In this document: positions 1 through 46,344 of the stretch, piece after piece
Position numbering within the stretch: position 1 is the first letter of the stretch
How the letters are laid out: every line of letters starts with the position of its first letter
NCBI GenBank assembly: GCA_003576845.1
Contig: QEVJ01000028.1
Span: 1 to 46,344, forward strand
Origin: Planctomycetota bacterium
GTDB taxonomy: Bacteria > Planctomycetota > Planctomycetia > Pirellulales > PLA5
Reading direction: 5' to 3'
DNA length: 46,344 bases
Translations under genes and position numbers: made by a program
The notes under the pieces: model-generated
Told to the model about the DNA's origin: nothing
Seen by the model: the letters and a program-made list of their open reading frames with translations, nothing else
The model's database searches: none

Positions 1-123
1 CGCTCGCCCTTCAAATACGAACTCTTCGATTCAACATAAGTACCCAGCAACAAAGAACTTAACCGTGCTATCACTCTCTAAAGTGGCGCTGTCCAACTAT
101 TCACGATTCACCAATGCCGCTCC

Positions 124-150
124 GGTGGGCCTCACTTCGTTCGGCCCACC
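124..150. repeat. GGTGGGCC palindrome, copy 1
   Basis: Perfect 8-bp arms GGTGGGCC (124-131) and GGCCCACC (143-150) enclose an 11-nt loop and are followed by CTAC. The same element recurs at 7277-7304. It lies just past the stop of truA on the minus strand. No T-run follows on either strand, so it is better read as an interspersed palindromic repeat than as a terminator. Positions 1-123 hold no gene I can see. Confidence 0.75.
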
Positions 151-159
151 CTACCAATA

Positions 160-954
160 CTAATCGGTTGCGTCGACGTGGAGGAGGAACAACCCGTGCG
201 GCGGCGCGGTTTGGCCGGCGGTTGCGCGATCGCGGGCCGCGAGGACTTCTCGCGGCCAGTCGACGCTGCGGCGTCCGCGGCCGACCTCCACGAGCGTTCC
301 CACGATCGCGCGGACCATGTTGTAGAGGAATCCGTTACCCGCGACTTCAATGGCGACGAGGTCGCCTCGCGCGGCGTCCGGTTCTGACACGGCCACCGGC
401 ATCGCGAGCAATCCCGCGTCTCCGCGGCGGACCGATAGTTCGTAGATCGTGCGGACGGTCGATTGCCGTTCGGAACCGACGCTCTGAAAGCTGGCGAAAT
501 CGTGCTCGCCGACGAGCGCTTGGCCGGCGGCGTGCATCGCGGCCGCGTCGAGCGGCGTTCGGACGTGCCAGGCATAGCGCCGATCGAAGATGCCCCGCTC
601 CTGGCCATCGCGGAGGACGTAGCGATAGCGTTTGCCGGTCGTCGCCCGAATCGCGTCGAAGTCGACGGGGGCGATTTCGGCGCTGCGAACGAACACGTCG
701 TTGGGCAGCACGGCGTTGAGCGCTCGCCGTAGCGCATCGCCGGGCATGTCCTTGTCAAGCGTCAAGCTCACCAACTGACCGAACGCATGCACGCCCGCGT
801 CGGTGCGGCTGCTGCCGGTCGTGCGAACTTCGTCGCCGGCGATTTGCACAAGCGCCGCTTCGAGCACATTCTGCACGGCGGTCGCATGAGGCTGCCGCTG
901 CCATCCGGCGTACTTGCCGCCATCGTAAGCCAGAATCAGCTTGTACGTCGGCAT
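160..954 (-). CDS. truA: tRNA pseudouridine(38-40) synthase TruA
   Basis: Converts uridines 38-40 of the tRNA anticodon arm to pseudouridine in the cytoplasm. The 264-residue protein has the usual family length. The N-terminus has the family strand YKLILAYDGGKYAGWQ (residues 4-19). The catalytic motif SRTDAGVHAFGQ (49-60) contains the nucleophile Asp52, and the C-terminal half has the GNGFLYNMVRAIVGTL segment that closes the active site. It stands alone: the next minus-strand gene upstream, a sulfotransferase, ends 6 bp before the truA start, so the two may be co-transcribed although their functions are unrelated. A palindromic repeat follows its stop. Confidence 0.95.
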   Translation of the reverse strand: MPTYKLILAYDGGKYAGWQRQPHATAVQNVLEAALVQIAGDEVRTTGSSRTDAGVHAFGQLVSLTLDKDMPGDALRRALNAVLPNDVFVRSAEIAPVDFDAIRATTGKRYRYVLRDGQERGIFDRRYAWHVRTPLDAAAMHAAGQALVGEHDFASFQSVGSERQSTVRTIYELSVRRGDAGLLAMPVAVSEPDAARGDLVAIEVAGNGFLYNMVRAIVGTLVEVGRGRRSVDWPREVLAARDRATAGQTAPPHGLFLLHVDATD

Positions 955-960
955 GGGTAT

Positions 961-1569
961 TTAGCCCCCGGTGAAAAAACCGTGGGCAAGCGGCGTCAAA
1001 TCCGGATCGCGCCAACTCTCCCGATCGTACCCGAATTCCTCGAAGTCCGCGCGGGCGATTTCGTATACGCGATCCGCGAGCTGTTGGTCGTATTGCCGCA
1101 CCCAGTCGCTCGCCAAACAACACCCGCGGCGAGGCAGCGAGAGATTCGCGAGTTCGGCAATTCCCGCACGCTGAGCCAGCGCGATGAGTCCCTGCGGCAA
1201 GTCTTCGTACCTAACCACCGCATCGAGCCGGTTGTCGCCGGTGAATCCGCGAACGGTCGCCCGATACTTCGATCCGCACGAACCGCCGAGCGTTCCGGCT
1301 GCGAGCGCCTCGAGATACTCCGCAAACGAAGTCACACGCACTCGCCCTGCCCACCATCGCCGCCGTTTCCCCCAACAACAGCAATAGTGCGAATAGAGCC
1401 GCGGATACGGATTGCGAGCGCAGCAGAACGTAAAGTAATCGCGGGCGTTCGCCGGAACGGTCATCCGATGCAGTCCGCCCCAGGGCTGGCGTGCGCCGGG
1501 CAGCTTCTTGAGCGCGGCGTGCATCGCCCGGCTCGCCGTGCGCGGGATCCCCAGGAAAACGAGTTTCAT
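961..1569 (-). CDS. Sulfotransferase family protein
   Basis: Predicted PAPS-dependent sulfotransferase of 202 residues. The N-terminal FLGIPRTAS (5-13) matches the 5'-phosphosulfate-binding loop of Golgi-type (Sulfotransfer_2-like) enzymes. RNPYPRLYSHY (52-62) matches the 3'-phosphate-binding segment, and VVRYEDL (118-124) is the usual downstream strand. The acceptor could be a carbohydrate or a protein tyrosine and cannot be told from sequence. I chose the ATG at 1569 because it places the P-loop at the usual distance from the N-terminus. An ATG at 1587 with a GGGA upstream would add six residues. The gene precedes truA by 6 bp and diverges from the PEP-CTERM gene at 1797. Confidence 0.75.
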   Translation of the reverse strand: MKLVFLGIPRTASRAMHAALKKLPGARQPWGGLHRMTVPANARDYFTFCCARNPYPRLYSHYCCCWGKRRRWWAGRVRVTSFAEYLEALAAGTLGGSCGSKYRATVRGFTGDNRLDAVVRYEDLPQGLIALAQRAGIAELANLSLPRRGCCLASDWVRQYDQQLADRVYEIARADFEEFGYDRESWRDPDLTPLAHGFFTGG

Positions 1570-1670
1570 GCGATGCGAAAGGATCATTTGCCGTTCCCGC
1601 CTAGATCGAACCTTTGTCCGGCGCGGAGCCGCCGCACGCAATCATAGTAACTCAAACGATGGGTTCTTCA

Positions 1671-1699
1671 TTGACACGGCCCCTCCCGTAGAAGAAAAT
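1671..1699 (+). promoter_or_regulatory. Possible sigma70-type promoter for the PEP-CTERM gene
   Basis: A perfect TTGACA (1671-1676) lies 17 bp before GAAAAT (1694-1699), which matches four of six -10 positions. The gene start is about 100 bp downstream, in a divergent intergenic region. Confidence 0.35.
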
Positions 1700-1796
1700 C
1701 GGCGTGTCGGTAAGGGTGGCGACGAGATACGGGCAGAGTCCTGTCCGCGGCCAAGCGTGCGCTGGCCGATCTTTATCTTCATCTCGGAGTTGCCTC

Positions 1797-2927
1797 ATGC
1801 AAGCCTACCGACGTTCGATTCTGTGCAGTTGCGTTGCGGTCGCGGCGCTGGTTTATGCGGAGAAGGAAGTTCAGGCGACGCATACGCCGACTCCCCCGCC
1901 GCCCGATCCGTTCGCATATTGGTCGCGTGATTTCAACGGTCCTCTCGATGCGGATCCGGACTTTCTCGCGTTGGGAATCAAATTCCGGAGCGCGCAGTTT
2001 TCGACGACGTTCCAGCGAAGCACGGACGGCGGCGTCTTGCGATTGAGCGATCCCGTCGCGCCCAAGGACGGCGGCGCGTTTGCCGCGTTCGGCGCCGACT
2101 TTTCGCAAGTCTTCGAGGATACGCGGATTACGGGCATCGTAAATCCTTTGGGGTTGCCGCCGGTTCCGCCGGGCGACCCAACGCCCGAGACGATTGGCGA
2201 GAACAATCTCGGGTTTCTCGCCCGCGGCGATCTGCTCAACCAAAACACGTATGTCGGCGGAATCAATTTCATCGACGGCTCGCTGATCATCACCAAGGTC
2301 GAATACGGCGGGCTGTATTGGAGTTTCAAGGCGCAAAGCAACTGGCCCGACCAGGGATCGCAGCCGACGCTCGACACGCTGTTCGACGATTTCAAGTCGC
2401 GAAGCTATTACCTGGAGTTCAACGTGCGGACGTATCGCGGCGAGCCCTTCGTGGCGTTTCCGGTCGACGAGCTGGGCACGGAACCGCCGTGCGATCCGCT
2501 CATCACGGTCTGCTCGCCCGAGTCCGTCGATTCGACGCCTGCGGGCGGCATTACGTATCGCTTTCCGGATACCTTCGAGCCGCCGAACGAAGGCGACGTC
2601 ATGTTGTGGGCCCACCTTTACGACCAGCGCGGCGGACAGCGGTTGCTCTCCACCTATTGGATCGACACCTATGGGCAACTTCCGCCGGGCTATGCCGGCG
2701 TGTTCGTGCAGTCGTTCGATTTCGATTGGTTCAACCCGGCGGGCTTTCCGCCGCTGTTCGGCTCGTTCGACGACGTGACGGCGAGCGTACCAGAGCCGGA
2801 GGCCATCGCCATGTTGCTTATGGGATTCGGCGTCTTCGCGGTGGGCTGCGGCGGAAGAATTCGAGCCGCGCGATCGGCTCGTCGGCGATGCCGAGCTCCT
2901 TCTGACGCCGTAGCGTCGCGGGAATGA
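1797..2927 (+). CDS. PEP-CTERM sorting-domain protein
   Basis: Secreted protein of 376 residues with no catalytic domain I recognise. A signal peptide occupies about residues 1-27 (Arg-Arg, then a hydrophobic CSCVAVAALV stretch and a QA-type cleavage region). Residues 30-325 are rich in Asp, Pro, Gly and aromatics, as in beta-sandwich surface proteins. The C-terminus has the PEP-CTERM tripartite signal: VPEPEA from 331, a hydrophobic helix, then an Arg-rich tail. In this family the tail is processed by an exosortase, which is not in this window. The start is supported by GGAG about 10 nt before the ATG. The tail runs about 20 residues past the Arg cluster and overlaps the convergent gene at 2818-3924 by 110 bp. 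Confidence 0.8.
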   Translation: MQAYRRSILCSCVAVAALVYAEKEVQATHTPTPPPPDPFAYWSRDFNGPLDADPDFLALGIKFRSAQFSTTFQRSTDGGVLRLSDPVAPKDGGAFAAFGADFSQVFEDTRITGIVNPLGLPPVPPGDPTPETIGENNLGFLARGDLLNQNTYVGGINFIDGSLIITKVEYGGLYWSFKAQSNWPDQGSQPTLDTLFDDFKSRSYYLEFNVRTYRGEPFVAFPVDELGTEPPCDPLITVCSPESVDSTPAGGITYRFPDTFEPPNEGDVMLWAHLYDQRGGQRLLSTYWIDTYGQLPPGYAGVFVQSFDFDWFNPAGFPPLFGSFDDVTASVPEPEAIAMLLMGFGVFAVGCGGRIRAARSARRRCRAPSDAVASRE

Positions 2928-3924
2928 GTTTTTTGCGATTCACGAAGAACAGCCCTCCGCGCACGCCGCGGAGGCGAATGCGAAAATAGGTCAGCACGGC
3001 GAGCATGCGCTCCGGCCAGCGGACCGACTCCCTCACGCCGCGATAGGGCCCGCCGCAAAAATAGCCCGATCCATCGAGCGGCGGCCGGACGACGGCGGCC
3101 CGACCCTGTGCGGACTTGAGACGATACGTGTCGCGAATCCAGTTGCCCGTGATGATGTTCACGACTGGATAGGGCGCGGGATTGCCCCAGAGCACGCGCT
3201 TTTTCGGCCCGTTCGAGTTGCAGAACCACGGCAACATCGTGCGAACGAACGCGATGAATTCCGCATACGCAACGAGGTCGTAATCGCGGCGGCGAAAAAT
3301 CACGACGAGCTCGCGGCGCGTCTCGCGGGCAAACCGCCGCGCTTCGCCGACGAACGCCGGATCGCTGAAATGCCGGAACCCGTCGCGAAAATCGTCGAGC
3401 AGAATGAAACCGGCGTTGTAGTGGATCGCGCCGTGGATGTAGTTGATGCCGTGCGGCATGCGGCGGGCCCGGCCCCAGGGAATCTCCGGAACGACGGCCG
3501 AGCGGGCGACCATTGCCGCGAGAAAGCCGCCAATCTTCGAGACGATCGCTTCGTCGTCCTCGCCCGAATCGCGCGGCAATCGGCTCGGCGACCGATAGAC
3601 GATATTCCGCGGCCAGATCGGCTCGCCGGTCGATGGAATCTCGCCCGTCACCCACGGATGCGTTGGGCCGATCAAACCGGGCGGCATTGGGCGAAAATGG
3701 ATGATGTCCCACACGCGCAGGATACCGTGCGAGTTGTGAATCGTCAGCTTGAGCCACGTCCACGGCACGAGGAACCAGTAGGCGATCCAAGAACTCCACG
3801 ATTCGCGCCGCACGAGAAGTTGGGCATCCGTTTCCGCCATCGCCGCGTCGGACGGGTATGCGGTCCCCGCGCTGCGGCGTCGGGTCGCGAAGGGGCGTCG
3901 ATGGCGGCGCTCGGCAACCGGCAT
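2818..3924 (-). CDS. Conserved-looking hypothetical protein, 368 residues
   Basis: I do not recognise the family. The protein has an Arg-rich N-terminus, a very aromatic hydrophobic segment (SWIAYWFLVPWTWLKL, about 45-60), then a soluble body rich in Trp, Pro and His, and ends in a basic tail. The composition (IHNSHGILRVWDIIHF, YIHGAIHYNAGFILLDD) is that of real protein rather than a GC-rich shadow. The 5' start is uncertain: ATG 3924 is used here and ATG 3840 is equally possible, and neither has a clear ribosome-binding site. The 3' end overlaps the PEP-CTERM gene on the other strand by 110 bp. It is in no obvious operon. Confidence 0.55.
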   Translation of the reverse strand: MPVAERRHRRPFATRRRSAGTAYPSDAAMAETDAQLLVRRESWSSWIAYWFLVPWTWLKLTIHNSHGILRVWDIIHFRPMPPGLIGPTHPWVTGEIPSTGEPIWPRNIVYRSPSRLPRDSGEDDEAIVSKIGGFLAAMVARSAVVPEIPWGRARRMPHGINYIHGAIHYNAGFILLDDFRDGFRHFSDPAFVGEARRFARETRRELVVIFRRRDYDLVAYAEFIAFVRTMLPWFCNSNGPKKRVLWGNPAPYPVVNIITGNWIRDTYRLKSAQGRAAVVRPPLDGSGYFCGGPYRGVRESVRWPERMLAVLTYFRIRLRGVRGGLFFVNRKKLIPATLRRQKELGIADEPIARLEFFRRSPPRRRRIP

Positions 3925-4161
3925 GGTAGGACGTGACGAAAATAGAATTGCCGTCGATAAGACCAGAAGCGACCGCCGGTGGATCAAATCATGGGCGAAC
4001 GCAAGATCTCGGCCAGCGATCTGGGCACGCTCGGCGCATACCGTATGCATTCCATCGTTCGCAAGCGGAAGAGCGGGCCCGGCGAAAACAATGGCTATCG
4101 ATGTAAGCGCGCACGGGACGCAATCGTACCTGCGCAAACGCCGGTTCGTCGGCGTTCGGCG

Positions 4162-4278
4162 CTACGACGAGAACCAATTGACGACCGTGTGCCAGGCGTC
4201 GCAAAGAAAGCAGCCGCCGCCGGAGCGAACTTTGATGGGCATTGCCGCCGTGAGCAGGCAGAAGAGCTTCGTGAACAT
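4162..4278 (-). CDS. Possible small protein, 38 residues
   Basis: A short minus-strand reading frame begins at ATG 4278 and stops at 4162. The product starts MFTKLFCLLTAA and contains GGGCFLCDAWHTVVNW, with a CxxC pair. An AAGGGA Shine-Dalgarno-like sequence lies 8-13 nt before the ATG, and a promoter-like pair sits about 40 bp upstream. The combination is suggestive, but frames this short arise by chance and I know no family for it. The hydrophobic start could be a short membrane helix. Confidence 0.3.
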   Translation of the reverse strand: MFTKLFCLLTAAMPIKVRSGGGCFLCDAWHTVVNWFSS

Positions 4279-4318
4279 GGCGTGTCCCTTGTGCGTGGGA
4301 GCCTACCAAACGCTGGGA

Positions 4319-4348
4319 AGTATAATCGGACGCCCCAACGAGAAGCAA
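4319..4348 (-). promoter_or_regulatory. Possible promoter upstream of the 38-codon ORF
   Basis: Read on the minus strand, TTGCTT (4348-4343) and TATACT (4324-4319) are separated by 18 bp. The -10 matches five of six positions and the -35 three. It lies between the end of the menC-like gene and the small ORF. Confidence 0.3.
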
Positions 4349-4433
4349 GCAAATTCTTTGGCGCTGGCCGGGAAGACAGGATGGATTGCTCGGCAGCGAA
4401 CGGGGACGGTTCTCCGGCGCTCGACGGAACGGC

Positions 4434-5555
4434 TCACGCCCGCACGCTCGCCTCGGCGACGGTACATGCCCGCAGTCGGTCCGGATGCGGCGCAGCTCCG
4501 ATTCCCGACGTCTCGAGCGCGAGGACGCTTGGCACACCGGCGGAGTCGCGAACGAGATCCACTTCCGGCCCGGATAGGTCGTCCGCGTAGAACCGCCGCG
4601 ACGGAAAGATATCCGCCGGGTACGTGAAGTTGTCGAGCATAGCCAGCGCGATGCAAATCCGCGCGCCGACGGCGCTTTCGAGCATCCCGCCGACCCAGCA
4701 GGGGATGCCGGCGTTGCGGCACAGATCGTGAATCGCCACGGCGTTCGTCAGTCCGCCGACTCGGCCGGGTTTGACGTTCACGTAGCGGCAACTGCCCAGT
4801 TCGATCGCCTGCCGCGCGCGGGCGACCGACGCGATGCTCTCGTCGAGGCAGATCGGCGTGCGAATGCGAGCCTGCAACTTCGCGTGGTCGACTACGTCGT
4901 CGTGGGCGAGCGGCTGCTCGATCATCGCCAGGCCGAACTCGTCGGCGCGGCGGAACAGGTCGACATCGTCGAGCGTGTAGCCGCTGTTGCAGTCGATGTG
5001 GACCGTCGTCGTCGGAAACTCGCGGCGGACCGCGGCGAGCATGGGAATGTCCCAGCCGGGCCGAAACTTGAGCTTGATCCGCGGGAAGCCCTGCTCGACG
5101 GCCGCGGCGATGTTCCGCAGTAGCTCGTCGAGCGAGTCGGCAACGCCGAAATCCGCGCCGACGGCGACTCGATTCCGCGTCGCGCCGAGCAGGCAGTGCA
5201 GCGGAACGCCTTGCCGCACCGCTTCGAGCACCCACCAGGCGTTGTCGAGCGCGGCCTTGGCGAACGGGTTGCCTTTGAAGTGTCCGAGCCGGTGCTGCAA
5301 CGCGGCGCCGGAGTCGATTTCTTGCCCGACGATGGCCGGAGCGAACCAATCGCGAAGCAGCGCGAACGCACCCGCGGCGAATTCGGGGCTGTAGCACGGC
5401 GCGGCCAGCGGCGAGGTTTCGGCCCATGCTTCGTACGGGCCGCTGGTCATGCGGACGAGAAGCGACTCGATGGCCGCGTCTTCGCCGTAAGCGGTCCGCC
5501 ACGGCTCGATGAGCATCATGCGGACGTGGTAGAGGTGGATCGAGTCGATACGCAT
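4434..5555 (-). CDS. MenC-like enolase-superfamily enzyme (OSBS / N-succinylamino-acid racemase)
   Basis: A 373-residue member of the o-succinylbenzoate synthase / N-succinylamino-acid racemase branch of the enolase superfamily. The catalytic set is intact: KLK (Lys161 and Lys163), metal ligands Asp188, Glu213 and Asp238, and the opposite-face Lys262 in VNVKPGRVGG. The spacing closely follows the bifunctional OSBS/NSAR of Amycolatopsis (Lys163 and Lys263, from memory). ATG 5555 is preferred because AAGGA lies about 11 nt upstream; an in-frame TTG at 5573 is less likely. No other classical men gene is present, while mqnA, mqnC and mqnD are in this window, so a role in N-acylamino-acid racemisation or related chemistry is more likely than menaquinone synthesis. 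The upstream neighbour is the PIN toxin gene. Confidence 0.85.
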   Translation of the reverse strand: MRIDSIHLYHVRMMLIEPWRTAYGEDAAIESLLVRMTSGPYEAWAETSPLAAPCYSPEFAAGAFALLRDWFAPAIVGQEIDSGAALQHRLGHFKGNPFAKAALDNAWWVLEAVRQGVPLHCLLGATRNRVAVGADFGVADSLDELLRNIAAAVEQGFPRIKLKFRPGWDIPMLAAVRREFPTTTVHIDCNSGYTLDDVDLFRRADEFGLAMIEQPLAHDDVVDHAKLQARIRTPICLDESIASVARARQAIELGSCRYVNVKPGRVGGLTNAVAIHDLCRNAGIPCWVGGMLESAVGARICIALAMLDNFTYPADIFPSRRFYADDLSGPEVDLVRDSAGVPSVLALETSGIGAAPHPDRLRACTVAEASVRA

Positions 5556-5579
5556 GGCCGGCGTTCCTTGCAACCGCGA

Positions 5580-5993
5580 CTAGAGCAGCTTCACGAAGCC
5601 GGCCTGCTCGAAATGATGATCGGCGGTGAGCGCTTCGCGAATGCCGTGGCGCTCCATGACGACGAAGCTCGAACAATCGACGAGCGTCCAGTGCTTGTCG
5701 GGACGGGCTTCCCAAAGTTGCCAGGCCGCCGATTCAACGCCTTCGGCGATCGTAACAATTGAAACGCACGGATATTGGCGGATTTCGCGGAAAAGTTCGA
5801 TCTGCTTCGTCTTGGCAAATCGTATCGGCCGCGTCAGAAGCGCCGTTGACTCAACGAGCACCCAATTCGTCGTGACAAACCGGCCACCTTGCTGCACGAC
5901 GTCATCGAAGGTCGCGACCGCTTGAGCATGAGACCTATCGCTAGGTTCGATCCACGCTGCCCAGCCGGATGTGTCGACGAAGCGATCAGTCAT
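5580..5993 (-). CDS. PIN-domain RNase toxin (VapC-like)
   Basis: A 137-residue PIN-domain protein, probably a metal-dependent RNase that is the toxin of a type II toxin-antitoxin pair. The acidic quartet is visible as Asp7 (RFVDTSGW), Glu48 (VLVEST), Asp106 (TLVDCSS) and Asp125 (LTADHHF). The ATG at 5993 overlaps the stop of the upstream antitoxin gene in ATGACTGA, the usual translational coupling of such pairs, with GGAAG just upstream. An ATG at 6014 is a poorer alternative. The gene ends 24 bp before the menC-like start. Confidence 0.88.
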   Translation of the reverse strand: MTDRFVDTSGWAAWIEPSDRSHAQAVATFDDVVQQGGRFVTTNWVLVESTALLTRPIRFAKTKQIELFREIRQYPCVSIVTIAEGVESAAWQLWEARPDKHWTLVDCSSFVVMERHGIREALTADHHFEQAGFVKLL

Positions 5994-6243
5994 CGCTTCT
6001 TCCCTGGAGTTCATCGTAGAGTTGCTGCCCAAGATACTCGTGGTGCCGGGAAGAAACATCCGTCAGGCCCGAATCGGCGGAGCCAAGCCACTTCCGCAGC
6101 AAGCTTCCAGGGGCCGGAGACGCGACGGTCTGCGCCAGGCGGGCACCGGCGACCTGCTCGACCGTCTGGCCGGATTCCTCGGCCTGCTTGAGCAGCGGCA
6201 GGTAGACTTCGTCGGGGATTTGAACCGTCACTTGGTGGATCAT
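5986..6243 (-). CDS. Antitoxin partner of the PIN toxin
   Basis: An 85-residue protein whose N-terminal VTVQIPDEVYLPLLKQAEES (5-24) has the strand-helix pattern of a ribbon-helix-helix or similar DNA-binding antitoxin. The C-terminal part (SLLRKWLGSADSGL onward) would wrap the toxin. Its stop overlaps the toxin start by 8 nt, so the two form one operon. Such proteins normally repress their own promoter, which would lie in the 75-bp gap before the gene (6244-6318). Confidence 0.75.
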   Translation of the reverse strand: MIHQVTVQIPDEVYLPLLKQAEESGQTVEQVAGARLAQTVASPAPGSLLRKWLGSADSGLTDVSSRHHEYLGQQLYDELQGRSDD

Positions 6244-6318
6244 GGCGCTGTCTCCGGGGGATTCCCAATTTTACGATCCGCCAACCGGTTTGAGCAATAA
6301 TCGAAACGCAAGCGCGGC

Positions 6319-7185
<867 letters not shown>

Positions 7186-7276
7186 GGGAGTTTTGGCAGA
7201 CTGCATTCGCAGGATGGGCCGAATGACGCGAGGCTCACCAGGTTTTGATTTGGACATACGGTCGTTCGCCGCTGCC

Positions 7277-7304
7277 GGTGGGCCTCACTAGCGTTCGGCC
7301 CACC
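7277..7304. repeat. GGTGGGCC palindrome, copy 2
   Basis: Same element as at 124-150: arms GGTGGGCC (7277-7284) and GGCCCACC (7297-7304), loop 12 nt, again followed by CTAC. Loop and flanks are also close to copy 1 (CCGGTGGGCCTCACT and TTCGGCCCACCCTAC), so the two are copies of one element. Confidence 0.75.
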
Positions 7305-7363
7305 CTACAAGACGAGGCCCGACCATACAACCGGTAGACCGCGCTCAATTTAACGGCCCAGTA

Positions 7364-7630
7364 CTATTCCCGATCGTGCGACGATGCCGTGTCGCCTTCT
7401 GGTTGCATCTCCAACGGATATTCTGCGGTCCTGGTCCGGGCAATCGCGGTCAACATGTTGAAGTTTCGCAAGTCGTTTTCGCGGCGGATCAACTCGAAGC
7501 GGCGGTCGACGACGTCCGGCGGACCGTGAAGCAGGTACGGCGTGTTTTCGTCGATCGCTTCGAGCGTCAGCTTGAGCCGCTCGCCGACGGTCATGCGGCG
7601 ATACATTTCGATCGTTTCGCGACTGAGCAT
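7364..7630 (-). CDS. Small conserved hypothetical protein, 88 residues
   Basis: Function unknown. The protein begins MLSRETIEMYRRMTVGERL (1-19), is strongly charged, and contains RRFELIRRENDLRNFNML. I have seen proteins with this opening in planctomycete genomes, but I know no function for it. ATG 7630 is preceded by GAGGA about 10 nt upstream. The longer reading to 7756 adds a low-complexity Arg-rich leader and is not used. Confidence 0.6.
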   Translation of the reverse strand: MLSRETIEMYRRMTVGERLKLTLEAIDENTPYLLHGPPDVVDRRFELIRRENDLRNFNMLTAIARTRTAEYPLEMQPEGDTASSHDRE

Positions 7631-7996
7631 GACGGTGTTCCTCGATTCTCGTCGATGCTGGGACAGAGGAGGGTTCGCAACTTCTCCCGGCCGACCAGAT
7701 TGCCGATTTTGGCCCGGTTTTGCGGGCAAATGTCCCTTGACCCTTCGGCGCGGCATCGCTAACCTTCCGCCCTCATCTCAGTGTAGGCGGCGGCGCGTGC
7801 GCTGTCACCTGCCGCGGTGCGGATGGAGGGCGACCGTAGGTCGCGCCGCCCCTAGCCCGCGCAAGTCATTTCACCCGAACATCGGTCGTCCGATTCGCTC
7901 GGCGAAGCGCGTCGCGAGTCCCAAGGGATGGGGCCGGCGGCGAAAAACGCTCGCCGGCTCGCGATTCGGCAACTTGTTCCGTGCGGAGTAATTGGC
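7631..7996. other. 366-bp divergent intergenic region
   Basis: Lies between the small minus-strand gene and the FlgI-like gene and must hold both promoters. The only structure I can point to is the palindrome GCGACC-GTA-GGTCGC at 7830-7844. I see no convincing -35/-10 pair. Confidence 0.4.
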
Positions 7997-9856
7997 ATGA
8001 AGCCAACTCAGCCTGGCGCCTCGCTCGTTCGGTTCGCGTGCGGACTGTGGCTCGTTGCGGTCGCGTCGCTCGTGGCCGGATGCAGCCAGGACTCGATCAA
8101 CCTGCAAAGCCCGGAAGACGACTTCGATCTACTCGAATCGAACGTCAAGCTCGTCGGCGACTACGCTTACGCCGACGGCGTCGAACCGGTGAAGATCCAC
8201 GGCATCGCGCTCATCACGCAATTGGCGAATACGGGGAGCGACCCCGCCGATACCGACTATCGCCGGATGCTCATCGCGGAGATGCAAACTCGTGGAGTTC
8301 CGCAACCGAACCAGGTGCTCGCTTCGCCGACGACCGCGATGGTGATGGTCACGGGCTATTTGCGTCCGGGAATTCGCAAGGGGGATCACTTCGACGTGCT
8401 CGTGGAATGCCAGGACGACGACAACACAACCAGTCTCAAAGGCGGCTGGCTGATGGAAACGCGGCTCAAGCAGATGTTCCGCACGCGCGACGAAGTCATC
8501 CGCGACGGCAGCACGCTCGGCATTGCGCAGGGCTGGCTGCTCGTCGATCCGCGGGCGGACGTGGAGAAGGACCCGAATGCTCATCGAAGGGCGCGGATTC
8601 TCGGCGGCGCGGTCGCGACGCAATCGCGCGACATCAGCTTAGTCATTCGCGAGTCGAAGCAGTCGGTCGGCGTCAGGGCTGGCCGCAGCGCTGCCATCGG
8701 CAAGGCAATCAACGCCCGATTTGTCGTGTACAACCAAGGCGTGCAAGAGGGCGTCGCCAATCCCAAGACCGGTGAACTCGTAGAATTGAAGGTCCATCCC
8801 CGCTACAAAGACAATCTCGCTCGGTATATCGCCGTGATTCGGGCGATCGCGGTCCGCGAGTCGGCCGTGGAACGGGCGTCGCGGATGCGTCTGCTCGAGC
8901 GGCAGTTACTCGACCCGATGACGTCGGCCCGTGCCGCGATTCAGCTCGAAGCCATCGGCACGAAGGGTATGGAAACGCTGTACAAGGGCCTCGCTTCGAC
9001 GAACACGGAAGTCCGGTTCTATTCGGCCGAAGCGCTTGCCTACCTCGACGACAAGGCGGCCGCGCCGGTGCTTGCCGATATTGCGCACGAAGAGCCCGCG
9101 TTCCGCGCCTACGCGCTCACGGCGCTCAGCGCCATGAAGGATGTCGGCGCTTACGAGCAGCTTACGAAGCTGCTCGGCGTCACCAGCGCCGAGACGCGAT
9201 ACGGCGCCTTCCGCGCGCTCTCGACGTGGGATGCCCAAGACCCGCTCGTTCGCGGCGAAGGCATGGGCGGACGCTTCTCGTATCACGTGCTCGACGTGGC
9301 CGGCCCGCCGATGATCCACGTTACGAGCAGCCATCGCCCCGAGGTCGTGTTGTTCGGCCGCCAGCATCAACTGGTTACGCCGATCAAGCTTCAGGCCGGC
9401 AAGTCGATCGACATCGTCGGCGATGGCGACCAGTTGACGGTCGCCAAGTACCTGCCGGATCAACCGGTGCAGCGGCGGCAATTGGCCAACGACGTGGATC
9501 AGTTGATTCGCGCGGTGGCCGAACTGGGCGGCGACTACGGAAGCGTCGTCCAGATGCTGACCGAGGCCAAGACAAAGAAGGCCCTGCTCAGCCGGCTGGA
9601 GATCGACGCCTTGCCGCGTAGCGACCGAGCCTACGACCGCGACGGAGCGGTTGGCGGCCGCGAAGATGTCGCCTCATCGGACGAGGAAACCGGCGACGCG
9701 GAGGGCGGCGACGAGAAACCGGCCCGCTCGTCCCGCCGCCGCGGGGTTGCCAGTCCGGCGCCCGAGCTTTTCGGCACGCCCGAGGAGCAACCGGTTTCCA
9801 CGCGAAAACCGGTGAAAACCGCGGACGACAGCGACATCCCGGAGGGTGGCGAGTAG
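7997..9856 (+). CDS. Lipoprotein with FlgI-like and HEAT-repeat domains
   Basis: A 619-residue exported protein. The signal peptide ends in a lipobox LVAGC with Cys29, so it should be a lipoprotein. Residues 40-300 resemble flagellar P-ring protein FlgI (VKIHGIALITQLANTGSDP, later ISLVIRESKQSVGVRAGRSA and AINARFVV). About 313-393 are two or more HEAT-type helical repeats. The acidic and Arg-rich C-terminus (about 545-619) looks disordered. No flagellar gene is nearby and classical FlgI is smaller and lacks HEAT repeats, so a ring-forming envelope role is an inference. GGAG lies just upstream of ATG 7997. smc follows 78 bp later on the same strand. Confidence 0.75.
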   Translation: MKPTQPGASLVRFACGLWLVAVASLVAGCSQDSINLQSPEDDFDLLESNVKLVGDYAYADGVEPVKIHGIALITQLANTGSDPADTDYRRMLIAEMQTRGVPQPNQVLASPTTAMVMVTGYLRPGIRKGDHFDVLVECQDDDNTTSLKGGWLMETRLKQMFRTRDEVIRDGSTLGIAQGWLLVDPRADVEKDPNAHRRARILGGAVATQSRDISLVIRESKQSVGVRAGRSAAIGKAINARFVVYNQGVQEGVANPKTGELVELKVHPRYKDNLARYIAVIRAIAVRESAVERASRMRLLERQLLDPMTSARAAIQLEAIGTKGMETLYKGLASTNTEVRFYSAEALAYLDDKAAAPVLADIAHEEPAFRAYALTALSAMKDVGAYEQLTKLLGVTSAETRYGAFRALSTWDAQDPLVRGEGMGGRFSYHVLDVAGPPMIHVTSSHRPEVVLFGRQHQLVTPIKLQAGKSIDIVGDGDQLTVAKYLPDQPVQRRQLANDVDQLIRAVAELGGDYGSVVQMLTEAKTKKALLSRLEIDALPRSDRAYDRDGAVGGREDVASSDEETGDAEGGDEKPARSSRRRGVASPAPELFGTPEEQPVSTRKPVKTADDSDIPEGGE

Positions 9857-9934
9857 AATATCATGCTCGCGCCCGGTGTGGCTCCGAGTGTGCGCCGCGA
9901 CGTGTGCGGCGTGGCCTTTTCTTGAGCCGTCGCC

Positions 9935-12900
9935 ATGCTGCGTGCCATCGAACTAACCGGCTTCAAGAGCTTCGCCGACAAGACGCGGTTCGAGTTTCCC
10001 AAGGGAATCACCGTGATCGTGGGGCCGAACGGCTCGGGCAAGTCGAACGTGGTCGACGCCATCAAGTGGGTGCTCGGCGAGCAAAGTCCGAAGAGCCTCC
10101 GCGGCAAGGAGATGGCCGACGTCATCTTCAACGGCTCGGGGAGCCGCCGCCCGCTCAACGCGGCGGACGTGACGCTGACGCTCGACAACGCCCAAAGTCT
10201 GCTGGCGGTCGAAACCTCGGAAGTGAAGATCACCCGCCGCGTGTATCGCAGCGGCGAGAGCGAATACCTGATCAATCGCCAGCCGAGCCGGCTCCGCGAT
10301 ATTCGCGACCTTTTCGCCGGCACGGGCGTCGCGACCGAGGCCTACAGCGTCATCGAGCAGGGCAAGGTCGACGTGCTGCTCCAGTCGTCGCCCAAGGACC
10401 GGCGGCTGATCTTCGAGGAGGCGGCCGGCATCAGCCGGTTCAAGGCCAAGAAGCTCGAAGCGACGCGGCGGCTCGAGCGGGTCGATCAGAACCTGCTGCG
10501 TTTGGGCGATATCGTCGAAGAGGTCGAAAGCCGGTTGCGTTCGGTCCGCCTGCAAGCGTCGAAGGCCCGGCGGTATCGCGAATACTCGACGCGGCTCAAG
10601 GAACTGCGGACGGACCTGGCGCTCGTCGACTGGCGACGATTGACGGAGGCCCTCGCCGCGGCCGACGCGGAAATGTCCGACCTCGCCCAAGACGGCGAGA
10701 ATTGCCGCGCCGAGATGCAGCGGCTCGAAGCGGAATCGCTGGGCGTCGAAACCGAAATCGTCGAGCTCGACGAAGCGATCCGCGGCGGCGAAGCTCGCAT
10801 GGCCGAAGTCCGCGAAAAAATCGCCGCGGCAGAATCGCTGATCGAAGGCCAACGAGCACGTGCCCAGGAACTCGACGAACAAACCGCCCGATTGCGTCGC
10901 CAGCAGTCGGCCCTCGCCGCCCGCGCCGGCGACGCCAACGAACAGATCGCCGAAGTGCAACGCGCGGTCGCAATGCTCGTCGAACAATCCGATCGGTTGC
11001 GGGCGAAGCTTGCCGAAGACGACGCGGCGCAGGCACGTCTTGCGGTGGAACTCGAACGGCTGCGGGCGGCGAGCGAACGATCGCGGGCGGTTTACGCCGA
11101 GCGGACGCGCGAAGCGGCGGTCATCGATCGCGAGCTCAGCGCGCTGGAAGCGCAACGCCTCGCGGCCGCCGACGCGCTCTCCCGAGCGGCGGTGCGAATC
11201 GAGTCACTCGCGCAACAAATGGCGGCGGCGGCGGCCGAACTCGACATTGCCCGCGGCGATCACGAGCGATCCGCCGCGGAGATCGCGCGACTTTCGTCGG
11301 CTCACGAATCGGCTCAAGCGGAACTTGCCGACAGACGCCAAGAACACGCGGAACAGCAAGCGGCGCTCGCCGATCTGCGGATCCGCCGCACCGCCGCGCA
11401 GGAACGCGCAACGCTGCTCGCGGAGCTGGAAGAAAAGCTCGAAGGGCTCAGCACCGGCGTCAAACAAGCGCTGTCCGAAGCCCGCACGCGCGGCGATTCG
11501 ATCTTTCGCGACGTGCGCGGTCTCGTGGCCGACGTGATCGACGTGAACGTCGACATGGCTCCGCTGGTCGACGTGGCGCTCGGCGAGGTGGCCGGGCATC
11601 TCGTCGTGGGCGACGACCGCAAGTTGTTCGACGCGCTTGCCGAAGGCCGGGCAGCGCTTGCCGGCCGCGTCGCATTGATTCGTTACGACCTCAAGCGGCC
11701 GCCGTCCTGGAGCCGCCCTGCGGATTATTCAAGCCAGCCGGGCGTCGTCGGCCGTGCCGACCAGTTCGTGCGAACGAGCGACGAATATGCCGCGCTCGTC
11801 GAACGGCTGCTGGGACACACGTGGATCGTCGAGTCGCTGCACGTCGCCCTGTCGCTGGCCAAGAACGCCGGTCATCAGGAACGATTCGTCACGCTGGCCG
11901 GAGAACTGGTCACCGCCGACGGTTCGATCGTCGTCGGGCCACGTCATGCGGCCACGGGTCTCGTTTCGCGCCGCAGCGAACTGCGGTCGCTGCGCGACCA
12001 GCTTGCGGCTTATGCGCGAGAGATCGAAGCCAGCGAGCGCCGCACGTCGGAGCTTTCCGCGAGCGTCGCGCGGTGCGAAACGCAAGTCAATTCGCTCGCC
12101 TCCGAGCTGCGCGGCGTACAGCAACTCGGCGCGGAGCACGGCGCTCGGCGCCAGGCCGCGGAACAGCGCGGCGCCCAGTTCGCGGAACAATTCGCCGCAG
12201 CGACCGCCGAACGCGATGCCGCAGCCGAACGAGGCGAACGCGCGACGCTCCGCGCCGCCGAGTTGCAAACCACGCGGGCGGCGCTGACCGACGCGATCGC
12301 CGCCGCCGAGGCGGAAATCGCCGCCGAGCGGGCCCGCGAAGATTCGCTCGATAACCAGCGCGTGGCGATGCTCGGACAAACATCGGCCGCCCGCGTCGAG
12401 CTGGCGAAGGCCGAGCAACAGCTCGAACACCATCGCGAGCAATTGCGGCAGTTCGAGATGCACCGCGAAGAGCGGCGCCGGGCGACCGACGAGTGCCGCG
12501 AACAGCTTGCCCAATGTGCCGAGCGGCAACTCGAATCGCAGCGAGCGATCCTGCGTGCCGAATCGGACGTCGCCGCGTTATACCTCGACAAGGAGGCCGT
12601 CGCCGCCGAGGTGCGCCGCCGCGTCGATCTGCGCGAGGGCCGCCGGGCCGCCAAAAACGAGTTTGCCTCGCGCGTTCAGAAGCTGCGGGCCCGCGTTCGC
12701 GTCATCGACGACACGAGCCACGAGCGGCAGCTTGCCGCGGGGGAAGTCCGCCACGAGCGGTCGGTGCTCGCGGATCGGCTCCGCGAGGATTACGACCTCG
12801 ATCTCGCCGAACTTGCCGCGCGGCCACCGACAATCCGGCTCGCGCCAAGGCCCGTCTCTGAGATTTCCGACGATGCGGCCAATGCCGACAAGGAAGCGGC

Positions 12901-13759
12901 GGCGCTTGAGGATGAATCTGCCGAGCAGCCGTTCGATCGTAATGCCGCGGAAGCCGAGATCGCCGATCTTCGCCGCAAGGTGAACGCGATCGGCGGCGTG
13001 AACCTCGATGCGCTCGCCGAATTGGACGAACTCGAGACGCGCCACGCCGCGCTCGCCGCGCAGCACAACGATCTGGCCACCGCCAAGTCGTCGCTCGAAC
13101 AGATCATCGACAAGATCAACGCCGACAGCCGGCGGTTGTTCGGCGATACGCTGGAAACGGTCCGGGGCCACTTTCAGCAGCTTTTCCGCAAGCTCTTCGG
13201 CGGCGGTCAGGCCGACATCGTGCTCGAAGAAGGCATCGACATCCTCGACGCGGGGATCGAAATCGTCGCGCGTCCGCCAGGGAAAGAGCCGCGGAACATC
13301 TCACTCCTTAGCGGCGGCGAAAAGACGCTCACTTGCGTCGCGCTGTTGCTCGCGGTGTTTCGCAATCGGCCCAGTCCGTTCTGCGTGCTCGATGAGGTTG
13401 ACGCCGCGCTCGACGAGGCGAACATCGAACGGTTCGTCGGCGTGCTGCGCGAGTTTCTCACGATCACGCAATTCATTGTCGTCACCCACTCGAAAAAAAC
13501 GATGACCGCCGCGAGCACGCTCTACGGCGTCACGATGCAGGAGTCGGGCATCTCGAAGCGCGTCTCCGTCCGCTTCGAGGACGTCAGCGAAACGGGCGAG
13601 ATCAGTCAGGCGGCCATCGCCCGCTCGGCCAGCGAACCGGTCGACAACGTGGACGAATCGTATCCGCCGGCGGCCGAAACGGTGATTACCGCGGAAGGAG
13701 AGTCGCTGGGCGACGCCGTGGCGGAGAAGACAGCCGACGACGAAACGCAGGCGGCTTGA
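9935..13759 (+). CDS. smc: Chromosome segregation protein SMC
   Basis: The 1274-residue ATPase of the SMC-ScpAB condensin complex, which compacts and segregates the nucleoid. The head motifs are complete: Walker A GPNGSGKS (30-37), the ABC signature [11 protein letters not shown] (about 1122-1132) and Walker [13 protein letters not shown] (from 1150). Long Glu/Arg/Ala-rich coiled coils run from about 170 to 500 and 620 to 950, separated by a hinge (about 508-590, with [15 protein letters not shown]). The length is typical or slightly long, with a C-terminal acidic tail of about 50 residues past the head. scpA and scpB are not in this window. The gap before it has a weak CGCCGC/GCGGCG hairpin (9893-9911). 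Confidence 0.96.
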
Positions 13760-13928
13760 TCCGAGTGTTTCGGCGGCCGGTGCGCACTATCGCACAGGTA
13801 CCGTCGCGGCCGCGCAAAGCGGACGCTGGCGCCTCCCGGTGGACGCGGGGGACACGTTACGTTGGGTACCCGCAATGCCGTTGGCACCGCTCTGCTCTCA
13901 CGCTCTGACGGCGGTTGGATCTTGCAGG

Positions 13929-13958
13929 TTGCCTTAATGGGTGATTCGAGTGTACAAT
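13929..13958 (+). promoter_or_regulatory. Possible promoter for the lectin/PEP-CTERM gene
   Basis: TTGCCT (13929-13934), an 18-bp spacer and TACAAT (13953-13958), about 60 bp before the ATG at 14017. The -10 matches five of six positions and the -35 three or four. Confidence 0.35.
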
Positions 13959-14016
13959 CTGGGCTGGCGTTATCTTGTTTTCCGATCCAACCCCTTTCTT
14001 TACCGGAGGAACGCCA

Positions 14017-14856
14017 ATGCGAATTCGACATCTATCGCTGGCAATGGTGACTTTCCTATCGCTCTGCGCATCGTCGCGGGCGGTTACCGTGACCTACGAC
14101 GGCTTTGCGAGCACTGCGGGCCTCACCCTCAACGCCAGCGCGGCGACCGTCGTCACCGGCGACGGAACGGTCTTGCGTTTATCCCCCGCGGCGGCGAATC
14201 GAAATGGCAGCGCGTTTAGCAGCGAGGTCATTAACGCCGCCGACTTTAGCACGTACTTTCGCTTCCGCATCACGAATCCGGGCGGAACGGTATTCGACTG
14301 CAACACTGTCGTCGGCGCCGATGGATTGGCCTTCGTCGTGCAGGCGGTGAGCAACAGCATCGGAGGCATCGGCCAAGGCATCGGTTATGCCGGGATTGGC
14401 ACGAGCGTTATCTCGGAATGGGACACGTGGTGCAATGCCGCGAACAACGATCCCAGTTCGAATCACGTTGGAATCAATATCAACGGCAATCCCAACCATG
14501 GAGCCGGTTCGCCATTTACGGCCGTCGTCGCGCCCGACTTCGACGACGGCGAGATTTGGCACGGTTGGGTCGACTACGATGGCACGACGCTCGAAGTGCG
14601 CACCAACAAGACGGGTAGCCGTCCCGCGGCGCCAACGGTATCGCGCGTCATCGACGTTCCCACAACGCTCGGCGGTGTCGACGAGGCGTACGTCGGCTTC
14701 ACTTCGGCGACCGGCGCCGACTGGGGCAACCACGATCTCATCTATTGGGAGTATCGCAGCGAATTTGCCCCGATTCCGGAGCCTTCGTCCGTTATCCTGG
14801 CTGGGTTGGGCGGATTGGCGCTGATGCTGGCGCGTCGCCGCAGGACCCTCCGGTAA
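14017..14856 (+). CDS. PEP-CTERM protein with an L-type (legume) lectin domain
   Basis: An exported 279-residue protein. The signal peptide is residues 1-22. The central domain looks like a bacterial L-type lectin: GADGLAFVVQ (about 104-113), then GIGYAGIGTSVISEWDTWCN and DPSSNHVGI, where the acidic Asp/Asn/His residues are the usual calcium and sugar site. PIPEPSS near residue 252 starts the PEP-CTERM signal, followed by a Gly/Leu/Ala helix and RRRR. Sugar binding at the cell surface or on exopolysaccharide is inferred. The start has a strong GGAGGA six bases before the ATG. A hairpin terminator follows. Confidence 0.85.
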   Translation: MRIRHLSLAMVTFLSLCASSRAVTVTYDGFASTAGLTLNASAATVVTGDGTVLRLSPAAANRNGSAFSSEVINAADFSTYFRFRITNPGGTVFDCNTVVGADGLAFVVQAVSNSIGGIGQGIGYAGIGTSVISEWDTWCNAANNDPSSNHVGININGNPNHGAGSPFTAVVAPDFDDGEIWHGWVDYDGTTLEVRTNKTGSRPAAPTVSRVIDVPTTLGGVDEAYVGFTSATGADWGNHDLIYWEYRSEFAPIPEPSSVILAGLGGLALMLARRRRTLR

Positions 14857-14887
14857 AGACGTTCTCCGTCTGCGATTTGCACACCGC

Positions 14888-14925
14888 CAGGATTGCCGTC
14901 TGCCGGCAATCCTGTCGGTATTTTT
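14888..14925 (+). terminator. Rho-independent terminator after the lectin/PEP-CTERM gene
   Basis: Perfect 11-bp arms CAGGATTGCCG (14888-14898) and CGGCAATCCTG (14904-14914) with a 5-nt loop are followed by TCGGTATTTTT. It lies 32 bp past the stop codon. The opposite strand has no T-run, so it serves the plus strand. Confidence 0.8.
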
Positions 14926-14951
14926 GGCGGCCACTTATCGCACTCGACGAT

Positions 14952-17189
14952 TCACCGATGCGTGCCTGCGCGAGCGCTCCGCAGGCGCGCTTCGAACATA
15001 TCTTGCACGCTCAACACGAGCGCCAGTCGACCGCCGCCGAGTTGGGCGACGCCCGCCGTGCGATCGGCTTGCGGCAGCATGTCCTTGATGCTGTTGACGA
15101 CGACCTTTCGATGACCGAGCACGGCATCGACGAGCAGACAGAACGAGCCTTGCTTGCAGCCGACGAGCACCGCGAACGTTTTGTCGCCGTTGGTCTTTTC
15201 GACGTCGTGGTTCCGCAGGCCCAGCAGCTTGCCTAGCGACACGGCGTCGTAGTTCCGTGCGCGGAGCGACGCGATCCACGAGCCTTGCACGCTCTTGAGT
15301 TCGCTCGGGCCGAGTTCGGCGAGCTCCATGACGTGCTCGAACGGCAGCACGTAATGGCCGCCCGCATGACGCAGCAGCAAGCCGTCGATGACGACGACGG
15401 CCTCGCGGAGCGGGATATTGAGGTGAAACGTCGTGCCCTGTCCGACCTTCGAGTCGACGAGAATGTCGCCGTTGTGCTCGCGGGTTTTGGTCCGCACGAC
15501 GTCCATACCGACGCCGCGGCCGGAGACGTCCGAGACCTGCTTGGCGGTCGAGAACCCGGCGTGGAAGATCAAGTCGATGGCTTCCTTGTCCGACATCGCC
15601 TTGGCTTGCTCGGGCGTCAGGATGCCCTTCTCGATGGCCTTGGCTCGGAGAATCGCCGGGTTGATGCCGCGGCCGTCGTCGGCGATGGTCACGTGGACGT
15701 GTGACTTCGTTTGCTCGACCTTGATCCACAAGTTGCCCGAGGGACTCTTTCCGGCGGCGATCCGTTCCTCGGGGGTTTCGAGGGCGTGGTCGACGACGTT
15801 GCGGATCATGTGCGTCATGGGCGCGTCGAGGTCTTCGACGAGGGCCTTGTCGATTTCCGTTTCTTGCCCGGCGACGTGCACGTCGATTTGCTTGCCCAGT
15901 TGTCCGGCGAGGTTGCGGGCCATTTGGGGGAACTTCGATAGCAAGCCGGACGCGGCGACTTGCCGCAAGGCGACGACGCTTCGCTGCAGGGCGGTCGATT
16001 GGACGGCGAAGGCGTTGTTGATCTGGCGCAGCTCTTCGACGAGACTCGACACGACACCGCCGTCGCTCATGCGCGATTGCACGTCCTTGTACAACTCGCC
16101 GGTGAGGAATAGGCCGGAGACGCTCTCCAGGAACTCGTCGACGCACTCCTCCCGGATGCGCAACATGCGGGCCTTTGACTTGGCAGTGGCCTCGTTCGCT
16201 TTCTGCGCGGTTGCCGCCGCATCGGTGGATTTTGCGGCCGCCACACTCGATGCGTCGGCGACCGGTGCGGTCGCCAGCAGTTTCGCAAGCGCCGGCTCGA
16301 GCCGTTCCCAAGCGATCGAGACGAGGAGAGGATCGACATCGAGCGGGCTGTCGAGCAGCAGTTGAAAATCGGCCGCCGATTGCCGTACTACGTCGGCTAT
16401 CGCGATCTCGCCGGCAGTGCCACAAAGCTCGGCGAACTCGCGTGCCCGATCCAGGAAGTCGCGCCCCAACTCGGGTTCGTAAACGCCCTGTTCGGCGCGT
16501 ACGAACAATGCAATGAGCTGCCGGACCGCATCGCTCACGTCGGCATCGCCCAGGCGGCACGTGGCTTCGACGAAGCTCTTGGCGGTCCTGCGAACCGGGG
16601 CGTTCTGGCCGGTTTCCCCTTCGCTTTCCCGGCCGTCGCCCGCGTCTTCGCCTCCGAGCGCCGCCGCCATCGACAGCACGCGGCGGCACCACTCGGCCGA
16701 CTGCGGATGCGCGGCGTGGGCGATCTCTTCGGCCAGCGCCGTCAGTTCGGCGAGCAACTGCGACTCCGGCTCGACCACTTCTCGCGTCGAAGTTGCGGCT
16801 CGCTGCACCTCTTCGAGTAGAGCGGCGTCTTCCTCGGAAAGCTCGATGTCAACGGTTCCTTCGCCGGCCCGCTGGAGCAGCACATCGAGCGCGTCGAACC
16901 CGCGGACGAACGCCCGCTGCAAGTCGTCCGAGAACGCGAGCTTGCCCTTGCGGACTTCGTCGAGCGTGTTTTCGAGGGCGTGGGCAAGCTGCTTGACGGC
17001 GAGCAATCCGAGGAAGCCCGCACAACCCTTGACCGAATGCACGGCGCGGAACACCGCGTGAATCGGATCGAAGTTATCCGGGTTCTCGCGAAACGACTCG
17101 AACATTCCCGGCAGCGGCCGCAGCGATTCGAGCGCTTCGTCGACGAAGTCGGCGATCAGGTCGGGCGAGGATTCGGTGGCAGTGGTCAT
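14952..17189 (-). CDS. CheA-type hybrid-less histidine kinase
   Basis: A 745-residue two-component kinase of the CheA class. The order is: N-terminal HPt with phospho-accepting His51 (AVHSVKGCAGFLG, 49-61); a long linker with a second HPt-like helical stretch; an Ala/Lys-rich spacer; a dimerisation region; the ATPase with N-box HMIRNVVDHALE, G1 IADDGRGINP and G2 GRGVGMDVV; and a C-terminal CheW-like domain (LREAVVVIDGLLL onward). All kinase motifs look functional. Its start overlaps the stop of the receiver gene in ATGA, so the two are translated together. There is no cheW, mcp, cheR or cheB gene beside it, so it may regulate something other than flagellar motility. Confidence 0.9.
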   Translation of the reverse strand: MTTATESSPDLIADFVDEALESLRPLPGMFESFRENPDNFDPIHAVFRAVHSVKGCAGFLGLLAVKQLAHALENTLDEVRKGKLAFSDDLQRAFVRGFDALDVLLQRAGEGTVDIELSEEDAALLEEVQRAATSTREVVEPESQLLAELTALAEEIAHAAHPQSAEWCRRVLSMAAALGGEDAGDGRESEGETGQNAPVRRTAKSFVEATCRLGDADVSDAVRQLIALFVRAEQGVYEPELGRDFLDRAREFAELCGTAGEIAIADVVRQSAADFQLLLDSPLDVDPLLVSIAWERLEPALAKLLATAPVADASSVAAAKSTDAAATAQKANEATAKSKARMLRIREECVDEFLESVSGLFLTGELYKDVQSRMSDGGVVSSLVEELRQINNAFAVQSTALQRSVVALRQVAASGLLSKFPQMARNLAGQLGKQIDVHVAGQETEIDKALVEDLDAPMTHMIRNVVDHALETPEERIAAGKSPSGNLWIKVEQTKSHVHVTIADDGRGINPAILRAKAIEKGILTPEQAKAMSDKEAIDLIFHAGFSTAKQVSDVSGRGVGMDVVRTKTREHNGDILVDSKVGQGTTFHLNIPLREAVVVIDGLLLRHAGGHYVLPFEHVMELAELGPSELKSVQGSWIASLRARNYDAVSLGKLLGLRNHDVEKTNGDKTFAVLVGCKQGSFCLLVDAVLGHRKVVVNSIKDMLPQADRTAGVAQLGGGRLALVLSVQDMFEARLRSARAGTHR

Positions 17190-17671
17190 GCGATCGTGCT
17201 CTCACTCGCGAACGGTTCGCCGCTCGACAGCGACGGCAGGGGGCCTTCGGCGTTGCGGCGCTCGGTAAGCTCGGCGACCGTGCGCTGCCAACCGTCAATC
17301 TTGCGAAACGTGCAATGAATGGTGTCGACCAGCGGCCCAAAATCTTCGATCGGCTTGAACAGACAGGCTTCGGCCCCCAGCCGAAATGAGCGCAGCGCCA
17401 CCGGCAGCGTCACTAGCCCGGTGAGCATGACGACTTGAATGCCGCCGTCATGACGCTTGATGTCGGCCAAAAGTTGCAGTCCGTCGACGTCCGGCATGTC
17501 GATATCGAGCAGCACGAGGCGATATCCGTCGTAGGTCACGCGGTCTACGCATTCGCGCGGTTCGTTGAGCGGACACGTGGCGATGCCGTACGATTTGAGC
17601 CGCGCCTGCACGAGCCGCGTGAATTGCGGATCGTCGTCGACGTGCAGAATCTCGTGGCTACCGCTGCCCAT
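17186..17671 (-). CDS. Single-domain response regulator (receiver)
   Basis: A 161-residue receiver protein. The acidic pair Asp12/Asp13 (HVDDDPQF), phospho-accepting Asp56 (LVLLDIDMPDVDG), switch Thr84 (MLTGL) and Lys106 (LFKP) are all present. After the receiver there is about 40 residues of charged tail and no DNA-binding domain. ATG 17671 is chosen because the receiver starts right there; the longer reading to 17869 is an Arg-rich leader. It is the first gene of an operon with the CheA-type kinase (ATGA overlap) and is its probable phosphate acceptor. Confidence 0.88.
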   Translation of the reverse strand: MGSGSHEILHVDDDPQFTRLVQARLKSYGIATCPLNEPRECVDRVTYDGYRLVLLDIDMPDVDGLQLLADIKRHDGGIQVVMLTGLVTLPVALRSFRLGAEACLFKPIEDFGPLVDTIHCTFRKIDGWQRTVAELTERRNAEGPLPSLSSGEPFASESTIA

Positions 17672-17701
17672 GGCGTGTCCCAGATACGGATTCTCGTTCG
17701 C

Positions 17702-17723
17702 GAAAGACCGCTGGCGGTCTTTC
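17702..17723. repeat. Near-perfect palindrome upstream of the receiver gene
   Basis: Arms GAAAGACCGC (17702-17711) and GCGGTCTTTC (17714-17723) with a 2-nt centre. It lies 30 bp upstream of the receiver ATG, where an operator or a 5'-leader hairpin would act. No T-run follows on either strand. Confidence 0.55.
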
Positions 17724-17809
17724 ACTTCATTGCGTGCTGTTCGCCGCACGGTCGCAATGCGCGCGAACACGACCCTTGTAGGCGCGTGCGCCGGGAACGC
17801 CGGCCGCGC

Positions 17810-17838
17810 CAACAATGATATGCTAGGTTTTATTGTTG
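17810..17838. promoter_or_regulatory. Inverted repeat in the divergent kinase/HPt intergenic region
   Basis: CAACAAT (17810-17816) and ATTGTTG (17832-17838) flank an AT-rich 15-bp centre, unusual in this GC-rich sequence. It sits between the minus-strand receiver-cheA operon and the plus-strand HPt gene, so it could be a shared operator. A second small palindrome, GGCGC-GT-GCGCC, lies at 17781-17792. Confidence 0.35.
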
Positions 17839-17922
17839 CACTGGCTCGGCGAAACCCGTTTGGCGACATGCCTCTCGGACCGTGCTTGGTCAGCTATCCG
17901 ATTTTTCGCTGAAAGACGCGCC

Positions 17923-18255
17923 ATGACTGCTACGACCGTTGCGACCGGACCGATCTACTCGACGTTCGGCGACGATCCCGACATGGGTGAACTGGTCGAC
18001 ATGTTCGTCGGCGAGATTCCGGATCGTATCGCGGCGCTCGAAGCGCAATTCGCCGAGGGCGACTTAACCCGGCTCGGCCAAACGGCGCACCAACTCAAGG
18101 GCGCGGCGGGCAGTTATGGCTTTCCGTGCGTTACCCCGGTCGCCGCCCGGGTCGAAGCCGCCGCCAAGGGCAACGAGCCCGAGGACCGCGTTCGCGAGGC
18201 GCTCGACGAATTGGTCGCGATGTGCGGGCGGATGCGCGCGGGAGCGGGCCAGTAA
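17923..18255 (+). CDS. Free-standing HPt phosphotransfer protein
   Basis: A 110-residue protein made almost entirely of one HPt domain. The phospho-accepting His56 is in AHQLKGAAGSYGF (55-67). ELVDMFVGEIPDRIAALEAQ is the first long helix, and the C-terminal helix ends in a short basic tail. It could shuttle phosphate between the divergent CheA-type kinase and receiver and another regulator. The start ATG 17923 is well placed before the domain; the ribosome-binding site (GAAAG) is weak. Confidence 0.88.
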   Translation: MTATTVATGPIYSTFGDDPDMGELVDMFVGEIPDRIAALEAQFAEGDLTRLGQTAHQLKGAAGSYGFPCVTPVAARVEAAAKGNEPEDRVREALDELVAMCGRMRAGAGQ

Positions 18256-18429
18256 GCGTCGGTGGCGGCAGCACGTCGCGCTTGACGGCACACGAATCGC
18301 CACGACGACGCCGTGCTTGACGCTCGGCTCGGGCCGCAACTAGACTGCCTGCGGTGGCGACGGTCGTTCGCAAGCGAGCGCTTGCGGCGCCCTCGCTCCT
18401 GGCGACTCGCTACGCGGCGGGCAATTACC

Positions 18430-21400
18430 ATGCGCGCGGTCCACTTTGCCGTCGGGTTCTCCGTTTTTCTGCTCGCCCCGGCCGGCCGCGGGGCGGAGTT
18501 CACGTTTCCCGACCGCACATTCACCGTGCCCGACGGATTCGTCGTCGAGCGCGTCGCCGGTCCGCCGCTCGTCGAACGGCCGATTGCGTGCGACTTCGAC
18601 GAAGAGGGCCGGCTGTACGTTACGGAGTCGAGCGGCTCGAACGATCCGGTCCAGAAGCAGCTCGCCGACAAGCCGCACCGCGTGCTCCGCCTCGAAGACA
18701 CCGACGGGGACGGCGCCTTCGACAAGCGGACCGTGTTCGCCGACAAGCTGATGCTGCCGCAAGGCGCGATGTGGTTTCGCGGTTCGCTCTACGTCGCCGC
18801 GCCGCCGAGCATCTGGAAGCTCACCGACACGGATGACGACGGCGTGGCCGACAAACGGGAAGAGTGGTTCGCGGGCAAGACGCTCACCGGTTGTGCGAAC
18901 GACTTGCACGGGCCGTATCGCGGCCGCGACGGGTGGATTTACTGGTGCAAGGGTGCGTTCGCCGAGCAGACATACGACTTGCCGGGCAAGAAGGGCTGGA
19001 AGACGCGGGCGGCGCACATTTTTCGCGCGCGGCCCGATGGAACGGGTATTGAACCGGTGATGACCGGGGGCATGGATAACCCGGTCGACGTCGTGTTCAC
19101 GCCGGAGGGCGAGCGGATTTTTTCCTGCACGTTTCTCGTCCATCCCGGCGGCGGGAAGCGCGACGGGTTGATTCACGCGATCTACGGGGGTGTTTACGGC
19201 AAGGATCACAACGTGCTCGACGGGCATCCGCGCACGGGCGACCTAATGCCGGTGATGACGCACCTCGGCCCGGCAGCGCCGTGCGGACTGCACCACCTCG
19301 AATCGGCGCATCTTGGCGACGACTGGAAGGGTGATTTGCTCTGCTGCCAGTTCAATCTCCGCAAGGTCTCGCGGCACAAGCTGATTCCGGATGGGGCGAC
19401 GTACAAGACCGAGGACAGCGACTTGTTGACCAGCGAGGCGATGGACTTTCATCCGACCGATGTCATTGAGGATGCCGACGGGTCGGCGATCGTCTGCGAC
19501 ACGGGCGGGTGGTACAAGTTGTGCTGTCCGACGTCGCAGTTTCATCGGCCGGAAGCGCTCGGGGCGATCTATCGCGTTCGCCGCGCGGATGCAAAGAAGC
19601 TCGACGACCCGCGCGGCAGCAAGATGAATTGGGCGAAGATGCTGCCGGATGAGCTGGTGCTGTATCTGGACGATCCGCGGCACGTGGTGCGGGAGCGGGC
19701 GATTGAGAATCTGGCGGCGCGACCGGAGGAAGCGTATGAACTCATGAGTGGCTTATTCCACGAAGGGCACACCTTCGGAAAAGAGGGGTTGCGTTTTCAC
19801 AAACGCGCGTCGGAAGAGGCGCTTCTGAACGCTGTCTGGGCAAGTTGCCGCATCGACGAATCGAGGGCGCGAACGTTTGTGCGCGGGGCCTTGAGCGACG
19901 ATTCTCCGCGCGTGCGTCGTGCGGCGATTCACGTCGCGAGTCTGTGGCGCGACCGCAACGCGGCCTGGCAAATCGGCGCCCTGGTGGCCGATCCTTGGGC
20001 GCCAACGGCCCGCGCGGCTGCGGAGGCGTTTGGCCGAATCGGCATCAGGACGGGCGATCCAACGATCGATGGAACAATCCTCGGTCGCGTCGACGTTGCC
20101 CGCGATCGCGCTCAGGAACATTCCCGGATCTATGCGGCGATCGAGTCAATGAATACCGAGGCCGCGACGTCGGCCCTTTCATCCGGCGATGCGTTCGAGC
20201 GTCGCGCCGCGTTGTTCGCGCTCGACGGCATGGACGGCCAGAGGCTGACAATCGACGCGCTGTTGCCGCACTTATCGAGCGATAGCCAGCTCGTCCGCGA
20301 TGCGGCGTGGAGCATTGCGGAACGCAATTCCGAGTGGGCCGACAGACTGGCCGCGCTGCTCGACGGGCAGTTGCGCAGCGTCGGGCAAGACGATGAGCGG
20401 GCGAAGCAACTTGCCGACCGCATCGCGCATCTCGCTCAGGCGGCGAAGATTCAAGCCATGCTGGCCAAAGTCGTCGCGGACGCAAACCACTCAGCACCGG
20501 TACGCCAGACGGCCCTTGCGGCAATGGCCCATGCGCGGTTGCCGCAGCTTCCCGATGCCTGGTTTGCCGAGACTGGCCGATTGGTCGAGCGCCGCGAAAT
20601 GATCGGTGACGCAATTGCCGTCCTTCGTTCGCACAAGCCGGGCAAGCACCAGGCGGCGCAAATCCGGACGTTGCTCCTTTCCGTCGCCGAAAATGAGTCC
20701 GTCGCGTCTGCCATTCGGCTTGCTGCGCTCGATGCTCTCGGCGGCTCTCTTGGCGAACCTCCGGCAGCGGCGTTCGCGTTCTTGCACGGCTGTGTGCGGC
20801 AAGGTGAAGAACCGCAAACTCGCGCATCGGCCGTTGCCGTAATGGCGCGTTCGAAGCTTTCCGCTACGCAGTTGCGTTCGCTCGCGCCGGTGCTGGCCGA
20901 CCTCGGCCCGTTCGAAATCGCCCAGCTTGTGCCGCTCTACGAGCAAGCGGCGGACAACGAGTCGTTGACCACTGCCGTCGGGGCGCTCGAAGCGTCTCCC
21001 GCTGCGGCGCAGCTTTCCGCAGCCGCGCTGCGACCGTTCGTCGAAAAGCTCCCTGCCTCGCTCCGTGAGCGCGGCGATAAGCTGCTCCTCCGTGCCGATG
21101 CGAACTTTGCTCAGCAAACGGGCAAGCTCGAATCGCTTCTCGCCGCGTTCAAGGAAACTCCTGGCGACGTGCAGCGCGGGCGGGCGATTTTTCATGGGAA
21201 GAAGGCGGCGTGTGCGGGGTGCCATGCGATCGCTTACGTCGGCGGGCAAGTCGGGCCGGACCTTACGCGCGTCGGCCAGATTCGCACGCAGCGGGACCTG
21301 GTCGAAGCGATCGCCTTTCCTAGCGCGAGCTTCGTGCGCAGCTATGAGCCGGTCCTCGTCGTCACGGCGGATGGGCGGCAGATCAACGGCCTGGTCCGCG

Positions 21401-21579
21401 AGGAGTCGAGCGCGGAGATCGTGCTCGCGACCGCGGCCGACAAGACGGAACGCATCGCCCGCGAAGATATCGAGGCCATGCGTCCCGGCACGGTTTCGGT
21501 CATGCCGCAAGGTCTGGACGCGCAGCTTACGCCGCAGGAACTGGCGGACGTTGTGGCGTTTCTTCAGTCCTGCCGCTAG
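18430..21579 (+). CDS. PVC-type membrane-bound dehydrogenase: beta-propeller, HEAT repeats, cytochrome c
   Basis: A 1049-residue exported protein of the large family found in Planctomycetes and Verrucomicrobia. A signal peptide (1-21) is followed by a glucose/sorbosone-dehydrogenase-like beta-propeller (about 25-410; FVVERVAGPPLVERPIACDF, GGMDNPVDVVFTPEGE). A long HEAT-like helical region spans about 430-900. A cytochrome c domain has haem-attachment Cys928, Cys931 and His932 (CAGCH), the following GGQVGPDLTRVG, and a candidate distal Met in SVMPQGL. It probably oxidises a sugar or similar substrate in the periplasm and passes electrons on; the substrate is unknown. The ATG at 18430 gives the signal peptide directly. 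It seems to be a single-gene unit. Confidence 0.88.
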   Translation: MRAVHFAVGFSVFLLAPAGRGAEFTFPDRTFTVPDGFVVERVAGPPLVERPIACDFDEEGRLYVTESSGSNDPVQKQLADKPHRVLRLEDTDGDGAFDKRTVFADKLMLPQGAMWFRGSLYVAAPPSIWKLTDTDDDGVADKREEWFAGKTLTGCANDLHGPYRGRDGWIYWCKGAFAEQTYDLPGKKGWKTRAAHIFRARPDGTGIEPVMTGGMDNPVDVVFTPEGERIFSCTFLVHPGGGKRDGLIHAIYGGVYGKDHNVLDGHPRTGDLMPVMTHLGPAAPCGLHHLESAHLGDDWKGDLLCCQFNLRKVSRHKLIPDGATYKTEDSDLLTSEAMDFHPTDVIEDADGSAIVCDTGGWYKLCCPTSQFHRPEALGAIYRVRRADAKKLDDPRGSKMNWAKMLPDELVLYLDDPRHVVRERAIENLAARPEEAYELMSGLFHEGHTFGKEGLRFHKRASEEALLNAVWASCRIDESRARTFVRGALSDDSPRVRRAAIHVASLWRDRNAAWQIGALVADPWAPTARAAAEAFGRIGIRTGDPTIDGTILGRVDVARDRAQEHSRIYAAIESMNTEAATSALSSGDAFERRAALFALDGMDGQRLTIDALLPHLSSDSQLVRDAAWSIAERNSEWADRLAALLDGQLRSVGQDDERAKQLADRIAHLAQAAKIQAMLAKVVADANHSAPVRQTALAAMAHARLPQLPDAWFAETGRLVERREMIGDAIAVLRSHKPGKHQAAQIRTLLLSVAENESVASAIRLAALDALGGSLGEPPAAAFAFLHGCVRQGEEPQTRASAVAVMARSKLSATQLRSLAPVLADLGPFEIAQLVPLYEQAADNESLTTAVGALEASPAAAQLSAAALRPFVEKLPASLRERGDKLLLRADANFAQQTGKLESLLAAFKETPGDVQRGRAIFHGKKAACAGCHAIAYVGGQVGPDLTRVGQIRTQRDLVEAIAFPSASFVRSYEPVLVVTADGRQINGLVREESSAEIVLATAADKTERIAREDIEAMRPGTVSVMPQGLDAQLTPQELADVVAFLQSCR

Positions 21580-21582
21580 GAA

Positions 21583-21667
21583 CAGGGGTCGGGGGCCGGG
21601 GTTCAGGGGTCAGGGGAAGGGATGATACAGTACGGGTTACGCTCGCTGCCCTGACCCCCGACCCCTG
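21583..21667. repeat. G-rich/C-rich inverted repeat between the cytochrome and HAD genes
   Basis: Left arm 21583-21601 (CAGGGGTCGGGGGCCGGGG) pairs with right arm 21649-21667 at 17 of 19 positions. The G-runs continue to 21621, giving six runs of three or more G with short gaps, a strong G-quadruplex pattern on the plus strand. The C-rich right side runs straight into the ATG of the HAD gene at 21675, leaving no Shine-Dalgarno sequence. Confidence 0.65.
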
Positions 21668-21674
21668 ACCCCTG

Positions 21675-22253
21675 ATGCCTGCTCTTATCTTTGATCTCGA
21701 CGGCACGCTGGCCGACACGATGCCGGCTCATTTCATTGCTTGGACGGCTTCGCTGGCGAAGCACGGGCTGGAGCTAAGCGAAGACCGGTTCTACGAATTG
21801 GGCGGTTGGCCGACGAAGAAGATCGTCAAGCTACTGGCCGACGAGCGGGGGATGTCGCTCGATGTCGATGCCTTTGCCGCGCTCAAGGAGGCGGAGTTTT
21901 TGCGGGCGATCGGCGAAGTCGGTCCGGTGCCGCCGGTGATGGCCGTTGCTCGCCGCGAGCGCGGGCGCATGCCGATGGCGGTGGCGACGAGCGCCGTTCG
22001 CGAAGTGGCCGATCGCATCCTGCGCCAAATCGACGCCGTCGATCTGTTCGACGTCGTGGTGACGGCCGAGGACGTGCCGCGTCATAAGCCGGAGCCTGAT
22101 GTGTTCCTCGAAGCGGCGCGACGACTGAGAGTTTCTCCCGCCGAGTGCTGCGTTTATGAAGATAGCGACCCCGGCATCGAAGCGGCACGACGTGCTGGCA
22201 TGAGTTGGGTGGACGTGCGGACGCTGTTCACGCCGCGGCGGATCACACGGTAA
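21675..22253 (+). CDS. HAD-family phosphatase / beta-phosphoglucomutase-like
   Basis: A 192-residue HAD hydrolase with the cap type of beta-phosphoglucomutases and sugar phosphatases. Motif I FDLDGTLAD has nucleophile Asp7 and general acid Asp9. Motif II is VATSAVREV, motif III is the Lys in PRHKPEPDVF, and motif IV is YEDSDPGIEAA. The substrate is probably a small phosphosugar; the sequence alone cannot say which. The ATG lies directly after a C-rich repeat arm with no visible ribosome-binding site, so initiation may be inefficient or controlled by the hairpin. Confidence 0.88.
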   Translation: MPALIFDLDGTLADTMPAHFIAWTASLAKHGLELSEDRFYELGGWPTKKIVKLLADERGMSLDVDAFAALKEAEFLRAIGEVGPVPPVMAVARRERGRMPMAVATSAVREVADRILRQIDAVDLFDVVVTAEDVPRHKPEPDVFLEAARRLRVSPAECCVYEDSDPGIEAARRAGMSWVDVRTLFTPRRITR

Positions 22254-22267
22254 GTCGGGGTGGATCG

Positions 22268-22377
22268 GAAACACGGAGACGCGGAGGAAATGCAAAATGT
22301 AGAATGTAGAATGGGTGTGTCGCGGGCATTACAGTCTGCATTCTTCATTTTGCATTCTTCATTTTCTTCCGTGTTTC
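22268..22377. repeat. Long-loop inverted repeat at the HAD/bioD junction
   Basis: Outer arms GAAACACGGA (22268-22277) and TCCGTGTTTC (22368-22377) match perfectly. Inner words GCAAAATGTAGAATG on the left and CATTCTTCATTTTGC on the right match at 14 of 15. The arms consist of repeated short words (GAATG, AAATG). The right arm lies inside the 3' end of bioD and encodes its last residues. Confidence 0.6.
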
Positions 22378-23079
22378 GACCGGGCGTCGCGCTTGTGCAA
22401 ACCAATCTACGGCTCGGTCAAGTTGCGTCGCGTTGAATCCGAGTTCGGCGAGCACCGGCGGTTCGGCGCGGCGTTCGAGTTCGGCGCGGTTGGTGGCGAG
22501 GCTTGGGTCGCTGCCGTCGGCGGGGCGCAGGCGGTTGAGCACGATTCCGGCGACTTCGATGCCGTCGCGAAACACCGCGGCCGCGATGAGCGTTTGGAGC
22601 GTCTGGTTGATGACGCCGATCGCGTTTGGCGCGACGACGACGAGCGGATAGCCGAAGTCCGCGGCGAGGTCGGCAACGTATTCGTCGTCGGTGAGCGGCG
22701 ACATCAGCCCGCCGGCGCCTTCGACGACGACGATCTCGCAGGCGTCCTTCCACGCCGCCAGGCCGGTTCGCAGCAGCGTCGCGTCGATCTCGCGACGTTC
22801 CGCCCGGGCGGCGAGATGCGGGGCGAGGGGCGCGGCGAAGCGTTGGGGGCAGACGGCATCGAGCGAGAGCGGCCTCCCCGCCGCCTCCCAAAGCTGCACG
22901 GCGTCGTCGCTTGCGAGTTCGCGGCCGCGGCGGACGCAGCCGCTCGCGGCGGGTTTGTAGACGCCGACCTTTCGGCCCGCCGCGACCAACTCCCGGGCAA
23001 TGGCCGCGGCCACGCGGGTTTTTCCCACGCCCGTATCCGTTCCGGTGACGAACAATCCAAGAACCGGCTTTTCAATCAT
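22345..23079 (-). CDS. bioD: Dethiobiotin synthetase BioD
   Basis: ATP-dependent carboxylation of 7,8-diaminopelargonate to dethiobiotin, the penultimate step of biotin synthesis. The 244-residue protein has the P-loop GTDTGVGKT (13-21), Lys in GVYKPAASG, and the substrate/ATP segment VVVEGAGGLMSPLTDDEY. The start ATG 23079 is used; ATG 23091 would add four residues. The other bio genes are not in this window. The C-terminal tail RRPVETRKKMKNAK is encoded by the arm of an inverted repeat and is probably a late addition to the protein. Confidence 0.92.
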   Translation of the reverse strand: MIEKPVLGLFVTGTDTGVGKTRVAAAIARELVAAGRKVGVYKPAASGCVRRGRELASDDAVQLWEAAGRPLSLDAVCPQRFAAPLAPHLAARAERREIDATLLRTGLAAWKDACEIVVVEGAGGLMSPLTDDEYVADLAADFGYPLVVVAPNAIGVINQTLQTLIAAAVFRDGIEVAGIVLNRLRPADGSDPSLATNRAELERRAEPPVLAELGFNATQLDRAVDWFAQARRPVETRKKMKNAK

Positions 23080-23186
23080 GCCCGGTAGCATATCATGGCC
23101 CTGCCCTCACCACGAACCTGTCCGCACGATTCCCCGAATCTCGAACTCCCTGCTGACCCCCGACCTCCGATCCCCGACCCCCGCCC

Positions 23187-23852
23187 ATGCAAAGCCTCGT
23201 TGCCGGCATCCACCAGTTTCAGCGGTCCGTGTTCAGCGAGCATCGGCGGCTCTTCGAGCAACTTGCCGAAGGCCAGCAGAAGCCGCAGGCGCTGTTCATC
23301 ACCTGCTCGGATTCGCGCATCAATCCGAACCTGCTCACGCAGACGGATCCGGGTGAAATCTTCATTCTTCGCAACGCCGGCAACATCATCCCGCCCTACG
23401 GCGCGATCAGCGGCGGCGAGGCGGGCACGATCGAGTACGCCGTGTCGGTGCTCGGCGTTCGCGAGATCGTCGTCTGCGGTCATTCGCACTGCGGGGCGAT
23501 GGCGGGGCTGCTCAATCCGGCGGCGATCGAGAATCTGCCCGCCGTTCGTTCGTGGCTGTCGTTCGCGGAAACGACGCGGCGGATCATCGCGGAGAACTAC
23601 ACGCACATGACCGACCCGCAAGCGCGGCTCACGGCGACGATCGAAGAAAACGTGCTCGTGCAGCTCGAACACCTACGCACGCATCCCAGCGTCGCGGCGG
23701 CGCTATCGCGCGGGGCACTGACGCTGCACGGCTGGGTGTATAAGTTCGAGACTGGGCAGGTTTTCGCGTACGACGTCGAATCCGGCCAATTCGTTTCGCT
23801 CGCCGAACAAGCGGAAGGTAAGCGCGGGCGCGGGGAGTTGCCGTCGATTTGA
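23187..23852 (+). CDS. Beta-class carbonic anhydrase
   Basis: Interconverts CO2 and bicarbonate with a zinc ion held by Cys40, His99 and Cys102. The CSDSR motif (40-44) supplies the Asp42-Arg44 dyad, and GHSHCGAM holds the other two ligands. The 221-residue length is normal. There is no signal peptide, so it is cytoplasmic. The role may be to supply bicarbonate for carboxylases; BioD uses CO2/bicarbonate but adjacency alone does not show a link. The sequence just before the ATG is C-rich (ACCCCCGACCTCCG-like) with no ribosome-binding site, similar to the HAD gene. Confidence 0.93.
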
Positions 23853-23891
23853 CCAGCAAAGCATGTGGAAGCCGACAAACCGCGGACGATC

Positions 23892-24599
23892 TTATGCCTG
23901 CGGTTTTGCGAGCGTGTCGCGAAAAGCCGCGTGGTCGGCCGTGGCCAGACCGCGTTCGAGAGCTGCAAATAGTCGCGTAAAATCGCGCTCGAACAGCGCG
24001 GCTTCGTCAATCCACAGTCCCGGGAACGTCCGGACGCGGATGATATTGTCGGGCGCGATCGTCAGCGGTTCGTCGGCCGCCAGATCGAACCAGAACACCT
24101 TTCGTTCCTCGACCGACACGACGAGATATTCGCGCACGCCGTACCGCCGATAGTCGTCGCGTTTGGCGTGCAGGTCGATCGAGCGGGAACTGTGGGCGAT
24201 CTCGATTAGAAGCTCGGGCGCGCCGGTGATGTAGCCGTCGGGCGACGTGCCCGATTGCCCGCCGCGGTCCGGGCGAATGCGGACGAAGATGTCGGGCTGC
24301 GGCTCGCTGTCGGGGCCGAGTTGCACTGTTGCTTCCGCGCCCGCTTCGACGCCCGGCGTTCGGCTTTCGTAGAGTCCGCAGAGCGTCAACAGCGGCGTGA
24401 ATCCTAAGGCGTGCAGGGCGCGGGAAGGCGAGGCCACGTAGACGGTTCCTCCGATCAACTCGGCGCGAAACGGATCGGCGGTCTTGGCGTACCGCTCGTG
24501 GAACTCGGCCCGCGACATGCGGTCGCCCGAGTGCAGCTCGGTCGACGCGAACTGCACCGGGAAGAAGGGCGTCAAGCTGGAATCGTGTGCGGTGGACAT
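23892..24599 (-). CDS. Uma2-family (DUF820) restriction-endonuclease-like protein
   Basis: A 235-residue member of the Uma2 family, which has a PD-(D/E)xK nuclease fold. Visible family features are EPQPDIFVRI (Asp), APELLIEIAHSS (Glu) and KRDDYRRYGVREYLVV. Uma2 proteins are numerous in planctomycetes and cyanobacteria and their natural target is unknown. I used ATG 24599; the upstream stretch 24615-24649 resembles an interspersed element (CGTAGGTCGGGCC) rather than coding sequence, so the longer starts at 24650 and 24665 are less likely. Confidence 0.8.
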   Translation of the reverse strand: MSTAHDSSLTPFFPVQFASTELHSGDRMSRAEFHERYAKTADPFRAELIGGTVYVASPSRALHALGFTPLLTLCGLYESRTPGVEAGAEATVQLGPDSEPQPDIFVRIRPDRGGQSGTSPDGYITGAPELLIEIAHSSRSIDLHAKRDDYRRYGVREYLVVSVEERKVFWFDLAADEPLTIAPDNIIRVRTFPGLWIDEAALFERDFTRLFAALERGLATADHAAFRDTLAKPQA

Positions 24600-24698
24600 G
24601 TCCAGTCGCATTCGCCGTAGGTCGGGCCAAGCGGCATTGCGCTTAGCCATTGTCAATTGGCTCAACCCGCGCCGGCCCGACGTTCTGCCGTCTCGCCA

Positions 24699-25133
24699 TC
24701 AGCTCTGAATATAGCTCTTGAGATAATGGTTCTCCATCGTTAGCGCGTCGTGTTGGGCTTTCACTACGTCGCCGATGGAGACGATGCCGACGAGCTTGCC
24801 TTCTTCGACGAGCGGGAGGTGGCGGATGCGGCGCGTGGTCATTACGCCCATCGCGTCTTCGACCGTTTGATAGGGCGAAGCGGCGAGCGGCGTTGCGGTC
24901 ATGGCTTCGCGGACGCGGTGATCGGAGAGCGGAAACTTGCCGGCGGCGCACGCGCGGAGAATGTCGCGTTCGGTGATGATGCCGAGCATGTGCTCGGGCC
25001 GGTTGGCGTCGACGACCAGCAGCGAGCCGCAATTCCAGCGGACCAGCTTCGTCACGACGTCTTGCAGCGATTCGTCGGGCGAAATCGTGTAGACGTGCTT
25101 GCCCTTGGTTTCCAGAATGTCGCGAAGCAGCAT
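24699..25133 (-). CDS. Two-CBS-domain protein
   Basis: A 144-residue protein consisting of a CBS pair (Bateman module) that usually binds AMP, ATP or related nucleotides and acts as an energy sensor. CBS 1 covers about 8-65 (TISPDESLQDVVTKL to GIITERDIL) and CBS 2 about 75-130 (ASPYQTVEDAMGVM to GIVSIGDVVK). No catalytic domain is attached. ATG 25133 has GAGG about 10 nt upstream. The longer frame to 25226 adds an unlikely leader. Its partner is unknown. Confidence 0.88.
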   Translation of the reverse strand: MLLRDILETKGKHVYTISPDESLQDVVTKLVRWNCGSLLVVDANRPEHMLGIITERDILRACAAGKFPLSDHRVREAMTATPLAASPYQTVEDAMGVMTTRRIRHLPLVEEGKLVGIVSIGDVVKAQHDALTMENHYLKSYIQS

Positions 25134-25396
25134 GACCGAGCCTCGTGCAGCGAAGAAGTGATAGGACGACCGTCGGCGCAGGGCCGCCGGGTACGACGGG
25201 ATGGCCGCCTCTTCTCGCCGTTCCAAGAAGGGAAGTGCGAACGAACGACAGACTCTTCACGCTCCACGCTTCAGAATAAGTGCGCGGCGGTGGAGCGTCA
25301 AACGAAATTGCGGCAAATCGCGGGGTTTGTGAAATCTGTCACAAAGCCGGCTCTGATAGCCGCTGCACGCGCTGACCGGCGCTCGCGGCGATACGC

Positions 25397-27748
25397 CTAC
25401 TGCGTGGCGACGTTACCCGCCGCTTTCTCGGCAGGCACGGCCGCAGTCTTGGCAACGCCGGCCTCCTCGAGCGCGTCGAGCACTTGTTGCTGCGAAAGCA
25501 AATCGCGGAGGATGATCGGCTTGTCGGGTTGGCCGGCCGGGTAGATGGCGAGCACCGGAATCGAATTGCTGCCGAGGGCGTTGAGTGTGGCTTTGATCTC
25601 GTCCGAGGGCTTGGTCCAGTCGGCGAGGAACGGCACGACCTCGTACTTCTTGACGGCTTCGAGCGTCTTTTTGGTATCCACGGCAAGCTTGAGGTTCGTC
25701 TTGCAGGTCAGGCACCAATCGGCGGTAAAGTCGACCATGACGATCTTGCCTTCCTTCTTCGCCTCTTCCACCGCGGCGACCGTAAACGGCTTCCACGGCA
25801 GGACCGGCTCTGCGGGGCGAAGCGCCGCGAAGGCGCCGCCGCCGAGAACGACCATGACGGCGATGCCCGTCGCCCAGCCGGCGGCCTTCTTGCCGAATTC
25901 GGCGGTGAGCGGCACGCGGCCGATCCACCAGCATCCGGCCCAAATCGCCATCAAGATGGCGAACGTTGGCACGAGATAGTTCTTGTCGATGAACGTGAAC
26001 AGGAACACGACCGTACCCAAGAGGACGAAGCCCATCGCTTGTTTGAACGTCTCCATCCACGCGCCCGGCTTGGGCAGGAAGCGCATCAACTGGGGCATGA
26101 CGCCGATGAGCAAATACGGCAGGGCCATGCCGAGGCCGATGCTGGCGAACACGAGATAGACGATGTACGCGGGCTTGTTGAGCGTGAAGCCGAACACGAA
26201 ACCCAAGAACGGACCGCTGCACGGCGTGGCCAAAACGGTGGTGAGAATGCCTTTGGCGAACGCGCCGGTCGCGCCTTCTTGTTGGGCGAGGTCGCCCGCG
26301 CGGCCGGATCCGACGAAGCCGGGAATCGGAATCTCCCACACGCCGAGAAAGCTCAGCGCCATGGCAAACACGAGTCCGGACAGGGCGACGTTGAACCAGG
26401 TGGACGTAAACTGCTCGCCCCAGCCCTTGTTGAGCACGACGGAGAGCGTTGCGAGGGCCAAGAAGACGAGCATCAATCCGGCGGTGTACCACAGGTTGAG
26501 CGCGAGGACGCGCTTGCGATCGTGGTGCGCTTGCTCGACGAACGACAGAATCTTCAGCCCGATCACCGGCAGTACGCACGGCATGAGATTCAAGATCAGC
26601 CCGCCGAGCAGGCTCGCGCCGATGACGGAGAGGAGCATTCTCGCGTCGAGCGGCGGCGTGGCGTACTTCGCGGCTTCGTCGGCGGCTTCGCCGTAGGTCG
26701 CTTTTTCGAACGTCGCGGGAACCTCGCCAGCGGCCGATTGCGATTGGATCGGCAACGAGAACGTAAACCGGGCCCCGGTCGGCTGGTTGCAGGTGGCTTT
26801 GCTCTTGCAGACTTGGAAGCCGATGATGCCGTCAATCAATTGCGTCTCGCCCACTTTCGCCGACTTAGGCACGGTGACGAACGTCGTGAACGTGATCGGG
26901 CCGTCGTAATGCGCCAGACCTTCGCCCGGGACGGTCGGCGAGCCGGCACTGGTCTTGTCGACGACGTAGCCGGGTGGCGCTTTCACCACGACGAGCGTCG
27001 GGTGGCTGCCGATCGCGTCCTTGTCCGGTGGGGTGGCCGACCATTCGTAGGCGTGCCAGAGAGCGGTCGGCTTGATCGTCAGACGCACGGGGACTTTATC
27101 GCCCGGCGCGGCGGCGGCGACGCCAAGGTGGCCGACGACAGTCGCGTCGTTGATCGTGATCTCGCCCGGCGTTTGGCTCGGCGTTTCGTATTTCGCCGCG
27201 AAGGGTAGCTTGAACTCGCGGCAGGCGCCGTCGTCTTCGCAGACCTGGCCTTCGACGACGCCTTCGACCGCGACCGATTCGGGCTTCACGCCGGCGTCGT
27301 AGGCGATGGGGGCGATCCAGGTTGCGGTGCCGCGGTGCTCTTCGATTTCGAGGCCGACCCAGATCTCCTTGTCGACGTGCATGTCGGGTTTGGTGCGGGC
27401 GACGAATTCGCCGGTGGCTTTGTAGCCTTTGCCGGTCGTCACTCTGATCGTAGTTTTCTTCGGCCCGCCGGGTTTTTGCGTGATCGAGTAGATATGCTGG
27501 CCCTGGGCGACTTCGGCGGTGATTTGGAGCGTTCCCCCGCCGGGTCCGCCGATAACTTTGGCCGAAACGGTCACGAAGTCGTTACCGGCGGTGGCGAGCC
27601 GGTCGAGCGGCGAGGCGGCAAAGCCGAGATCCAAGCCCGGCGGCGAATCGGCGTTTTGGGCGCGACTCGCGGCTGTAAAACACAAGACGGTCGCAAGGAT
27701 TGCCGTTGCCAACGGGGCGGAACGAACGGGGACGGCGCCGGAGAGCAT
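25397..27748 (-). CDS. DsbD-like thiol:disulfide reductase with duplicated N-terminal domains
   Basis: A 783-residue inner-membrane protein that should carry electrons from cytoplasmic thioredoxin to the periplasm. After a signal peptide (1-30) there are two DsbD-alpha-like domains in tandem, each with a Cys pair (QVCEDDGACREF and QVCKSKATCNQP). The membrane core follows with its two essential cysteines, Cys391 (LMPCVLPVIG) and Cys510 (ATPCSGPFLG), about eight helices, and a C-terminal thioredoxin domain with Cys679 and Cys682 (DWCLTCK). Single-domain DsbD has only one N-terminal domain. Possible partners are cytochrome maturation or protein quality control; the window does not show which. 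Confidence 0.88.
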   Translation of the reverse strand: MLSGAVPVRSAPLATAILATVLCFTAASRAQNADSPPGLDLGFAASPLDRLATAGNDFVTVSAKVIGGPGGGTLQITAEVAQGQHIYSITQKPGGPKKTTIRVTTGKGYKATGEFVARTKPDMHVDKEIWVGLEIEEHRGTATWIAPIAYDAGVKPESVAVEGVVEGQVCEDDGACREFKLPFAAKYETPSQTPGEITINDATVVGHLGVAAAAPGDKVPVRLTIKPTALWHAYEWSATPPDKDAIGSHPTLVVVKAPPGYVVDKTSAGSPTVPGEGLAHYDGPITFTTFVTVPKSAKVGETQLIDGIIGFQVCKSKATCNQPTGARFTFSLPIQSQSAAGEVPATFEKATYGEAADEAAKYATPPLDARMLLSVIGASLLGGLILNLMPCVLPVIGLKILSFVEQAHHDRKRVLALNLWYTAGLMLVFLALATLSVVLNKGWGEQFTSTWFNVALSGLVFAMALSFLGVWEIPIPGFVGSGRAGDLAQQEGATGAFAKGILTTVLATPCSGPFLGFVFGFTLNKPAYIVYLVFASIGLGMALPYLLIGVMPQLMRFLPKPGAWMETFKQAMGFVLLGTVVFLFTFIDKNYLVPTFAILMAIWAGCWWIGRVPLTAEFGKKAAGWATGIAVMVVLGGGAFAALRPAEPVLPWKPFTVAAVEEAKKEGKIVMVDFTADWCLTCKTNLKLAVDTKKTLEAVKKYEVVPFLADWTKPSDEIKATLNALGSNSIPVLAIYPAGQPDKPIILRDLLSQQQVLDALEEAGVAKTAAVPAEKAAGNVATQ

Positions 27749-28224
27749 GTCGGGGTCTCGTGGGGCAGGGTAGGCAGTGGAGAATGGGCAGTGGGCAGCT
27801 TTATTATTCGCGCTGTCTCGCCCAAGGGCACGTGGGCTGCGAGGCACTCGGTTCTATGATCGCCGGGCCTTTCCGACGGCGACTAGCTTATTGTGCTTGC
27901 CGGCCGATCACACTGTCAACGCAGACTTGGATGTCGCGATGCAAAGGACGATTGGTTGAAAAAGCAATGTCAGGCCGGCGCGGGCCGAGGCTCCCGGTAA
28001 TGGAAAGTCGTTTGCCGCTTGGCCTGACCTACGACTGGGGTTACTCGGGGCAGACTGGCGGAAATCCTGGCGGCTTTCGCGTTGAGGACCGGCAACAAGG
28101 ATTTTCCTGCGGGCTAAAAACTGCTTGAACCGATCAATGAATTTTGATAGGATGCAGCGGTCGACGCAACCGCGGGCGGGACTGCCGCTCGCGACTCCAC
28201 ACGGCTGCGCAAGGAGTGAACGCG
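27749..28224. other. 476-bp divergent intergenic region
   Basis: Between the DsbD-like gene and the DUF1501 gene. It holds G-rich words (GCAGTGGAGAATGGGCAGTG, 27774-27793), an inverted pair GTCAGGCC (27969-27976) and GGCCTGAC (28021-28028) 44 bp apart that resembles an interspersed element, and a probable promoter at 28125-28153. I see no gene. Confidence 0.5.
28125..28153 (+). promoter_or_regulatory. Probable promoter of the DUF1501 gene
   Basis: TTGAAC (28125-28130), a 17-bp spacer and TAGGAT (28148-28153), in a locally AT-rich stretch, 72 bp before the ATG. Each hexamer matches four of six consensus bases. Confidence 0.45.
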
Positions 28225-29568
28225 ATGCTCAACGTCCTCTCTCGTCAGGCGTCCGGGCCGTTTTGCGACGGGATGTCGCGGCGCGGGTTCATCAAGGTCG
28301 GCGGGCTGTTGTTCGGCGGGCTTTCGCTGCCGGAATTGCTGCGGGCGGAGTCGGCGGCGGGGATCCGCAATTCGCACAAGTCGTGCATCATGATCTTCCT
28401 GCCCGGCGGACCGCCGCACCAGGACATGTTCGATCTCAAGCCGGATGCCCCGGCGGAGATTCGAGGCGAATTCCGGCCGATTGGGACGAACGTTCCGGGC
28501 ATCGAGATTTGCGAGCTGTTTCCCGAGCTTGCGAAGCGGATGGACAAGTTTGCCATCATTCGGTCGATCGTTGGGGCGACCGGCGATCATTATGCCCATC
28601 AGTGCATGACGGGTCGGCCGCACCAGAACCAGCCGCCGGGCGGTTGGCCGTCGATCGGGGCGTGGGTATCGCGGCTCAAGGGGGCGGTTAATCCGGGCGT
28701 TCCGCCGTTCGTGAGTCTCGCGTACAAGTGTGCCCACGGTCCTTGGGGCGATCCGGGCGCGGCCGGTTTTCTTGGCGTGGCTCATTCGCCGTTCCGGTTG
28801 ATCGGCGGCAACTCCGACGAAATGGTCCTGCAGGGCATCACGCTCGAACGGCTCAAGAACCGTCAACAATTGCTCACGTCATTCGACACGTTCCGCCGCG
28901 AGGCCGACACGCGCGGGCTGATGGACGGCATCGACTCATTCAACCAGCAGGCGATCGGGATTCTGACGTCGTCGAAGCTGGCCGAAGCGCTCGACATCAA
29001 CCAGGAGAAGCCGGAAACCGTCGCCCGATACGGCAAGGGGATCATCCAGCCGCGCGACGACGGGGCGCCGCGGATGACGGAGAATTTTTTGATCGCCCGC
29101 CGGCTGGTCGAGGCGGGGGCGCGCGTGGTGACGCTGAATTTCTCGCGTTGGGACTGGCACGGCGGCAACTTCCGGCAGGGCCGCGAAGATATGCCGATGC
29201 TCGATAAGGCCGTGACGGCGCTGGTCGACGACTTGCACGAGCGCGGACTGGACAAGGATTGCACGGTCGTGGTCTGGGGCGAATTCGGCCGCACGCCACA
29301 GGTCAACAAGGACGCCGGCCGCGACCACTGGCCGCAGGTTTCTTGTGCGCTGCTCGCCTGCGGTGGCATGAAAACGGGCCAGGTCATCGGCAGCACGAAC
29401 CGGCTCGGCGAGCACGCCAAGGATCGGCCGGTGAAGTTCGGCGAAGTGCTGGCGACGGTTTACGAGAATATGGGGCTGATGCGGAACCAGGAGCGGATCT
29501 TCGACCTTCGTGGGCGGCCGCATGGGTTGGTGGACGAGGGCATCGAGCCGATGCGCGAGTTGATCTAG
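28225..29568 (+). CDS. DUF1501 protein with Tat signal
   Basis: A 447-residue exported protein of the DUF1501 family, which resembles the alkaline phosphatase/sulfatase fold and is amplified in planctomycetes. A twin-arginine signal (SRRGFIKVGG, about 18-27) targets it folded through the Tat system. Family features include MIFLPGGPPHQDMFDLKP, GRTPQVNKDAGRDHWP and a conserved C-terminal GLMRNQERIFDLRGRPH. The activity is not known for the family. AAGGAG lies 8 nt before the ATG. DUF1501 genes often pair with a cytochrome-containing DUF1549/DUF1553 gene; none is adjacent here. Confidence 0.9.
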   Translation: MLNVLSRQASGPFCDGMSRRGFIKVGGLLFGGLSLPELLRAESAAGIRNSHKSCIMIFLPGGPPHQDMFDLKPDAPAEIRGEFRPIGTNVPGIEICELFPELAKRMDKFAIIRSIVGATGDHYAHQCMTGRPHQNQPPGGWPSIGAWVSRLKGAVNPGVPPFVSLAYKCAHGPWGDPGAAGFLGVAHSPFRLIGGNSDEMVLQGITLERLKNRQQLLTSFDTFRREADTRGLMDGIDSFNQQAIGILTSSKLAEALDINQEKPETVARYGKGIIQPRDDGAPRMTENFLIARRLVEAGARVVTLNFSRWDWHGGNFRQGREDMPMLDKAVTALVDDLHERGLDKDCTVVVWGEFGRTPQVNKDAGRDHWPQVSCALLACGGMKTGQVIGSTNRLGEHAKDRPVKFGEVLATVYENMGLMRNQERIFDLRGRPHGLVDEGIEPMRELI

Positions 29569-29604
29569 CATAGGTCGGGCCGTTTGCCGCAACGAGGGGC
29601 GCTC

Positions 29605-29680
29605 CTGCTGGCTTTTCCAGCAGTGAGAATCGCCGCTTGGTGTTGTGCGACAAATCGCACTGCTGGACAAGCCAGCAGTG
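29605..29680. repeat. Pair of CTGCTGG/CCAGCAG palindromes, upstream of the membrane gene
   Basis: Copy 1: CTGCTGG (29605-29611) and CCAGCAG (29617-29623). Copy 2: CACTGCTGG (29658-29666) and CCAGCAGTG (29672-29680). Both have 5-nt loops. Two related copies lie at the other end of the gene. Confidence 0.7.
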
Positions 29681-29727
29681 GCACCCGGCGCACTCGACGA
29701 CCGATTGCATTCCGTAGAAGCGGACTC

Positions 29728-30540
29728 ATGTTCAACTTCGACGGCATATTGGATCGCCTGGTCAAAGGTTTGTCCGCCTATCCGGCAGTTCGAAGCAAGC
29801 TGCTTCGCTATTCGATACCGGTCTTTTTTCTTGCGGTACTGTTCTATCTTTTCTCGTATTTCAATCACGGATATGAAGTTCCAGAGCAGCTACGGATTGC
29901 ATTTCTAGCTGCAATGGCGATGTCGGCCCTTGCAGTATTGTTGTGCTTAGTTTCGTATCTCCTGGAGCTTCCAACTGAAGCAATAGAAGTTCAGGCGGAA
30001 TTGGCTCCGTTGCGCGTGGAGCGAGAGGCGATCCAACGTAGACTAGCGGCGCATGACGAGCCCGGAGACGTGCTGCAATCTATTCAACTCAGCCTCAATC
30101 AACTGAGTGAGTATTACACGATCAGTAAGGGGCAGGCTCGAGGCAGCTTTCGCGTCAGTGTCGCAGCAATGATCTTGGGATTCGTAACACTCATTGGCGG
30201 CGTCTGGCTTTTCTTCTTCCAATCCTCGGATACGAGGGTCGCAACTGTTGCCACATTATCCGCGATAGGTGGAGTTCTATCGCAATTCTTGGCCGCCTCG
30301 TACTTCTATCTTTACAGGACGACGATTGCCCAGATGAACTACTTTTATGACCGCCTAGTGTCCTTGCAGGACACAATGCTTTCGATCCGACTTTGCGAAG
30401 GGATCGACGACAAACCCCTTCAGTTGGCCCTGAAAGAGAAAATTGTCGTCGCACTATTGGCCCAGCAATCCCGTGCAGTGCCGTCTGCGACTGCTGGCTT
30501 GCCCAGCAGTGCAGAAGCCGCGAATGATCGACCATCGTAG
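29728..30540 (+). CDS. Four-helix membrane protein resembling the TRADD-N-associated two-TM domain
   Basis: A 270-residue membrane protein. Helices are predicted at about 30-46, 58-80, 145-166 and 172-197, with a charged cytoplasmic linker (85-120) before SLNQLSEYYTISKGQARGSF (122-141). That segment, the two helices after it and YRTTIAQMNYFYDRLVSLQD resemble, from memory, the TRADD-N-associated membrane domain first described in cyanobacterial conflict systems. There is no death-like or nuclease domain attached. The gene is visibly richer in A and T than its neighbours, and its C-terminal TAGLPSSAE is encoded by a palindromic repeat. I chose ATG 29728 because the longer frame upstream is made of those repeats. 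The ribosome-binding site is weak. The function is unknown. Confidence 0.7.
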   Translation: MFNFDGILDRLVKGLSAYPAVRSKLLRYSIPVFFLAVLFYLFSYFNHGYEVPEQLRIAFLAAMAMSALAVLLCLVSYLLELPTEAIEVQAELAPLRVEREAIQRRLAAHDEPGDVLQSIQLSLNQLSEYYTISKGQARGSFRVSVAAMILGFVTLIGGVWLFFFQSSDTRVATVATLSAIGGVLSQFLAASYFYLYRTTIAQMNYFYDRLVSLQDTMLSIRLCEGIDDKPLQLALKEKIVVALLAQQSRAVPSATAGLPSSAEAANDRPS

Positions 30541-30637
30541 GGAATCAGTTTCGACGCACCATTGTTGACGCCGTTCACGGACGCTTCGAGAATGGATCGC
30601 CGCACGGCGATTCGCAATGCTGGGCAAGCCAGCAGTG
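30490..30637. repeat. Pair of CTGCTGG/CCAGCAG palindromes, downstream side
   Basis: Copy 3, ACTGCTGG (30490-30497) and CCAGCAGT (30503-30510), lies inside the 3' coding end of the membrane gene. Copy 4, GCTGG (30619-30623) and CCAGC (30629-30633) followed by AGTG, is degenerate and intergenic. Loops are 5 nt. Confidence 0.6.
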
Positions 30638-30726
30638 GCAGACCGCAGCCGAACTGCGGCAGAATTGTCGACTTTGGCCGCGCCCCGCGATCGGTGGTAA
30701 AATGCAAGTGGCTCAAGGAGCTATTT

Positions 30727-30975
30727 ATGGACTACCAGTTCCCACCCGACGTTCTCGATCGCGTTAGAGTGCACATGGCGTCGGGGCGTTACGCCACGGA
30801 GGAAGAACTGTTTGCCGACGCGCTGTGCGCTCTTGATGGGATGAAGATGCAGCAAGAGCAACTTCGCAGCGGAATCCAGCAGCGCATTTGCAAGGCGGGG
30901 AAGAGGAACTCGGCTCCATTGGACCGGGAAGCCTTCAAGGCCGAGGCCCGTCGGCGATTCTCCGAGCAATCCTAG
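30727..30975 (+). CDS. ParD-like antitoxin, without an adjacent toxin
   Basis: An 82-residue protein. The opening DYQFPPDVLDRVRVHMASGRYATEEELFADALCALDGM matches the ribbon-helix-helix and linker of ParD-type antitoxins (given in two parts: FPPDVLDRVRVHMASGRY, then TEEELFADALCAL). The C-terminal third is charged and probably unfolded without its partner. A strong AAGGAG precedes ATG 30727. Antitoxins of this type are normally followed by a parE gene, but the next gene 15 bp later is a zinc-ribbon membrane protein, so this looks like an orphan antitoxin or regulator. Confidence 0.7.
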   Translation: MDYQFPPDVLDRVRVHMASGRYATEEELFADALCALDGMKMQQEQLRSGIQQRICKAGKRNSAPLDREAFKAEARRRFSEQS

Positions 30976-30990
30976 ATTCGCGTTGCGGTC

Positions 30991-31779
30991 ATGCCGGTTC
31001 GCTTTCGGTGTTACGGTTGTCAGCGGGTGCTCAATGCGCTTGAGCGGAAGATCGGCGAACGGGTGAATTGCCCTGGCTGCGGCACGTTGCTCGTTGTGCC
31101 GGAGGGGGATACGGTTCCGAGCCCGCCGGGCGTGCCGCTTGATTCTGAGGCGACGTCCTCAGCGGCTCGGGCGGACTTTGGCGAAAGCTGGGCGAGTTCC
31201 GGCGGGTTTCGCATCTCTCGGCGCGTGATCTACGCGCAGGCCGTGTTGCTGGCCATCGCCGCCGCGGGCTTTTTCGTCGCGGGTTACTTTATCGGGCGCG
31301 GCAAGGAGCCTGCCCCGAGCGGCGATAGCGGTTCGCGGACGATTGCGGTTACGGGGCATATTGAATTGGTCGGTCCGGGCGGGGCTTTCGTGCCGGATGC
31401 CGGCGCGGCGGTGTTGATCCTTCCGGCCGAGCGCAAGCCGCGGCGCGACGCGAAGATCGACGCGGCGGTGCTTGGCCCGCTGGCGGCGCTGCCCGCGGAG
31501 AACGATCTTGCGCTGGCGCACGTCGAGTCGCTCGGCGGCGCTTATGCGCGGACCGACGAGCGCGGCGACTTTCGGCTGTCGCTGCCGCAACGAGGGTCGT
31601 ATCGCGTGTTGGTGCTTTCCCGCGAGCCGGCGGGCGACGGGGAACCGAGCCGAGCGGACCTCGCGTTGGTCGGCGAGTATGTCGTCGATGCCCTGGGGCT
31701 CTTGGGGCCGCAACGATACCACTTGGCGACGGCGGACTTGGCCGATGGGAGCCGGTTCGAGCATAGGTTCTCCGAGTAG
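30991..31779 (+). CDS. Zinc-ribbon, single-TM hypothetical protein
   Basis: A 262-residue protein of unknown function. A small zinc ribbon at the N-terminus has Cys7, Cys10, Cys27 and Cys30 (FRCYGC and VNCPGC). A Pro/Ser linker leads to a single membrane helix at about 80-101 (AQAVLLAIAAAGFFVAGYF). The remaining 160 residues are outside or periplasmic and look beta-rich (TIAVTGHIELVGPGGAFVPD, RGDFRLSLPQRGSYRVLVLS), similar to carboxypeptidase-regulatory-like folds. This layout, a cytoplasmic ribbon plus an exported beta domain, is common in planctomycetes. The gene starts 15 bp after the antitoxin-like gene. Confidence 0.75.
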   Translation: MPVRFRCYGCQRVLNALERKIGERVNCPGCGTLLVVPEGDTVPSPPGVPLDSEATSSAARADFGESWASSGGFRISRRVIYAQAVLLAIAAAGFFVAGYFIGRGKEPAPSGDSGSRTIAVTGHIELVGPGGAFVPDAGAAVLILPAERKPRRDAKIDAAVLGPLAALPAENDLALAHVESLGGAYARTDERGDFRLSLPQRGSYRVLVLSREPAGDGEPSRADLALVGEYVVDALGLLGPQRYHLATADLADGSRFEHRFSE

Positions 31780-31816
31780 TGGTCCGTCAACGGGGATTTG
31801 ACAGGCGAACGGATTC

Positions 31817-31842
31817 GTAGGACGGATTTCAATCCGTCCTAC
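31817..31842. repeat. GTAGGACGGATT palindrome
   Basis: Perfect 12-bp arms GTAGGACGGATT (31817-31828) and AATCCGTCCTAC (31831-31842) with a 2-nt centre. It sits between the zinc-ribbon gene and mqnA. No T-run follows, so it resembles an interspersed palindrome more than a terminator. The rest of 31780-32017 holds no gene. Confidence 0.7.
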
Positions 31843-32017
31843 TGCGCCGTTAGCTGGCACTTGTCAATTTCACGTAGTCTGGGCACCAAGCGGCGGGTGC
31901 GGCCATTGTTGCGGGGCGGTCGGGGTTGCGGTTTCGAAGGTAGGGGAGTCATGGACACCCCCGCCGCCGGAACTTTATAATCGCGGCTTGTTTGCCGCGG
32001 TTGAGGACGTGTTTGAG

Positions 32018-32896
32018 ATGCCAAATCGCCAACCTTTGCGCCTGGGGGCCGTTAATTATCTCAACACGAAGCCGCTGGTCCACGGCCTGGGCGAGGCCGC
32101 GCTCGAGGAGAAGTCGCTCGGCGGCGGGTATCGGCTCTCGTTCGACTATCCGAGCCGGCTCGCCGACGATCTGGCCGCGGGTCGGCTCGATGTGGCGTTG
32201 ATTCCGTCGATCGAGTTCTTCCAGAACCCCGCCTACGCGATCGTCTCCGACGCCTGCATTGCCTGTCGGGGGCCGGTGCTGAGCGTCAAGCTGTTTAGCC
32301 GCGTGCCACTCGAATCGATCCGCACGCTGGCCCTCGACGAAGGCTCGCGGACGAGCGTCGCGCTGGTGCAAATCCTGCTGCGCGAGCGATTTGGGCTGGC
32401 TCCCGCGGTCGAATCGCTGCCGATCGGGGCCACGCTGGCCGACACCGCCGCCGATGCCGTGTTGCTCATCGGCGACCGGGCGATTCATTCGCCGCCCGGG
32501 CGCTTCGCGGCCGTGTGGGATTTGGGCGATCAATGGCGGCGCTGGTCGGGCTTGCCGTTCGTGTTTGCGATGTGGGTTGCGCGGCCCGGCGTGGACGAGC
32601 GGCAACTTGCCGAGCAGGCCGCGACGCTCGAAGCCGCGCGCGACCGGGGTCTGGCTTCGCTCGACGCGATCGCCGAGCGGGAGGCGCCACTGTTGGGCCT
32701 GACGATTCCGCAGTGCCTGGCGTACCTGCGCGACAACCTACACTTCACGCTCGGGCCGGAAGAGCGCCGCGGGCTCGAACGCTTCCGCCGACTGGCAGTC
32801 GACTTGGGCCTTGCGCCCAGCGATGCGAACTTGGGTTTCTTTTCGGCCGAAAACGATGCCGCCACCGACGATGTCCATTTCCAGCGTGCTCGATAA
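32018..32896 (+). CDS. mqnA: Chorismate dehydratase MqnA (futalosine pathway)
   Basis: Dehydrates chorismate to 3-enolpyruvoyl-benzoate, the first step of the futalosine route to menaquinone. The 292-residue protein has the MqnA opening LRLGAVNYLNTKPLVHGL (8-25), then RLADDLAAGRLDVALIPSIE, LALDEGSRTSVAL and DAVLLIGDRAI, all in the expected order. ATG 32018 is preferred; an in-frame TTG at 31988 would add ten residues. It overlaps mqnC by 26 bp, so they form an operon. Confidence 0.92.
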   Translation: MPNRQPLRLGAVNYLNTKPLVHGLGEAALEEKSLGGGYRLSFDYPSRLADDLAAGRLDVALIPSIEFFQNPAYAIVSDACIACRGPVLSVKLFSRVPLESIRTLALDEGSRTSVALVQILLRERFGLAPAVESLPIGATLADTAADAVLLIGDRAIHSPPGRFAAVWDLGDQWRRWSGLPFVFAMWVARPGVDERQLAEQAATLEAARDRGLASLDAIAEREAPLLGLTIPQCLAYLRDNLHFTLGPEERRGLERFRRLAVDLGLAPSDANLGFFSAENDAATDDVHFQRAR

Positions 32897-33977
32897 AGCC
32901 ACCGCGGGCGAGCGCCTTTCGCCCGAGGAAGGTCTTGCGCTTCTCGAAAGCCGGGATCTGGCCGCGCTGGGCCGGGCGGCCGACGAAGTCGCGCGTCGGC
33001 TGCATCCCGAGGACTACCGCACGTACAACATCGACCGCAACATCAACTACACGAATATTTGCACGGCGGTGTGCGATTTTTGCGCGTTCTATCGCCGGCC
33101 CAAGCATCCGGAAGGCTACGTTCTCGATCGGGCGGAGTTGCTCGACAAGGTTCGCGAGACGGTGGCGCTCGGCGGCGAGCAGATCTTGCTCCAAGGCGGA
33201 CTCCATCCGGACTACAAGCTCGAGTGGTACGAAGAGTTGCTCGCGGACATCAAGTCGCACTTTCCGCGGGTGAACATTCACGGGTTCAGCCCTCCGGAGA
33301 TTCACCACTTCACGAAGGTTTCGAAGCTTCCGCTGCGGACGGTGCTCGAACGGCTCAAAGCGGCCGGCTTGGGCAGCTTGCCCGGCGGCGGCGGCGAGAT
33401 TCTCGTCGATCGGGTCCGCCAGGAGATCACCCGCGGTAAGGTGCTGACCGACGATTGGCTCAACGTGCATCGCGTGTGGCACGAGTTGGGCGGGCGGAGC
33501 ACGGCGACGATGATGTTCGGGCACGTCGAAACGCTGGCCGAGCGGATCGAGCATCTGGAACGGCTACGGCAGCTTCAGGACGAAACGGGCGGCTTCACGG
33601 CGTATATCTGCTGGACGTTTCAGCCGGAGCACACGGACATGGCCCACGTGCCGAAGGCGGGCGCGTTCGAGTATCTCAAGACGCAGGCCGTCTCGCGGCT
33701 ATATCTCGACAACTTCGCGAACATCCAATCGAGCTGGGTCACGCAGGGCCTCAAGATCGGCCAGCTTGCGCTGCTGTATGGCGCGAACGACATGGGCAGC
33801 CTGATGATCGAGGAGAACGTCGTTGCTCAAGCCGGCACGGTGCATTACCTGACGCTAGACGAGATTCGCGGCGCCATCGCGGAGCTCGGCTACGTTCCTC
33901 GCCAGCGGAATGTGTTCTATGAACTCGTCGACGAACCGCCGGCCCGACCGTCGGTGGCGGAGCTGGTCGTTCTATAG
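32871..33977 (+). CDS. mqnC: Cyclic dehypoxanthine futalosine synthase MqnC (radical SAM)
   Basis: Radical-SAM enzyme of 368 residues in futalosine-dependent menaquinone synthesis. The [4Fe-4S] motif is Cys64, Cys68 and Cys71 (CTAVCDFCAF). INYTNIC before it and FYRRPKHPEGYVL after it are closer to MqnC than to the related MqnE, and LGGEQILLQGGLHPD and HSPPEI-like (GFSPPEIHHF) follow as in that family. MqnE remains a possible alternative. The start is ambiguous (ATG 32871 used, ATG 32856 possible). It overlaps mqnA by 26 bp. Confidence 0.88.
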   Translation: MSISSVLDKATAGERLSPEEGLALLESRDLAALGRAADEVARRLHPEDYRTYNIDRNINYTNICTAVCDFCAFYRRPKHPEGYVLDRAELLDKVRETVALGGEQILLQGGLHPDYKLEWYEELLADIKSHFPRVNIHGFSPPEIHHFTKVSKLPLRTVLERLKAAGLGSLPGGGGEILVDRVRQEITRGKVLTDDWLNVHRVWHELGGRSTATMMFGHVETLAERIEHLERLRQLQDETGGFTAYICWTFQPEHTDMAHVPKAGAFEYLKTQAVSRLYLDNFANIQSSWVTQGLKIGQLALLYGANDMGSLMIEENVVAQAGTVHYLTLDEIRGAIAELGYVPRQRNVFYELVDEPPARPSVAELVVL

Positions 33978-34289
33978 CGCGCGGGGTGGCGAGTATTCTT
34001 GAACACAGAGGGCACAGAGGACGAGCACAGAGGACACAGAGTAAAAGTGAATGATGAGTGATGATCGAGGAATGAGGAATGAGGAATGAGGAACCTTCTC
34101 ATTTACCGTTCGTCGGTTCTTCAATCTGCACCTATGACGGGAAATCCTCTGTGTTCTCTGTGCTCGTCCTCTGTGCCCTCTGTGTTTAGGTAACCGTCCC
34201 ATTTCGCGGTGGGCGGCAGGGAGTGCTGCGGGTACAATTCGTCGCGGGCAATGGGTTTCCGAAGATGGCAGCAACGAACGGAGTTTGCC
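33978..34289. other. 312-bp intergenic region between mqnC and citrate synthase
   Basis: Dominated by a 40-bp inverted repeat (listed separately) with a loop of about 105 bp. The loop contains three tandem GAGGAAT copies at about 34067-34090. No gene is seen. Confidence 0.6.
34002..34186. repeat. Long inverted repeat made of CACAGAG words
   Basis: Left arm 34002-34041 and right arm 34147-34186 are complementary at 39 of 40 positions. Both arms are built from AACACAGAG, GGCACAGAG and GAGCACAGAG words. The single mismatch would be a G-U pair in RNA. It could form a long hairpin on either strand and lies about 100 bp before the citrate synthase start. Confidence 0.8.
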
Positions 34290-35414
34290 GTGACCGAACG
34301 CGAGTACAGTCCGGGTCTGGAAGGGATCGTTGCGGGCGAAACGGCGATTAGCACGCTCGCCGGCGGGTTGTCGTATCGGGGTTATTCGATCGAAGACCTC
34401 GCGCACCATGCGACGTTCGAGGAAGTCGCCCACATTCTGTTGCACGGCGACCTACCCACCGCGGACGAACTGGCCAAGTTTCGCAAGCGGCTGGGCACGC
34501 AAGAGGTCATTCCGCCGCCGGTGCTCGAAACGCTCCGCCGGATTCCCGTCAAGGTTCCGATGATGGACGTGATGCGGACCGGCGCGAGTCTGTTGGCCCA
34601 TTGGGAGAACGAAGTCGCCGACAACTCGCACGACGCGAACGTGCGCAAGGCGGAGCGGCTGCTGGTTCAACTGCCGATTCTGATGGCCGCCCGGCACCGC
34701 CTGCTCCAAGGGAAAGAGCCGGTCGCCGCCGACCCGCGGCGGTCGTTTGCGGAGAACGTGCTGTGGATGTTGCTTCGCACGCAGCCTACTCCGGCGATGA
34801 CGCGGGCGATGGACGTTTCGCTGATTCTTTACGCGGAGCACGAGTTCAATGCCTCGACGTTCACGGCCCGCGTGATTGCCAGCACGCTCAGCGATTTGCA
34901 CTCTTCGATTTGCGGCGCGATCGGCGCGCTCAAGGGGCCGCTGCACGGCGGCGCGAACGAGCGCGTGCTGGCGATCCTGCAAACGGTCGGTTCGGCGGAC
35001 AAAGCGGAAGCGTGGGTGATGGACGCGCTGGCGAAAAAGCAGCGGATCATGGGCTTCGGGCATCGGGTTTACAAAGACGGCGACCCGCGGGCCGCGTATG
35101 TGAAGACGATGTGCCGGGAGATCGCCGCGGAAACGGGCCACACGCCGATGGAAGACCTGGCCGACAAGATCGAGGAAGTCGTGTGGCGCGAGAAGAAGCT
35201 GCCGCCGAACGTCGACTGGCCGACGGCGCGGCTGTATCACTACTTCGGCCTGGCCGTCGAGCTGTACACGCCGCTGTTCGTCGTCGCGCGGACGGCGGGC
35301 TGGTGCGCGCACGTGATCGAACAGCTCGACGAGAACCGGCTGATTCGCCCGGCGGCGAACTACACGGGGCCGGGGCGGCGGGAGTGGAAAGATATTAGCC
35401 AACGCGCAGATTAG
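34290..35414 (+). CDS. gltA: Citrate synthase
   Basis: Condenses acetyl-CoA and oxaloacetate to citrate in the TCA cycle. The 374-residue protein is of the shorter, Gram-positive/archaeal-like type II form. Catalytic residues are His219 (LHGGANERV) and His258 (MGFGHRVYKDGDPRA), with the C-terminal Asp before LYTPLF and the arginine-rich substrate site in AANYTGPGRREW. Some relatives are 2-methylcitrate synthases, and no prp genes are nearby. The GTG at 34290 is chosen because GGAG lies 7-10 nt upstream; ATG 34251 would add 13 residues. Confidence 0.92.
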   Translation: MTEREYSPGLEGIVAGETAISTLAGGLSYRGYSIEDLAHHATFEEVAHILLHGDLPTADELAKFRKRLGTQEVIPPPVLETLRRIPVKVPMMDVMRTGASLLAHWENEVADNSHDANVRKAERLLVQLPILMAARHRLLQGKEPVAADPRRSFAENVLWMLLRTQPTPAMTRAMDVSLILYAEHEFNASTFTARVIASTLSDLHSSICGAIGALKGPLHGGANERVLAILQTVGSADKAEAWVMDALAKKQRIMGFGHRVYKDGDPRAAYVKTMCREIAAETGHTPMEDLADKIEEVVWREKKLPPNVDWPTARLYHYFGLAVELYTPLFVVARTAGWCAHVIEQLDENRLIRPAANYTGPGRREWKDISQRAD

Positions 35415-35640
35415 GCCAAGTCATTGCTGTTGCAGATCCAGGCTATTGACATCCGCGGACGATCGGTTACCTTTAGTTCGTACATCTCGACTCTCGGCCA
35501 TTCCCTCCACGCCGAGAAGCACACGACGGCGCTCCCCCTCCTCGTCGTCGGCAGAACGGATATCAAATTCCGCCATGCCAGCTATTAATCCCGGCAACCC
35601 CAGGTTGCCCGCCGTCTCCGCAGCAGCGTACAATCAACGA

Positions 35641-35979
35641 ATGGAGTCGATCCCCGATGACGCGCTGGTCGTCCGCGGGGGTAGAAACCGACCGGCCGAC
35701 ATCGGACGTGGCATCGGCGTCCATCCCAGTGGCGTGCCGGGCGTGTCGGTCGAGTGCGCATCTGGAGTATCGCTGGAAGTGCTTGCAGAGGGCATTCCAC
35801 ATAACCGAATCGGTGTGACCACGGTTGCGCAGGTTCGCGCTGCCGGCGGCGAGGTCGTTCGGACATTCGGACGAAGCAAGTACCACGCGACGTTGACCGG
35901 TCTCGCGCCAGAAGCGGCAAGTCGACTGCTCACGCCGACTTTACTCAATCCCGCGAAACGAACCGACGACAAAACGTGA
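35641..35979 (+). CDS. Hypothetical protein, first gene of a two-gene module
   Basis: A 112-residue protein. Residues 5-90 (DDALVVRGGRNRPADIGR, later GIPHNRIGVTTVAQVRAAGG and SKYHATLTGLAPEA) match a small family I have seen in many genomes, often paired with a second gene like the one 4 bp downstream. I know no function for it. It has the size and pairing of a toxin-antitoxin or immunity-type system, but no catalytic residues I can name. The start ATG 35641 is chosen because the upstream frame is Ser/Arg-rich leader sequence. Confidence 0.55.
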   Translation: MESIPDDALVVRGGRNRPADIGRGIGVHPSGVPGVSVECASGVSLEVLAEGIPHNRIGVTTVAQVRAAGGEVVRTFGRSKYHATLTGLAPEAASRLLTPTLLNPAKRTDDKT

Positions 35980-35983
35980 TTGT

Positions 35984-36325
35984 ATGACAGGTCCTCGCGT
36001 ATACGCCGACTTTCAGAACGCCGATGCAGGCGGTCGCGTGCGTTTGAATACAGTCGGCACGGCTCGCGATCTGGCCGAGCAGGGTCTTGAACTGAGCGAG
36101 GGTCTCGGGCTGCTGCTCTACTCCGACGACGCCGACGACCGCGGGAACCGGGACGACCTCGTCGTCGAAGGGGTCGCGACGTACTCGAACGAAGAACACT
36201 GCTGGGTCGCTCGAATCGACTGGAACGCGATTCGCCATGCGTCGCAAATTCCCGCGCCGCCGGCGCCGGGGGTGACGTTCGACGGCCACGGGGCGATAAC
36301 GCCGCAGTCCGCGAAGAGGCCGTGA
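35984..36325 (+). CDS. Hypothetical protein, second gene of a two-gene module
   Basis: A 113-residue acidic protein that starts MTGPRVYADFQNADAGGRVR, followed by LNTVGTARDLAEQGLELSEG and LLLYSDDADD. The compact Asp-rich middle and the CWVARIDWNAIRH segment look like a small beta-rich domain. It starts 4 bp after the previous gene, so the pair is one operon. I recognise the pairing from other bacteria but not a function. Confidence 0.6.
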   Translation: MTGPRVYADFQNADAGGRVRLNTVGTARDLAEQGLELSEGLGLLLYSDDADDRGNRDDLVVEGVATYSNEEHCWVARIDWNAIRHASQIPAPPAPGVTFDGHGAITPQSAKRP

Positions 36326-36446
36326 TACGGATCGACGGGATTCTCGGGGCGGTTTGCCGAGCGGCTACTTGCCGGTTGCGGGGTTGGTGAGTTGAATGGC
36401 GGTTTGTTTGCTGCCGCAACGATCACCACGATCCCGACGAGCCGCC

Positions 36447-38111
36447 ATGACGACGTTTGCGCTTCCGGAGATATCGCGACCCGCCAAGGTCAAGAAGAAG
36501 CAGGTGCTGCTCGTCGCGAACGGAGATTTGCGGCTGTCGGCGAATCAGCGGTGCTGGGCGGCGCAGCGCGACATGGAGCAGAGCTTGTCGGCGGCCGTTG
36601 CGGCGACGGGTTACGAGCTCGTGCGGGCGCACCCGTACAAGGAAGCGGAACAGCACGGCTTCATCAGTTCGCAGAAGGAAGGGATGCAGGTCTTCGCCGG
36701 CATCGATCCCGACGCGAAGCTGATCGTGGCCGAGGCGGTGTGGCAGTATTCGCACCATCTGCTCCACGGCCTGATTGCGCATCGCGGGCCGATTCTTACC
36801 GTCGCCAACTGGAGCGGCGCGTGGCCGGGCCTCGTCGGGATGTTGAACCTGAACGGCTCGCTCACGAAGGCGGCCGTGAAGTATTCGACGTTGTGGGGCG
36901 AGGACTTTTCGGCGCCGGCGTTTGCGAAGCCGCTCGGCAAATGGCTCGCCAAGGGCTCGCTGCGGCACAAGACCGATCACGTGCGGCCGCTCGACGAGGT
37001 TCGCGTGCCCGGCGGGGTTCGGAAGCTCGGCAGGGCGCTCGCCGAGCAGCTCATGCGCGAGAAGGCGATCATGGGCGTGTTCGACGAAGGCTGCATGGGA
37101 ATGTACAACGCGATCGTTCCCGACGAGCTATTGCACCCGACGGGCGTATACAAGGAGCGGCTGAGCCAGTCGGCGCTGTATTACGAGACGATGCAAACGA
37201 GCGACGAAGAGGCCGACGCCGTGCGGCAGTGGATGGAAGTTCGGGGCATGAAGTTCGTCACGGGCGCGAACCACGACGAAGATTTGACCGACGCGCAGAT
37301 TCGCCTGCAATGCAAGATGTACGTCGCGGCGGTGCGGATCGCCGACGATTTCGGCTGCGCGACGATCGGCATTCAATATCAGCAGGGCCTCAAGGACCTG
37401 CTTCCCGCGAGCGACCTCGTCGAAGGGACGCTCAACAACGCGGAACGCCCACCGGTGACGAGTCGCGACGGCGTGCGGGTGCTGTATGAAGGCGAACCGC
37501 TGCCGCACTTCAACGAGGTGGACGAGTGCGCGGGTCTCGATGCACTGATGACGTATCGCTTGCACAAGGCGCTTGGGCAACCGGTGGAGAATACGCTGCA
37601 CGATCTGCGGTGGGGGGATTGGGACGCATCGGGAACGACCGACGAGTATGTGTGGGTGTTTCTGATCAGCGGTTCCGCTCCGCCGGCGCATTTTGCCGGC
37701 GGTTGGGCGGGGGCTTCGAGCGAGCGTCAGCCGGCGATGTACTTCCCGAGCGGCGGCGGCACGCTCAAGGGCATCTCGAAGTCGGGCGAAATCGTCTGGT
37801 CGCGGATTTACGTCGAAGACGGGCGGCTGAAGATGGATCTCGGCCGGGCGGGCGTCGTCGAGCTTCCGCGGGAGGAAACCGAGCGACGCTGGCAGGCCAC
37901 GACGCCGCAATGGCCGATCATGCACGCGGTGACCTACGGCGTGTCGCGCGACCAGATGATGGCCCGGCACAAGAGCAACCACATTCACGTGGCGTATGCG
38001 AATGGCGCCGCCGAGGCGGACCAAGCGACGCTGGCCAAGGCAGCGATGGCCGAGGCGCTGGGCATGGACGTGGCGCTGTGCGGGACGCGCAAGGGTGGGA
38101 AGGCGTGGTAG
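36447..38111 (+). CDS. L-fucose/arabinose isomerase-like protein
   Basis: A 554-residue protein that fits the fucose isomerase-like family found in planctomycetes. The N-terminal half is an alpha/beta domain ([40 protein letters not shown]), with [16 protein letters not shown] in the middle, and the C-terminal half has [18 protein letters not shown] at the end, where sugar isomerases bind metal. The true substrate is unproven and some members are broader ketol isomerases. The start ATG 36447 is used. A G-rich tandem repeat follows the gene. Confidence 0.8.
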
Positions 38112-38120
38112 GCAGAGCGC

Positions 38121-38153
38121 GGGGACAGTGGGCGGTGGGAAGTGGGCGATGGG
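38121..38153 (+). repeat. G-rich tandem repeat with G-quadruplex potential
   Basis: After the isomerase-like gene, a unit AGTGGGCGRTGGGA repeats twice (38128-38155). With the preceding GGGG (38121) there are five G-runs of three or more within 33 bases, separated by 3-5 nt. The convergent metallopeptidase gene ends 12 bp later. Confidence 0.5.
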
Positions 38154-38164
38154 AAGTGCGATCT

Positions 38165-38782
38165 CTACGATGCCCGCGACATCGGGATCAACCGCGGCCG
38201 GGCGACACGGAGGCCGTGCAGGCCTCCGTGCCGGACGATCAGGTCTTCCATCGAACCGGAGAGGAACTCATAGAGCGCCGGATCGGGCCGCGCATCGAGC
38301 CACTTGCGGAGCAGGCGGTCGATTTGGGCGTCGTATTGCTTTTGCGACGCGCCGTGCGCGTAGCAGCGGCCGTTGTGCCGCCGCAGATCACCGTCGAACG
38401 CCGGGCCGATGTGCCATAGCTCGTGGATGACCGTGTTGAGCTTCTCGTCGAGCGGCTGATCGAAGAACCGCGGCAAGTAGAACCGCAGGATGTAGAGCAT
38501 CTCGCGGCCGTCGTCGGCATAGAGCCGCTGGATCGTCCAGGTCCTGCGGCCGCGGGTGGTGGTCAGCTCGCCGCCGGCGAAGCGAAGGGGTGTGAGCGAC
38601 GCCCAGATGCCATAGGGCACGCGTTTGCGGGCGCGGCTGAAACAAATCGCCACGCGGCCGACGTCGATGTGCGCCAGTTCGTCGAGGTCGCGGACCAACG
38701 CCGAACAGAGGCGGCGCATGTGGTGCGTGAAGTCGAAACCAGGCGGCAGGACCAAGCGGCGAATGTCGTTGGCGCGATCCAT
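38165..38782 (-). CDS. Putative zinc metallopeptidase (HELWH)
   Basis: A 205-residue protein with no signal peptide. NTVIHELWHIG (116-126) contains the HExxH zinc-binding motif (His120, Glu121, His124), and a second His/Cys-rich stretch GDLRRHNGRCYAHG (131-144) may supply the third ligand. I do not recognise the family precisely. The substrate is unknown. The ATG at 38782 is used; GTG 38785 is also possible. It lies 39 bp downstream of rplQ on the same strand and may be co-transcribed with the ribosomal operon, which is not a usual position for a peptidase. Confidence 0.65.
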   Translation of the reverse strand: MDRANDIRRLVLPPGFDFTHHMRRLCSALVRDLDELAHIDVGRVAICFSRARKRVPYGIWASLTPLRFAGGELTTTRGRRTWTIQRLYADDGREMLYILRFYLPRFFDQPLDEKLNTVIHELWHIGPAFDGDLRRHNGRCYAHGASQKQYDAQIDRLLRKWLDARPDPALYEFLSGSMEDLIVRHGGLHGLRVARPRLIPMSRAS

Positions 38783-38821
38783 CACGATCCAACCTAGTAA
38801 CTCGGCGCGGCGAGGGCGGCG

Positions 38822-39400
38822 CTAGCTGGCGGCGCTGTCTTCGAACTTCGGCGCCTGCGGAGCCTGTGCCTTGCGGTCGCGGACGCCGACGAATTCGAGC
38901 ACGGCTTGCGCGCCGTTGTCGCCGAGCCGCGGAGCGGCCAACTTGAGGATGCGGGTGAAGCCGCCGGGCCGATCGACGAACCGCGGGGCGACCGTGCCGA
39001 ACAGAATCCGGACCGCCTGCTTGTCGCCGAGCATCCGGAGCGTCTGGCGGCGGGCGGCGACGGCCGGGGCCATCGCGGCGTTCCAGGCTTGCCACTGTTC
39101 GCCTTCGCGCCATTGCTTCCAGGCGTTCGTGCCGCGTTCGGCGGCAGTCGCGTGCGGGCGGGCGGCGTCCTCGGCGGCCAGTCCTTTGATGGCGATGGTG
39201 ATGCAGCGCTCGACGAGCGGGCGAACTTCCTTCGCCTTGGTCACGGTCGTGACGATGCGGCCGCGAACCTTGGGAACGTTCTCGTCGAACTGGTCCGTTT
39301 CGCGTTCGGTGAGGAAGAGGGCGGACGCCAAATTGCGGAGCATGGCCTTGCGATGGCTCGGCGATCGGCCCAAACAACGTCCGCGTCGAAGATGCCGCAT
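38822..39400 (-). CDS. rplQ: Ribosomal protein bL17, enlarged
   Basis: Large-subunit protein of the exit-tunnel region. Standard bL17 is about 120-130 residues; this one is 192. The conserved blocks are present: MRHLRRGRCLGRSPSHRKAM at the start and RILFGTVAPRFVDRPGGFTR, then AVLEFVG, at the end. Between them are two additions: about 18 residues after ALFLTERE and about 45 residues (GLAAEDAARPHATAAE to MAPAVAA) rich in Ala, Trp and Gln. It ends the alpha operon, 72 bp after rpoA. Confidence 0.92.
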   Translation of the reverse strand: MRHLRRGRCLGRSPSHRKAMLRNLASALFLTERETDQFDENVPKVRGRIVTTVTKAKEVRPLVERCITIAIKGLAAEDAARPHATAAERGTNAWKQWREGEQWQAWNAAMAPAVAARRQTLRMLGDKQAVRILFGTVAPRFVDRPGGFTRILKLAAPRLGDNGAQAVLEFVGVRDRKAQAPQAPKFEDSAAS

Positions 39401-39471
39401 AACACTAACCCGTCATTTCATTTCGAGGGAATTCTTGGCGCGCCGGGGACCGGCGCCGAATCGCGTCGCCG

Positions 39472-40464
39472 TTACAGCGACGCGGGGGCGGGGAGCCTCA
39501 TGCCGAGACGGAGCCCGAGTTCGGTGAGCTTTTCCTTGACTTCGGTCAACGTGGTTTCGCCGAAGTTGCGGACTTCGAGCAGTTGATCTTCGTTCCGCTG
39601 GACGAGGTCGCGGACCGAGTGAATGTTTTCGGCTTCGAGACAGTTCGACGCCCGGACCGACAGCTTCAAATCGGCGACGGTCATCCGCAACTTGGCCTCC
39701 GTCTCCGGGTCGATGCGGCTCGTCGCCGAGCCGCGGGCGGCCGTGTTGACCCGCGAACCGAGTTCGCTGTAGTGGACGAAGGGGTTGAGATGCTTGCGGA
39801 GGATTTTGGCCGCCTCGACGAGGGCCATTTCCGGATGGATCGAACCGTTGGTCCAGATTTCGATCGTCAGCTTGTCGTAGTTCGTCTTTTGGCCGACGCG
39901 GGTCTCCTCGACCTCGTAGCGGACGCGGGTCACCGGACTGAACACGGCGTCGACGGGGATGATGCCGATTTCCTGTTCTTGCGGGCTGTGCTCGGTGGCG
40001 GGGACGTAGCCGCGGCCGTTTTCGACGACCATTTCCAGCTCGAACGGTACATCGGCCGTCAACGTGGCGATCAAGTGGTCCTCGTTGATCACCGCCACAT
40101 CGGCGTCCGTTTCGACGTCGGCGCCGGTAACGCGTCCGGCCGTATTGCGGGCGACGCGGATCACCTTGGTCGAGTCGCCGTATTTCTTGACGATCAGGCT
40201 CTTGACGTTCAGCACGATGTCGGTGACGTCTTCGAGAACGCCCTTGATCGTGGTGAACTCGTGCTGGGCGGCGGCGAGCTTGATCTGCGTGATGGCGCTG
40301 CCTTCGAGGCTGCCGAGCAGAATCCGCCGCAGCGAATTCCCGATAGTGGCGCCGTAGCCGCGCTCGAACGGCTCGGCGATGAACTTGCCGTAGGTGCCCG
40401 AAAGGCTACCCTGTTCGCAAGTCACCATGCTCGGCAGTTCCAATCCGCGCCAGCGAATATGCAT
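39472..40464 (-). CDS. rpoA: RNA polymerase subunit alpha
   Basis: Alpha subunit that nucleates core polymerase assembly and contacts activators and UP elements. The 330-residue length is typical. The N-terminal domain shows [21 protein letters not shown] (30-50, in part: [15 protein letters not shown]) and [16 protein letters not shown], and the C-terminal domain has [19 protein letters not shown] with helix-hairpin-helix residues. ATG 40464 has GGGAG upstream. Upstream is rpsD and downstream rplQ, the standard alpha operon order. The frame continues without a stop for another 240 codons upstream, but that is antisense/shadow sequence in rpsD. Confidence 0.96.
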
Positions 40465-40580
40465 GACAATTCTCCCGGAGAGTCCGAATACGAGGATTCG
40501 CGTGTACGATGAAGCGGGCGTCGAAGCGGCGGTAATACGAGGAGGACCGGCCTCGTCGCACGTGGGTGTTTGGCCTTGGC

Positions 40581-41207
40581 CTAGCGCGAGCACATTTCGA
40601 CGATCAACTGCGTTTGGACGGGCAGCGAGAAATCGTGTTCGTCGGGGAGCCGCATGACGTGGCCTTCCGGAATTCCGCCGTCGACGAGCGAGAGGAAATC
40701 GGGCACCGAACCGCGGCGGGCGGACAAATTGGCCTGGGCCAGTTGCAGGCTCTTGGCCGTGTTCTTGACGCGAATCACGTCGCCGACCCGCAGCGAATAG
40801 CTGGGGACGTTGCAGTATTTTCCGTTCACGGTGATGTGGCCGTGGGTAATCATCTGGCGGGCCTGGGCGCGGCTTTGGCCGATGCCGAGGCGATGGACGA
40901 CGTTGTCCAGCCGGCGTTCGAGGAGGCTTAGGAGCGTATTGCCCGTATTCCCCTTGCTGCGCGAGGCGCGTTGGAAATAGCCGCGGAATTGGCGTTCGAG
41001 CACGCCGAAGTAGTGCTTGAGCTTCTGCTTTTCGCGGAGGTGGATGCCGTAGTCGGTGAGCTTCGCGCGGCGGGTCTGGTTCATGCCGGGCGGCACGTCG
41101 CGGCGCTCGATGGCGCACTTGGGCGTATCGCAGCGCGAGCCCTTGAGGAACAGCTTCAAACCGTCGCGGCGGCAGAGGCGGCAAACGGGACCGTTGTATC
41201 GAGCCAT
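40581..41207 (-). CDS. rpsD: Ribosomal protein uS4, zinc-binding form
   Basis: Small-subunit assembly protein of 208 residues. The N-terminus keeps the four-cysteine zinc knuckle (Cys9, Cys12, Cys26, Cys31; CRLCRRDG and CDTPKC), so it is the C+ form. The S4 RNA-binding domain is at about 95-155 ([30 protein letters not shown]). In other bacteria S4 represses its own operon by binding the leader mRNA; I cannot see the site here. Confidence 0.96.
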
Positions 41208-41279
41208 AGTGCGTTGACTACCAAGAACCAGAGTGAGCTATGTTTGCGGTTTGTGCGGTTATGCTTTGGGCAACGACGC

Positions 41280-41687
41280 CTACACGCGGCGCTTCTTCGG
41301 AGGGCGACAGCCGTTGTGCGGCAGCGGAGTGATGTCTTCGATCGACTTGACGGTGAGGCCGGCGGCTTGTAGGGCGGTGATGGCGCTCTCGCGACCGGCG
41401 CCGGGACCTTTCACGCGGACCTCGACCTCTTTCATCCCAAATTTCACGGCTTTTTCGGCGGCCTGTTGCGCGGCGCACTGGCCGGCAAAGGGCGTGCTCT
41501 TGCGGCTGCCCTTGAAGCCGGACGTTCCGGCCGAGGCCCAGCAGAGGGCGTCGCCCTTGCTGTCGGTCACGGTGACGGTGGTGTTGTTGAAGGTGGCCTT
41601 GATGAACACGATGCCCGTGGTCACGTTGCGGCGGACGCGGCGTTTCTTCGTCGTGCCGGCGGCCGGCTTTGCCTGCTGCTTACCCAC
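41280..41687 (-). CDS. rpsK: Ribosomal protein uS11
   Basis: Small-subunit platform protein of 135 residues. [19 protein letters not shown], then [17 protein letters not shown] and the C-terminal [13 protein letters not shown] are diagnostic. The GTG at 41687 is chosen because GGGGAG lies 9-14 nt upstream and the product then has the usual length; the frame extends to 41774 only by reading into non-conserved sequence. Cys in NGCRPP is part of the conserved end. Confidence 0.95.
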
Positions 41688-41793
41688 GCGAAATGCTCCC
41701 CGGTCGAAATCGTTTGGTTGTGCGAACCGGGCGATTGGCTCGCCCGAAATAAAAACTGGCAGCTTTGGCGTCACCCACCCGCGACGCGCACAG

Positions 41794-42177
41794 TTACTTC
41801 AGGTCCTTGACGCCCTTCTTCCCGGCGACGGTCTTCTTCGGGCCCTTGCGGGTACGGGCGTTGGTTCGCGTCCGCTGACCGCGGACCGGCAAACCGCGGC
41901 GATGCCGCAGGCCGCGATAACTGTTGATGTCCTTGAGCCGCGCGATGTTCTGCGCGACCTGGCGGCGAAGCTGACCTTCGACCGTGTAATCCTTGTCGAG
42001 CAACGCCGCGATACGGGCGACCTCGTCCTCGCGAAGCTCCTTGGCCTTGGCCTGCGGATTGACGCCCGCCTTATGGCAAAGCTCGCGGGCGACCTTCGGG
42101 CCGACGCCGTAGAGGTACGTGAGCGACACGACGGTCGGGCGATCGTTCGGAATGTCGACACCGAGCAAACGTGGCAT
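41794..42177 (-). CDS. rpsM: Ribosomal protein uS13
   Basis: Small-subunit head protein of 127 residues that contacts the P-site tRNA and 50S subunit. [20 protein letters not shown] at the start, then [25 protein letters not shown] and [19 protein letters not shown] near the end are the family blocks. Second gene of the alpha operon, following rpmJ. Confidence 0.96.
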
Positions 42178-42329
42178 AACTTATCCCAATTCGGAGATAT
42201 CAACGAGCGGGCGTAGGCGCTGCGACAATACGACGACCGCCACGGGCGAATCGTTCCGGGCGAACGCCGGCGCTTTGCTAACAGGGACCTTTCAGCCGGC
42301 GGATCGGCGTCGCCAACCGCAATGCCAGC

Positions 42330-42443
42330 TTAGCCTTGACGCTGCTTATGGCGCGGATTCGTACACACGACATACACCACCCCGCGGCGGCGCACGACCT
42401 TGCAGTTCTCACAAATCCGCTTGACGCTGGCGCGAACCTTCAT
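42330..42443 (-). CDS. rpmJ: Ribosomal protein bL36
   Basis: A 37-residue protein: [20 protein letters not shown], then [17 protein letters not shown]. It is the zinc-binding form with Cys11, Cys14, Cys27 and His32. It opens the alpha operon 152 bp before rpsM, its usual place. It sits about 48 bp downstream of a promoter-like sequence. Confidence 0.95.
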
Positions 42444-42780
42444 GGCGGCGGGCCTTCAACAATCACGGGCGCGGTACTGTAAAGCTCATCAATATAGCGG
42501 TATCGTCCAAATCAACACAAGGCCCCGTGGGCGATGTTTTTCGAGCCTTTCGGGGCGGCCGTTCGGGTCCCGGCGACGCCTGACCGGAAAACGGTTGCTT
42601 CGTTCCGCGGACGGACGTTCGACTTGCCGCGAGATCGCCGCGCGGTACGGCCGCTGCTGCGGTTGGGCGGCCGGCAACCCCTTCTCCGGCCGGCAGCCAG
42701 GGGCTAGACTTGCGTCGCGCGGTCCGGTTTTCGGGCTGCTTTGAGGCTATTCCGTCGCCGCATTCTTCTCCTTGCCAGCC
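42444..42780. other. 337-bp divergent intergenic region
   Basis: Upstream of both rpmJ (minus) and the small 73-residue gene (plus). It contains a probable alpha-operon promoter at 42491-42520. I see no gene in 42521-42780; the minus-strand open frame there looks like a GC-rich shadow. Confidence 0.5.
42491..42520 (-). promoter_or_regulatory. Probable promoter of the ribosomal alpha operon
   Basis: On the minus strand, TTGTGT (42520-42515), an 18-bp spacer and TATATT (42496-42491), about 48 bp before the rpmJ ATG, in a locally AT-rich stretch. The -10 matches five of six bases. Confidence 0.45.
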
Positions 42781-43002
42781 ATGCCCGACGCCTTCGACCC
42801 CTATCGCGAAAAGCTCGTCGTCGAAACCAATACGGTTTGGCCGGATGAGTTCGACCACATCGAACCGGCCGAAAGGGCAAAGATCGAAGCGCGGCTCCAC
42901 GCGGCCCCGCAAACCGCGGCACAGTTGGACTATGTGCGGGTGCATTCCGGATTTTGCCGCCAGATTACGGTAACGGCGGCGGACGTGGCGGGCGCGGTAT
43001 AG
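42781..43002 (+). CDS. Small conserved hypothetical protein, 73 residues
   Basis: Acidic protein MPDAFDPYREKLVVETNTVW at the start, then EFDHIEPAERAKIEARLHAA and YVRVHSGFCRQITVTAADVAG. I recall a planctomycete family with this pattern (FDPYRE, VWPxEF, VHxGFCRQITVT) but no known function. No membrane helix or signal. ATG 42781 is chosen since the frame upstream of it (one extra Met) is not conserved. Confidence 0.65.
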   Translation: MPDAFDPYREKLVVETNTVWPDEFDHIEPAERAKIEARLHAAPQTAAQLDYVRVHSGFCRQITVTAADVAGAV

Positions 43003-43302
43003 CCGGCGCGATGCGGCAATCGGCACGGGGATTAAACCGCCCCTTCTGAGCGGGGTCGGCGCTGATGAAGATTGCTCGCGCCCGCGCCGGTTGGAGTAAT
43101 CACCCTAAGCGCGTCGACCTGGACTGCGATGGTCCTTAGGGACCGGCAGCGTGTAAGGGCGACGTACCAGACGACACCGGTTGCCATCAAGCAACGGAAG
43201 CAATCCGGCGGCGCGGCGACAATGCGCGCGATTTGCCCGCAGGGACCGCGCGCACATTTCCCCTAGGACATTTCGCAGGCCGCCACCCCATGACCGCTCG
43301 CA
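43003..43302. other. 300-bp region without a clear gene
   Basis: Between the 73-residue gene and the NarL-type regulator, which both end here. Nothing I can support; a weak CCCC/GGGG hairpin near 43041-43060 is not followed by a T-run. Confidence 0.35.
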
Positions 43303-43938
43303 TCAGATGACGCCGTTGCGAACCGCCCATACGGCGGCCTGCGTGCGGTCAGTCACGCCGATCTTCCGGAGCACGTGCTGGACGTGCTCTTTGATCGTCT
43401 CGTAGCTGATTTTGAGGTCCTTGGCGATGTCGCGATTCGTCGCTCCGTTGACCATCAAGCGGAGGACTTCGATTTCGCGCTTCGTCAGCGAGACTTCGTC
43501 GTTTTCGGCGCCGGTTGGACTGGCCATTGCCGCACCGACGCGCCGCAACTCGGAACGGGACCACGTCTGCTCGCCTTGCGAAGCGGCTTTCACCACGCGG
43601 ATGAGGTCGTCCTTTTTGGCCTGCTTGCTAAGATAGCCTTCGGCGCCGAGTGCTACGGCGCGGGCCAGATGGCGGGCGTTTTCGTGCCCTGTGAACAGCA
43701 CCACGCGCACGTCCGGCGAGTCGAGCTTGAGCCGACCGAGGATTTGCAGGCCGTCCATTCCCGGCAGTTTCGTTTCGAGCAGCACCACGTCCGGCTTGTG
43801 CTTTTTCACCATATCCAGGACCTGGTCGCCGTTCGACGCCTGGGCGACGATCTTGATCTCGCCGTTACTTTCCAAGAGATTCTTCAATCCCAACCGGACG
43901 ATCTCCTGCTCGTCGGCAATCAACACGCGGATACTCAT
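43303..43938 (-). CDS. NarL/FixJ-type response regulator with Glu at the phospho-site
   Basis: A 211-residue regulator. The receiver (1-120) keeps the acidic pair Asp9/Glu10 (LIADEQEIVR), Thr83 (LFTGHE) and Lys105 (LSKQ). The usual phospho-accepting Asp is Glu55 (VVLLETKLPGMDG), encoded by GAA. The C-terminal LuxR-type HTH covers about 150-205 (LTKREIEVLRLMVNGATNRD, then ISYETIKEHVQHVL). Glu often mimics phospho-Asp, so this protein may be always active. There is no kinase gene next to it. ATG 43938 gives a receiver right at the start; the longer frame to 44094 adds a leader. Confidence 0.85.
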   Translation of the reverse strand: MSIRVLIADEQEIVRLGLKNLLESNGEIKIVAQASNGDQVLDMVKKHKPDVVLLETKLPGMDGLQILGRLKLDSPDVRVVLFTGHENARHLARAVALGAEGYLSKQAKKDDLIRVVKAASQGEQTWSRSELRRVGAAMASPTGAENDEVSLTKREIEVLRLMVNGATNRDIAKDLKISYETIKEHVQHVLRKIGVTDRTQAAVWAVRNGVI

Positions 43939-44324
43939 CGTAAGAACTTTCCCCGTAGATATGTCCCCCGGTTCGCGCACGGTGCGAACCCCTACCCCAG
44001 TGTGAACACTCACTGGCATTTCTACCACCCGAGATGGCGAGCTGCCACGGAGACAAACGTCGACCAACGGCGTCGTGCCGTTGGGAATGGTCAACGAATG
44101 TCTAGTCCGGCGGTAGAAAATCCGCTGCTATGATACCATCGGTAGGGTTTGGTACGCTAGGAGCGCTAGTAACCGTTTTTGCCTATTCTACTAAATTTGC
44201 GGCAAACCACACTTACGATTGCCCGAACGTCCTCAGCAGCAGACCATTCCGGCGCATGGGCGTGTTGGGACGACACTAAAGAACGACGGGCGGAATCGCC
44301 CGCCAGACCATCCGGGAGGATCGT
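43939..44324. other. 386-bp divergent intergenic region
   Basis: Lies between the NarL-type regulator and aroB. It holds a small palindrome CTAG-GAGCG-CTAG (about 44157-44169). A plausible Shine-Dalgarno sequence GGGAGGA precedes aroB. I see no convincing -35/-10 pair. Confidence 0.4.
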
Positions 44325-45413
44325 GTGAGCGTAACGCAAGTGCAAGTGAGGCTCGGCTCCCGCTCGTACGCGATCGAGATCGGCTCGGGAGTGCTGGCCG
44401 ATGGTGGGAGGTTCGTGTGCTCGCGGGGCGGCGTGCGTCATGCCGTGGTCGTCGCCGACGAGAACGTCGAATCGCCCCATGCGATGGCCGTCGCCGAAAG
44501 TCTTGCAAGGGAGGATGCGCGCGTTGACCTGGTAGTTGTCGAGGCCGGCGAGGGCTCCAAGTCCGTCGACATGGCTGCCGGTCTCTGGCAGAAGCTGCTG
44601 GACTTGGGCGCCGACCGGACCACCGCCGTCGTCGCGGTCGGCGGCGGCGTCATCGGCGACCTCTCTGGGTTCGTCGCCGCGACGTATGCTCGGGGGCTCG
44701 ATTTTTTCCAGATTCCGACGACGTTGCTGGCGCAGGTGGACAGTTCGGTCGGCGGCAAGGTCGGGATCAATCTTCCTGCCGCCAAGAATATGGTCGGCGC
44801 GTTCTGGCAGCCGCGTGGGGTATTGGTGGACGTCGCTACGCTCGGGACGCTTCCCGATCGCGAATATCGGTCCGGCCTGGCGGAAGTCGTCAAGTACGGC
44901 GTGATCCTCGATGCCGAGTTGTTCGGCTTCCTCGAAGCCAGCGTCGCCGAGCTCAACGCCCGCGACGGGGAGACGCTGATCCGCACGATCGAACGCTGCT
45001 GCCGTCTCAAGGCGGATGTCGTGGAGCAGGATGAACGGGAAACCTCCGGGCTTCGGGCGGTGCTCAATTATGGGCACACGTTCGCGCACGCCCTCGAAGC
45101 GGTCGCCGGATATGGCGAACTGCTTCACGGCGAGGCAGTTGCGATCGGCATGGAGTGTGCTGCGCGGCTCGCGCACGGCCTGGGGCGGATCGACGACTCG
45201 TTCGTCGAACGTCAACGCAATCTGCTCCGCGCCCTACGGCTACCAATCGCCGTACCGGCGCTCGGCGAAGACCGGCTGATTGCCGCAATGGCGAGCGACA
45301 AGAAGGTCGCGCATGGCCGGTTGCGGTTCGTGCTGCCGACGAAACTGGGGCACGTCGAGCTGGTATCGGGAGTGGACGAGAGGGCGGTGCGGGGGGCGCT
45401 GGTCGAGGAGTGA
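44325..45413 (+). CDS. aroB: 3-dehydroquinate synthase
   Basis: Second enzyme of the shikimate pathway, converting DAHP to 3-dehydroquinate using NAD and a metal. The 362-residue length is normal. Diagnostic blocks are GGGVIGDLSGFVAATYARGL, PTTLLAQVDSSVGGKVGINL and LNYGHTFAHALEA, which include metal and NAD ligands. The start is GTG 44325, supported by GGGAGGA 7-13 nt upstream. The shikimate pathway makes the chorismate used by MqnA in this organism. The next gene is convergent. Confidence 0.95.
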   Translation: MSVTQVQVRLGSRSYAIEIGSGVLADGGRFVCSRGGVRHAVVVADENVESPHAMAVAESLAREDARVDLVVVEAGEGSKSVDMAAGLWQKLLDLGADRTTAVVAVGGGVIGDLSGFVAATYARGLDFFQIPTTLLAQVDSSVGGKVGINLPAAKNMVGAFWQPRGVLVDVATLGTLPDREYRSGLAEVVKYGVILDAELFGFLEASVAELNARDGETLIRTIERCCRLKADVVEQDERETSGLRAVLNYGHTFAHALEAVAGYGELLHGEAVAIGMECAARLAHGLGRIDDSFVERQRNLLRALRLPIAVPALGEDRLIAAMASDKKVAHGRLRFVLPTKLGHVELVSGVDERAVRGALVEE

Positions 45414-45423
45414 CGATCGCGAA

Positions 45424-45783
45424 TCAGTCTCCCATCGACGAAGCGAGAATCGCGTCGAGGTCGGCGTGAAACCGCCCGCGCGAAATGACTTGGTCGCAAC
45501 CCGCCTCGCGTGCGGCGGCCAGCTTGGCTTCGTGAACGTGGGGTCCGAAGGCGATTATGCGATTGGGCGGGGCCGCAAGACCTTGCAATTCTGCGACGAT
45601 GGCCGCGGGATCCAGTCCCGGCGTGCTCAGGTCGAGGATAACCAACCGCGGCGCGAGATTCGCGGCCTTCTCGACTGCGGCAGCGGGCGTCCAAGCCGTT
45701 TCACACGACGCACCGCATCGCGCCGCAGCGCCGGTCACGTTCGACGAAGTTGCCAAATCTGCGGAGAGCAACAACGCGTCCAT
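45424..45783 (-). CDS. Degenerate receiver-like protein
   Basis: A 119-residue protein with the receiver fold pattern. LVILDLSTPGLD (48-59) keeps the phospho-site Asp51 and IIAFGPHVHE is the next strand, but the acidic pair at the start is replaced (MDALLLSADLATS has only one acidic residue) and the conserved Lys is not evident. Phosphorylation is therefore doubtful. ATG 45783 is used. It lies 17 bp after the Imm17-like stop overlap region and overlaps it by none. No output domain is present. Confidence 0.65.
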   Translation of the reverse strand: MDALLLSADLATSSNVTGAAARCGASCETAWTPAAAVEKAANLAPRLVILDLSTPGLDPAAIVAELQGLAAPPNRIIAFGPHVHEAKLAAAREAGCDQVISRGRFHADLDAILASSMGD

Positions 45784-45800
45784 CGAGCTACGCCTCGACA

Positions 45801-46016
45801 CTACCTTACATTCTTGATAACGCCGAACATGAGTAACGTTCCCAGAATCACGATCGCAGCACCCAGGATTCCGTAGAAGATCCTAGCGCCGTTTCGACCG
45901 AACATCGCGACAAAGAATTGAGCTTTGCGGCTATTGATGAACCAATCCCAGTCGAATACCGCGCCGCAGATCGAGAAGATTCCAACGGCAACGAAAATCA
46001 GTCCGAACGGGTTCAT
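45801..46016 (-). CDS. Imm17-like small membrane protein
   Basis: A 71-residue membrane protein with two helices: PFGLIFVAVGIFSICGAVF (3-21) and RIFYGILGAAIVILGTLLMF (45-64). The central FDWDWFINSRKAQFFVAMFG matches, from memory, the immunity 17 family associated with polymorphic toxins. No toxin gene is near. ATG 46016 is used. It is followed 17 bp later by the receiver-like gene on the same strand. Confidence 0.7.
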   Translation of the reverse strand: MNPFGLIFVAVGIFSICGAVFDWDWFINSRKAQFFVAMFGRNGARIFYGILGAAIVILGTLLMFGVIKNVR

Positions 46017-46046
46017 GCCAGCGGTCTCTGCGATATCGAGATTCGT

Positions 46047-46344
46047 CTAATAATTCGGCGTCGGCGCCCGGTAATGTCGCAAGTCGATCGACCGGAACCA
46101 TTCGATCGTCTTCGCCAGCCCTTCGCGAAGTTTGACCGTCGGTTCCCAACCCAAACGCTGCCGGGCGAGCGTGATGTCGGGTTTGCGCTGCGCCGGATCG
46201 TCCGCGGGCAGCGGCCGATTGACCAGTTTCGCCTTCGAGCCGGTCAGTTCGAGCGTCAACTCGGCAAGCTGGCGGATCGTGAACTCGTCGGGATTGCCGA
46301 TGTTCACCGGCACCGACAGCCTGCTCGCCGAGGCCGCGCTGCTG
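46047..46344 (-). CDS. NAD-dependent nucleotide-sugar epimerase/decarboxylase, 3' part
   Basis: The last 98 or so residues of a gene that continues past the right edge. [20 protein letters not shown], then [20 protein letters not shown] and [19 protein letters not shown], are the C-terminal blocks of UDP-glucuronate decarboxylase (UXS) and close epimerases. The N-terminal Rossmann half is missing from the window, so the exact reaction is open. It would make UDP-xylose or a related sugar for exopolysaccharide. The Imm17-like gene lies 30 bp downstream. Confidence 0.85.

Follow-up and report, generated by a model that had tools for sequence, protein, structure and literature searches.

The 46,344-nt stretch of Planctomycetota DNA analysed here (contig QEVJ01000028.1 of assembly GCA_003576845.1; hereafter "the window") carries an open reading frame for a membrane protein of 270 amino acids, set between two anchor genes and flanked on each side by copies of a palindromic repeat. 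The features of the interval, with their basis, are as follows:

28213-29568, forward strand: upstream anchor gene, DUF1501 (Pfam; 84% DNA identity in the same-genus genome G001).
29597-29686, no strand: complete 90-nt REPIN/MITE-type element with two inverted palindromes 55 nt apart (whole-length alignment to the genome consensus).
29728-30540, forward strand: ORF of 270 aa with four predicted TM segments, comprising an N-terminal pair, a charged linker, the CyanoTRADDas_TM hairpin and C-terminal helices (ORF calling, Pfam, composition, hydropathy).
30127-30336, forward strand: DNA coding for the PF20712 (CyanoTRADDas_TM) domain (Pfam match).
30479-30647, no strand: second inverted palindrome doublet, diverged, with a 101-nt spacer where ~30 nt is standard (sequence comparison).
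30491-30509, forward strand: palindrome in the 3' end of the ORF, supplying the last ~20 codons (palindrome search, alignment with relatives).
30727-30975, forward strand: 82-aa ORF, weakly ParD-like (TIGR02606, 15.3 bits against a cut-off of 46.2).
30991-31779, forward strand: downstream anchor gene, zinc-ribbon membrane protein (conserved in G001, adjoining an MqnA-type gene).

The ORF runs from an ATG at 29728 to a TAG at 30540; an in-frame TTG further upstream, at 29584, is not credible as a start, since it would take translation across the left repeat element. A first-pass annotation of the DNA had described a four-helix protein of 270 residues, and ORF calling and hydropathy bear this out: four hydrophobic segments (residues ~21-39, 57-75, 145-163 and 171-189) are arranged as a TM pair, a charged linker of ~70 residues, a second TM pair and ~80 C-terminal residues. 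The same annotation had proposed a TRADD-N-associated two-TM family, and the Pfam profile search returned this very domain, PF20712, at residues 134-203 with 56.7 bits against the curated gathering score of 24.3; the two-TM hairpin inside the domain corresponds to the hydropathy segments 145-163 and 171-189. In an alignment with relatives, the family residues Y129, G151, G158, G182, L184 and L210 are kept, while the last ~20 codons (AVPSATAGLPSSAEAANDRPS) lie past the conserved end of the protein and consist of palindrome element. Structure models built from one or two input sequences predict an all-helical protein at low confidence (mean pLDDT 58.5 and 55.7) and gave no usable fold match in Foldseek, and a profile of five members had no matches in the PDB.

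PF20712, the cyanobacterial TRADD-N associated 2-transmembrane domain, takes its name from its association with TRADD-N proteins. With the type of this family the 270-aa protein shares the above-cut-off domain and the TM hairpin, but it differs in having no TRADD-N, in its additional N-terminal TM pair and in being encoded by a stand-alone planctomycete gene; Pfam searches for TRADD-N, caspase and STAND domains gave no match, either in the protein itself or in the genes immediately around it. In parts of the work describing them, TRADD-N proteins are assigned to prokaryotic conflict systems found in bacteria of multicellular habit, among them planctomycetes, and in these systems TRADD-N stands in the same protein or the next gene together with variable effector or sensor domains, an arrangement from which our gene departs; the PF20712 TM domain is not described by name in those parts (PMC8195603). 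What is new here is a stand-alone planctomycete member of an already known domain family, by which a TRADD-N-associated membrane domain named for cyanobacteria is extended to a stand-alone four-TM planctomycete protein.

Two other families of membrane proteins deserve consideration. The SLATT two-TM effector domains (NCBIfam NF033634; PMC7159879), predicted to be pore-forming effectors (PMC7159879, eLife 2020), resemble the protein in their membrane-hairpin logic and in a weak co-linear match of SLATT_1 to residues 124-214 (E 0.0027); weak SLATT_1 matches occur in three of five members, with SLATT_4 and a weak DUF4231 match in one each. As SLATT is a predicted pore-forming effector, this below-cut-off similarity would favour an effector reading, to be taken as a lead only. 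That the protein is itself a SLATT member or close relative, i.e., a nucleotide-responsive pore-forming effector whose partner genes have been lost, we regard as unlikely: every match falls under the curated cut-offs (17.7 bits against 41, on which we rejected membership), no SLATT Pfam model matches the 270-aa protein at E<=1, and no nucleotidyltransferase, SLOG, TIR or other nucleotide-signal gene lies near it. Far less probable still is an ordinary housekeeping protein of the MotA/TolQ/ExbB stator type, with two-plus-two TM segments and cytoplasmic extensions. Its topology is alike, Foldseek gave weak matches to MotA, TolQ and ExbB, and one family member weakly matches the MotA model; however, the Foldseek matches rest on the low-confidence model, MotA_ExbB is absent among the 25 Pfam families listed for members, and no ExbD/MotB partner adjoins the gene. 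Homology to these proteins was rejected by profile-profile comparison, in which hhalign against E. coli TolQ, ExbB and MotA gave a probability of 0.1-0.2%.

PF20712 was found in all five aligned members, which come from planctomycetes, Rhizobium and Streptomyces. The four-TM layout of the 270-aa protein recurs in the proteins of genomes G219 and G385 and, with one extra segment, in the Rhizobium protein, all three at 23-31% identity, and a relative from Tritonibacter shows a similar hairpin by hydropathy. The nearest sequence relatives are located on Rhizobium plasmids, where WP_004119876.1, a hypothetical protein of R. tropici CIAT 899 and relatives with a layout similar to that of the 270-aa protein, matches at 36% over residues 107-253, about half of the protein. 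The Rhizobium-plasmid relatives lie near recombinase and transposase genes, the Streptomyces relative lies on a plasmid near integrase and Tn3 genes, and the G385 relative adjoins a C5 methylase gene. In the Rhizobium plasmids the four-TM homologue lies 71 nt behind the gene of a 313-aa protein (L089 4562-5503), whereas the window gene has no such partner. The pair (L089 4562-6504) comes from Rhizobium freirei and is seen also in R. tropici, R. leucaenae and R. lusitanum; it offers a testable gene pair.

By eye, the 313-aa protein has the look of a caspase-type His/Cys dyad (HFDTHGD and LACFS motifs). This candidate was rejected, as the pattern found no support in Pfam, NCBIfam or the PDB, and the CHAT model misses the protein, its sole weak match in that Rhizobium genome lying elsewhere. 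The protein does match the phage family phrog_38219, of unknown function, and has relatives on Cupriavidus, Burkholderia and Klebsiella plasmids. We therefore consider it quite improbable that the four-TM CyanoTRADDas_TM proteins form a membrane-effector family of their own, paired with a caspase-like peptidase on Rhizobium plasmids and alone in planctomycetes. If true, this would place another peptidase-controlled kind of membrane killer alongside the bacterial gasdermins, and a peptidase role for the 313-aa protein, with control over the four-TM protein, would make the family much more interesting.

The composition of the gene sets it apart within the window. A GC content below that of the neighbours had been claimed from inspection, and calculation agrees: the ORF has a GC of 0.514 and a GC3 of 0.565, against GC3 values of 0.834, 0.723, 0.787 and 0.805 in neighbouring genes, and is the lowest-GC 813-nt stretch of the whole window (mean of all 813-nt windows 0.639, sd 0.027). 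Since GC3 is hardly affected by hydrophobic composition, the GC3 gap would not merely reflect the encoding of membrane helices. The homologous genes are likewise AT-rich within their own genomes, and an AT bias of the gene family would fit the low GC as well.

The distribution of the gene is sporadic. A search of 56 further genomes from the genus and the order gave no homologue of the protein. Matches to PF20712 above the cut-off occur in 3 of the 296 order genomes and in 2 of the 392 phylum genomes; one of the three order matches, in G004, sits in a 584-aa multi-pass ORF and is probably spurious. In G001, the one same-genus genome compared, the homologue is missing and the DNA between the anchor genes differs from that of the window. 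The G001 contigs break within this interval, and a clean empty site was not observed: the end of the DUF1501 contig shares an exact 141 bases with another contig, on which a 146-aa ORF, a repeat remnant and a sulfatase-like gene follow. The zinc-ribbon gene comes after a fragment of an IS3-type transposase and an ORF of 89 aa (both named by eye), and neither the PF20712 gene nor the 82-aa ORF occurs on either side. Given the outlier composition, the sporadic distribution and the absence in the same-genus genome, we judge the gene to be probably acquired, and lateral gain is the best reading of these sequences; loss of the gene in relatives is a possible alternative. A phage origin was rejected, there being no match in phages or viral contigs. 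The first-pass annotation had suggested a mobile or recently gained gene and a comparison of the locus across relatives; acquisition is supported, as is the absence of the gene from a differing interval in G001, whereas a mobile unit of gene and palindromes is not.

The palindromes themselves are as that annotation had placed them, two before the gene and two at its end, one of the latter inside the reading frame. They have the form CTGCTGG-N5-CCAGCAG and lie at 29605-29623, 29660-29678, 30491-30509 (within the ORF, codons ~255-261) and 30617-30635 (3' of the ORF, with one mismatch). The three exact copies in the window are all at this site; with up to three mismatches there are 8 matches in the window against 1.76 expected, a number reached by no shuffle. 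The left element is ~72-97% identical to other matched copies. As the in-ORF arm lies beyond the part that aligns with relatives, the right element seems to have inserted within or close to the 3' end of the gene.

Counted over the genome, the motif is anything but specific to this locus. The exact motif has 101 copies in 7.05 Mb (reversed control 0), mostly inverted doublets with palindromes 53-58 nt apart within a 90-nt element, whose core in aligned copies reads GGGTGCCACTGCTGGCTTGTCCAGCAGTG - spacer - CACTGCTGGACAAGCCAGCAGTGGCACCC. The left doublet as query gave 77 matches, and since many doublets match on both strands, the matches listed resolve to roughly 45 separate places. Among relatives, 23 of the 39 genomes searched contain the exact motif, the spacing between palindromes being variable there too; the maximum, 214 copies in G021 of the same order, shows that the repeat group has expanded separately in some lineages. 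By its structure, the repeat corresponds to REP doublets as Bertels and Rainey (2011; PMC3116915) use the term, multicopy inverted palindrome doublets like those seen here, and REP families have been reported in planctomycetes (PMC3733652). It differs from REPINs in that several copies reach ~148 nt with outer 15-nt CTAGTGCTTTGTCAA terminal inverted repeats, as in a MITE inserted at CTAG; such copies were seen at L076, L079, L082, L084 and elsewhere. A parent element of these copies was not found, the search for an IS630-type transposase matching the outer repeats yielding one DDE_3 gene. Of the four Y1_Tnp (Y1-type transposase) genes in the genome none is flanked by the exact palindrome, and one follows directly on a sister doublet, CTGGTGG/CCACCAG, with 63-nt arms (L026, on C70 of the same genome, 1127-1972). 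The latter is likely a RAYT and possibly the mobiliser of the repeat group, and its position behind the sister doublet makes a RAYT-type mechanism plausible.

This abundance bears directly on the earlier proposal that gene and palindromes move together, as a composite unit in which the gene is cargo carried by two flanking elements. Inverted doublets do lie on both sides, their arms pair across the gene (I3 and I4, 87-88%) and the gene is compositionally foreign. Since these arms are common to every copy in the genome, however, pairing across the gene is expected; the gene is single copy against 101 motif copies, ~100 palindromes being present without it; the 1-kb flanks of 26 other element copies have ordinary GC (mean 0.64, lowest 0.58); and no such doublet occurs in the stretches fetched around five distant relatives (G219, G385, Rhizobium, Streptomyces, Tritonibacter). 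The right doublet, moreover, is diverged and has one arm inside the ORF. With 46-60 sites placed at random, 24-39% of genomes would have two element sites no more than 960 nt apart, so that one such bracket per genome lies within chance (0.24-0.39). On repeat counts, flank GC, homologous loci and this chance estimate a composite transposon was rejected, and we regard the cargo reading as highly improbable: the palindromes are a separate short mobile repeat that forms no unit with the gene. A striking feature of the locus is thus a common repeat of a bacterial order and no mark of the 270-aa gene, and in this group repeats should be counted over the whole genome before a gene is read as "bracketed". 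The elements also enter into another reading, that the gene is a degenerating remnant, a lone effector gene that has lost its trigger genes and is drifting, its end overwritten by a repeat element. The lack of partner genes, the C-terminal tail of repeat sequence and the rarity of the gene point this way, but the frame is intact over 270 codons, the six conserved residues named above are kept, and stand-alone relatives are likewise without obvious partners; we hold a remnant to be rather unlikely.

Our preferred explanation is an acquired, stand-alone membrane gene of the CyanoTRADDas_TM kind beside which REPIN-type elements inserted independently, an account that we give, taken as a whole, about an even chance of being correct. 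The gene would have arrived by lateral transfer in a variable interval flanked by two conserved genes. Independently of this, an abundant miniature element would have inserted once on each side, its right-hand copy replacing or lengthening the final ~20 codons. The protein would reside in the inner membrane, its charged linker and C-terminal helices lying in the cytoplasm, and may oligomerise via the conserved PF20712 hairpin. We infer a membrane effector or sensor, likely a stand-alone effector, which might perturb the membrane, or sense its state, in a stress or anti-invader response with no dedicated partner gene at the locus.

The immediate neighbours (DUF1501, the weakly ParD-like ORF, the zinc-ribbon protein and MqnA/radical-SAM genes of menaquinone-pathway type) lend no colour to the defence or stress island once thought conceivable here. 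The ParD-like antitoxin label for the next gene proved weak, its TIGR02606 score missing the cut-off, and PADLOC gave no match for the 270-aa gene, the next two genes or 9 of 10 further genes; with gene and immediate neighbours blank, the island was rejected. At 5 kb from the gene, the protein encoded at 23892-24665 on the reverse strand matches the PADLOC candidate PDC-S03 (best E 1.7e-12); we take it to be probably a common nuclease-fold protein, Uma2-like.
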